Origin: a virus
IMG/VR virus record: IMGVR_UViG_3300000233_000006
Span: 38,788 to 78,459 of that record
Reading direction: 5' to 3' (one strand)
Length of the DNA stretch: 39,672 nucleotides
Position 1 is the first letter of the stretch. Every line of letters starts with the position of its first letter. This document shows positions 1 through 39,672 of the stretch, piece after piece. The notes below the pieces were generated by a model that made no database searches, was not told where the DNA came from, and saw nothing but the letters and a program-made list of their open reading frames with translations. The position numbers and the translations under genes were made by a program.

Positions 1-1043
1 GGATCGAATTCATACATCTTGGAGTATAGGTAACTGATGCAATCGTTGTAATTCATTCCAAGTTTCATCATTTTATTGATGAGATGGAATTTAAGAACAA
101 CTAATGCTGACTGCCAAGGAATATGAATTTCGTCATAACGGTGAGTATCCGTGATTGACGTAATTACTGCGCGTACGCAAAAGTGTGTACGTGTTGCCAT
201 AATGTGCTTTCTGAAAATACCTTCTTTTTGAGAAAGGATATTTGTGTAGAAAAGCTGGTAGTAGTGCGATAACTTATCCATGACCTTGGAGATGCGATTT
301 TCTTTAACGCGCGTACTGTAGTCCTTTACTTTAGAATCAATCGAAAGTAAAAGTTCGACGGCGTCAATCGCTTCAGCTACGGTATTGTCGATATAGACTC
401 CGACATTCGTCTTTTCAACGATCAGAAGCGTTTTGTTGGGTAGAGGTAAATAGTTCGAGAACGGACGAGTCTCCGGACTCATGACGAGTTCATAAAGGAA
501 ATCTCTTCGTCCTTTTGGGAGTTTATATCCCTGAAGATTGAAGACGACGTCCATAATGTATCTGAAGTTGGTAACGAAGAAATTATATCCTCGCTGAATG
601 TTGTTTTCCTGAAGTACTGAGATCACCTTAGGAATTGTTTTGGTGGGCGTATACGTTGTATCCGTAAGCCATTGAATGATAGAAAAACCTTTCTTAGAGA
701 AACGCTTTGTGATCATCAGCCATAACGTTGGGTTGATTAAGCCTTCGATATCTACGGGCTTACGGAACCAGACGAGTGGTTTAATGTCTTCCTCGACATG
801 ACCGCGCACTTCGGTATTGCAAATGGTACAACGGAGTCCTATAGAAAACTCACCTTTCGTTTCGCCACATTCGCATGACGGGATAGAACTTACGATATCC
901 GAACTAAAGCTAGAATAAATAATATTCTTGATATCTACTCCGATTTTACCATCTTCTTTATAAATATCATTAAGAATAATGGGTGGGGTTTTTAAGCCTG
1001 TGATTAACTCATCGAAGTTGATGAGTTCTTGATGGATTGCCAT
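1..1043 (-). CDS. Multisubunit RNA polymerase beta'-like subunit, N-terminal part (partial)
   Basis: The reading frame is open from an ATG at 1043 to the window edge, so the 3' end is missing (about 347 residues seen). GAGGTG stands 5 bases before the ATG. Near residue 60 there is a C-x-C-G ... C-x2-C cluster (CECGE then CTICNTEV), the layout of the beta' N-terminal zinc-binding element. Near residue 280 the stretch EGIFRKHIMATRTHFCVRAVI aligns with the beta' segment that reads GrfRqnllGKRVDySGRSVI in cellular enzymes. phiKZ-type phages split beta and beta' over several genes and make a virion and a non-virion enzyme. An early promoter just upstream favours the non-virion enzyme; this is inference. 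In phiKZ one beta' fragment gene (gp55) lies beside chmA, as here. The catalytic NADFDGD loop is not in the visible part. Confidence 0.82.
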   Translation of the reverse strand, partial: MAIHQELINFDELITGLKTPPIILNDIYKEDGKIGVDIKNIIYSSFSSDIVSSIPSCECGETKGEFSIGLRCTICNTEVRGHVEEDIKPLVWFRKPVDIEGLINPTLWLMITKRFSKKGFSIIQWLTDTTYTPTKTIPKVISVLQENNIQRGYNFFVTNFRYIMDVVFNLQGYKLPKGRRDFLYELVMSPETRPFSNYLPLPNKTLLIVEKTNVGVYIDNTVAEAIDAVELLLSIDSKVKDYSTRVKENRISKVMDKLSHYYQLFYTNILSQKEGIFRKHIMATRTHFCVRAVITSITDTHRYDEIHIPWQSALVVLKFHLINKMMKLGMNYNDCISYLYSKMYEFD

Positions 1044-1070
1044 AGTTCACCTCTTTTTACAACATAGACA

Positions 1071-1098
1071 CATAAGTAATATAGTCCTGTATTTTTTT
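1071..1098 (-). promoter_or_regulatory. phiKZ-type early promoter for the RNA polymerase gene
   Basis: On the minus strand the octamer TATATTAC lies at 1076-1083, preceded by a T/A-rich tract, and the gene starts 33 bases downstream. The surrounding bases (ATACAGGACTATATTACTTA on the minus strand) are repeated exactly before chmA. phiKZ early promoters carry this TATATTAC motif. Confidence 0.75.
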
Positions 1099-1110
1099 AA
1101 TATAAAAAAA

Positions 1111-1146
1111 ATAGACACACGCGCGTTATAACGCGCGTGTGTCTAT
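1111..1146 (-). terminator. Intrinsic terminator of chmA
   Basis: A perfect 36-base palindrome directly downstream of the chmA stop. On the minus strand it is followed by seven T (A-run 1104-1110), the form of a rho-independent terminator. Confidence 0.85.
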
Positions 1147-1175
1147 GATTTAAGTAGTTTAACTAAGCGGTTAAC

Positions 1176-3011
1176 TTAGTAGCGATGCCCACCCCAGTTC
1201 ATTCCTGGGTTACCGCCTTGATAGAACGGACGCTGATGGAACGGTACTGCACCGTTAACGAGTGCAGTGTCGGCATACCCGGCAAACCCGCGTTCAGTTG
1301 GGATATTACCTACAGCCGCAGGCGTTGTGACGTTAACGTAAACGTTACACGCCTTGATCGCTTGCGACAGTGCCGTCATGAATGCACTGGAGAACGTTAC
1401 ACGTTGTGCAAAGCCAGTGTATACGGCTGACTCATGGCAGAAACCGCTGATCATACGGCGACGTTCGGAAAGTCGCTGAACTTCAGGGTACTGTGTCTGA
1501 GTATAGGTGTCCGCCCAATCACGCAGTTGCTTTGGATTCTTTTCGCCTACCATATTGGCCACCGCCAGGTAATCGATGTAGCGAAGATCGCGTACAATCG
1601 ACCGAGCGTCGGTAAAGTGACCGAGATGAATACGCTCGTTCGCAGTTGCAAAGATTTCGCTACCCGGATTCCAGTAGTTACTGAACATGTTGCGCGTAAG
1701 ATCATTACACGCCTTAATGATCAAGTTCTTGGCATTACTATTGCCACGAGCACCTTCGCTGAAAAGCGAAGTAAACCATGACTGAGGACCGGCTTCAGGG
1801 ACGTCGATCGCCATCATCATGCCTGGACGCACGAGACGTGTGACGAACGCATAGTATTCTTCAATACTAAAAGTGTCCAGCATCATGTTCGGCTTTTCAC
1901 CGATCCCGTTTGGCGAGTTACCAAGGTTGCCTTCGATATTTAGAGCGGAAATATCTGTCATGGTGTCCTTGTCGATGCCCGGACGGAAACCCAGCATCCA
2001 GTTGTTGTTTTCGCCCATGGTCATGGCCGAAGCAAGATACAGCATCATCGCCGCAGGCGAGTACGAGAAAACGGATTCGACATCCGTCAGTACCATGCGT
2101 GCCGCAAACTTTTGCTGAGGTGCATAAGGATTGGCTTGCGCGTAAATCCCCTGCATACCGGCAACAGGCGCCCATACGAAGTCCATGTAACCGGTCACGC
2201 GGCTGATGGTAAGGTTACTTGCAGTGCTGTTGATAGCATACTTGTTGACCTGACTGTTTTGGTTCGGGCGACTTTCAAAACGGATTTCGAAATCGGAACG
2301 TACCGGCTCGTAGGTGATGTCCTGATGACTCGATTGGGGTGTGAAGTCAATCGTGATCGCCAGTGGATCACTGATACCGACGATGTCGATGTCTTTGTAG
2401 GACGGCGACGCCAGTAGCAGCGCGTTACCAGTTGCAGCCGCCGCATTGGCTGCGATATTCAACATCGACGTGACATCATCCCACTTGACAAAGGTCTGCG
2501 GGATAAGACATGCGTCCGAATTAAGGAATTCGGATCCTGGGTATTGCTGCGTCAGCTCGCTGATAACGATGTCGCTCATGATATCATCAAAAGCTTCGGA
2601 AGGAAGCTTGAGGATTTCGACTGAACGACCGTTGATGTTCTCGAAGATAGGCGTGCGACGCGTACCAGTTGCTTCGAGGATCAACGTGTGAAAGGCAACT
2701 TTCTTACTGCCCTTGTTTTGTTGACACACCAAAACGATCGAATATGTCAGACGTGCCTCGACATTGTTGTCGATGGCAATAGCCTTGAGCGTCACGTTTT
2801 CGGGTGACTTTGCTTCAAAAATTTCCTTGAGCTTGGTGGTCAACTTGTTGGTGATTTCACTTCCCGTATTAGCCGAAATGGGTGCGCCGAAAAGACCGCC
2901 GCGATATTTCGCAAACAAATTGTTTGCATTTACGTCGGGTTGCGGATATACGGGAGGTACAGTGCCTTGTGCCGTATTTTGTTGCGTCACATTTTCTTCA
3001 CGAATAGCCAT
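1176..3011 (-). CDS. chmA: Probable nuclear shell protein ChmA (chimallin)
   Basis: 611 residues, close to the roughly 600-630 of known chimallins. The start is ATG 3011 with GGAG 8 bases upstream. The protein has a polar, probably disordered N-terminal segment (1-30), a compact alpha/beta body, and a Gly/Pro/aromatic-rich C-terminal tail from about residue 580, as expected for a protein that tiles a lattice through flexible N- and C-terminal segments. The gene is visibly GC-richer than its neighbours and has its own strong early promoter (TATATTAC) and terminator, which suits the most abundant early protein. It lies beside a beta'-like RNA polymerase gene, as chmA does in phiKZ. In the infected cell ChmA forms the shell that encloses replicating phage DNA and excludes host nucleases. 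The assignment rests on length, context and expression signals rather than a signature motif. The alternative is an abundant virion protein. Confidence 0.68.
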   Translation of the reverse strand: MAIREENVTQQNTAQGTVPPVYPQPDVNANNLFAKYRGGLFGAPISANTGSEITNKLTTKLKEIFEAKSPENVTLKAIAIDNNVEARLTYSIVLVCQQNKGSKKVAFHTLILEATGTRRTPIFENINGRSVEILKLPSEAFDDIMSDIVISELTQQYPGSEFLNSDACLIPQTFVKWDDVTSMLNIAANAAAATGNALLLASPSYKDIDIVGISDPLAITIDFTPQSSHQDITYEPVRSDFEIRFESRPNQNSQVNKYAINSTASNLTISRVTGYMDFVWAPVAGMQGIYAQANPYAPQQKFAARMVLTDVESVFSYSPAAMMLYLASAMTMGENNNWMLGFRPGIDKDTMTDISALNIEGNLGNSPNGIGEKPNMMLDTFSIEEYYAFVTRLVRPGMMMAIDVPEAGPQSWFTSLFSEGARGNSNAKNLIIKACNDLTRNMFSNYWNPGSEIFATANERIHLGHFTDARSIVRDLRYIDYLAVANMVGEKNPKQLRDWADTYTQTQYPEVQRLSERRRMISGFCHESAVYTGFAQRVTFSSAFMTALSQAIKACNVYVNVTTPAAVGNIPTERGFAGYADTALVNGAVPFHQRPFYQGGNPGMNWGGHRY

Positions 3012-3082
3012 CTTTTTGTCTCCTAGGACTTTTCAAAAACCAAGTTTGCAAACTTGACTCGATGCGAAATTGCATCAGGTCA

Positions 3083-3110
3083 CATAAGTAATATAGTCCT
3101 GTATTTTTTT
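3083..3110 (-). promoter_or_regulatory. phiKZ-type early promoter for chmA
   Basis: TATATTAC on the minus strand at 3088-3095 within the same roughly 28-base context as the promoter at 1071-1098, including the ATACAGGAC upstream part. The chmA start codon is about 76 bases downstream, so the 5' UTR is longer than for the neighbouring gene. Confidence 0.78.
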
Positions 3111-3232
3111 ACAGTCGATATATTGCCCGTGAATGATAACATAGCTTTCGCCATGTTACGTAAGAAATTCATACTATAAGACTTCGTCCCTAATATTGCC
3201 AGATCTTTTGATACATCAAAAGGAGTTACATT

Positions 3233-4312
3233 GTGATAAGTCTCTTTAGCAGGGAAAACAATATACGTTACTCTATACGTACCGACCCTACGTTCGATTA
3301 CATTAATCGTCGGTACGAAAATCATTTCGAAAACTTTGTAACCTATTACAATACACGAGTTTACGCGGTTCATAACCAGCATATTCTTGTACAGCTTCTC
3401 ACATCAATATCCACGCCTTTTCAATATCAAGATCAACAATTTGTCAATACGACGCTTGCGAGAACACCGTATATTGGACGAGCATTCGATCTTAATAGTT
3501 CGATTAATGAAGGTCGCTTTTATAAAGGTCAGTTTTACGGACCGCTCTATAAGGAACTCTACATCCTTCAAGAAAATTATTTTTCAACTGACGAAGTACG
3601 TCAAAACTGGAAACGTGTTGCGGCAGTTAACGTTATTTACCATACGTGTACGACGCTATCAAGTAAAATACTTAACGGTCGTAATTTTAAAGACAGTGGG
3701 GAGGCGATTATAACGATCGATCTCGCCCTTCTAGTATTTCAGTACAAATGTTTTCTTGAAGATCAAGTTTTGAAGAATCGAGGTGAGTACGGTGGTGCTT
3801 TGGGAACGATTCACTTCATCCACATGTATGTCTTACCTAACATGATATATTCGCACGCATCACTTCTTTTAGTTAATCGACTCAAAGCAATTTTCTACGG
3901 AGCGCCACTTCAGGAGACGGATAATGCAAAACGGATCGTTTTTGATCCGCATGAGGATAAAGTGGATGTCGTGATTAAAACGTTGATGTCGTTGTATAAA
4001 GGAAAATCTATGGACTATGTCCATCTCCTTAAAGCGATCCCGTCATTTTGGAAAACAAATGCTTTCAACAGTCTTTTCTTAAATGATACTCCGGAAACGA
4101 TACAGGGGTCTTGGTCGTTTTACCTTGCGCGCTTGGAATATTTTATTTTTATCAAAGACTTTTTAGGAAGTGACGGGTTTGAATCTAATCAAAAACATTT
4201 AAACCGTATGCGTCTTGATACGTTATATATGAAAAACAGCCAGGCTTTAAGGCGTTCGTTGACACATGACCGACTTTACGACGTTCTCGAAATGATGACT
4301 AAATTAATTTAA
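3233..4312 (+). CDS. Hypothetical protein, 359 residues
   Basis: Not recognised. The start is GTG 3233, chosen because AAGGAG sits 8 bases upstream; it is the first gene on the plus strand after chmA. The protein is rich in aromatic residues and His, has no signal peptide or clear membrane segment, and looks mostly helical. No plus-strand TATATTAC motif precedes it, although TATATTGC occurs near 3118. It ends at a hairpin shared with the convergent gene. A virion or middle/late role is possible, but nothing in the sequence decides it. Confidence 0.7.
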   Translation: MISLFSRENNIRYSIRTDPTFDYINRRYENHFENFVTYYNTRVYAVHNQHILVQLLTSISTPFQYQDQQFVNTTLARTPYIGRAFDLNSSINEGRFYKGQFYGPLYKELYILQENYFSTDEVRQNWKRVAAVNVIYHTCTTLSSKILNGRNFKDSGEAIITIDLALLVFQYKCFLEDQVLKNRGEYGGALGTIHFIHMYVLPNMIYSHASLLLVNRLKAIFYGAPLQETDNAKRIVFDPHEDKVDVVIKTLMSLYKGKSMDYVHLLKAIPSFWKTNAFNSLFLNDTPETIQGSWSFYLARLEYFIFIKDFLGSDGFESNQKHLNRMRLDTLYMKNSQALRRSLTHDRLYDVLEMMTKLI

Positions 4313-4314
4313 AG

Positions 4315-4346
4315 TACAGAGGTGTCGGTAAACCGACACCTCTGTA
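4315..4346. terminator. Bidirectional hairpin between convergent genes
   Basis: Perfect 14-bp inverted repeat (4315-4328 with 4333-4346) and a 4-base loop, three bases after the stop of the plus-strand gene and before the stop of the minus-strand gene. No long T-run on either side. Confidence 0.65.
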
Positions 4347-4359
4347 TGTGAAGCTTGAA

Positions 4360-4719
4360 TTAATCTTCGTCGATAATTTTTAATAGGGCACGAAATCCTT
4401 TTTCGTTAACCGACCTCAAGGTAAGTGAGGGGTAGTGTAAGAAAAGGGTGCTTATTTCTGATACATCAATGACGTACTTTGAAAGATTGGTTGCGAAAGT
4501 TTCGCCAAAACGAATTTCCTCGCTAAAGATCGCCTCTTTGATTTTAGCAATATGCTTTCCTATATATATTCTTTCTTCATTTTTACCTAGTGAGGCAATT
4601 TCAGTTAAAAGAAAACATTGATGAAGCTTTTCTAAGAATTCTTTGATAACAGTCTTAGAATTAAGGCTAGTATTTTCCTGAAGACGAAAATAACATTCGA
4701 ATGGTTTTATATCATTCAT
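4360..4719 (-). CDS. Hypothetical protein, 119 residues, downstream of the polymerase fragment
   Basis: Not recognised. Starts at ATG 4719, with AGAGGT 7 bases upstream, only 14 bases after the stop of the DNA polymerase fragment, so it is probably co-transcribed and perhaps translated from the same message. The composition is soluble and largely helical. It could be a small partner of the polymerase, but only the position suggests this. Confidence 0.7.
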   Translation of the reverse strand: MNDIKPFECYFRLQENTSLNSKTVIKEFLEKLHQCFLLTEIASLGKNEERIYIGKHIAKIKEAIFSEEIRFGETFATNLSKYVIDVSEISTLFLHYPSLTLRSVNEKGFRALLKIIDED

Positions 4720-4733
4720 GAGGGTACCTCTGT

Positions 4734-6923
4734 TTAATCTGAATTTTCTTCTGAGACCGAAGACGTCCCCGTTAAAGTACGGTTTTCCTTTTTCTGATAG
4801 CCGATCATTTCAAGAAGCATGTAAAAGATTCTACATAAATCGTGAATGATGCGTTCGGTGTCGATAATGTCATGAAGTTCAATAGGAACACCGTATGCGT
4901 TTGAAAACTCCATTGGGATATAAATCGTAGGGAGTTCTTCCTTTTTGAAATCAAGCATCCACTTTGAAAATCTTAATGCGAACGCCTGGTCTTTATGGTT
5001 TCCTAGCCAAACTTTAATTTTCTGTCTCGACGTTAACGTCGTTGGCACGCGGATAACAGAATAGGGTGGTTTTCCGAAAGAACCGTAGGTGGGTGAAAAA
5101 ACATCTTCCCAAAAAACATGTCTCTGAAAAGGTGACTTAGTTCGATCAAGTTTATACGAATTTTCTTCCTTGACCTTATCGATCCGGTAATATTCGATTG
5201 ACCCGCGCCTAAGTTCAGATCGAACAAGGTTTTCGATCTCAACCACTTCGTCATAAATCGAACGTATTGATAAGACATCGTTGATATAGACCGTATCTGT
5301 GATTTGTTTCATGATTCCACGAGCGCGTCGATTAAGTTCCTTGGGAAGCGTACTTGAAACCAGATTGACGCCTTTAACCTCGAGATCCATTTCGCTGTAC
5401 ACATTACCTTCACGAATCTTTCGCATCGCAAGATAGTGCTTAGCTACATTGGCGTTAATGAAAACTGGCCAATAAAACTCAGACTTCATCGCCATAACGT
5501 GAAGATTGTCTTCAGAAAACCCAAGGTTTTTTGAAAGAATGGTTAATGCATGCGTAATAGACTGTGAAGCCATGAAGATCGCGGCGCCTGCAACAGCTTC
5601 AGACTCAGAAAAATCAAAAGGTCGATTTTTAAAGAACCACGTCACCCAACCCTCGACACCGAAAATCGTACTATCTGTATCCGAACTAATGACTGAGCGA
5701 CGTAGAGAGTCTGGGATATGAGCAACGGATGAAGGGATATTCTTTGTCACAAAGAATGTCTTAATGAACGGTTCATATTCCTTTAGCGTCTGTTCAATAT
5801 TTTGAGCTGTCAGAACGATCGTTGTTAAAATACCTTTCTCATGCATTTTTTCATAATTCTTTCCCATGTCTTCAACGAGGTTGGAACATATTTGATGCGT
5901 GAGGTTTAAAATATCCTCGTCAACGTTATGAACTTGACTTAAAGGATCTTCAAGCTCACCCGTCACCCGTCGACTCAGTTTTAGGAAGAAGTTAAACATA
6001 GCGTCGCTATTTAGTGTACGAAGATGATAAAGATCGCCTATGTAAACAAATGCTGCGCGTTCTGTAGGACTAAGGTAGCTAACGACATCGACGATCTTTT
6101 TAAAACGCTTAGGATCGTTCCAGTAAAGCGACGTTGAATATTTGATACATTTAAGCGTATCTTCTACCGTTGGATAAATGAGGCCGTAACGTTTAATCGT
6201 TTCGTCGATCTCTTGAGTATTCAAGTTCTGAATCGTTGAAATGATATTGTTGATCGCTATTTGATGCGACCAATAATGTCGATTACCCGCAATAATTTTT
6301 TCGTTGTTTGCGTTTGCGATACTTGCAAAAACGCGGCAGTTTGAAGTCAGCGTGCTGTGTGCTGAACGATTAAAAAGAGGAGACGAGCGTTTAGCAAACA
6401 TACCGGAAACGGCATTATTCTTAACTTTGAACGCGGCCTGTTCGATCGCCTTAAATAACCCTTCAATGCGCTTAAGCGTAGCTTCGACGTGATTACCGAG
6501 TGATGTTTGAAGTTTTGCTTCGGCTTCAAGTTTAAAAGCGAGTTTTTTAGCAGCGCTTCTTTTCTTAATATTAGCCTTGGTATACGTTACAAGAAGTGCT
6601 TCACCGGCAACTTCTTTCGTGACGTAGGTCGTCATTGTAGGCGCAATAATGCGATGACTTTTAATGTGCGAATCGATATGATTCGATAACGAAGTCTCGC
6701 GTAATTCCATATCTCCATTCGGCTGACGTTCTTTAAACGTCACTTTAGGGTTGCGAATATGTTTAAATCCTTTCGTCTTAATGAGCTCGGTAATCTTCGC
6801 CCTAGCTTCATATAACGATATCCTTTTTGATCGACTGACGTGAACTGACATTTGATCGACATAGTCGCCGATAGGATTGATGTTGCGAGTATAGTGACTG
6901 TCCGGGTATGTAAAAATAGCCAT
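4734..6923 (-). CDS. Family-B DNA polymerase, C-terminal (palm/thumb) fragment
   Basis: 729 residues. Motif B appears at about 166-177 (K-V-K-N-N-A-V-S-G). Motif C is S-S-D-T-D-S-T at about 413-419, with the two metal-binding Asp of the family's YGDTDS. The KxY-type DNA-contact motif is near 495-502 (K-H-Y-L-A-M-R-K), followed by K-G-V-N at 517-520. No 3'-5' exonuclease domain is present, and the conserved motif A Asp is missing. Residues 1-17 line up without a gap on the motif A block DFxSLYPSIIRxxNISP (here MAIFTYPDSHYTRNINP), with the start Met where the Asp should be. The enzyme is therefore split at motif A, and the exonuclease half must be encoded elsewhere. The start has AGGA 8 bases upstream and an in-frame TGA nine codons before it. 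A hairpin terminator separates it from the early operon upstream, so it probably has its own promoter. Confidence 0.8.
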   Translation of the reverse strand: MAIFTYPDSHYTRNINPIGDYVDQMSVHVSRSKRISLYEARAKITELIKTKGFKHIRNPKVTFKERQPNGDMELRETSLSNHIDSHIKSHRIIAPTMTTYVTKEVAGEALLVTYTKANIKKRSAAKKLAFKLEAEAKLQTSLGNHVEATLKRIEGLFKAIEQAAFKVKNNAVSGMFAKRSSPLFNRSAHSTLTSNCRVFASIANANNEKIIAGNRHYWSHQIAINNIISTIQNLNTQEIDETIKRYGLIYPTVEDTLKCIKYSTSLYWNDPKRFKKIVDVVSYLSPTERAAFVYIGDLYHLRTLNSDAMFNFFLKLSRRVTGELEDPLSQVHNVDEDILNLTHQICSNLVEDMGKNYEKMHEKGILTTIVLTAQNIEQTLKEYEPFIKTFFVTKNIPSSVAHIPDSLRRSVISSDTDSTIFGVEGWVTWFFKNRPFDFSESEAVAGAAIFMASQSITHALTILSKNLGFSEDNLHVMAMKSEFYWPVFINANVAKHYLAMRKIREGNVYSEMDLEVKGVNLVSSTLPKELNRRARGIMKQITDTVYINDVLSIRSIYDEVVEIENLVRSELRRGSIEYYRIDKVKEENSYKLDRTKSPFQRHVFWEDVFSPTYGSFGKPPYSVIRVPTTLTSRQKIKVWLGNHKDQAFALRFSKWMLDFKKEELPTIYIPMEFSNAYGVPIELHDIIDTERIIHDLCRIFYMLLEMIGYQKKENRTLTGTSSVSEENSD

Positions 6924-6977
6924 CGTTAAATCCTGAACGTATGATCATCCTATTTAAGGTCTTTTTATAAAAAAAAA

Positions 6978-7013
6978 ATAGTACGCCAACGACCTAAGTC
7001 GTTGGCGTACTAT
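6978..7013 (-). terminator. Intrinsic terminator of the 7.0-8.6 kb early operon
   Basis: 16-bp perfect inverted repeat (6978-6993 with 6998-7013, loop CTAA), just after the stop of the last operon gene. On the minus strand it runs straight into at least nine T. Confidence 0.85.
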
Positions 7014-7015
7014 AT

Positions 7016-7537
7016 TCACTTTTTCAAAAGTTCTGGAACGACGACATCAAAAATGTCGGCGATCGTTGCCCATGAAAAAACGTCAACATCCAAATAAACT
7101 TTATTTGGATGCTTTGGATCGACGTTTATGATCGTCATTTTTAGAGTTGTATCAAGCCGTAAAAAGGCTCTGGTGTACGACGAATCATTATTTAGGCGAG
7201 ATACGAGACGGTCAATAAAGTCTTTAACCGACGCCTCATTTTCATGGAAAATCTTTAACCTACGATCAAACTTTTCCTTTAAAAGTTTTTGATCGATGCT
7301 ATATCTGACCTTTGGGAATTTTGCAAGAAGATTAAAAATCTCTTCGTGAAGATTCAGCCATAATTTGAAATTATCGAAATCGCTGACGTATGAGCCTTCT
7401 TCGGTTTCATAAACGAGATAAAACGTTGTCGGAATACCGCTACTAAAACTTCCAGCAGGGCAAGTATAGTCAACGTCGTTTTGGTTATCTTCGATAGCCT
7501 TTTTCAGTCTTTCGTAACTACTGATTTCGTTGTTCAT
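7016..7537 (-). CDS. Hypothetical early protein, 173 residues
   Basis: Not recognised. ATG 7537 with GAGGG 8 bases upstream. It is the last gene of a three-gene minus-strand operon driven by the early promoter near 8643. Acidic, mixed alpha/beta. The passage V-D-P-K-H-P-N-K near the C-terminus resembles N-P-N-H-P-L in the 26.7-kb early protein, a faint hint that the small early proteins share a fold. Probably acts early in host takeover, judged by the promoter only. Confidence 0.7.
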   Translation of the reverse strand: MNNEISSYERLKKAIEDNQNDVDYTCPAGSFSSGIPTTFYLVYETEEGSYVSDFDNFKLWLNLHEEIFNLLAKFPKVRYSIDQKLLKEKFDRRLKIFHENEASVKDFIDRLVSRLNNDSSYTRAFLRLDTTLKMTIINVDPKHPNKVYLDVDVFSWATIADIFDVVVPELLKK

Positions 7538-7554
7538 TTTAAAACCCTCGATAT

Positions 7555-8097
7555 TTAAAAGTAGATATGGCTTAAATTTTCTTTAGCCAGTTTTTTAACT
7601 TCAGCTTCAGAAAAACCCTTCAGATGAAGATACGTCATCCTTTTAGATCTATGACATAACGCAAAGGTTTCGAACCTTAGATTCATCGTTCGATGTATGA
7701 GAAGTGCATCACCGACGCTAATGTCGATTACCGGGACAGTGTCGATGTGACTGTCGTAGTACAGGCCAAATTTGATATGGCTTCGTACTTCATAATACTC
7801 TTTCTTATACCATTGTAAGAGAAGAATATCTTCGTAGATCACTTCAAACTTTGATGCGTTTAAAGCGTGTGCGAGTACGCTTTTTATCAGCCAATATGCC
7901 TTAGCAATAGCGACTGGGTTTTCGACAACCTCAAAAAAGTTCTCAATGGAAAATCTAACGATCGATCTCGATTCTTCGTCGATAAACGTATCGATATATT
8001 CGTTAACTGTCGCCATACCTGTGTCACCTTCTGCAAGGCACGCTTCAATAAGTTCTACAGGCGACAGCAACACGGTGAATATTTTTTCTATATTCAT
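7555..8097 (-). CDS. Hypothetical early protein, 180 residues
   Basis: Not recognised. I place the start at ATG 8097 (protein begins MNIEKIF) rather than at the GTG three codons earlier, because AGAGGTG, the Shine-Dalgarno sequence, overlaps that GTG and stands 7 bases before the ATG. Middle gene of the early operon, 17 bases from the next gene. Mixed alpha/beta, no membrane segment. Confidence 0.7.
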   Translation of the reverse strand: MNIEKIFTVLLSPVELIEACLAEGDTGMATVNEYIDTFIDEESRSIVRFSIENFFEVVENPVAIAKAYWLIKSVLAHALNASKFEVIYEDILLLQWYKKEYYEVRSHIKFGLYYDSHIDTVPVIDISVGDALLIHRTMNLRFETFALCHRSKRMTYLHLKGFSEAEVKKLAKENLSHIYF

Positions 8098-8124
8098 ATA
8101 AAACACCTCTATTTGAAAAAGAAT

Positions 8125-8595
8125 TCAGTCCTTACTCAAGCGCCAGCCGTCATTGAAGAAGGCGAGCTTCAGGAAGTTTATATACCCAGTCTTAGTACCA
8201 GGAAAATATAAACTTCCTTTCACGACCAATTTTTCTTCTTCTTCACCTAGTAAACTTCTTTCGCCCATACCTTCCTCGGCTTCGTCGACGTCTATGTTTC
8301 TGAGCATGACGACAGACTCTTCGGGAGAGAGACGAATAACTTGGTCGGTTTCAAGTCTACTCATCAAAATTTTGACGATAGTATAATCGTCCTTTATTTT
8401 CAGGCGTGATTTAACTTCGTCGCTAATAACGCTGTCAAGCGTCGTAGTCAGACGATGCTCAAAACAGGCTTCGTCCCTATAAACGAGGTCAACCAGAACA
8501 ACTCTTGTCAGGTCGCATTCTCTCGTTTCAAACGACAGTAGTGAAAAATCACTACAGATTTGAAAATCTTCAAGGACTAATTTAGTCAGATCCAT
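8125..8595 (-). CDS. Hypothetical early protein, 156 residues, acidic
   Basis: Not recognised. ATG 8595 preceded by GAGGTGA. First gene of the early operon, about 50 bases downstream of the promoter core. It has a strongly acidic stretch in the middle (V-D-E-A-E-E-G-M-G-E-R then E-E-E-E-K). Acidic early phage proteins often mimic DNA or bind host polymerase, but there is no direct evidence for that here. Confidence 0.7.
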   Translation of the reverse strand: MDLTKLVLEDFQICSDFSLLSFETRECDLTRVVLVDLVYRDEACFEHRLTTTLDSVISDEVKSRLKIKDDYTIVKILMSRLETDQVIRLSPEESVVMLRNIDVDEAEEGMGERSLLGEEEEKLVVKGSLYFPGTKTGYINFLKLAFFNDGWRLSKD

Positions 8596-8636
8596 ACATC
8601 ACCTCAAACTTTTAATAACTAACGAAAGCATTAGTC

Positions 8637-8668
8637 ATATAGGTAATATAGTTCCGTATTTTTTTAGT
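8637..8668 (-). promoter_or_regulatory. phiKZ-type early promoter of the 7.0-8.6 kb operon
   Basis: TATATTAC on the minus strand at 8643-8650, with upstream A/T-rich sequence and ATACGGAAC, close to the ATACAGGAC of the promoters at 1.07 and 3.09 kb. Confidence 0.72.
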
Positions 8669-8736
8669 ACTTCGTGTCGTAATCTTTTGAAATCCACTCA
8701 CTAGACTAAAAAAATACAATAGGCAAAAGGTCTGAT

Positions 8737-10266
8737 ATGAATTTAAGAGTTTTGTTTGCTAAATGCATCACGCTTCTTTACCGCGAAACACAAATGGGGG
8801 CGGATACGGACGGTAGCGAGGCTATGGTGCTCTCAGTGATAAGTAAAATTGAATTACCTCCTAATCCAACAGGACTCCAAAATAATGAATTAAATACGCT
8901 CTCTTCTTTAAAGGAATACGTTCTTGAGTTAAGTCGAAGACCTCAAGGTTCAGACATCGAACCTGATAGCATGTTACAACGGCTTAAGATCATCGTTGGT
9001 GAGGACGAGAAGTTTTACGAGGCCATGGCTCAAGGAATTGAGAAAGAATATACGGACAGTGGTTTAAAACGTCTCGTAACTAACCTTCGTCAGTCGCTTA
9101 TCACACACTATCGAGAAGAACAGGTTAAAGAGATCGTTGAAAAAGCTTCGTACGCTTTTAAATTCAAACGTGATTCGATTAAGGATATCGGAACGTACGT
9201 GACGGATCTTTTAACATCACTCGAACCTTATCAGCAAGATAGTAAACATAATGACCCGGCGATCCTTGCTGACGTCAGTCTTAATAGTCCTGAGCAAGTC
9301 TCCAGTATTTTTAAAAATGTCGTTAAACTCGGTAACGACGAAGGAATCATGCAGACCGGATGGCAAGATCTCAACGAAATGTTGCAAGGTGGTTTTAGAC
9401 GTGGTCAGGAAGTTGTCATCGGCGCACTTCCTCATAATTTCAAAACTGGAGTGACTTTAAGTCTGTTTAAACATATCGCTATGTTTAATAAACCGCACAT
9501 GATCGATGTGACTAAAAAACCCCTCCTATTAAGAATCTCATTTGAAGATGAACTTGATGAGAACTTTAAGTTTTTGACAGACTCGCTCATGGACGAAGAC
9601 GTTCGTTGGGCAGGGATTAAACGCCCAGAAATGTCTAGCGAAGAAATGTCGGCCTACATTACCGAGGCGCTACAGGTCAACGGCTATTATGTCCGGATGC
9701 TACGCGTCGATCCGACATTATGGGATTATCGTAAACTCATTAACTTCTTGATACGTCTTGAAGCAGAGGGTTACGAGGTTCATTTACTTATGCTCGATTA
9801 CCTTGCTCAAATGCCAACAACAGGGTGTCTACAGACTGGTCCGACAGGTTCTGATATTCGAGATCTTTATCGAAGACTCCGAAACTATTGCTCTCCTAAA
9901 AAAATAGCTTTAATTACCCCGCATCAACTATCACCTTCTGCAAAACAGTTGATGCGAGATGGTCGCGATGACTTTGTTAAATTATTACCGGGTAAGGGAT
10001 ATTACGACCGGTGTTCGACGGTTGATAACGAAGTTGATCTCGAACTCTTTATCCATATTGAGAAAAGAAACCGTAAGAGCTATCTTACAATTCAAAGAGG
10101 TAAACATCGCAACACTAAGGCGATTGACGAGGATTTAATGTACATGGCTCTAGAGTTTCCTCGAGGTAAGGCGATTCCGGATGACATTAACTTACCCGAA
10201 CAACCTAACTTTAGAAAACTCCCTGATAAAAATGCCTATGTAGGTACATCTAAGTACGATTTTTAA
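8737..10266 (+). CDS. DnaB-type replicative helicase (RecA-fold, phiKZ-like)
   Basis: 509 residues, ATG 8737 with AAAGG 6 bases upstream. The RecA-type ATPase core starts near 205 (T-G-W-Q-D-L-N-E-M-L-Q-G-G-F-R-R-G), the entry sequence of DnaB C-terminal domains. The P-loop at 229-238 is divergent: G-A-L-P-H-N-F-K-T-G. Walker B is L-L-M-L-D-Y-L at 350-356, and a sensor-like T-P-H-Q-L-S lies at about 394-399. The first 200 residues are helical and probably form the oligomerisation/primase-contact part. The enzyme would unwind DNA at the phage fork inside the phage nucleus, with the PolB encoded nearby on the other strand. No early-type promoter precedes it on the plus strand. Confidence 0.82.
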   Translation: MNLRVLFAKCITLLYRETQMGADTDGSEAMVLSVISKIELPPNPTGLQNNELNTLSSLKEYVLELSRRPQGSDIEPDSMLQRLKIIVGEDEKFYEAMAQGIEKEYTDSGLKRLVTNLRQSLITHYREEQVKEIVEKASYAFKFKRDSIKDIGTYVTDLLTSLEPYQQDSKHNDPAILADVSLNSPEQVSSIFKNVVKLGNDEGIMQTGWQDLNEMLQGGFRRGQEVVIGALPHNFKTGVTLSLFKHIAMFNKPHMIDVTKKPLLLRISFEDELDENFKFLTDSLMDEDVRWAGIKRPEMSSEEMSAYITEALQVNGYYVRMLRVDPTLWDYRKLINFLIRLEAEGYEVHLLMLDYLAQMPTTGCLQTGPTGSDIRDLYRRLRNYCSPKKIALITPHQLSPSAKQLMRDGRDDFVKLLPGKGYYDRCSTVDNEVDLELFIHIEKRNRKSYLTIQRGKHRNTKAIDEDLMYMALEFPRGKAIPDDINLPEQPNFRKLPDKNAYVGTSKYDF

Positions 10267-10272
10267 AATATC

Positions 10273-10300
10273 TTATGAACTATTATTTAATAGTTCATAA
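10273..10300 (+). terminator. AT-rich hairpin after the helicase gene
   Basis: 13-bp perfect inverted repeat (10273-10285 with 10288-10300) between the helicase stop and the tail-fibre Shine-Dalgarno. AT-rich and with no clear T-run, so perhaps a processing site or weak terminator. Confidence 0.45.
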
Positions 10301-10317
10301 TTATGGAGATTTTCACC

Positions 10318-10878
10318 ATGGCTAGTTTTTTGAAGGTTTTTAAGGTTAGTGCGTTGCCTGCGACGCTTGAACCCTCTAGTTTGTATTTGATTCCTAGTAG
10401 TGTTCCGGCTATCTTGGATATCCATGTTTCAGACAACACCGGTACTGCAACACGACACGTTCTGAATAAAACCGATATCGAGGCACTCATCACTGCCGGA
10501 GTCGCGGGTTTAAGTACGACGTTAGTGGTCGATGACATTGCGGCACGAAATGCTTTGGTTCTTGATGAAAATGGCGTTGTTCTTGTCATCGACGCGACAG
10601 GCGATACGAGCGTAGTCTCAGGTGCCGCAACTTACGTTTATCGTAAGAGCGATACATCCTGGACAAAAATCTCTGAAGCCGAATCCATGGATGTCGCTCT
10701 TAACTGGGCTAATATCCAAGATAAACCTACGTCATCCGTTGGCGCAATCGACCAAGCCGTGACTGACAGTCATACTCATGCCAATAAAGCAAGTATCGAC
10801 CGTCTTACTGTAGATAACGGCGTCCTTTCTCTTGACGGCAGTCCTGTTCGCCCATATCTTGAAATTGAGGAGTGGTAA
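10318..10878 (+). CDS. Tail-fibre-like protein 1 (short), shared N-terminal anchor
   Basis: 186 residues from ATG 10318 (MASFLKVFKV), the start used because GGAG lies 10 bases upstream; an ATG at 10303 would place that site inside the gene. Residues 2-30 are nearly identical to the N-terminus of the protein at 11322, and probably form the part that docks on the virion. The C-terminal part has W-A-N-I-Q-D-K-P-T and D-S-H-T-H-A-N-K, patterns typical of phage tail-fibre linkers. No large receptor-binding head follows, so it may be a short fibre or the stump of a longer one. First gene of the plus-strand tail-fibre/lysis cluster. Confidence 0.68.
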   Translation: MASFLKVFKVSALPATLEPSSLYLIPSSVPAILDIHVSDNTGTATRHVLNKTDIEALITAGVAGLSTTLVVDDIAARNALVLDENGVVLVIDATGDTSVVSGAATYVYRKSDTSWTKISEAESMDVALNWANIQDKPTSSVGAIDQAVTDSHTHANKASIDRLTVDNGVLSLDGSPVRPYLEIEEW

Positions 10879-10882
10879 AACT

Positions 10883-11242
10883 ATGAAAGATTTTTTGGCA
10901 TCTTTTAAGATGTCTAAGATAAGGTTCCGTTACACGTATATGATTTTAGGATCTTTACTCGTAACTATGGCCTTACTTTTGACCGATCCAGATACAGGGA
11001 TGTTGCAGAACCTTCCTTTTGGTTCGGGTACGATTGCGATGTTTTTGATAACCCTAAAGGTTGTTATTTATGTTGCACTTTTACATCTGTCGCGGAAGGC
11101 ACTTTTTGATTATCCCGAAGCCGATTTCCAAAAACTGATCCAGGTTGCTACCGGCAGTCCGGTCGGAGCAGGTTTAATCGCAGTAGCCTTGTCCATTGCG
11201 ACGATTTCCATTGCTCTACTCATACTTGCGTCAACTAAGTAA
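10883..11242 (+). CDS. Small membrane protein, holin-like
   Basis: 119 residues from ATG 10883 (MKDFLASFKM), with GAGGAG about 11 bases upstream overlapping the end of the preceding gene. Three hydrophobic segments are visible, near residues 17-36, 50-72 and 93-117, with short polar loops and a basic N-terminus. Size, topology and position between tail-fibre genes and upstream of a secreted lytic transglycosylase fit a class I holin. No family motif proves it, and a membrane anchor with another role is possible. Confidence 0.55.
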   Translation: MKDFLASFKMSKIRFRYTYMILGSLLVTMALLLTDPDTGMLQNLPFGSGTIAMFLITLKVVIYVALLHLSRKALFDYPEADFQKLIQVATGSPVGAGLIAVALSIATISIALLILASTK

Positions 11243-11248
11243 AATCCA

Positions 11249-11281
11249 CTGTAAAGAACTACTGTAAGTAGTTCTTTACAG
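11249..11281 (+). terminator. Hairpin between the membrane-protein and tail-fibre genes
   Basis: 15-bp perfect inverted repeat (11249-11263 with 11267-11281, loop GTA), 7 bases after the stop codon. No T-run, so termination or RNA processing cannot be told apart. Confidence 0.5.
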
Positions 11282-11321
11282 CTTTCGTTAATGATTTGAT
11301 TTCAACTTAAAGGGTTTCACC

Positions 11322-12362
11322 GTGGCTAATTTTTTGAAGGTTTTTAAGGTTAATGCGTTGCCTGCAACGCTTGAACCTTCTAGTTTGTATTTGATTCCTA
11401 GTAGTGTTCCTGGAGAATTAAGGATCGTCATTACTGATAAAGACGCGCTTAGCTCTTTAAGTACGCCTACACAAAGTTCCGGATCTACCGACGTTCATTT
11501 TTTCAATGACCGGCTTATTTTAAAACCTGTTATCGAAGCTTCACCTACGGACGCCAGTACGGTCTTTTTGCAAAATAACGATTTTGTAGGAAGTCGGTCA
11601 GTTTTTATAAGTCCTGAAGGCCGGTCATCTTTTAAGATACAGGCGTCGTTTGACGATAGGCATGTTTTTTGGATCAAACCGATCGTCAATAATAGTGCGT
11701 CGCCTCATGTTTTAGGTTTACCTAACCCGACAATTATCGGAACGCGTACTGCGAGAACAATTAATTTTAGTTCGAGTCATCTCTCATACCCTAGACTAGG
11801 TATTGTGAGTAGTGCGGCTGCCGGATCATTGTCTGGATTGCGTATATCGACATTATTTTTATCAGTAGGTGTACTGGGTAAAGGTGGGTTTTTTTTAAGT
11901 ACTGAATTTATGTTTTCAGATACATCCAATGTTGCTGGAGCGCGCGCATTTATTGGCCTGACAACAACGACGGCGGCACCCACTAATGTAGAGCCGAGTA
12001 CTTTACTTAATGTCATCGGCGTCGCATCTTTATCGACTAGCGCGAATTTAGTGATCGTTAGTGGGAATGGTACGGCACCAAATTCAGTTATTGATCTCGG
12101 CATTGGTTTTCCTGCAAACGCGCTTAGTCAGAATCTCTATAAGGTGTGTTTTAATTCGGATCCCGTTGAAGGAGGCGTTCATTACTATGTTAAACGTATT
12201 GGAACTGGTAATGTTGCAGAAGGGTATATTCCTTCAGGATCGATTCCTGGACAGGGTGTCGGACTTACATTTTCGTCTTGGCGTACAAATAACAGTACTG
12301 CAACCGCAGTAGGTTTAGACGTTGGTGTTACATATATAGAAGTTAATAAGAGGTCTATTTAA
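11322..12362 (+). CDS. Tail-fibre protein 2, receptor-binding candidate
   Basis: 346 residues. GTG 11322 with AAGGG 7 bases upstream. The N-terminal 30 residues duplicate those of the protein at 10318. The C-terminal half contains F-I-G-L-T-T-T-T-A-A-P-T-N near residue 210, then L-L-N-V-I-G-V, D-L-G-I-G-F-P and Y-Y-V-K-R-I-G-T-G, and ends with Y-I-E-V-N. This series of motifs recurs in the C-terminal head of many phage tail fibres, so this is probably the host-range determinant. The next gene encodes a fibre-assembly-like protein. Confidence 0.72.
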   Translation: MANFLKVFKVNALPATLEPSSLYLIPSSVPGELRIVITDKDALSSLSTPTQSSGSTDVHFFNDRLILKPVIEASPTDASTVFLQNNDFVGSRSVFISPEGRSSFKIQASFDDRHVFWIKPIVNNSASPHVLGLPNPTIIGTRTARTINFSSSHLSYPRLGIVSSAAAGSLSGLRISTLFLSVGVLGKGGFFLSTEFMFSDTSNVAGARAFIGLTTTTAAPTNVEPSTLLNVIGVASLSTSANLVIVSGNGTAPNSVIDLGIGFPANALSQNLYKVCFNSDPVEGGVHYYVKRIGTGNVAEGYIPSGSIPGQGVGLTFSSWRTNNSTATAVGLDVGVTYIEVNKRSI

Positions 12363-12364
12363 GC

Positions 12365-12901
12365 ATGGTTAACTATATCTTTAATCCGGATTTAAATACG
12401 GTAACACTGCGAGATACGGGTAAGATCATTATACCTAATGAAAATGATTCCGACCCCGATTACCTCGACTATATTTCATGGATTTCTTTAGGGAACCAAC
12501 CTGATGTAGAAACGACGATGACTCAGTTACGTCAGGCTATTTGGGAAGAAACTAAAAAAGAGCGTGACTTTAGAAAAAACGCGGGTGTTTTTGCTGATAA
12601 CTATTGGTTTCATACTGACGTAGAAAGTCGTATTCAACAGCTTGGTTTGATTATACTTGGACAGAATCTCCCGGCAGGCATTATGTGGAAAACACTTGAT
12701 CGTGGAAGTGTTTATTCGGATGCGCAATATGTTGAGATGACACCTCTTTTAGCCCAGTCGATCTTTAGTTCAACGTTGTTACATGATTCACATTTCCATG
12801 CCGTATGCGAAGAACATCGGAAAAATATTGCCGTGAGCACGGATCCTGAGAATTACGACTATAAGGTAGGTTGGCCACCTTCTTACCTTGACGCTATTTA
12901 A
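12365..12901 (+). CDS. Tail-fibre assembly-like protein with DUF4376-type domain
   Basis: 178 residues, starting two bases after the fibre gene stop. The N-terminal part (Y-L-D-Y-I-S-W then G-N-Q-P-D) looks like a tail-fibre assembly/cap protein. The C-terminal 110 residues show the pattern of the DUF4376 family: I-W-E-E-T-K-K-E-R-D near 60, a W-F-H-T-D step, and a helical end with H-A-V-C-E-E-H-R-K-N-I. Proteins of this kind are usually encoded right after the fibre and act as chaperones or distal caps. Its stop overlaps the start region of the next gene. Confidence 0.62.
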   Translation: MVNYIFNPDLNTVTLRDTGKIIIPNENDSDPDYLDYISWISLGNQPDVETTMTQLRQAIWEETKKERDFRKNAGVFADNYWFHTDVESRIQQLGLIILGQNLPAGIMWKTLDRGSVYSDAQYVEMTPLLAQSIFSSTLLHDSHFHAVCEEHRKNIAVSTDPENYDYKVGWPPSYLDAI

Positions 12902-13654
12902 ATGGAAGTTTTATATAGTCGATACGTTGAAATTTTTGGTAGTAACCTCATGGGCATTCACGGTAAAGGACATGCCTTACATGCAAAAAAACATAAGGGC
13001 GCCTTACAAGGCGTCTCAGAAGGTCGTAGCGGTATGTCTTACGCTATACCGACTAAGGTAAGTCCGTACAAAAACGAACACGTTTCATATCAAGCATTAA
13101 CGGATTCGTTACGTCTTTTTAATATATACGCTAGCCTAAATCCAAGTGAACGATTTATCGGTTCTCATTTGGGTTGCGGTCACGCGGGTATGGACGAAGA
13201 CCGTGTTATTCAATCTATTATTGATGCCGGTGGTGTACCTCAAAACGTTCGATGGCCTAATTCATGGATGGCCATTATATCGCCAGAGCGTTTTTACAAC
13301 AGTATTCTTATCGCAGGTTCAAGAACGATCACGAACCTCTCATCTGACAACAAAAAAATTATCATTGATCGGATTACCGAAGTATCTGAATACGGTCATG
13401 TTTCGATTGTCTCAGGAATGGCAAAGGGACCTGATCGCTGGGGTATTGACGTTGCTAAAGAACTCGGACTATATTTGATAGAATGTCCTGCGGAGTGGGA
13501 TGTTTTCGGTAAATCTGCCGGAATGGTCCGTAATCGACTTATGTCTTTAATTACGTCTGAAGCGCTTATTTTTTACGATGGAGTTTCTAGCGGCACAAAG
13601 AACATGATAAGTCTTCTTGGATCTGAAAACATAACAACAACCATCATTGAGTGA
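12902..13654 (+). CDS. Fusion of A1S_2505-type domain with DUF2493/YspA-type SLOG domain
   Basis: 250 residues in two parts. Residues 1-125 match the A1S_2505 phage non-structural family: F-G-S-N-L-M-G-I-H-G-K-G-H-A near 12, G-M-S-Y-A-I-P-T-K, then I-G-S-H-L-G-C-G-H-A-G and a W-P-N-S-W end. Residues 135-250 match the SLOG (DNA-processing/YspA, DUF2493) domain: L-I-A-G-S-R near 137, V-S-G-M-A-K-G-P-D-R-W, P-A-E-W with G-K-S-A-G-M-V-R-N-R, and a final Y-D-G-V-S-S-G-T. SLOG domains bind nucleotide-derived ligands, often NAD or ADP-ribose derivatives or signals in immunity. A role in handling such a nucleotide during infection is my inference. Confidence 0.72.
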   Translation: MEVLYSRYVEIFGSNLMGIHGKGHALHAKKHKGALQGVSEGRSGMSYAIPTKVSPYKNEHVSYQALTDSLRLFNIYASLNPSERFIGSHLGCGHAGMDEDRVIQSIIDAGGVPQNVRWPNSWMAIISPERFYNSILIAGSRTITNLSSDNKKIIIDRITEVSEYGHVSIVSGMAKGPDRWGIDVAKELGLYLIECPAEWDVFGKSAGMVRNRLMSLITSEALIFYDGVSSGTKNMISLLGSENITTTIIE

Positions 13655-13661
13655 TTATCCC

Positions 13662-14270
13662 ATGTATATTTATCATTACAGTCGCGAATTCTTTAAGGAT
13701 CTTCGAACCTTAAAGGCTCAAGGTAAAGACCCTGTAAACGCGCACAGAAAAGATTACGGTACACATATATCCTTCTTTTTTGACCCGTTACCGCTTAAAA
13801 AAATAGCAGGACTTTTCAAAAATGAACATCCTTTTTATCAAATGGGTGAAGGTATATATGAGTACGTCGTTAATGTTAAAACACTTGGCGACATCAAATA
13901 CGATGTTGTAGAAAGTCCTGGGGTCGTAAAAATAAGGGATGATTTTCCTTGGCGTCCGGATACTCGAGTGAGCGATCAGGAGATTATCGAATTTCATAAA
14001 CTAAGGGATGCCTATAAAGAAAAAGAGGGCGAAATAGGGGTTACACTAAGCGGTCTTAAAAAGCAGATTGCGCTGTATCGAGGTAAGTCGTTTGATTATT
14101 TTAGAGAAAGTGTTAAGCGACCTGACTTCGATGGTGACAAAACAAAATATGCGGCTAACGTACCGCACGTTATGCTTTTTCCAAAAAACGGCGTGATTAA
14201 GTACGATCATGTCAATGCGCCAGTCGGTAAAAAAGATCACATAAAACAACCTAAATACGCCACATGGTAA
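13662..14270 (+). CDS. Hypothetical protein, 202 residues, YHYS-type N-terminus
   Basis: Not assigned. I prefer ATG 13662 (MYIYHYSREF), with GAG about 10 bases upstream; a TTG at 13647, inside the previous gene, is possible. The opening Y-H-Y-S and the following H-I-S-F-F-F-D-P-L resemble phage proteins that begin with an L/IYHxS strand followed by a conserved S/FF(A/D)P strand, a form also seen in the protein at 20235 of this window. The C-terminus is basic. Follows the SLOG fusion gene with a short overlap, so the two are translated together. Confidence 0.6.
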   Translation: MYIYHYSREFFKDLRTLKAQGKDPVNAHRKDYGTHISFFFDPLPLKKIAGLFKNEHPFYQMGEGIYEYVVNVKTLGDIKYDVVESPGVVKIRDDFPWRPDTRVSDQEIIEFHKLRDAYKEKEGEIGVTLSGLKKQIALYRGKSFDYFRESVKRPDFDGDKTKYAANVPHVMLFPKNGVIKYDHVNAPVGKKDHIKQPKYATW

Positions 14271-14389
14271 AAAAAAAATAAAAGAATTCGTAAGAATGGT
14301 TCCTTAAATACTGAGATAAATCCTTGAGGTGATTTCAAGTCTTTTATTTATACAGGATAGTATGATTACTCATTTTTCTCGGGGTTGAT

Positions 14390-15115
14390 ATGAAACGTTT
14401 TTCTCTTTTGTTACCTGCTTTTTTATTTTTAATCCAGGAGTCGTGTACTACCGGAGCATTTGCTAAAGGTCTTGACGTAAACACATACATTCCACCTAAA
14501 GCCTTTGTTCACTTACCTACCTTAAAGAGCGAGAGTCAACGACTTTTTCCTGAGTTTGAGACCTATCAGTATTTTGGTTCGCTCATTGAACATGAAAGCT
14601 GTTTGTCACTTAGCCACAAGCGCTGCTGGGAACCGACGTCGCGCCTTAAAACACAGCGTGAAGAAGGTGCTGGTTTAGGTCAGATTACGCGAACGTGGAA
14701 GAAAGATGGAAGTCCTCGCTTCGATACGCTAAGCGATTTAGCTAAGGCTTACCGAACCGAGCTTAAAGAACTTTCATGGAATAATATCTACAGCCGTCCC
14801 GATCTACAGATGCGCGCTATCATTTTGCTCTATAAGCAAAATTACAAACAACTGTATATGATCGAAGATGATTTTGAACGTATGGCGTTTGCGGACGCGG
14901 CTTATAACGGTGGTTTAGGTGGCGTCACGAAGGACAGAAGACTCTGTTCGCTTAAGAAAGGATGTGATCCTAAAGTATGGTTTGGTGAAACAGAAATTAC
15001 GTGCAGTAAGAGTAAGGAAGCAATGTACGGACAGCGAAGTCCGTGTGACATTAATCGTCATCATGTTCGCGACGTATTAACAACTCGACTTCCTAAATAC
15101 ATTGAAAAATTCTAA
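14390..15115 (+). CDS. Secreted lytic transglycosylase (endolysin or virion muralytic enzyme)
   Basis: 241 residues. Residues 1-26 form a Sec-type signal: basic start, a hydrophobic run F-S-L-L-L-P-A-F-L-F-L and an A-F-A cleavage site before K-G. The goose-type/SLT lysozyme fold is indicated by L-I-E-H-E-S-C near 65 (catalytic Glu within I-E-H-E-S), G-A-G-L-G-Q-I-T near 99, and A-F-A-D-A-A-Y-N-G-G-L-G-G near 168, the triad of motifs of transglycosylases. Several Cys (69, 79, 186, 192, 206, 220 or nearby) suggest a disulphide-stabilised periplasmic enzyme. It closes the tail/lysis cluster and is followed by a terminator. The signal peptide would allow holin-independent export. Confidence 0.75.
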   Translation: MKRFSLLLPAFLFLIQESCTTGAFAKGLDVNTYIPPKAFVHLPTLKSESQRLFPEFETYQYFGSLIEHESCLSLSHKRCWEPTSRLKTQREEGAGLGQITRTWKKDGSPRFDTLSDLAKAYRTELKELSWNNIYSRPDLQMRAIILLYKQNYKQLYMIEDDFERMAFADAAYNGGLGGVTKDRRLCSLKKGCDPKVWFGETEITCSKSKEAMYGQRSPCDINRHHVRDVLTTRLPKYIEKF

Positions 15116-15119
15116 TAAA

Positions 15120-15157
15120 AAAATAACTACTGTGCCGTAAAGCACAGTAGTTATTTT
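15120..15157. terminator. Bidirectional intrinsic terminator
   Basis: 16-bp perfect inverted repeat (15120-15135 with 15142-15157) ending in TTATTTT on the plus strand and in a T-run on the minus strand. Lies between the convergent lytic transglycosylase and dCTP deaminase genes. Confidence 0.82.
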
Positions 15158-15187
15158 AGTTACGTTACTTGGTCCAGTTTAATCACT

Positions 15188-15745
15188 TTACCTCGCTAAA
15201 GTGATGCCTGTTTGGTTCTGATATTTACCTTGGCGATCTGCATAACTTACGTCACACTCACTTCCTTTAAAGAAAAGGAATTGTGATATACCCATGTTGG
15301 CATAAACCTTGACAGGGAGTGTTGTCGCATTGGATACTTCGATAACAACCTGGCCTTTAAAACCCGGTTCGATCGGAGTCACGTTAACAATAATTCCGCA
15401 CCGCGCGTAAGTTGACTTACCTACGCAGAGTACCATGATATCTCGCGGTATATCAAATGTCTCAACAGTATGTCCTAGAATATAACTGTTTGGCGGAATA
15501 ACGCAATAGTGTCCCTGGTGATCGACGACATTTTTAATGTCGAAATCAAGAGGGTCGATAATGCCTGCGTTGACGTTATTGAAGATTTTAAATTGGTCTG
15601 ATAAGCGAACGTCGTAACCAAAACTGGAGAGACCGTAACTTATCACACGTTTATCTAAATGCGTTCTGATAGACGTTTCGCAAAAGGGTGTGATCATACC
15701 GTGCTGACTTAGCGCGCTGATTTCTTTATCGTTAAGAATGGTCAT
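15188..15745 (-). CDS. dcd: dCTP deaminase
   Basis: 185 residues from ATG 15745 (MTILNDKEI), the usual start of this family; an upstream ATG at 15772 would lie in a hairpin. Converts dCTP to dUTP on the way to dTTP. Family motifs are clear: S-S-F-G-Y-D-V-R-L near 47, G-K-S-T-Y-A-R-C-G near 115 (GRSSxAR in the bacterial enzyme), and I-E-P-G-F-K-G-Q-V-V-I-E-V-S-N with the catalytic Glu in V-I-E-V. The C-terminus has K-Y-Q-N-Q-T-G, the nucleotide-binding lid motif (KYxxQxG). The GT at the end of the family pattern is intact. It lies at the downstream end of the first four-gene block. Confidence 0.9.
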   Translation of the reverse strand: MTILNDKEISALSQHGMITPFCETSIRTHLDKRVISYGLSSFGYDVRLSDQFKIFNNVNAGIIDPLDFDIKNVVDHQGHYCVIPPNSYILGHTVETFDIPRDIMVLCVGKSTYARCGIIVNVTPIEPGFKGQVVIEVSNATTLPVKVYANMGISQFLFFKGSECDVSYADRQGKYQNQTGITLAR

Positions 15746-15762
15746 AGTTGATCTCATAAAGT

Positions 15763-15785
15763 GTTTAGACATAGCATGTCTAAAC
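15763..15785 (-). terminator. Hairpin upstream of dcd
   Basis: 10-bp perfect inverted repeat (15763-15772 with 15776-15785, loop of 3). It separates dcd from the block above and overlaps the alternative dcd start, which supports the later start. No T-run. Confidence 0.5.
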
Positions 15786-15804
15786 TGTGTAAAATAAAAA
15801 AGTG

Positions 15805-16134
15805 TTATAGATAGACTTCAGATAATAATTTACAATGTCGTTCTAGAACATCTTTAATCACTTTAGCTTGAAAATGTTTGAAAGGGTTTTCTCGATACGT
15901 ATAAATAAAGAGTCCTTGGTATTTTGTTGCTTTGCGATGAACCTCCCCTAAGTATAAAAAAATAGGACTTGAGTCGTCACGTATTTCGTTTTCGAAATAA
16001 CTTCGATAATCTTGTTCTTTACGTTTAGATTTTAAACGTATTTTTGTTGGTATTTTTAATAAGGAATGTCGGTCGATATAGAGCTCAAGTAAAGCCTTAG
16101 TTTCACACGTTTCAATATGAATGGGGTACGGCAT
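15805..16134 (-). CDS. Block A, conserved small protein (109 residues)
   Basis: Start ATG 16134 (MPYPIHIE), with GAGGT 7 bases upstream; the longer frame to 16167 translates a poly-T tract and is unlikely. Paralogue of the protein at 18585, more than half identical, with strong blocks: L-L-E-L-x-I-D-R-H-S near the start, K-E-Q-D-Y-R in the middle, D-S-S-x2-F-x-Y-L-G-E and H-R-K-A-T-K-Y, and L-L-S-(E/D)-V-Y-L at the end. The charged conserved core suggests an enzyme or nucleic-acid-binding function. No known family recognised. Last gene of block A, after a hairpin. Confidence 0.72.
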   Translation of the reverse strand: MPYPIHIETCETKALLELYIDRHSLLKIPTKIRLKSKRKEQDYRSYFENEIRDDSSPIFLYLGEVHRKATKYQGLFIYTYRENPFKHFQAKVIKDVLERHCKLLSEVYL

Positions 16135-16169
16135 AATAAACCTCAAGAAAAAAAAAAAGATTACCACAA

Positions 16170-16199
16170 TATCCCAGGTAGCATGTGCTACCTGGGATA
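16170..16199 (-). terminator. Hairpin inside block A
   Basis: 14-bp perfect inverted repeat (16170-16183 with 16186-16199) between the membrane-peptide gene and the 109-residue gene; a 12-T tract follows about 15 bases downstream on the minus strand. Block B has a hairpin of different sequence at the same place, so its position is conserved. Confidence 0.6.
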
Positions 16200-16211
16200 C
16201 GTACGTTTACT

Positions 16212-16337
16212 TTAGTCCTTTTTTTGAGGTTTATCCAATAGCTGAAAACTAATCCAGGTTATAAGAATAACGATTAAGGTGCTGACCGAGATGGCTAACG
16301 CCACGTTTCGACTAATAAAATCTAGAATGGTTAACAT
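16212..16337 (-). CDS. Block A, membrane peptide of 41 residues
   Basis: ATG 16337 with AGGTGA 4 bases upstream; stop TAA at 16212-16214. One hydrophobic segment (residues about 12-33, with V-A-L-A-I-S-V then L-I-V-I-L-I-T-W-I) is followed by a charged tail D-K-P-Q-K-K-D. It starts 3 bases after the stop of the PP-loop gene, so is co-translated with it. Block B carries the same gene behind the same ribosome-binding site. Confidence 0.75.
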   Translation of the reverse strand: MLTILDFISRNVALAISVSTLIVILITWISFQLLDKPQKKD

Positions 16338-16340
16338 AGA

Positions 16341-16904
16341 TCACCTTTTTTGGACGCGCTTCACGCGGTTTAAAATACGTCCTTTCATGATTTTCATGAA
16401 TTTAGGTTCGTAGTCACAAAGACTACTGACGACGTTTTCAAGAAGATCGTCATCAGGCCGATCGTAAAATAATCCGTATACAATGTCATTGTCATGACAG
16501 TAGTCTTCGGACTCTTCACGCTCATTCAATACCCAAGGCATGATATATCGCTCGGTTTTGAACGGAGGGAATGAAGCTAATCCCTTGACCAACTTCCCGA
16601 TATAAAAGCCGATGACCTGGTTTAAATCCATAGGTAAACAAACCGGCTGGTTTTGAGAAGAAATGATTTTTTCATACTCTTCTTGCGTGTCGTAATACGA
16701 TACGCTTATACCCATTTGCAGTTTTTCAGCAAACGTAAGCAAAATTTTTAACCTATCTTCGCTCGATCTATGCGAAGGATTGATAAGCGCGAGAAGCTTA
16801 ACTTTACGCCGCCGTGATAAAAAATCCGCCATGGCTAATGACGACGCGTTGCCGTCAACGAGACAGATGACTTCGTCATCTAATTTATATGCTAAATTTA
16901 ACAT
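16341..16904 (-). CDS. Block A, PP-loop ATPase-like protein with degenerate P-loop
   Basis: 187 residues, ATG 16904 with GGAG 8 bases upstream. The fold resembles the N-type PP-loop ATPases (TilS, ThiI, QueC): a first strand V-I-C-L-V, then D-G-N-A-S-S-L-A-M-A where the family has S-G-G-x-D-S, then a second strand K-L-L-A-L-I-N-P. Near 122 there is P-W-V-L-N-E-R-E-E-S-E-D-Y-C-H-D-N-D-I, similar to the TilS segment before its C-terminal part. Two glycines of the PP-loop are lost, so ATP binding is uncertain. Paralogue of the protein at 19110. A tRNA- or nucleobase-modifying ancestor is likely; the present role is unknown. Confidence 0.55.
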   Translation of the reverse strand: MLNLAYKLDDEVICLVDGNASSLAMADFLSRRRKVKLLALINPSHRSSEDRLKILLTFAEKLQMGISVSYYDTQEEYEKIISSQNQPVCLPMDLNQVIGFYIGKLVKGLASFPPFKTERYIMPWVLNEREESEDYCHDNDIVYGLFYDRPDDDLLENVVSSLCDYEPKFMKIMKGRILNRVKRVQKR

Positions 16905-16909
16905 TTTCT

Positions 16910-17515
16910 TTACTCCAATATGGTGATCGTAAGTTTGTTTGTTTTTAACTTGTACCGGAACGTACTTTCAGATACTTTAAAATGTCTAGCGCACTCACGT
17001 ATAGATTTAAATACGATACCGTTAAACTTAAACGGTTTTTTTACGTATTTTCTAGGTACGTTTTTGATGACGTTATTTTCAATTAGCCATCTTCTGGCGA
17101 ACCGATACGTCATTCCTTTGACCCTTGAAAAATGTTCAACGTTATTATATCGTATACCCCTATAACTAAAGGCGATCCTATCGTAATTATTTTTAAGGGG
17201 GTTTAAAACGGAGTACAAATTATTAAAGACATAATTTGCCACCTCGTTAATACGATCTTCGATTTGAAGTACGTACGTTATCACGGTATTTCTACCGGAC
17301 GTATGTTCTATAACGGTGTCGTCACAGATCTTTAAATCATATTTAAAATCTTTCATGAATTCAACAACGATAAATTTTACCTTATCGTCGTTTTTCAATG
17401 GTTCTAAAATCGGTCTAAACCCTATAGGGATTAAAAACCCACGAGTGATGGGGCCTACTGTTTTCGATAAATAGTCGAAAAGATCTTGACTCATGCCGAT
17501 GTCTAATTTAGACAT
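16910..17515 (-). CDS. Block A, NUMOD-like DNA-binding protein
   Basis: 201 residues, ATG 17515 with GGGAGA upstream. The N-terminal 100 residues are an unassigned alpha/beta domain (G-F-L-I-P-I-G-F-R near 26). Two helix-turn-helix-like modules follow: 118-144 (Y-R-G-I-R-Y-N-N-V-E-H-F-S-R) and 164-191 (F-N-G-I-V-F-K-S-I-R-E-C-A-R-H-F-K-V-S-E). The second has the NUMOD1-type pattern found beside homing endonucleases. No nuclease domain (HNH, GIY-YIG) is visible. First gene of block A, behind an early promoter. Paralogue at 19657 keeps only one module. Confidence 0.65.
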   Translation of the reverse strand: MSKLDIGMSQDLFDYLSKTVGPITRGFLIPIGFRPILEPLKNDDKVKFIVVEFMKDFKYDLKICDDTVIEHTSGRNTVITYVLQIEDRINEVANYVFNNLYSVLNPLKNNYDRIAFSYRGIRYNNVEHFSRVKGMTYRFARRWLIENNVIKNVPRKYVKKPFKFNGIVFKSIRECARHFKVSESTFRYKLKTNKLTITILE

Positions 17516-17574
17516 TTAGTTTCTCCCAGTTGTACGTCAAAATATATGACGAAGGTTAGAGATAATCTATCTCA

Positions 17575-17600
17575 ATAATGTAATATATATCTAATATTTA
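17575..17600 (-). promoter_or_regulatory. phiKZ-type early promoter of block A
   Basis: TATATTAC on the minus strand at 17580-17587, in an AT-rich context (ATATATATTAC), 65 bases before the NUMOD-like gene. It lacks the ATACAGGAC part of the strongest promoters. Confidence 0.65.
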
Positions 17601-17741
17601 CTGGGTATATCGTACCCCTTCATCTGTTTAAAGAGATGGGGATTTATCATGCGGAGCCTGGTAAAAAACGTGTGATGACGATTCACAGCCTACTGTAAGA
17701 TTTATTTCCACGCCCATGTGTTTTAAAACGATAATGTGCAT
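17588..17741. other. Intergenic spacer between glycosyltransferase and block A
   Basis: Non-coding on both strands as far as I can see. No hairpin or further gene was found apart from the promoter at its left edge. Confidence 0.4.
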
Positions 17742-18588
17742 TTACGCACCTATTATTTTATTGAGTTCTTGAATTTTGTTTAGTAGTTTATCTCTACGCG
17801 TTTTAGACAGGTTAAACGAGTATGTTGACATATTGTTTATTCTAAGATACTCGTCTTCAGTTAACGAAGGTCGGAATAAATGACCGGCTCTAAATTTACC
17901 TAAACACTCTTCGACTGACTTGGTCTTATAGTGGTTTAATACAAGACCGTCAAAGTTATCTATGTTAAACTCGGATAATACATTAGGTTTTCCGTTTTGG
18001 TCGACTGTAATAAAACCTTCCTTGAGAGGGAAAAAATGCACAAATTCGGTATATTTATTTATCTTATAACCAAAATCCACTGCGTTTATAAGAACGCACG
18101 ATTTAATGTGCTGGCGCGTATGACCCATGTAATGGCCGTATCTATTAAACCGCAACGTTACAGGTTCCGGGTCATAAGCCTCGTGATTTGAGGTACCGAA
18201 CACGCGTGAATAGAGTGATATCTGACCTACGTTTTGTTTATTGGCGATATCGTTTAGAAGATCGTATTCACAAAAATTCATCTGATTACTATCAATCAAA
18301 AACTCGTCAATGTCGACAAAAAGAACCAAGTCAACCTCGTCATCTGAAGCATGATTTAAGATCCGCTTATATGCGGTATGTTGCGTCCACATCCCTTCTA
18401 CGGTATCCTGTTCTATAAAAAAAAACAAGATTGTTTTTTGAGGCTAAATTTAACCACTGGAGCGTTTCTTCGGTAGCATTGTGTGCTGCAATGTAAAATT
18501 TTGTGAATCCAGCGCACATGTACCAACTAAGCCATTCTGTTAAATATCTATGGCCGTCTTTAACAATTAGCCCTACCGAAATATTCAT
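17742..18588 (-). pseudogene. Glycosyltransferase (GT92/GT2-like), interrupted by a frameshift
   Basis: Two frames together make one protein of about 281 residues. Frame 1 from ATG 18588 gives I-S-V-G-L-I-V-K-D-G-H-R-Y-L-T-E-W-L-S-W-Y, the entry motif of the GT92/Glyco_tranf_2_4 group. Frame 2 continues with H-T-A-Y-K-R-I-L, then L-V-L-F-V-D-I-D-E-F-L (the DxD metal site) and the acceptor half. The frames meet at a run of nine T on the minus strand (A 18417-18425); eight T would restore the frame (V-F-F-I-E-Q). So it may be a slippage-expressed gene, phase-variable, dead, or affected by a sequencing error in the run. Start overlaps the stop of the 108-residue gene (ATGA). It might modify surface sugars or phage DNA; not determinable. 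Confidence 0.7.
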
Positions 18589-18911
18589 AGATAAACATCC
18601 GATAACAATTTCGCGTTTTCTTCAAGGACTGATTTAATGACTTTCAACTGAAAATACTTATATACATTTCCTTTGTCTGAGATCAATACAAGTCCGTTGT
18701 ATTTCGTGGCTTTTCTATGTATTTCACCAAGGTAACAAAAGACGTTACTCGAATCGTAGCTCAACTCGGCCTCAAGCCAAGTCCTATAATCCTGCTCTTT
18801 GTGTTTTGAACGTATTCTTATTTTAGCCGGTATGTTGATCACCGAATGGCGATCGATAACGAGTTCGAGCAGCCCCTTATGGTCGGCCAGTTCAATGTAA
18901 ATAGGGTACAT
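18585..18911 (-). CDS. Block B, conserved small protein (108 residues)
   Basis: ATG 18911 (MYPIYIE). Full-length paralogue of the 109-residue protein at 15805, with the same invariant blocks K-E-Q-D-Y-R, D-S-S and H-R-K-A-T-K-Y, and the same C-terminal S-D-V-Y-L. No strong Shine-Dalgarno is visible. The stop overlaps the glycosyltransferase start, unlike block A, where dcd follows. Confidence 0.72.
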   Translation of the reverse strand: MYPIYIELADHKGLLELVIDRHSVINIPAKIRIRSKHKEQDYRTWLEAELSYDSSNVFCYLGEIHRKATKYNGLVLISDKGNVYKYFQLKVIKSVLEENAKLLSDVYL

Positions 18912-18937
18912 AAAAAACCATGAGATGTATCATAAAA

Positions 18938-18973
18938 TGGAGTGGTAGGCGACATATGTCGCCTACCACTCCA
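18938..18973 (-). terminator. Hairpin inside block B
   Basis: Perfect 36-base palindrome between the membrane-peptide remnant and the 108-residue gene; TTTTA follows on the minus strand. Positional counterpart of the block A hairpin. Confidence 0.6.
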
Positions 18974-18977
18974 GTAT

Positions 18978-19106
18978 TTACTTGTCTTTTGACGCTGTTA
19001 CTTTAAGCGCTATTGCGGCTGCAACGGCTGCAACTACAACAGCCAGAAAAAACCCTAAGAACAGAGCTTCGTTTTACAAGCGTGAAAGCAGGGAGCTCAC
19101 GTCCAT
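18978..19106 (-). pseudogene. Block B, membrane peptide with in-frame TAA
   Basis: ATG 19106 with the same AGGTGATCT leader as block A. The frame reads M-D-V-S-S-L-L-S-R-L, then TAA (19074-19076), then N-E-A-L-F-L-G-F-F-L-A-V-V-V-A-A-V-A-A-A and a charged end K-V-T-A-S-K-D-K before the true stop. Without the TAA it would be a 42-residue homologue of the 41-residue block A peptide. No ATG, GTG or TTG follows the TAA before the membrane segment. Either a nonsense mutation, readthrough, or start at a rare codon. Confidence 0.6.
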
Positions 19107-19109
19107 AGA

Positions 19110-19676
19110 TCACCTATTTTTTGATTTGTTGAGTAGTTTTGAGCGGATACTCTGCTCAAACCCGGGGTTCACCAATGTTAATGTATCGATTGCGTTGTCA
19201 GCCAGCCGGTCGCTTTCGCTGACATCCTCGGCGACAAAATCGATATCGTTTTCCTGGCAATAAGACAGAATATCTTCCTGCGAGTTTAACACCCACGGTT
19301 GCGAGATGTTAAACTTCCTGAGTCGTGGGAGTGCGGGCACTCCGATAGATACCGACCTCACCCAGGTCCTCGTCATATCCTGAAGGTTCGTGGCAAGAAC
19401 CACCTCACCTTGTTCCTCCATAAGGATTCTGAGAGCCTTCTCGCTTGATGGACTAGGGTCCGCAACTAACCGGATATGAACCGCCATGCCGTATTTAGAC
19501 GCAAAAGCGTATATCGTTTTGAGACGTGGTACAGTTCCCTCGTCAGTGGGGTCAAGAATCGAAATAAGGCCAACATTACGGCGCTGAGCCATAAAGTGGG
19601 CCATGGCGAGCGACGCGGCGCAACCGCGGGTGTATACGGTGACATCGTCAGCCGTTTTAAATGCTAATGTCAGCAT
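19110..19676 (-). CDS. Block B, PP-loop ATPase-like protein with degenerate P-loop
   Basis: 188 residues, ATG 19676 with GGAG and seven A before it. Paralogue of the 16341 protein: same M-L-x-L-A-(Y/F)-K start, R-G-C-A-A-S-L-A-M-A at the PP-loop position, and the shared P-W-V-L-N-S-Q-E-D-I-L-S-Y-C-Q-E-N-D-I passage near 129. The PP-loop Ser-Gly-Gly is lost here too, in a different way. The gene is GC-richer than block A. Overlaps the end of the NUMOD-like gene by 20 bases. Confidence 0.55.
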   Translation of the reverse strand: MLTLAFKTADDVTVYTRGCAASLAMAHFMAQRRNVGLISILDPTDEGTVPRLKTIYAFASKYGMAVHIRLVADPSPSSEKALRILMEEQGEVVLATNLQDMTRTWVRSVSIGVPALPRLRKFNISQPWVLNSQEDILSYCQENDIDFVAEDVSESDRLADNAIDTLTLVNPGFEQSIRSKLLNKSKNR

Positions 19677-20136
19677 TTTTTTTCTCCGATTGTTTTGGTG
19701 GGCGTTTCACAGACACGGCTGTGTCGTTGAGCCATTTTTTTGCTGTACCGCGACCTATACCACGGGCACGTACGTAGTGGTCGAACGACTCAAATACCTG
19801 CCCCTTATAGACTATGTTAACATCAGGACGCCGACCATTAATCGGCGTGAGACAGCCTAAAAGGATACTCCATACGTGGGTTACGATCTCCTTCCGTCGT
19901 TTTTTCTCACTGAGTTCTTGTACATAGGCGTACTTTAATTCCTTCTTGGTGCTTACCCTTTTAGAGGATGTCACTTTTAAGGCAAACCGATAATTGTCAT
20001 CGATGGCGACTATCACGTACGTTTTTTTATCCTCATTGAGGATGCCTGTTTTTGGCATAGACCGAAAACCTATTGGGTACAACCCCCCTATAACTATGGG
20101 GGTGAGTGTTTTTTCGATGTAATGTACATCATTCAT
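19657..20136 (-). CDS. Block B, NUMOD-like DNA-binding protein, one module
   Basis: I place the start at ATG 20136 (MNDVHYIEKT), preceded by GGAG at 8 bases. This removes 20 residues of a longer frame whose first codon would lie 13 bases from the promoter-like motif, and it fits the block A homologue (P-I-x-I-G-G-L-Y-P-I-G-F-R against G-F-L-I-P-I-G-F-R). 159 residues: N-terminal domain, then one NUMOD-like module at 109-137 (V-Y-K-G-Q-V-F-E-S-F-D-H-Y). The second module of the block A copy is absent; a basic tail K-R-P-P-K-Q-S-E-K-K takes its place. Confidence 0.65.
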   Translation of the reverse strand: MNDVHYIEKTLTPIVIGGLYPIGFRSMPKTGILNEDKKTYVIVAIDDNYRFALKVTSSKRVSTKKELKYAYVQELSEKKRRKEIVTHVWSILLGCLTPINGRRPDVNIVYKGQVFESFDHYVRARGIGRGTAKKWLNDTAVSVKRPPKQSEKKNADISI

Positions 20137-20204
20137 AAATGACTCCATATAGATATTACAATACCCGTAATACATGGGTGAATTAATGACAGTCATTAGT
20201 TCGA

Positions 20205-20222
20205 GTATGTAATATGGGTTTA
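20205..20222 (-). promoter_or_regulatory. Possible early promoter of block B
   Basis: CATATTAC on the minus strand at 20209-20216, one base off the TATATTAC octamer, about 73 bases before the chosen start of the NUMOD-like gene and in the same relative position as the promoter of block A. Confidence 0.45.
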
Positions 20223-20234
20223 TAAAAAAATGCG

Positions 20235-20942
20235 TTACCAGCTCAAGTATCGGGGGGCTGGCTCACTCGATTCGAAAACCACCGAAATATCCTTTGACTT
20301 TTTGACGTTGTTAAGCGCCGCGTCCTTAATAAAGTCCGACCCGCTTGTTATATCAAACTCCCACACACCCTCAGTTATAACGACATCATCCGTAAGTTTG
20401 ATCTGTCTACCTTGAGGAACAGCCATGCGGAATGTCACGGTGTATTTAAACGTCTTTGACGTCCCTGGAACCACCGACCCGTTAATAGGGATGAACTCGC
20501 ATACGAATGACGATTTTATTAGCGGTGATGACTGGTCGTAGGCAAATAACCAGTGTTCTTCTGTTCGAGACGAGTCTGGTGTCACGGTATTGTCTGGTGA
20601 TATAGCGTACTCGAAGTCAAAGGCGTAGAAGTAAAGCGAGGTCCCTTTGACGTAGCTTCTATTCGGTAACACCACATCACCTAAAACGGCACCATGTCCG
20701 AGGCAACATTTTAAAAAGTTAGTACTGACATGGACGCGAAGGAAAGAGTTGTCCTCATCTTCACGAGCACGTTTACTGACGTTAGGTATGAATGCTTGAC
20801 GCTTTTTATACGAAATGTGATAAAGGTATTCGTGACCTAGCGTATCCGGGGTAACAACCTTTGTATTTTTTAAAACGTAGGTGTTTTGTACTTTAAGAAA
20901 ATTCTTAAGTTTCTCATCCTGAATAGTTTCAATCTCAATCAT
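20235..20942 (-). CDS. Hypothetical protein, 235 residues
   Basis: ATG 20942 with GAGGG 6 bases upstream. Residues 37-105 have a pattern that I have seen in many phage proteins of unknown function: Y-L-Y-H-I-S, a basic stretch, then E-D-E-D-N-S-F-L-R-V-H-V-S-T-N-F-L-K-C-C-L, then a Y-F-Y-A-F strand. The H...S/T arrangement recalls small ADP-ribosyltransferase-like folds, but I see no catalytic triad I would trust. The C-terminal half is beta-rich. Function unknown. Confidence 0.6.
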   Translation of the reverse strand: MIEIETIQDEKLKNFLKVQNTYVLKNTKVVTPDTLGHEYLYHISYKKRQAFIPNVSKRAREDEDNSFLRVHVSTNFLKCCLGHGAVLGDVVLPNRSYVKGTSLYFYAFDFEYAISPDNTVTPDSSRTEEHWLFAYDQSSPLIKSSFVCEFIPINGSVVPGTSKTFKYTVTFRMAVPQGRQIKLTDDVVITEGVWEFDITSGSDFIKDAALNNVKKSKDISVVFESSEPAPRYLSW

Positions 20943-20951
20943 AAAAATCCC

Positions 20952-21230
20952 TCAATGTAGAAAATGTTTGGCGAGTTCGTTAAGCTCAAAGATTAGATGA
21001 TTTTCGACACTCACACTGTCTTGATGTGCTGTTAACATCGCTAGATCAATATTAAAATTACCGTATTGATCTGACGTAACGTTCGGAATAAGTACAGGCA
21101 AAAACCCATTGTCCTTTTGTTTAGTTTCGTAGACTTCGTAAAATTTATGAACAAAATGAGAAATACGTTCTCGGTTTCTCGGTTCATTTAAAAAATTGAT
21201 ACATAAATCGTCCGTACTATATCTTTTCAT
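20952..21230 (-). CDS. Hypothetical protein, 92 residues
   Basis: Not recognised. ATG 21230 with AGGATG upstream; nine bases separate its stop from the next gene. Helical and charged at the start. The divergent plus-strand gene starts 32 bases away. Confidence 0.6.
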   Translation of the reverse strand: MKRYSTDDLCINFLNEPRNRERISHFVHKFYEVYETKQKDNGFLPVLIPNVTSDQYGNFNIDLAMLTAHQDSVSVENHLIFELNELAKHFLH

Positions 21231-21262
21231 AAAACATCCTATGACTTTTAAAGGGAACCGTT

Positions 21263-22084
21263 ATGAACGCATTACAAAAAGCGCTTGACGAAATAAAATT
21301 TCGTATTCCTCCACACGTTTTAAACGAAACGTTTAAATCAAGAACGCAGTCGTGGAGAGATCGCGACATGTCGATCGACGAATCAATACTCAATAAGGTG
21401 ATTCGTCCTCGTGTTGTCGTCGATACCAACATCGTAGGGGGTATCGAAATGTACATACCTCTTTACGGCGCTGAAATTCAACAGGTTGATAATTACACGT
21501 ATGTTCTTCGTATCCCTAAGGAACTTACTCAGAATAGGACGATTTTGTCCGCACTCTCCATTTCGTATTTTAACTCAAATACGATGGGTGCTTATGGGGG
21601 GTCTTCGTCCTATTTAGGCGGACAAGCCTGCTCCAAAAACGATGTGCTTGGAGCAGCAAATGCAGTTTTTGATTCGTTCTCATCAGCGCCCGTTACAGGG
21701 ACTGCGCAATTAAGGCTTATTGGTGAAAACACGATCCACGTGATCGATCGTGGATTTTTTATCCAAAGTGCTTTTTTACGTTGTATCGTCGAATCCGATA
21801 GAGAGCTGTCAAATTTACAGGTTAGAACCTACCTTGCCTTCTCCAAACTATGTGAGTTAGCTGTAAAAAGCTACATCTACAATAACATGACGATTACGAT
21901 CGACATGGCTTTTCTAGAAGGCGGTCGTGAACTCGGTAGTTTTAAAACTACCGTCGAGTCATATTCTGATGCAGAACAAATGTATCAGGATTTCCTAAAA
22001 GAAAAATGGGGAAAAATTAACTTCATGAATGATGGTGAACGCATGACGCGTTTTTTAAAATCGACCATCGGGTCAATGAAATAG
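21263..22084 (+). CDS. Hypothetical protein, 273 residues, probable virion component
   Basis: Not recognised by motif. ATG 21263 with AAGGGA 6 bases upstream. Amphipathic helices at the start (residues 1-40) and end, with a central beta-rich domain holding a Gly/Ser stretch (M-G-A-Y-G-G-S-S-S-Y-L-G-G near 110). Ten bases separate it from the next gene. On the plus strand without an early promoter, so probably middle or late. The structural role is a guess from composition and strand. Confidence 0.6.
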   Translation: MNALQKALDEIKFRIPPHVLNETFKSRTQSWRDRDMSIDESILNKVIRPRVVVDTNIVGGIEMYIPLYGAEIQQVDNYTYVLRIPKELTQNRTILSALSISYFNSNTMGAYGGSSSYLGGQACSKNDVLGAANAVFDSFSSAPVTGTAQLRLIGENTIHVIDRGFFIQSAFLRCIVESDRELSNLQVRTYLAFSKLCELAVKSYIYNNMTITIDMAFLEGGRELGSFKTTVESYSDAEQMYQDFLKEKWGKINFMNDGERMTRFLKSTIGSMK

Positions 22085-22094
22085 GGGATTTGGT

Positions 22095-22715
22095 ATGTCT
22101 AGTCAATTAGAAACTGAGGTTGTTATTTTCGCTAAAATTAACGAGCCTAAAGGCCTTTTAGAGGCCGTTTATAGCGAATGTCATAATCAGTATAGCCTGG
22201 TTCAAAATAGTAAAGGCAAGCTACGTCTACGTGAGTCTTGGGATAGTGACCAAAATACATCGATCGATAGTTATCGTCGAAAGATGACGGTAAAACTCAG
22301 CACCTCTCAAGATAGCGCGGTCCCTCAATATGAAGAACATGACGTGACCGTCAGTAAAGAACTGTTTGAAGTAATGAAAAGTCTTGCGCTTAACGTTGTT
22401 CGAAAAACCCGTTACATTTTTAATTCGAAGAACGTAACGATTAAAGTGGATGGTTATGACGATATTATCTTGCCTATGGTTAAATACGAAGTCGACGTTT
22501 TTAAGGATGGGCAAAATGCGTCTAAGCCTTGGTGTAAAATCGAAGTTGAATTTGACAAGATGTTAGAAGAAATTAAAGAGCGTTTCCCGGATATTAAAGA
22601 CACGTCAGTTAAGGTTGCTATATCTCATCTTCCTTTTAAACCAAGCGATTGGTTTATGCCTGAGTCGATGGACGACGCCCAAAAGAAAATTGTTGACGAT
22701 CTCTTTAACCAATAA
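22095..22715 (+). CDS. CYTH-like (triphosphate tunnel) protein
   Basis: 206 residues, ATG 22095 with GGGGAT upstream. The succession of strands with alternating charged residues resembles the CYTH/triphosphate-tunnel fold: E-T-E-V-V-I-F-A-K near 6, K-G-K-L-R-L-R-E near 40, R-R-K-M-T-V-K-L, V-R-K-T-R-Y near 107, I-K-V-D-G-Y-D and W-C-K-I-E-V-E-F. The canonical opening ExExK is imperfect (E-x-E-V-V-I-F-A-K), so catalysis is uncertain. Family members hydrolyse or cyclise nucleoside triphosphates or bind RNA caps and polyphosphate. Ends beside a terminator. Confidence 0.45.
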   Translation: MSSQLETEVVIFAKINEPKGLLEAVYSECHNQYSLVQNSKGKLRLRESWDSDQNTSIDSYRRKMTVKLSTSQDSAVPQYEEHDVTVSKELFEVMKSLALNVVRKTRYIFNSKNVTIKVDGYDDIILPMVKYEVDVFKDGQNASKPWCKIEVEFDKMLEEIKERFPDIKDTSVKVAISHLPFKPSDWFMPESMDDAQKKIVDDLFNQ

Positions 22716-22722
22716 AAAAAAA

Positions 22723-22760
22723 ATAGATCTCGGTACGGACATGTCCGTACCGAGATCTAT
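22723..22760 (-). terminator. Intrinsic terminator of the 22.8-24.9 kb gene run
   Basis: Perfect 38-base palindrome. On the minus strand it is followed by T (A-run 22714-22723 region). It lies between convergent gene ends, so it may serve the plus strand as well. Confidence 0.82.
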
Positions 22761-22763
22761 GCC

Positions 22764-23429
22764 TTACCTATGCCTAAACGATGCTTTGATATCGAAGCCG
22801 TGTTTGACGATTCGATCGTTATTGTCAATCTCGATTGGCGGATTTAAGTCGGGTGAGTCTTTAAGTAGATTTGATATAAAGTACTCAACGTCCTGATAGA
22901 GTTGTTCTTCAGGATAAAGGCGGGATAACTTAAACTCACTAAGCTTAGGTATAGTTGGATTAATCTTTAAAGTGACCGTCCTATTATCTCCGACGGATAC
23001 ATCTTCAATAATAAAGATTGGTGACCCAACTTGCTTACTCAAATCTAAGATATCTTTTAAAGGTAAGTTAAAAATATCGTCGTAGACGAGTGTTGCATAG
23101 ACTGAGAGACTAGCGTACCTTTTGTTTCTTACCCTAAAGAGCTTTTTCCATAATACTGGACTGTCGAGTTCTGAAGTAATTAATGTAGTGTCTTGACCTG
23201 CATACGTGCGGCTTTGTTGCAACAAAAAAGCCTTGCCGCAAACTGCAAGGATGTTAATTTTAAAAGGCATCGATTTGTATTTAAGTATTCTTAGGAGTGC
23301 TTCGTTAAGAGAGGGTAGCGTTATGTATTCTGGAAGTTTTATATTTCGATTAAAGACAAACTTTTTTTCAATCCCGTAGATAGTGGAAAGATAATCGTAG
23401 TAATCTACGAATTTTGAAATGATTTTCAT
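22764..23429 (-). CDS. Hypothetical protein, 221 residues, small-early-gene run
   Basis: Not recognised. ATG 23429. It has no direct Shine-Dalgarno; instead AAAGGA precedes a five-codon mini-frame (ATGGATCCACCCCAATGA) whose TGA overlaps the start ATG. Mixed alpha/beta with a central hydrophobic strand pair and a C-terminal G-F-D-I-K-A. Downstream end of the run. Confidence 0.65.
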   Translation of the reverse strand: MKIISKFVDYYDYLSTIYGIEKKFVFNRNIKLPEYITLPSLNEALLRILKYKSMPFKINILAVCGKAFLLQQSRTYAGQDTTLITSELDSPVLWKKLFRVRNKRYASLSVYATLVYDDIFNLPLKDILDLSKQVGSPIFIIEDVSVGDNRTVTLKINPTIPKLSEFKLSRLYPEEQLYQDVEYFISNLLKDSPDLNPPIEIDNNDRIVKHGFDIKASFRHR

Positions 23430-23433
23430 TGGG

Positions 23434-23451
23434 GTGGATCCATTTAAAATA
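23434..23451 (-). promoter_or_regulatory. Mini-frame leader in front of the 22.8-kb gene
   Basis: Minus strand: AAAGGA, then ATGGATCCACCCCAATGA (M-D-P-P-Q-stop), with the TGA overlapping the gene's ATG. The same ATGGATCCAC-CC-ATGA form precedes the gene at 24997. This is consistent with translational coupling through a tiny leader. Confidence 0.45.
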
Positions 23452-23481
23452 TCCTTTAGACGCTAGAGCGTCTAAAGGATA
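23450..23481 (-). terminator. Hairpin between 23.5-kb and 22.8-kb genes
   Basis: 15-bp perfect inverted repeat (23450-23464 with 23467-23481); TTTTAAATGG follows on the minus strand, so a weak terminator or RNA-processing hairpin. Its right arm includes the AAAGGA of the next leader. Confidence 0.6.
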
Positions 23482-23487
23482 GTGTAA

Positions 23488-23886
23488 TTAACTTAAAGTT
23501 AAGACGGGGTTGATGTAACCTGCCTTCATCAGAAGGCGCCGAATGATGATAAGGTCACTATCGGCTAAATCCGGTATCGTGATCGTCAATAAAGACGTCG
23601 TAATAAGTTCGATGGAATCGAGATTGATCCATTCTAACGCAAGTATAGTGCGTATACTTCCGGAGAGTTCGAACAAAACGTAAGTGTAGTTCTCAGGCCG
23701 ATCTGGAACGCCGTTGGCTAGAAGGTAAGGATAAACCGTACGGTGTTTAGATTCGACGTTATCGATAATCATTGCCGATCGGTAATCCATTATTGAAGAG
23801 ACGCGTGCGCGATCAAGCGTTGCACCAAGAACAATAGGTGCCAACGTATCAAACTTATAGGTTTTTCCAATCTCAAAAGGAATCAT
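23488..23886 (-). CDS. Hypothetical protein, 132 residues
   Basis: Not recognised. ATG 23886 with GGAG 7 bases upstream. Beta-rich beginning (F-E-I-G-K-T-Y-K-F). Five bases separate it from the upstream gene; part of the run of small minus-strand genes. Confidence 0.65.
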   Translation of the reverse strand: MIPFEIGKTYKFDTLAPIVLGATLDRARVSSIMDYRSAMIIDNVESKHRTVYPYLLANGVPDRPENYTYVLFELSGSIRTILALEWINLDSIELITTSLLTITIPDLADSDLIIIRRLLMKAGYINPVLTLS

Positions 23887-23891
23887 TTTTC

Positions 23892-24284
23892 TTACTCCGT
23901 ATAAACGACAAAATGTACGTCTTGCCTTGTCACACGATTGATCGAAAGCATTTCAAAATCTAAATCGAAAATATTCGATTCTTTACAGCGTACCCATAAA
24001 AGAATCGCTAAGTTATCTCGGATCCTACATATGAGTTGATATTTTACAGGATCAATAAGGACAGATGCAAAGACAGGAGGGATGGGGTGATTTCTTAAAT
24101 AGTTAATGAAGTCATTGAAATTTCGATTCATGGAGTTCATAATAAACTCCATAAGTGCCGTTAAGGCATTCATGGCGTAAATAGAGTCTGACTGACCTTC
24201 GAAAAGTTCTATGGTCTCTTTCCTTAGTTCTATAAGGTCATCACCTAAATCAAAGATGACGTAGTAGTTTCTGTCATAGTCCAT
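23892..24284 (-). CDS. Hypothetical protein, 130 residues
   Basis: Not recognised. ATG 24284 with AGGT 7 bases upstream. Acidic N-terminus, a helical middle and a beta-strand end. Tightly spaced with its neighbours. Confidence 0.65.
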   Translation of the reverse strand: MDYDRNYYVIFDLGDDLIELRKETIELFEGQSDSIYAMNALTALMEFIMNSMNRNFNDFINYLRNHPIPPVFASVLIDPVKYQLICRIRDNLAILLWVRCKESNIFDLDFEMLSINRVTRQDVHFVVYTE

Positions 24285-24288
24285 AATT

Positions 24289-24630
24289 TTAACCTGTAAT
24301 TAAAAGACCGTTGCGATTTTGCCATCTAAAGAATCTAAAGTATTCGACGCTATAGTCGTAAATCATATCGACCTCATACCAAAAATTTTCAGAGACGTTC
24401 TGATAAAAAAGGTTGGCTTCTTCAAAGTTAACTCTTGTTTGCGAACTTAACGATTCAATAACGTCATTAATAATTTCTTCGTTATAAAATCCTGGTATGG
24501 CTGAGGACGGTATTTCGTAACGTTCTATGAACGTTCGTATGGGAAGTACCTGGATGACAGGTTTGATGTTGTAGGGTATTTTAAACCCTAGTGTTTTTGG
24601 TATTTCGATATAAATAAGTCTAGATAGCAT
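24289..24630 (-). CDS. Hypothetical protein, 113 residues
   Basis: Not recognised. ATG 24630 lies inside the end of the upstream gene (11-base overlap), so translation is probably coupled. Rich in Phe, Tyr and Asn towards the C-terminus (F-W-Y-E-V-D-M-I-Y). Confidence 0.65.
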   Translation of the reverse strand: MLSRLIYIEIPKTLGFKIPYNIKPVIQVLPIRTFIERYEIPSSAIPGFYNEEIINDVIESLSSQTRVNFEEANLFYQNVSENFWYEVDMIYDYSVEYFRFFRWQNRNGLLITG

Positions 24631-24997
24631 CGTCTCGTCCTTCGATAAATAAAACGCAACAAACGTTCTTAAATTCTAGAAGTTTTAGATTAAAGACATT
24701 AACTTGAGTGACCTCAAGTATTTCATCTAGAGCGCTTTCAATCGATTCGACGTACATCAAAAGGTTTACTTTAAACTCAAGATTTCCGTCGAAGTAAAGA
24801 TCGATCTCTTGTTCGTAAATATCGAAAACGAACTGGGCTGCCGAACCATAGGTTGATCTAGGGATGGTAAGTAATTCACGGATGACTTCTTCAACAGGAG
24901 GAAGTAATTCGCGGTCATTTTCGAACACTTCAATTATTGAAGATAGGTCGCAGATAAAGATTTTCTTTTTTTCTTCTACGAATTCATTCGCCGTCAT
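24620..24997 (-). CDS. Hypothetical protein, 125 residues, next to the IscB insertion
   Basis: Not recognised. ATG 24997, without a Shine-Dalgarno; it is preceded by ATGGATCCACTCCTATGA, a mini-frame M-D-P-L-L whose TGA overlaps the start, as at 23429. Acidic, with V-I-R-E-L-L and I-E-S-A-L-D-E-I-L helices. The IscB element is inserted just upstream of the mini-frame, so its natural leader may have been cut off. Confidence 0.62.
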   Translation of the reverse strand: MTANEFVEEKKKIFICDLSSIIEVFENDRELLPPVEEVIRELLTIPRSTYGSAAQFVFDIYEQEIDLYFDGNLEFKVNLLMYVESIESALDEILEVTQVNVFNLKLLEFKNVCCVLFIEGRDDAI

Positions 24998-25004
24998 AGG
25001 AGTG

Positions 25005-25012
25005 GATCCATG
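25005..25012. repeat. Direct repeat GGATCCAT, left end of the IscB element
   Basis: Eight bases, identical in direct orientation to 26643-26650. Left boundary of the GC-rich insertion. The same octamer at 23436-23443 is in an uninterrupted copy of the leader. Confidence 0.5.
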
Positions 25013-25044
25013 GATGGGTCACGACCCCGAAGGCATGAGTCATC

Positions 25045-25062
25045 GCAGACATGTCTGCGGGA
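25045..25062 (-). terminator. Hairpin after iscB
   Basis: CGCAGACATGTCTGCG palindrome flanked by longer imperfect complementarity (ACGACC and GGAACGATCGT regions), just downstream of the iscB stop. No T-run; may mark the 3' end of the element's transcript. Confidence 0.4.
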
Positions 25063-25083
25063 CTTCCTTCGGAACGATCGTGA

Positions 25084-26415
25084 TCAGTGAGTGTAACGGT
25101 AACCGTCTGTTCTTGAACAGACGGTGATCGGAGAGGATGACGGGATGTCGATCGACATCCCACCGTATGTCACGCGTAGAGACCTTGTCGTATGTACGAG
25201 TGAAGTCACGCGTGACGTGTCCGTGACACCTTGACGACGACCTGACATCAAGGTGTAAGTGACGATGTCACCGGTACGGACACCGCGAAGGGTGGATGAA
25301 CCCTTCGGACGTGTTGAGGGGAAGCCGTAACTGTCGGTGCGCACCATGCGTCTCGACACGTGACCGACGGCATGGGCGTTAAGGGGCTTAAGGGTTGGGT
25401 CGATAGGGCAAGAGGGTGGCGTGTCGACACAGGCGGCATCAACCCAGTGCTCCTTAGGAGCACGTAACGACGTTCGGTTCATGTGTGTCACCCAGGAGGG
25501 TGTACGCACTATCGGAACGAACGTCGAGAGCGATTTAAACAACGCGTTGTTGGACGAGTTGACAGCGGCGGCATCGCGTAGCGTGCGACGCTGTGCACGC
25601 ACCTTGGGTGCATACTGACGGATCGCGGTATGGTGTGCGTTGGAAGTCGTGAGCGACGCGATCCAAGCCTCTATCGATAAATTCGATTTAGACTGGTTGC
25701 ATGTGTAACATGCAAGCGTGGCATTATCGAGGCTGTCGGAGCCGTGGCGCGAGCGAGGGACGATATGATCCCAGGTGAGACGTTTATCGCCGCTCGCACC
25801 ATGACAGTATTGACAGGTGTAGTTATGTGCCATGCGTAGGTAACTACGCATCTCCATCCCGAAGGTGTCTGAGGTGCCTGGAGTGACGTGGCGTGTTTCT
25901 GGATGTTTAAGTCTTTGGAGGTCGAACTGAACATGTTCAGTGAAGACCATATTGAGTGGGGTGAAGCGCTGAAGTCGCTTCACCCACGTCACGATGTGAT
26001 CCACCCTCGACTGCACCGATGGTGGGAGCCAACCGTCACGACGAGTGCGATTAAGGAAGCGACGAGCGCGATAGCGCGTGTGACGCGCGCGACGGTTGCT
26101 ACGATAGCTACGTCGCTGAAGGAGTGCTTTTTGAATCGCGTTACCTCGATGATGGAGATGAAGCGCGTAGATGACTCGCGACCCGTTCTTGCCGTGGATA
26201 ACCAGGGCAAGTCCGGTCGTCTTGGAGCCAGGATCGAGTTTAACATCTAGCGGCTGAATACCGCCACCGACTCGATCTTTCAAGACGATCGTGAACGGTG
26301 TGCGACGTAAGACCGCAGCACGTTGCTTGGTAAGCAACTCACGTGCACGCCCTGGCGTGCACGGCATGAGTGGTTGACGCTTCGCATCAACCACGAAGAC
26401 GTAGTTCTGAGACAT
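25084..26415 (-). CDS. iscB: IscB RNA-guided endonuclease (OMEGA family)
   Basis: 443 residues. All diagnostic parts are in order: PLMP domain start (P-L-M-P at 15-18, then P-G-R-A-R-E-L-L), RuvC-I with the catalytic Asp in D-P-G-S-K-T (61-66), an Arg-rich bridge helix (about 100-125), RuvC-II with Glu in V-F-T-E-H-V (157-162), a complete HNH domain with two Cys pairs (C201/C204 and C236/C239) and W-D-H-I-V-P with His 217, and RuvC-III H-W-V-D-A-A-C-V (323-330). Catalytic residues are intact, so it should cut DNA under guidance of the omega-RNA encoded upstream. IscB is the ancestor group of Cas9. No SD is obvious; MSQNYVFVVDAKRQPL is the usual family start. No accessory genes. Confidence 0.93.
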   Translation of the reverse strand: MSQNYVFVVDAKRQPLMPCTPGRARELLTKQRAAVLRRTPFTIVLKDRVGGGIQPLDVKLDPGSKTTGLALVIHGKNGSRVIYALHLHHRGNAIQKALLQRRSYRSNRRARHTRYRARRFLNRTRRDGWLPPSVQSRVDHIVTWVKRLQRFTPLNMVFTEHVQFDLQRLKHPETRHVTPGTSDTFGMEMRSYLRMAHNYTCQYCHGASGDKRLTWDHIVPRSRHGSDSLDNATLACYTCNQSKSNLSIEAWIASLTTSNAHHTAIRQYAPKVRAQRRTLRDAAAVNSSNNALFKSLSTFVPIVRTPSWVTHMNRTSLRAPKEHWVDAACVDTPPSCPIDPTLKPLNAHAVGHVSRRMVRTDSYGFPSTRPKGSSTLRGVRTGDIVTYTLMSGRRQGVTDTSRVTSLVHTTRSLRVTYGGMSIDIPSSSPITVCSRTDGYRYTH

Positions 26416-26650
26416 AAAGAGGTTCCTATAAAAACACTGTGAGTTACCTCACACACTTGCGTGTAAAGTGGTCCTCGACAAGGTTCAGCAGGCTTGTCGT
26501 GTGTGTCACACCGAGACGTTGAGCTCATCTCTTTTAATGACACACGACAGAGCGGAAGACTGGATCAGACATCCTCCGGTGTCATGACCTGCTGAACGTA
26601 GTGCATTTGCGTGCACTGAGTCTGGTCATCAAGGATCCGTAAGGATCCAT
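26416..26650 (-). ncRNA. Omega-RNA candidate of iscB
   Basis: 235 non-coding bases directly upstream of iscB on its strand, the normal place of an omega-RNA. Stem 26476-26482 with 26493-26499 (7 bp) displays a ten-base loop, 26483-26492, exactly complementary to 26588-26597: a pseudoknot. Further helices: 26563-26570 with 26620-26627 (one G-T), 26600-26605 with 26612-26617, and TGTCGTGTGTGTCA near 26496 with TGACACACGACA near 26538. In IscB systems the guide lies at the 5' end of the RNA, here at about 26,650 or just beyond, in the flanking phage sequence. Confidence 0.7.
26643..26650. repeat. Direct repeat GGATCCAT, right end of the IscB element
   Basis: Second copy of the octamer at 25005-25012; the phage hairpin begins immediately to its right. 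A related GGATCC lies 11 bases inward. Confidence 0.5.
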
Positions 26651-26688
26651 CTATCAGTCAGGGTCAGGGAAGACCCTGACTGATAGAT
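26649..26688 (-). terminator. Hairpin at the end of the 26.7-kb gene
   Basis: 17-bp perfect inverted repeat (26649-26665 with 26672-26688, loop of 6) overlapping the stop codon. No T-run; followed by ATGGATCC as the hairpin at 23450-23481 is followed by TTTTAAATGGATCC. Probably phage sequence, and the likely source of the omega-RNA guide. Confidence 0.6.
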
Positions 26689-27347
26689 CACTCACTGACG
26701 ACTGCTTTCCTCTTAAAAGTATTCATCCAATCGACGATTCGATAATCTTCGCCTTTTTCAATGACGATCGAAAGCCCTGCTTTTTGGGTTTTTACAAAGT
26801 AAAGGTTCCAAACATCGTTATCGATAAAATTATCGATCTCGTCAAAAAAGTCTTCAGCAAGTTCAATAATCACTGACGTATCAAACTCTGACGCCAGGGG
26901 ATGGTTTGGGTTAAGCGCAACGCTTAACGAGGTCGGTGATTTACGAAGACTTACTTCAGGGAATTTGGACTCGATGTAATTTTTAATCACATTAAAGACG
27001 ATGTCGATCCAAACGACATGGGATTCTGGGAGGTTTTTGATCATACCTTTCTTTAGCTTTTTAAAGGGTGTTAGATCATAAACAAGCTCCATGTATTTAT
27101 TGTAAATCATTCCAACTTCAAGAACGTCTTTAAAGTCTTTGGGGTAAAGACGGTAAAATACCCCTTCTTTGGATATTGCGTAAAGCTCGTCACTGTATAA
27201 AAAGAGTGGTTTGTTTTTATACAATATGTAAAATCCCCGGTACGCTTCTATTGCAATTAAACCGTTGAACCTAATATCGAGACGATTAATAAGCGTTTCT
27301 AATGACAAGACACACTTAGATAATACTTTACTTGTATAATTGGACAT
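26688..27347 (-). CDS. Hypothetical protein, 219 residues
   Basis: Not recognised. ATG 27347, weak GAG upstream. The passage L-N-P-N-H-P-L near 160 resembles V-D-P-K-H-P-N in the early protein at 7016; both sit before a strand and a helical segment. Otherwise strands and helices alternate (R-F-N-G-L-I-A-I-E-A-Y near 27). Last gene before the IscB insert. Confidence 0.65.
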   Translation of the reverse strand: MSNYTSKVLSKCVLSLETLINRLDIRFNGLIAIEAYRGFYILYKNKPLFLYSDELYAISKEGVFYRLYPKDFKDVLEVGMIYNKYMELVYDLTPFKKLKKGMIKNLPESHVVWIDIVFNVIKNYIESKFPEVSLRKSPTSLSVALNPNHPLASEFDTSVIIELAEDFFDEIDNFIDNDVWNLYFVKTQKAGLSIVIEKGEDYRIVDWMNTFKRKAVVSE

Positions 27348-27358
27348 GACATTTGAAC

Positions 27359-27649
27359 TCAGATAAAAGTTGAAAGAACGATGGCCATTGATGGACTTAC
27401 GGTAGCCTGTAGAAAGATATGTCGTCCGGTTGTATTAAAGCTCTTGATGTTGTTGTTAGAAAGTGTAGCTTTAAAACGGTTAAATAGACTGGGGTAGTTT
27501 CTTTCGATGCTTGTGTAATAACAAATATCTTCAGGAATAACGTCTCGACCGACGACGGTTGTATCAAACGAGGTAACGTCGGATAAAAACCGGTTAAAAA
27601 TAATTGTCATAAGTTCGATGGAACGTGCGGTAATGTCGACGACTTTCAC
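27359..27649 (-). CDS. Hypothetical protein, 96 residues
   Basis: Not recognised. The first available start is GTG 27649, which lies 56 bases inside the upstream gene; GGA stands 9 bases before it. Coupled translation is likely. Soluble, Ser/Thr-rich. Confidence 0.5.
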   Translation of the reverse strand: MKVVDITARSIELMTIIFNRFLSDVTSFDTTVVGRDVIPEDICYYTSIERNYPSLFNRFKATLSNNNIKSFNTTGRHIFLQATVSPSMAIVLSTFI

Positions 27650-27827
27650 GTATATTTTCCATAGAAAAACTACGAGGATAGGCCGATCCGATATACCAAC
27701 CTAGATTACCGTGGTCACGTAGACGACCTTCTTCAGACACATTGATCGCATCGATACATGCGGTATACAAGTCATCGAAAAAAGATACGTCGGATATTAC
27801 TGTGATCGTATAACGATTATAATCCAT
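27594..27827 (-). CDS. Hypothetical protein, 77 residues
   Basis: Not recognised. ATG 27827 with GAGG 7 bases upstream. Begins M-D-Y-N-R-Y-T-I-T-V-I, similar in style to M-D-Y-D-R-N-Y-Y-V-I-F of the gene at 24284, so the two may share ancestry. First gene of the run; no TATATTAC promoter found in the 50 bases before it. Confidence 0.6.
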   Translation of the reverse strand: MDYNRYTITVISDVSFFDDLYTACIDAINVSEEGRLRDHGNLGWYIGSAYPRSFSMENIRESRRHYRTFHRTYDNYF

Positions 27828-27880
27828 ACAAGCCTCGTTTTATATGTCTAAAAGATCAGTCTGAGTTTTTAAAAAAATAC

Positions 27881-27914
27881 ATGCTACAGCGAGCTGAGAG
27901 GCTCGCTGTAGCAT
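27881..27914 (-). terminator. Intrinsic terminator of phuZ
   Basis: 14-bp perfect inverted repeat (27881-27894 with 27901-27914, loop of 6) soon after the phuZ stop; a T-rich tract (GTATTTTTTT) follows on the minus strand. Confidence 0.82.
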
Positions 27915-27919
27915 TTTAA

Positions 27920-28906
27920 TTAAAGGATGATACCTAGACTGTCAGATGAACTTACGGCGTCTTTAGACGCCAGTGATTTGGGTGTACGAAGCGAAGACTC
28001 TTCACCATACTTCGCTTCGAGACCTGATAAACGACCTAGGTCGATTTGAAGACGTCCGTCCACCGTGATGGCGTGGATCTGATCGTACGCCGTCATGTTT
28101 TCTGCGACAAAGTTATTCATATAACCGACCGCATGATAGTCAACCATACACCCTAGAGTGCAGTCTTCTTTAGCGATCGAGAGAGCCGAATAAACTTTTT
28201 CAGAACCTTCGAGAACCACGGTTTCTTCATAGACCTCGATCATCACCGCCTTAGGTTGATGCGGTGTAACCACGGTATAGTCCATGAAGTTCAGAAGGTC
28301 AGAACTGTCAAGTTCCTGGTGCACACCAGAAAAGAATAAAGACATCACGCTAATGAACGATATCGCGGAAGCGTCAGTCATTGAGCGTGTTTGGCTTGAA
28401 CTGTTTTCAAGGTAATGTATGAGAACAGGCTTCGAATACATTTGGGCCATGACATCGTAGCCGGTAATGACTTTGATGGTGTTATTCACTTCGATACGAC
28501 TTGACGTCGAACCGATCAAGAGAACCATGACGGGCAAGCCGCGCTTAATAAGTTCGGAAGCGATTACAGGACCGATTACCGACCCTGAACCACCGGATGC
28601 CGAATGCACGACGATATTTAAAACCTGGCTAGGTTTAAAGTCCGTCAATACATCACCGTGCTCGCCAACGATCGCTTCGTAGTTCATACTACGCAAGCCA
28701 CCCGAACCGTCGCGACCTTTAAAGATATAGATCGACGATAGGTCGATACGATCCAAATGTTTTAGATTGGACATCGACGTGTCTAGAAAGGCGATGTCGT
28801 ACTCGGACATACCGTCTGTATGTTTTTCGAATAGACCTAGGTTCTTGCCTAAGATGTTGACGCCTGCGCCGCCACATGCGTAAATGCGAATTTGATTTGT
28901 GCTCAT
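27920..28906 (-). CDS. phuZ: PhuZ-type phage tubulin
   Basis: 328 residues, near the usual 300-315 of PhuZ. ATG 28906 with AAGGATC upstream. Strand 1 and the first nucleotide loop read I-R-I-Y-A-C-G-G-A-G-V-N (residues 6-17). The tubulin/FtsZ signature S-A-S-G-G-S-G-S-V-I-G lies at 102-112 (GGGTGSG in FtsZ), binding the GTP phosphates. L-L-N-F-M-D-Y near 204-210 is in the place of the T7/C-terminal transition. The C-terminal 25 residues are Ser-rich and could be the tail that makes lateral contacts. PhuZ forms a spindle that centres the phage nucleus and carries capsids to it. Shares an early promoter with the gene upstream, one base apart. Confidence 0.88.
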   Translation of the reverse strand: MSTNQIRIYACGGAGVNILGKNLGLFEKHTDGMSEYDIAFLDTSMSNLKHLDRIDLSSIYIFKGRDGSGGLRSMNYEAIVGEHGDVLTDFKPSQVLNIVVHSASGGSGSVIGPVIASELIKRGLPVMVLLIGSTSSRIEVNNTIKVITGYDVMAQMYSKPVLIHYLENSSSQTRSMTDASAISFISVMSLFFSGVHQELDSSDLLNFMDYTVVTPHQPKAVMIEVYEETVVLEGSEKVYSALSIAKEDCTLGCMVDYHAVGYMNNFVAENMTAYDQIHAITVDGRLQIDLGRLSGLEAKYGEESSLRTPKSLASKDAVSSSDSLGIIL

Positions 28907-28907
28907 T

Positions 28908-29471
28908 TTAAAGATCCTTAATTTCGATAAAAGTGACTTTATCCATCACTATGAGGTATGATTCGCCTTTGTTTTGGGGGATAAGCAAAAACTCGTCTCT
29001 TAATTTATCATGAAAATTAAAATTTTCGACGATAAGCTTCAACACATCCTCGTTGACAAAGTGGATGATCATTTCCTTTTCACCGCTTTCTTCAGTGACC
29101 GGAACACTTTTTTTACATTCGTTTTCCGTGCGAAAGGTTTTTTCCCCACGACTTAGGAAATTAAAGATGGTGACGATATGATTTTGCTTTAGTCTAGAGA
29201 CTTCAAGTAACTTTTCCTCTAAATCCGTATGGTACATAGGCACTTCACTAATGCTATCGATCATGTCTACGACGTCATCACCCTCTTTAATATCATTAAA
29301 GTGATCGGGGATAAACTGTCTTAGGAATACGTTAAGCATATTTTTTAGCACAGCTTCGACTTCGCATTCTACGTATTTAAAGTAATTGTTAAAATCACTT
29401 GAAACGAAGCAAACGAAACGTCCTGAAGTAAGACGTACTGAAAAAATAGAACGGTGGTTTTTTTCGATCAT
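28908..29471 (-). CDS. Hypothetical early protein, 187 residues, upstream of phuZ
   Basis: Not recognised. ATG 29471 with GAGG at 7-10 bases. First gene of the phuZ operon behind a TATATTAC promoter. Acidic, with a helical middle (V-L-K-N-M-L-N-V-F-L-R-Q-F) and a beta-strand end (Y-L-I-V-M-D-K-V-T-F-I-E-I). A spindle or segregation partner is conceivable by position only. Confidence 0.7.
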   Translation of the reverse strand: MIEKNHRSIFSVRLTSGRFVCFVSSDFNNYFKYVECEVEAVLKNMLNVFLRQFIPDHFNDIKEGDDVVDMIDSISEVPMYHTDLEEKLLEVSRLKQNHIVTIFNFLSRGEKTFRTENECKKSVPVTEESGEKEMIIHFVNEDVLKLIVENFNFHDKLRDEFLLIPQNKGESYLIVMDKVTFIEIKDL

Positions 29472-29512
29472 GACACGAACCTCTTTTTAAACGTTAACGG
29501 AAATGTTAACCA

Positions 29513-29535
29513 CACAAGTAATATAGCTTTGTAAT
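29513..29535 (-). promoter_or_regulatory. phiKZ-type early promoter of the phuZ operon
   Basis: TATATTAC at 29518-29525 on the minus strand, preceded by A/T-rich ATTATTACAAAGC; the first operon gene starts 47 bases downstream. Confidence 0.72.
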
Positions 29536-29540
29536 AATTT

Positions 29541-29588
29541 ACATGTCATAGAGACTGAGGGCGCTAACCCTCAGTCTCTATGACATGT
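29541..29588 (-). terminator. Long hairpin after the tRNA
   Basis: 21-bp perfect inverted repeat (29541-29561 with 29568-29588, loop of 6) immediately downstream of the tRNA and upstream of the phuZ promoter. No T-run; a terminator or an end-processing signal for the tRNA precursor. Confidence 0.7.
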
Positions 29589-29596
29589 TATTTGAA

Positions 29597-29672
29597 TGGT
29601 GGGTCTGCCGAGATTCGAACTCGGAACCCAAGGATTATGAGTCCTCTGCACTAACCGTTGTGCTACAGACCC
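29597..29672 (-). tRNA. tRNA with anticodon CAT (Met or lysidine-type Ile2)
   Basis: 76 bases with encoded CCA. Acceptor GGGTCTG pairs with CAGACCC and the discriminator is A; D-loop GGTTAG, T-arm loop TTCGAAT, anticodon stem GAGGA/TCCTT and loop CTCATAA. G1-C72 rules out a standard initiator tRNA. Anticodon CAT leaves elongator Met and Ile2 (needing lysidine at C34) open. Lies 10 bases after the 99-residue gene, on the same strand, so is probably cut from that transcript. Confidence 0.92.
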
Positions 29673-29681
29673 TGTATTTTT

Positions 29682-29981
29682 TTACCAGTTATTACCAAGG
29701 TGATTACCGAGGGTATCCATCAGAAGTTTGGGTACAGCACAAATCAGTGTTTTACCTGAACCTACAAAGGTTACACGACTTCCTTCAGTAAAGTTAGTTT
29801 CAAACTCCATTGAAAAATTTACGTTATCCACAGTAATAACGATGTCCTTATCGTCCTTAATCGTAAGGGAAAACGGACCACCGTTCTCACCCTTTTTCAT
29901 TTTGAATGAAACGATCTTACCTTCACCATCTGCACCAAAACCTGTGTAAATGATTTTACCCAGATAAGAATTACTTGACAT
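29682..29981 (-). CDS. Hypothetical small beta-rich protein, 99 residues
   Basis: Not recognised. ATG 29981 with AGGTGA 8 bases upstream. Strands alternate with Gly turns (K-I-I-Y-T-G-F-G, then F-S-L-T-I, then I-V-I-T-V and R-V-T-F-V-G), which would fit a small barrel of OB or single-stranded-DNA-binding type, but no signature confirms it. Sits between the structured RNA and the tRNA. Confidence 0.65.
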   Translation of the reverse strand: MSSNSYLGKIIYTGFGADGEGKIVSFKMKKGENGGPFSLTIKDDKDIVITVDNVNFSMEFETNFTEGSRVTFVGSGKTLICAVPKLLMDTLGNHLGNNW

Positions 29982-30014
29982 GACAGATCACCTAAAAGAT
30001 TTAAAAAAAAAAAA

Positions 30015-30031
30015 GCGTACGTTAAGTACGC
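30015..30031 (-). terminator. Intrinsic terminator of the structured RNA
   Basis: GCGTAC ... GTACGC hairpin (loop of 5), followed on the minus strand by twelve T (A-run 30003-30014). A textbook terminator ending the RNA at 30034-30201. Confidence 0.88.
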
Positions 30032-30033
30032 AA

Positions 30034-30201
30034 ACAGTACACGAGGGACTCGTCGGCTTATAACCTTATTATCGCCAAACCCAAGACACTTCATACGGGT
30101 GAGTAAATAGAGGCAAAAACCCCACCGTATACGAAGAGCCAAACCTAAGTTTACGGCCTGAAAAGTTATTATTTATTACCGACGAGTCTCTCGTGTACTG
30201 T
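30034..30201 (-). ncRNA. Structured non-coding RNA or 3' UTR element
   Basis: 168 bases between the stop of the 165-residue gene and the terminator. The ends pair over 23 positions with one A-C mismatch (30034-30056 with 30179-30201), closing an inner region with at least two further helices: one around CTTC-ATACG-GTG with CAC-CGTAT-GAAG (about 30,090-30,140) and a short AAAC/GTTT stem-loop. The motif GGTTTGGC occurs twice. No frame of note on either strand. Not a riboswitch, ribozyme or tmRNA class that I recognise. Confidence 0.7.
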
Positions 30202-30214
30202 ACTAGCATACGAT

Positions 30215-30712
30215 TTAAGCGCTATCAACCTTTTCTTTAAAATCCCTAATGAAAAGTTTTACTTTTCTTACTAGGTGCTCAACATCGCTTCTTGCACTTT
30301 CTGACTGAGACGCAATATGCGACTTACGAATACTCGGAACAGAACTACCTTTAAGCCGATTGGCGGCTTCAGCGATGTTGTTCAAGTACGAGATAGCGTT
30401 AATGTAATCATCAACGATCGAGTGTGCCATACTCACAAGACGGCCGCCTGATGCTTCGGAAAGAACCGAGGAAGGTAAACTTGTTAAAGATTTGAAAATT
30501 TCAACCTCACGTTGAAGTTCAAAAAGATCAAAAGGTTTAGCTTCGGTAGGCGTCGATACCACAGGATATGTTTCAACATAGTTATTTTTTACAACAACTG
30601 GAGATTTCTCACGAGGGACCGAAGAATCGAGAACGATCTCACTAACCCTAATCTCAATTTTTGGAATGATAATAGCCCGTTTTTTCTTTAGGACTATGTT
30701 TTCAAAAGCCAT
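30215..30712 (-). CDS. Hypothetical early protein, 165 residues
   Basis: Not recognised. ATG 30712 with GGAG 7 bases upstream, 32 bases after a TATATTAC promoter core. Basic N-terminus (L-K-K-K-R-A-I-I-I-P-K), a Pro/Val-rich linker, then a helical C-terminal half likely to form a coiled coil (about residues 60-165). First gene of the transcript that goes on into the structured RNA. Confidence 0.7.
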   Translation of the reverse strand: MAFENIVLKKKRAIIIPKIEIRVSEIVLDSSVPREKSPVVVKNNYVETYPVVSTPTEAKPFDLFELQREVEIFKSLTSLPSSVLSEASGGRLVSMAHSIVDDYINAISYLNNIAEAANRLKGSSVPSIRKSHIASQSESARSDVEHLVRKVKLFIRDFKEKVDSA

Positions 30713-30737
30713 TTTTGTGCTCCACGAAAGTTAGTTC

Positions 30738-30762
30738 ATGAAAGTAATATAGCTTTGATTTT
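30738..30762 (-). promoter_or_regulatory. phiKZ-type early promoter of the 30.7-kb gene
   Basis: TATATTAC at 30744-30751 on the minus strand, in the form AAAGCTATATTAC, as for the phuZ operon promoter. It marks the left edge of the unusual non-coding region. Confidence 0.72.
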
Positions 30763-30764
30763 TC

Positions 30765-31631
30765 TTAGATTCAGGTCAAACGATAAGGGATGTTTCTTTA
30801 TTTTTTTAAGTGAAAAGTCTCGCGTGTGTCCGCGCGTATATCAAGGATCGCACGCATGCGTCCGCAGGTGTGTGTGCGTGTGTCCGCAGGTGTGTGCGCG
30901 CGCACCGGCCTGCGCCCCCGCGCTCCCGTGCGCGCCTGTGCGCGCTCACGCGCTCCCGTGCGCGCCCCCGCGCCCGTTTAAAGCTACACATGTACACGTG
31001 CGTATATTATATAAAATATTATATATTTTATATATAAATATACACATGCGTATATGTATATATTAAATAAAAATATATAATATTTTTATAAAACGTGCGC
31101 CCGGGAGCCTAGGCGCCTGTACGCGTGTTACGCGTAAGCTAAGGAGAAGAAAATGAAGATTTATTTTGAAAATAAAGATTTTCAAAAATCAAAACTCCAT
31201 GAAACTAAAAAAAATCAAAGATTTTTTAGAAAAAGTTAAAAAAAAGCAAGTGTTAATTAACGCGCGCGGGCGGGCGGGCGCCTGATACGCGCGGTCTAGT
31301 GAAACTAAAAAATATATCTTTTCAGTGGTTTGTTCTGAACGAGCCTTAACTTTTATCTTGAAATATAGTTTAAACGAACGGAGAAGATTTCTAAGAGGTT
31401 TAAAAGTCAAAGTAATATGAGGACAAGGGGTAGGCTTTTTAAATCGTTCAAAGAGGCTCTCAGAGCCTAGTTCAATAAATTCAAAACCAAAAACGATTTT
31501 CTTGGTTTCTCGTGACCTCGGAAATAACGCGAATTTAAACCGCCGTATTTTTTTAATCCGCAAAAGCTTATTCTGTGAACGCCAATAGCAACTGAAACCA
31601 ACCTCTTGTTATTTTTTTAACTTTCCCGTTT
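30765..31631. other. Non-coding region of extreme composition; possible origin or regulatory zone
   Basis: About 0.87 kb with no gene I can support. 30,820-30,975 is GC-rich, with long alternating purine-pyrimidine runs (GCGCGC, GTGTGTGCG) that could adopt Z-DNA and several repeats of CGCTCCCGTGCGCGCC. 30,990-31,095 is AT-rich and palindromic (TATATTATATAAAATATTATATA), typical of easily melted DNA. Then come GC-rich 31,095-31,140, an A-rich stretch, and GGGCGGGCGGGCG near 31,265. It separates leftward early genes from rightward terminase genes. Long frames here are low-complexity artefacts. Confidence 0.55.
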
Positions 31632-31678
31632 CCTAATCCGGCGTGGGGGTCGGAATGGGAATTAGGTTTGTTTTTTTT
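31632..31678 (+). terminator. Terminator-like hairpin before the 31.7-kb gene
   Basis: CCTAAT (31632-31637) pairs with ATTAGG (31661-31666), with CCG/CGG inside; TTTGTTTTTTTT follows on the plus strand. It would end a plus-strand transcript coming from the non-coding region, or act as an attenuator of the terminase operon. Confidence 0.5.
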
Positions 31679-31718
31679 AAGCCACTGACATTTTATGAAA
31701 TATTTGAGAGGTTTGATT

Positions 31719-32327
31719 ATGAGCATTTTTAAAAGGGACGGCGGTTCGGATGTCGAGAATGTTGGACAGGGCGATCCTAAACTTTTAACGCCGTCTTCAA
31801 CGGAAAAGCAAATACAGTCTTCCGTTACCGATGTTAAGGAAAAGAATCCAGGTCAAGAAGAAAGCGAAAAGAAGGATGTCGTAGTCATGGTTGATGGCCC
31901 TTTAAGCGAGATCTATACGCGGGCACTTAACACTATGTTCAAACAGTCCTTTAAAGAATCTCCTGAAAAAGACTTTGACGATATTCAGGAAGATGCTAAA
32001 GTTAAAAAGGCGCTTGAGTCCTACGTTGGCATGGGTAAAGGTCTTTTTGAACAAACCGTAGAAAATAATCCTGTTCAGGGTGCCTATGTTTACGTTGCCT
32101 CAAAAGAGGATATGGATAAGCCTCACGAGACGTTAGCGATCGGTAATCGCATCAATAAAAATTCCAAGTCCGCATCAAAAGGCTTTTTACTTATTGACCT
32201 TGAAAATAACCGTATGGTGACAGAACGTCAAGCGGTTCTTGAAGGTTATGCCGAGTCTCTCGGTTTTAAAGTTTTCCACAGTAAGAAATCTCTGTTAAAA
32301 GGTGTGCGCTCATGGCTATCTCTTTAA
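31719..32327 (+). CDS. Hypothetical protein, 202 residues, terminase operon
   Basis: Not recognised. I take ATG 31719 (MSIFKRDGG), with GAGAGG 8 bases upstream, rather than ATG 31695. Residues 1-60 are polar and disordered; a compact alpha/beta domain follows (A-Y-V-Y-V-A-S near 130). Overlaps the next gene by 16 bases. Probable virion or packaging role by neighbourhood only. Confidence 0.65.
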   Translation: MSIFKRDGGSDVENVGQGDPKLLTPSSTEKQIQSSVTDVKEKNPGQEESEKKDVVVMVDGPLSEIYTRALNTMFKQSFKESPEKDFDDIQEDAKVKKALESYVGMGKGLFEQTVENNPVQGAYVYVASKEDMDKPHETLAIGNRINKNSKSASKGFLLIDLENNRMVTERQAVLEGYAESLGFKVFHSKKSLLKGVRSWLSL

Positions 32328-33556
32328 AGGACCTTTTAGATAGACATTTTAAAGATGTACGTTTTAATAAGGCTTTGATGGATGCCTTCTATCACTTCCA
32401 AATTAAATTCGTCAATAAAAACCAAGAACATCTTGAGTTCTTTGGTAGTAACCTCATGGGCGTCCATCGCGTTCGCTTTACACCTAAGGACGAAAGTATT
32501 ATCTTTAATGAAATACTTAAAATCGATACGACAGCGATTGACGAAGATCTCGATGACGTTAAGGCGATCAACAAATCGTTCAACGTTTCGAGTGATGTCT
32601 TTAATATCGTGATGTCGTATTGTGTACATCGCTTTCTGACAAGTCAAGCACTTTCAGATAAACAAAAGAAGTTCGGCGCACTGCAAGCAGCGCTGATATG
32701 GAACTATCGTTTACTTACAGGTCTCATGGCAAGACGTTTTAAATATGCCCTTGATGAAGAAACGGCAAAACTTGCTTATGCAAATATGTCTTCCAAGTTC
32801 TTGATTAAAAAACTCGGCTCGTGGCAGGCAGTTCTTAATTTTAGAGCTGAGGAACTTTTGTCACCTAAGTCGATTCATTATAAAGCGCTGTTGTCGTATA
32901 ACGACGACATTGCAACGGTGTACGTTATGAACGACGTTCAAGGCCGTTTACGTGGCATGATGAATAAGGTCTTTAGGGATATCGTCGAGGCTAAGGACAG
33001 TAAGCGCAGAATCTTTTCAAATTCAAGTACCATGATTGGGAGTGATGGCGAAGAAATCCTTAACGATAAAATAGGTGGACTTGAAAGTTATGTTGAGTAC
33101 GCTTTATCGGTTACGCACGACGAAACAACCTTTTTGAAAAACGAGTTGGTTGGTCTTATTTTACAGATGATGCCGACAACACAAGAACACATCTTATTAA
33201 AGGTATTAAAGGCAATACCAGAATACAGTCATGGCAAGCAACACGAGTTGATCGAAAAGATCGTACGCCTAACGATCGTTCATAGTTACGATTACCTGAA
33301 AACACATTCTACCGTCCTTCGTAAGACGAACGACTTACCCGGACTACTTTCACGTCTACGCGGTGCTTATCTAAGTTCTCGTTCAGGTAATGATGAGCTT
33401 ATGGAATTAAGGTCGCTTGGAGAAACGTTTATCAAAGACGTCACGGGGATTAAAAATGAGTCGATCGTGTCTTCAGCACGAACGTCCGTATTCCTATATA
33501 TCTGTGTAAGGAGTTATACAAAGAACTACTTTAAATCTTTTCATGTTATGAGATAG
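32312..33556 (+). CDS. Hypothetical protein, 414 residues, probable virion component
   Basis: Not recognised. ATG 32312. Mostly helical. Near residue 44 is F-F-G-S-N-L-M-G-V-H-R, whose DNA contains 21 bases identical to the start of the SLOG fusion gene at 12935-12955 (here 32441-32461). Placed between an unknown and the large terminase, as virion genes are in phiKZ-like genomes; no defining motif. Confidence 0.62.
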   Translation: MAISLKDLLDRHFKDVRFNKALMDAFYHFQIKFVNKNQEHLEFFGSNLMGVHRVRFTPKDESIIFNEILKIDTTAIDEDLDDVKAINKSFNVSSDVFNIVMSYCVHRFLTSQALSDKQKKFGALQAALIWNYRLLTGLMARRFKYALDEETAKLAYANMSSKFLIKKLGSWQAVLNFRAEELLSPKSIHYKALLSYNDDIATVYVMNDVQGRLRGMMNKVFRDIVEAKDSKRRIFSNSSTMIGSDGEEILNDKIGGLESYVEYALSVTHDETTFLKNELVGLILQMMPTTQEHILLKVLKAIPEYSHGKQHELIEKIVRLTIVHSYDYLKTHSTVLRKTNDLPGLLSRLRGAYLSSRSGNDELMELRSLGETFIKDVTGIKNESIVSSARTSVFLYICVRSYTKNYFKSFHVMR

Positions 33557-33577
33557 GTTTTTAGTCAGGGAGTTCCT

Positions 33578-33964
33578 ATGTTCTTTAAATACCTACACAC
33601 TAAGCTCATCCATGCATACATGTATTACGTAGGCGTACGCCTATATAGTACTGACCATATCGTTTTAACAAACCTTGTTAATCAACTTACCGTCGAAACA
33701 GAAAAAAATGTTGCAGTCACGTTTTCTTTCTACCTCGAAAAACTCACATGGTTTGTTTATAAAGATGGACGTGTGAAAAAGAAGGAACGTGACATTTTTG
33801 TGATTACTGCGAAAGTGAAAAGCGACGATGAAAATCATGAAGGACACTTCATTAACAAATACGGATTATCCGTAAACAAAAACTTTCTCTTTTCTGAAAA
33901 GGGACGAAGCTGGTATCGCGTTTTTACAAGTCTCTATATCGATTTCATCGAAGCAAAGTTATAG
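33578..33964 (+). CDS. Hypothetical protein, 128 residues
   Basis: Not recognised. ATG 33578 with GGGAG 5 bases upstream. Aromatic- and Lys-rich, beta-strand dominated (W-F-V-Y-K-D-G-R-V-K-K-K-E-R-D). Ends at a long palindrome before the terminase gene. Confidence 0.65.
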   Translation: MFFKYLHTKLIHAYMYYVGVRLYSTDHIVLTNLVNQLTVETEKNVAVTFSFYLEKLTWFVYKDGRVKKKERDIFVITAKVKSDDENHEGHFINKYGLSVNKNFLFSEKGRSWYRVFTSLYIDFIEAKL

Positions 33965-34005
33965 TAACACATGACAGGCGTTTAAACGCCTGTCATGTGT
34001 TACTA
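33962..34005 (+). terminator. 44-base perfect palindrome before the terminase gene
   Basis: 22+22 bases, begins at the stop codon of the 128-residue gene. No T-run on either side. Longest perfect inverted repeat in the window; a terminator or an RNA-processing site. Confidence 0.6.
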
Positions 34006-34057
34006 GGTATACCTAGCTTAATATTTAAATATTATGACATTTTTCAAGGTTATTTTT

Positions 34058-36208
34058 ATGATACTTTTTGCAGATGATTGGGTGACTAAACACCCTGACG
34101 CAATTATCAATTACAATACATCAAATAAGAGTTTCGTACGTATCTCAGCTCTCTATAAAGAAATGGGTGTAAAAAACCACGCATTCCCTTTACAGCTTTT
34201 AAATAAAGATCTACTTAATGTTGATCCATGGAATCCCAATATTTCAGATGAAGAAATCGCCATGGTGACGATGGAGTGCTACGATAACTTTTTTTATTTC
34301 ATTAGAGAAGTTGCAAGGATCCCAGCACTCGCAGGCTCTCAAGATTCGCCTTTTCGAGCGAATCGTGGAAACATGGCACTCTATTTTCTTTTCTTTACCA
34401 ACGTCACTCCATTTTTGGTTCAGATTCGTCAGACGGGTAAAACAACGTCAGTGGTTTTACTTGCAGACTACCTTATGAATATACGTTGCACAGGTGCAAC
34501 AATAAACCTTTTGACTAAGGACGATAAGTTAAGAACGGATACGATCAGTGATTTAAGAGATGCAACCAAAGCACTTCCTTTTTACCTTATTCAACACACT
34601 AAAAAAGACATCTCAAACACCGAGATGTTAGGGTTCTCTTCATTAAATAATGAGTTTAAAGCCTACCTTGCAGCGGCATCAAAAAGTGCCGCACTTAAAG
34701 TCGGTCGAGGTTTGACTGCACAGGTGGCGCTTATTGACGAAGTTCCATTCTTAAGTAATATCGGTCTCACGCTTCCGGCGCTCCTTGCCTCAGGTACAGC
34801 AGCACGCGAAATCGCTAGGAAAAATGAAGAGCCTTATGGGACCGTCTTTACAACAACCGCAGGTAAGAAAGATACGGTGGATGGTCGCTACACGTATAAT
34901 CTTCTTCAAAAAGCAGCCATATGGACTGAGGCCTTTTTTGATGCTAAGGATAAGGCGAATCTTCATGCCATCGTGCGCGCACGTTCAATTTCAAACAGTC
35001 ATGACTTTGGTATTGTAGGAAATTCCAAGGGAACGCTTATGGTGAATTGTACATTTGGACACAGACAGTTAGGTTATAGTGACGACTGGTTACGAAATGC
35101 ACTTGAGGAAAACATGTCGACGGCCGATGACGCGAATCGAGATTTTTTTAATCTATGGACATCCGGTACACAGTTGTCTCCTCTAGATAACGGCGTCACA
35201 GAACTCATTCGTAAATCAGAGAGGGACGTTGTCTATCCAGAACTTCGAGGTGATTTTGTCACGCTCTGGTACATTCAAGAAGATCGCATCGATACGTATA
35301 TGGAACAAAACGACTGTATCGCGGCTTTAGATACCAGTAACGCATCAGGTGGAGACGATATCTCTTTAGTCATTGTAAATATCCGCACAGGTGAATCAGT
35401 TGCCTCAGGTTCGTATAACGAACTGAACCTTATCACGTTCTCCGAATGGATCTCGAAATTCTTTATTCGGTTCCCTAAATTAACATTCATTATTGAAAAC
35501 CGATCGACTGGTCAAATGTTACAGGACTACATCATCATCGTTCTTGAGCGTGAAGGAATCGACCCGTTTAAACGACTTTACAATACGATCGTACAGAGAC
35601 ATGACGAGGATAAGGAACGGTATAAAGAAATTTGTAGTAGTTACCGACTTTCGCAACGACTGAGTACGGTGTATAAGAAGCATTTTGGCTTTGCAACTTC
35701 AGGTTCAGGAGAAACGTCCAGAACTGAACTTTACTCAACCACCTTAAGACAGGCAGCTTCCTTAAGTAAAAATATCGTACACGATAAAAAGCTTATTGAT
35801 CAGATCCTTGGTCTTGAGATACGGAACGGTCGAGTCGATCATGAAGAAGGCGGTCATGACGACATGGTTATTGGCTGGCTTCTTTGTTTTTGGTTTATCT
35901 TACGCGGTCGTAATGTCCAGCACTACGGTATTAATCCAAGACTTATTCTTTCGGATAATAAAATTTACAATAACCAAATGGTTCCGGACATCGAGGAGTA
36001 CGGTCAACAGAAGGCGCTTCGAGATGAAATTGAAGAAGTCTACGGTCTTTTAATTAAAGAACGTAATGACGTGCTTCAGTATAAGTATGAATTTAAGCTA
36101 AGAGCCTTAAGTTCTAAACTTAAACTTCTCGACGGAGAAGTTTTCTCAGTAGATACGTTAATCGACAACGTTCGTCGTGAACGTATTAAAAAACGTAGCA
36201 TAGGTTAA
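34058..36208 (+). CDS. terL: Terminase large subunit
   Basis: 716 residues from ATG 34058 (MILFADDW), chosen for AAGGT 7 bases upstream over the ATG at 34034. ATPase domain: Walker A Q-I-R-Q-T-G-K-T-T (122-130, the classical terminase variant), Walker B V-A-L-I-D-E-V-P-F (223-231), and coupling motif T-T-T-A-G-K (265-270). Nuclease domain (RNase H fold): A-L-D-T-S near 425, I-I-E-N near 480, and G-G-H-D-D-M-V-I-G at 598-606, giving the metal-binding acids. It packages DNA into the capsid. Larger than the common 500-600 residues, as in phiKZ-type phages. Ends in a perfect terminator. Confidence 0.92.
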   Translation: MILFADDWVTKHPDAIINYNTSNKSFVRISALYKEMGVKNHAFPLQLLNKDLLNVDPWNPNISDEEIAMVTMECYDNFFYFIREVARIPALAGSQDSPFRANRGNMALYFLFFTNVTPFLVQIRQTGKTTSVVLLADYLMNIRCTGATINLLTKDDKLRTDTISDLRDATKALPFYLIQHTKKDISNTEMLGFSSLNNEFKAYLAAASKSAALKVGRGLTAQVALIDEVPFLSNIGLTLPALLASGTAAREIARKNEEPYGTVFTTTAGKKDTVDGRYTYNLLQKAAIWTEAFFDAKDKANLHAIVRARSISNSHDFGIVGNSKGTLMVNCTFGHRQLGYSDDWLRNALEENMSTADDANRDFFNLWTSGTQLSPLDNGVTELIRKSERDVVYPELRGDFVTLWYIQEDRIDTYMEQNDCIAALDTSNASGGDDISLVIVNIRTGESVASGSYNELNLITFSEWISKFFIRFPKLTFIIENRSTGQMLQDYIIIVLEREGIDPFKRLYNTIVQRHDEDKERYKEICSSYRLSQRLSTVYKKHFGFATSGSGETSRTELYSTTLRQAASLSKNIVHDKKLIDQILGLEIRNGRVDHEEGGHDDMVIGWLLCFWFILRGRNVQHYGINPRLILSDNKIYNNQMVPDIEEYGQQKALRDEIEEVYGLLIKERNDVLQYKYEFKLRALSSKLKLLDGEVFSVDTLIDNVRRERIKKRSIG

Positions 36209-36242
36209 AAGAGTGGGAGGCGATATCGCCTCCCACTCTTTT
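36207..36242. terminator. Bidirectional intrinsic terminator after terL
   Basis: Perfect 36-base palindrome with A-run before and T-run after, between the stops of convergent genes. Confidence 0.88.
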
Positions 36243-36245
36243 TAT

Positions 36246-37889
36246 TTAGCTAAAGACGGTCAGTGCCGCAATAGAGAGTTCGATGTATTCTGGTGAACCA
36301 AAACGTTTAAATTTAACGTAGACCGTTGAACCTGACTGCACCGTTGTCGAGAAGTTAAAAGGTTTATTCCAATCACTTATATCGACACTTACGACCTCGC
36401 CGTTGTAAATAACTTCAATGCGATTGGGTTGAGGAGGAATGACCTCATACTGACTAAAACGCAACGGATACGTTTTAAAGTAAATGTTTTCTAACCATTC
36501 TTCAAGCGTTGTGTAACCACTTACAATAGACAGTATATTGATCCCGGTGCGAGCTGCAAAGACGTCTTGTCCGTACATCACCTGACCAATACCTCGTTCA
36601 TTCATGACGCGCCAGCACGTCGTCCGTTCGGTGAAAGGACGAATGAGTTCGACGTTTATAACCTGGGTATGTAGGTAAGGACGATAAGCTAAGGACACAT
36701 GTCTTAAGTCAAGCGTCACGGCAAGCTGCTGCGTATACCCATACGCTTTAGCGTCGTATAACGTGCTAGTCGAAATAACAACGTGTGGAGTTACGTCAAC
36801 CGAAATATTTCGATCGAGATTGTACATAAACCAGCGTAAACGCCAACCAAACCCTTCGCCAGCCCATTCCGGATAAGCGTAGAGCTTAATTGAATAAGCG
36901 TTATTAGGATTCACCATTTTCAAAATATAGGATTCTGAAATTGTTGCGTTATCATGCGTGACCGTTGAATAGGTAAATTCATTGGCACCTAGAGTGTAGA
37001 GTAGACCGATCTCGTGTTTTTGATTGACGATCGTCGCAACGACGGAATCCATACCGATCATTTTAAACCGAGTACCGTCCACAGGTAGACGGATTTCTTG
37101 ACCATCGCTATAATGAATGACGCCAAACGCATTAAGTGCGTTTAAGGGTACGTTGACCGGATATTCGATAAGATGGTTGTCATCCATCGAATTAAAGGCT
37201 GTATCAAGACTGATGTGTGTGATGTATTTGGTTTCAGCATTTGTGAAGCGAATGAATGACGTTTCCTCAATAAGAAACTGTCTTTTATACGCTACAAATC
37301 CTTCGTCATCATAATAGACCGCCGTGACGATCGTATTGTCATTCAGTTCTTTTGTTGTGTAACAGATATCGACGACACGGAAGTCGTTAACAAGCGTTAG
37401 GCCAACGCGATCCGTAACAAAGTTATTCGACGCATCATAGATCTCTGAGATAACCGTTCCGGTATTCCCTAGATCACTACCGACAAAGAGTTTACAATAC
37501 CTCACGCGATCGCCAGGTACACGTGCACGTAAATCAACCGATAGGACATAAGGGTAAACGGTTTTGTCATAGTAGATTCGGAATGTGTCCGGCGCTTGTC
37601 CTGCACCAACACCAAAAAGAAGATCGTCTGAACTAAATGTCCAAGGTACGTAACTTGGACGGATTTCCTTAAGTCTCGGAATAAGTGTTTCGGGATGAAC
37701 GTCGATTACCACGTATGTGGTAAACGTATCAGTATCCATCACATAGTCCTTAACCTTAGGGACGTACTTTTGTAAAGCAACGTCACCGGTATAGATTTCA
37801 CTTAGAGACCACCAGCACCATCGTGCCTCGGGCTGATAGATAGGTACATTACCGTCGGTACCCATGACGTTGGCATTAAAATTGGGCAT
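36246..37889 (-). CDS. Large beta-rich protein, probable virion/tail component
   Basis: 547 residues, ATG 37889 (MPNFNANVMGTDG). Not recognised by motif. Almost entirely short beta-strands with many Tyr, Val and Thr, no signal peptide; several Ig-like stretches (F-N-F-S-T-T-V-Q-S-G-S-T-V-Y-V-K-F at the end). This and the neighbour read like the large tail-associated structural proteins of phiKZ-like phages. Thirteen bases separate it from the upstream gene. Early promoter absent. Confidence 0.62.
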   Translation of the reverse strand: MPNFNANVMGTDGNVPIYQPEARWCWWSLSEIYTGDVALQKYVPKVKDYVMDTDTFTTYVVIDVHPETLIPRLKEIRPSYVPWTFSSDDLLFGVGAGQAPDTFRIYYDKTVYPYVLSVDLRARVPGDRVRYCKLFVGSDLGNTGTVISEIYDASNNFVTDRVGLTLVNDFRVVDICYTTKELNDNTIVTAVYYDDEGFVAYKRQFLIEETSFIRFTNAETKYITHISLDTAFNSMDDNHLIEYPVNVPLNALNAFGVIHYSDGQEIRLPVDGTRFKMIGMDSVVATIVNQKHEIGLLYTLGANEFTYSTVTHDNATISESYILKMVNPNNAYSIKLYAYPEWAGEGFGWRLRWFMYNLDRNISVDVTPHVVISTSTLYDAKAYGYTQQLAVTLDLRHVSLAYRPYLHTQVINVELIRPFTERTTCWRVMNERGIGQVMYGQDVFAARTGINILSIVSGYTTLEEWLENIYFKTYPLRFSQYEVIPPQPNRIEVIYNGEVVSVDISDWNKPFNFSTTVQSGSTVYVKFKRFGSPEYIELSIAALTVFS

Positions 37890-37902
37890 GATAAGACTCC
37901 AG

Positions 37903-39672
37903 TTAAGCGATTCGAATAAAGGGCGAGACAGGTACTCGGTTCTCGGTATAATACTCGACGACCTTGGTTATAAATCTCATCTGAAAGAAATTAACCATAA
38001 CAACGTAATTGAAAGGATGGGGTCGGATGTCGATGTACGAACTTTGAGTGTACTGATCCTTTTTTAAAGGATCTAAAAGAAGCCAATGTTCATACGGCGC
38101 GCAAAGTTCAAAGACACGTTCCCGACCGATCGCGCTTTCTTTAATACGACTATTATCAATTCCACCGTGTGTTAGGGCAACGATGATCGCCGATATAAAG
38201 GGACTAAAAAGAGGGTAGCGTTCAGCGATCGGATTGACTTGAGCATGAGGAGGTTCTTCATAGTACTCGGTCATATACTCGGCTAAACGACGATTACGAT
38301 CTAAACTTAAAATACGCTCCGGATAAGTATCCCGACCCGTCCATCGTTTCATGGGAACAACAACGTCCTTAATTTCATAAGGAAGACCGTTAAGACGATT
38401 GACTGTCGTAATGCTACCATCCGTTTCACCAAATTTAAAATCGGTTCGACGTAGATATTGTCCGCCTACAACAATCCTTAGAACTCTATCATCTCTTAAG
38501 TCAAACGCCTTGTCATCCGAAAGAACGTTATTGATAACGAAACCGACGTCCTTTGCATGTGTACGACTTAAGTCAGGATTACAAAATCCACGCATTCTTA
38601 TAACGACATTTTCAATATCGTTCAATTGACCTTTAAGGTGTTTGACTGATGTCAAGGTCACGGTATTATCTCGAATAACGTAATCAATATTTTCGATAAG
38701 TGAAAGTTTATTTACAAAAACATCCACTTCCCCATAGGGAATTACAAGTTTCTCATCATAAGTACGTCCGTTGAGATTGATGGCGTTAATCAACGGGATC
38801 TGAATATTACCGCGATCGTAAGTAACACCGACTTCGTAAATATAAAAAGACTCGAGATACCTTACCATAAGAACTTGGTTGGGTGTCGATCGGTCGATAC
38901 ATGAAACGACCCCGTCTTCATACTTAATCACATTCAGGTCTTCAGTCACGTCGCGCCACGACTCAAGAACAAGTTCGTTGTTAAAACGGTATCCGTGATA
39001 AACTCGGTATTCAAGTCCAGGACGCAACAGGACTTCAAAGTCACCATAAACGTCATCCGAAACATTGGTGGCCTGACCATACAGTAGTTCGACGTGCGTT
39101 GTAGCACTGTTATTGGGTTTATAGTAATCGTAACCCTGAAATTTTTTTATGCCGACAAGTTGGCCAAGTTGATCGTATTCAAAAGCAGTAGCGTTGTCCA
39201 TCAACCCTCGTGGTAAATCGGCACGCATCTCACCTTGATACAGATAGACGTCCGAAGGCGTCTGTCCTAGTTTAGAACTTAAAGCGTCATAACCGTACGC
39301 ATCCACCGAAAGGTCTAAGGTAACGTCCTTCCTTACGTTTTGCATAAGCGTAGTGTACGGACTCTTTTCAAGATTCTCAGCAACCCAAAAATCTAAATTT
39401 GAATGAACGCCCTTTAACGCGGCATGAACGCGTTCGTCGTTAAGTTTATACAACTCATGAAGTTTTTCATTATTAAAGACAAGATGTCGATCCATCCCAG
39501 CATGACGAATATAAAGTTCGATATAAAAATCGTGATCAGTATTCGTTAAATTAGGAAAGATGGTTCGAATGTAATCGGTATAGGTGTCAACAACGTGAAC
39601 AGAAAGTGAGTAATCGCGATGAGTGACCATGCGAAATGTTCGTCGATCGTTTCGGGCTAAGAACAAACCGAC
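37903..39672 (-). CDS. Large probable virion protein (5' end outside window)
   Basis: At least 589 residues; the frame is still open at the right edge, and the apparent TTG start at 39666 has no ribosome-binding site, so the gene probably begins beyond. Beta-rich with repeated Y-x-V and D-V-x-V strands; helical C-terminal 130 residues with R-Y-P-L-F-S-P-F-I-S-A-I-I-V-A-L. Not recognised by motif; paired with the 547-residue gene. Confidence 0.62.
   Translation of the reverse strand, partial: VGLFLARNDRRTFRMVTHRDYSLSVHVVDTYTDYIRTIFPNLTNTDHDFYIELYIRHAGMDRHLVFNNEKLHELYKLNDERVHAALKGVHSNLDFWVAENLEKSPYTTLMQNVRKDVTLDLSVDAYGYDALSSKLGQTPSDVYLYQGEMRADLPRGLMDNATAFEYDQLGQLVGIKKFQGYDYYKPNNSATTHVELLYGQATNVSDDVYGDFEVLLRPGLEYRVYHGYRFNNELVLESWRDVTEDLNVIKYEDGVVSCIDRSTPNQVLMVRYLESFYIYEVGVTYDRGNIQIPLINAINLNGRTYDEKLVIPYGEVDVFVNKLSLIENIDYVIRDNTVTLTSVKHLKGQLNDIENVVIRMRGFCNPDLSRTHAKDVGFVINNVLSDDKAFDLRDDRVLRIVVGGQYLRRTDFKFGETDGSITTVNRLNGLPYEIKDVVVPMKRWTGRDTYPERILSLDRNRRLAEYMTEYYEEPPHAQVNPIAERYPLFSPFISAIIVALTHGGIDNSRIKESAIGRERVFELCAPYEHWLLLDPLKKDQYTQSSYIDIRPHPFNYVVMVNFFQMRFITKVVEYYTENRVPVSPFIRIA

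Follow-up and report, generated by a model that had tools for sequence, protein, structure and literature searches.

Why would a bacteriophage keep two copies of the same block of four small genes, and what do these genes encode? The question arises in a window of 39,672 nucleotides, which corresponds to bases 38788-78459 of a 127,910-base IMG/VR virus record (IMGVR_UViG_3300000233_000006), itself a fragment. Block A (17515-15805) and block B (20136-18585) both lie on the minus strand and carry their genes in identical order. We found that gene 2 of each block derives from tRNA-Ile lysidine synthetase (TilS), an ancestry that ties a set of genes which would otherwise be anonymous to a known pathway. 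The identity of gene 2 and its inactivation are the firm result of this analysis; the mechanism discussed below is a proposal.

Two diverged copies of a four-gene block in a phiKZ-like phage

From its gene content, the source of the window is assigned to a phiKZ-like (Chimalliviridae-type) phage. Its terminase shares 37-46% identity with the counterparts in Burkholderia phage FLC9 (45.6%), phiPA3, Ea35-70 and their kin. A divergent DnaB is encoded (divDNAB, E = 1.5e-115), as is a PhuZ-like tubulin, whose Tubulin match (E = 6.5e-5) falls below the cut-off.

The initial annotation described the four-gene block as present twice, in the same gene order and strongly diverged, and all of this was borne out: the coordinates were right, genes 1, 2 and 4 of A and B are homologous with identities of 26%, 29% and 61%, respectively, and the blocks are paralogous. 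The doubled block is real and beyond chance, with no third copy of gene 1, 2 or 4 found in the 128 kb. The spacing, previously called equal, agrees only roughly: B1 runs 20 nt into B2, but A1 and A2 are separated by 5 nt. The gene 3 start signal (AGGTGATCTATG) overlaps the stop codon of gene 2 in each block. Since synonymous sites between A and B are saturated or nearly so, yet dN is 0.86 for gene 1, 0.83 for gene 2 and 0.31 for gene 4, the copies are old and have been maintained by purifying selection. The expectation that the four genes would keep together across phages failed: the order occurs in no other genome searched, and the relatives of gene 2 are intact TilS genes that stand solitary, in other contexts. 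Because the order was found nowhere else, the notion of a functional unit comes down to the two copies in this one genome.

Block B is GC-richer than block A (45.4% vs 36.4%), as had been noted before, and the two values lie above and below the mean of the 128-kb record (41.6%). This difference favors the earlier suggestion that block B may have come from another phage rather than from a local duplication. Against such an origin speak the derived features of the dead TilS that are common to both copies, the placement of A2 and B2 on one stem of the tree, and a variant of an early promoter at the same place before both blocks (all described below). A split, frameshifted glycosyltransferase-like gene is located between the two blocks.

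Gene 2 belongs to the TilS family

The initial annotation had named gene 2 a PP-loop-like protein, which was right in kind; more specifically, gene 2 is TilS-derived. The two proteins, A2 (187 aa; 16341-16904, minus strand) and B2 (188 aa; 19110-19676, minus strand), share 29% identity (E = 9e-31). Direct searches of phage records, IMG/VR and GTDB contigs brought up a single relative of gene 2, which gave the first lead: a tblastn match to a TilS encoded on a bacterial scaffold that had been filed among the phages (L007; order DnaB-TilS-phosphoribosyltransferase-FtsH). A two-row A2 profile then matched the TilS of Pseudomonas phage MIJ3 (E = 1.6e-8), a gene that has been described (PMC6892783), as well as TilS in two phiKZ-like IMG/VR contigs (E = 3.8e-7 and 3.5e-6), and the combined profile added a third phiKZ-like TilS contig. 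Profile-profile comparison of gene 2 with intact TilS by hhalign gave a probability of 98.7% (E = 1.8e-16, 179 columns), and in tblastn B2 matched short phage TilS with a best E of 4e-12. Taken together, membership of gene 2 in the TilS family is strongly supported.

An AlphaFold model of A2, computed from an alignment of two rows only (pLDDT 69.7), predicts that the PP-loop fold is retained. In Foldseek, this model matched the tRNA thiolases TtuA/NcsA best (E = 1e-8) and also matched TilS (2e89; E = 2.9e-6, TM 0.68). The sequence kinship of A2 and B2 is nevertheless with TilS instead of the thiolases, which are also longer (~300 vs 187 residues). With bacterial TilS (PDB 2e89, 1wy5, 3a2k, 1ni5), A2 and B2 have the N-type PP-loop domain in common, but not the catalytic residues or the C-terminal domains, the latter being likewise absent from short phage TilS (189-215 aa). 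These short phage enzymes (~200 aa; MIJ3 gp263/PA5oct and the phiKZ-like IMG/VR contigs G001, G009 and G021) resemble A2 and B2 in length and predicted fold, with homology over the full length. They differ in having kept SGGxDS and the other catalytic residues and in being solitary or near a tRNA-CAU, whereas A2 and B2 are dead and occur as a pair, each within a block of four genes.

Loss of the TilS active site in both copies

Among 13 catalytic or conserved TilS positions, A2 retains two and B2 three. Ten of these positions are invariant (80/80) among the short phage TilS taken from IMG/VR, and the other three are kept in 70-76 of 80; because the loci were found via the patterns SGG..D or AxEWYxM, these two motifs were partly selected for, and the other positions were not. 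The SGGxDS motif, present in all 80, is replaced by DGNASS in A2 and by RGCAAS in B2. Both copies carry a proline in place of the DH/HH histidine and have lost six residues of the DPTN-RN loop by deletion. The HxxxDxxE and RP residues are changed as well, and the D..N and RN..R positions have been altered or lost too, with differences between the two copies that are frequent. These comparisons firmly indicate that the active site has been lost in both copies of gene 2.

In a phylogenetic tree, A2 and B2 form one clade (support 100/98) on a long stem (3.74), although the branches are too long to place this stem with either phage or bacterial TilS. As the two copies form one supported clade on a long shared stem, the inactivation probably preceded the duplication. 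Both proteins further have motifs in common that are conserved and new (SLAMA, PWVLN and YCxxND). Judged by sequence, gene 2 is an inherited, duplicated pseudoenzyme, and the dead copies were probably given another job. In the literature searched, which left most subscription journals outside, dead TilS copies are not described, and phage TilS appears there only as annotated genes, in phage MIJ3 and in Ralstonia phage RsoM2USA (PMC8504454). With its two dead copies, this lineage provides a natural case in which the binding and catalytic roles of TilS are uncoupled.

A tRNA-CAU in the window and next to intact phage TilS

TilS turns C34 of tRNA-Ile2(CAU) into lysidine, which allows AUA to be read. 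The only recognized tRNA in the 128 kb has a CAU anticodon (29597-29672, minus strand) and was called tRNA-Met by ARAGORN. In its D and anticodon arms it is similar to a TilS-linked tRNA at another locus (L137), and every E. coli match listed carries a tRNA-Ile annotation, albeit over a partial alignment (41 bases, E = 0.6). On the basis of this similarity, it is probably a tRNA-Ile2, the substrate type of TilS. This tRNA does not adjoin the blocks; the distance to block B is 9.5 kb and that to block A 12 kb.

Intact TilS is linked to tRNA-CAU in other phages, as shown computationally. Any ARAGORN tRNA was present at 17 of 46 non-redundant short-TilS loci, and 12 of these 17 had a CAU tRNA within 1.3 kb of TilS; at one of them (L152), the CAU tRNA ends 16 bases before TilS. 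CAU anticodons accounted for 13 of 41 near tRNAs vs 2 of 27 far ones (Fisher p = 0.02). In the phiKZ-like TilS contigs G001 and G009, Rfam additionally detected a CAU tRNA missed by ARAGORN, ~0.9 kb and 3.8 kb from TilS, respectively.

The use of AUA in the present phage is modest, at 13.5% of Ile codons compared with 32-36% in three TilS-positive phiKZ-like contigs. Genes 1 and 4 themselves use AUA often, but this was noticed post hoc and set aside: since 1.2% of randomly drawn four-gene sets of small genes attain the same level, it is weakly unusual at best.

Genes 1, 3 and 4 and the intergenic hairpins

Gene 1 had been annotated as NUMOD-like. What stood of this call is a candidate NUMOD-like helix-turn-helix (HTH) in A1, without the nuclease. 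A1 (201 aa; 16910-17515, minus strand) combines an orphan N-domain with HTH repeats like those of the I-TevI/NUMOD DNA-binding domain, with weak scores throughout: its C-terminal HTH matches PF20987 with E = 5.5e-5 (23.4 bits, below the cut-off of 27), NUMOD1 with E = 0.061 and the I-TevI DNA-binding domain (1i3j) with E = 0.019. The putative likeness to homing endonucleases lies in the HTH repeat at the end of A1; A1 differs in its orphan N-domain, and neither A1 nor B1 gave a match to a GIY-YIG or HNH nuclease domain. B1 (159 aa; 19657-20136, minus strand) is an A1 homolog (26% identity, E = 7e-18) with one HTH-like repeat. The second repeat, the one that matches the I-TevI/NUMOD models, is found only in A1, and B1 did not match them. 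No relatives of the gene 1 N-domain were found in phage records, IMG/VR or GTDB contigs; a weak partial gene 1 match was seen in Methylophilales phage Melnitz (E = 0.6).

Gene 3 encodes a putative single-pass membrane peptide of ~41 residues in both blocks (maximum 19-residue Kyte-Doolittle values of 2.4 and 2.8). A3 (41 aa; 16212-16337, minus strand) was identified by its hydropathy and start signal, and the corresponding frame B3 (18978-19106, minus strand) contains an in-frame TAA at codon 11 (19074-19076). A membrane peptide beside TilS in G009 (L111 1989-2126) at first seemed to lend support, but was rejected because a small membrane peptide flanks TilS in only one of the 80 other loci.

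A perfect hairpin, a probable terminator, separates genes 3 and 4 in both blocks, at 16170-16199 between A3 and A4 and at 18938-18973 (18 bp) between B3 and B4, both on the minus strand. The hairpin noted earlier at the same position in each block is therefore there, but it is not special, as the window contains 18 such hairpins. Gene 4 is the best conserved gene of the block, with 61% identity between A4 (109 aa; 15805-16134, minus strand) and B4 (108 aa; 18585-18911, minus strand). Both are orphans, as no relatives were found in phage records, IMG/VR or GTDB contigs; weak matches in Proteus phage 10 (0.011), G041 and G008 sit in longer frames with partial cover and were dismissed as chance. 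The structure model of gene 4 (pLDDT 37) is unusable for a fold search. A PADLOC search with the block genes gave no match.

Early-promoter-like motifs before both blocks

Some 17 good copies of the motif CTATATTACyTAyrTGA are present in the record, and almost all of them share a strand. The motif agrees with the phiKZ promoter TATATTAC and with that of 201phi2-1 (PMC7058600); in the phages profiled, motifs of this type were shown to be early promoters used by the virion RNA polymerase (PMC7598289). A similar motif precedes each block on the minus strand: TATATTAC lies 72 nt before A1 (17580-17587; PWM 13.3, rank 20 in the 128-kb record) and CATATTAC 80 nt before B1 (20209-20216; PWM 14.7, rank 19). 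The PWM was built from 15 other sites, with neither block site in the training set. Both sites score below the strong copies, and because ~0.95 sites of such a score are expected per strand in shuffles, the evidence lies in the placement of both sites and not in the score. This placement suggests that A and B are probably early gene blocks.

A possible role for the TilS-derived pseudoenzyme

We propose that each block is a small early operon that would encode an HTH DNA-binding protein, a TilS-derived pseudoenzyme, a coupled membrane peptide and an orphan 109-residue protein. The ancestor may have carried the usual phage pair of TilS and tRNA-Ile2(CAU). In the present lineage, the chemistry would have been given up, and the retained fold would serve as a scaffold whose most likely ligands are tRNA-CAU, host TilS or other partners in translation; early binding of this kind would bias translation or protect it. 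Gene 1 may regulate the operon, and the membrane peptide may act as a tether for the pseudoenzyme. The block would have been duplicated (or gained twice), with both copies retained after divergence. We infer that the function of gene 2 may be the early binding of tRNA-CAU or translation partners. As a whole, this explanation is our leading one and is held tentatively, at somewhat less than an even chance; the interrupted B3, the distant tRNA-CAU with an Ile2 identity based on similarity, the modest AUA use, the low scores of the two promoter sites and the rarity of membrane peptides beside TilS count against it, as does the fragmentary record, whose missing part could hold an intact TilS. A more specific form of it, in which an early pseudoenzyme pair with a membrane tether captures tRNA-CAU or host TilS and thereby controls AUA decoding or shields the tRNA during takeover, appears improbable. 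If true, such a capture would be a form of phage translation control not described in the literature searched.

A unit that acts at the membrane or on the host and is unrelated to tRNA, for instance in superinfection exclusion or host takeover, is a serious contender, though on balance unlikely. The TilS ancestry would then be the mere source of a stable fold, in keeping with the presence, in each block, of a membrane peptide coupled to the preceding gene 2, the early-type promoter motifs and the disappearance of nearly all TilS catalytic residues; the interruption of the peptide in copy B and the lack of similarity to any library protein argue against it. Gene 2 could also still be a PP-loop-type enzyme with altered nucleotide binding or another substrate, as the predicted retention of the fold, the constraint on both copies and their new shared motifs would suggest. 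We regard this as quite improbable, given that SGGxDS, the HxxxDxxE region, D..N and RN..R are lost or changed, often differently in A2 and B2.

Decay of both blocks into remnants without function would account for the stop codon in B3 and agree with the frameshift in the neighboring glycosyltransferase-like gene. It is, however, very unlikely, as the reading frames of genes 1, 2 and 4 are intact in A and B despite the saturation of synonymous sites, gene 4 is still 61% identical, and start signals and promoter motifs are retained. Pseudoenzymes often regulate their active kin, and the dead copies might accordingly be regulators or partners of an intact TilS that makes lysidine and could lie in the missing part of this fragmentary record. 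No further PP-loop gene besides A2 and B2 was found in the 128 kb, and we consider this the least probable of the alternatives.

Apart from its dead copies in this lineage, the short TilS gene is widespread in uncultured phages, often beside tRNA-CAU, which renders the rarely discussed idea that phages might provide AUA decoding themselves directly testable.

Short TilS genes in uncultured phages

Intact short tRNA-Ile lysidine synthetases (TilS; ~200 aa) proved widespread among uncultured phages in IMG/VR (loci L136-L215), where a tRNA-CAU gene often lies no more than 1.3 kb from the TilS gene. Together, the short phage TilS and the nearby tRNA-CAU likely constitute a phage-borne lysidine/AUA-decoding pair. 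The scaffold whose TilS gave the first lead to the identity of gene 2 in both blocks (MT839512.1) is labeled 'Bacteriophage sp.' in GenBank and carries genes for DnaB, TilS, a phosphoribosyltransferase, and FtsH; judged from this gene content, it reads as a bacterial fragment. Group I introns were observed near tRNA genes in three TilS-bearing phiKZ-like contigs (L131, L132, and L133). In a phiKZ-like contig, an intein-like insert (PF14890, below cut-off) interrupts the dCTP deaminase (L113:7587-8585, minus strand).

Further features of the window and the whole record

Within a GC-rich island of the window (~55% GC), a minus-strand gene for an IscB-type protein (25084-26415; RRXRR, E = 1e-61, plus HNH) adjoins a HEARO (omega RNA) on the same strand (26463-26674). 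The two together form an OMEGA element within a phiKZ-like phage. Between blocks A and B lies a split glycosyltransferase-like gene (17742-18588, minus strand), whose frameshift falls at a run of nine Ts (18417-18425) and may reflect decay, phase variation, or an assembly error.

On the minus strand of the whole virus record, an early-promoter motif similar to that of 201phi2-1, CTATATTACyTAyrTGA, recurs about 17 times. Both ends of the record (bases ~1-94 and 127850-127910) carry nearly identical promoter-containing sequence with a mismatch, which may represent a repeat or an assembly end.
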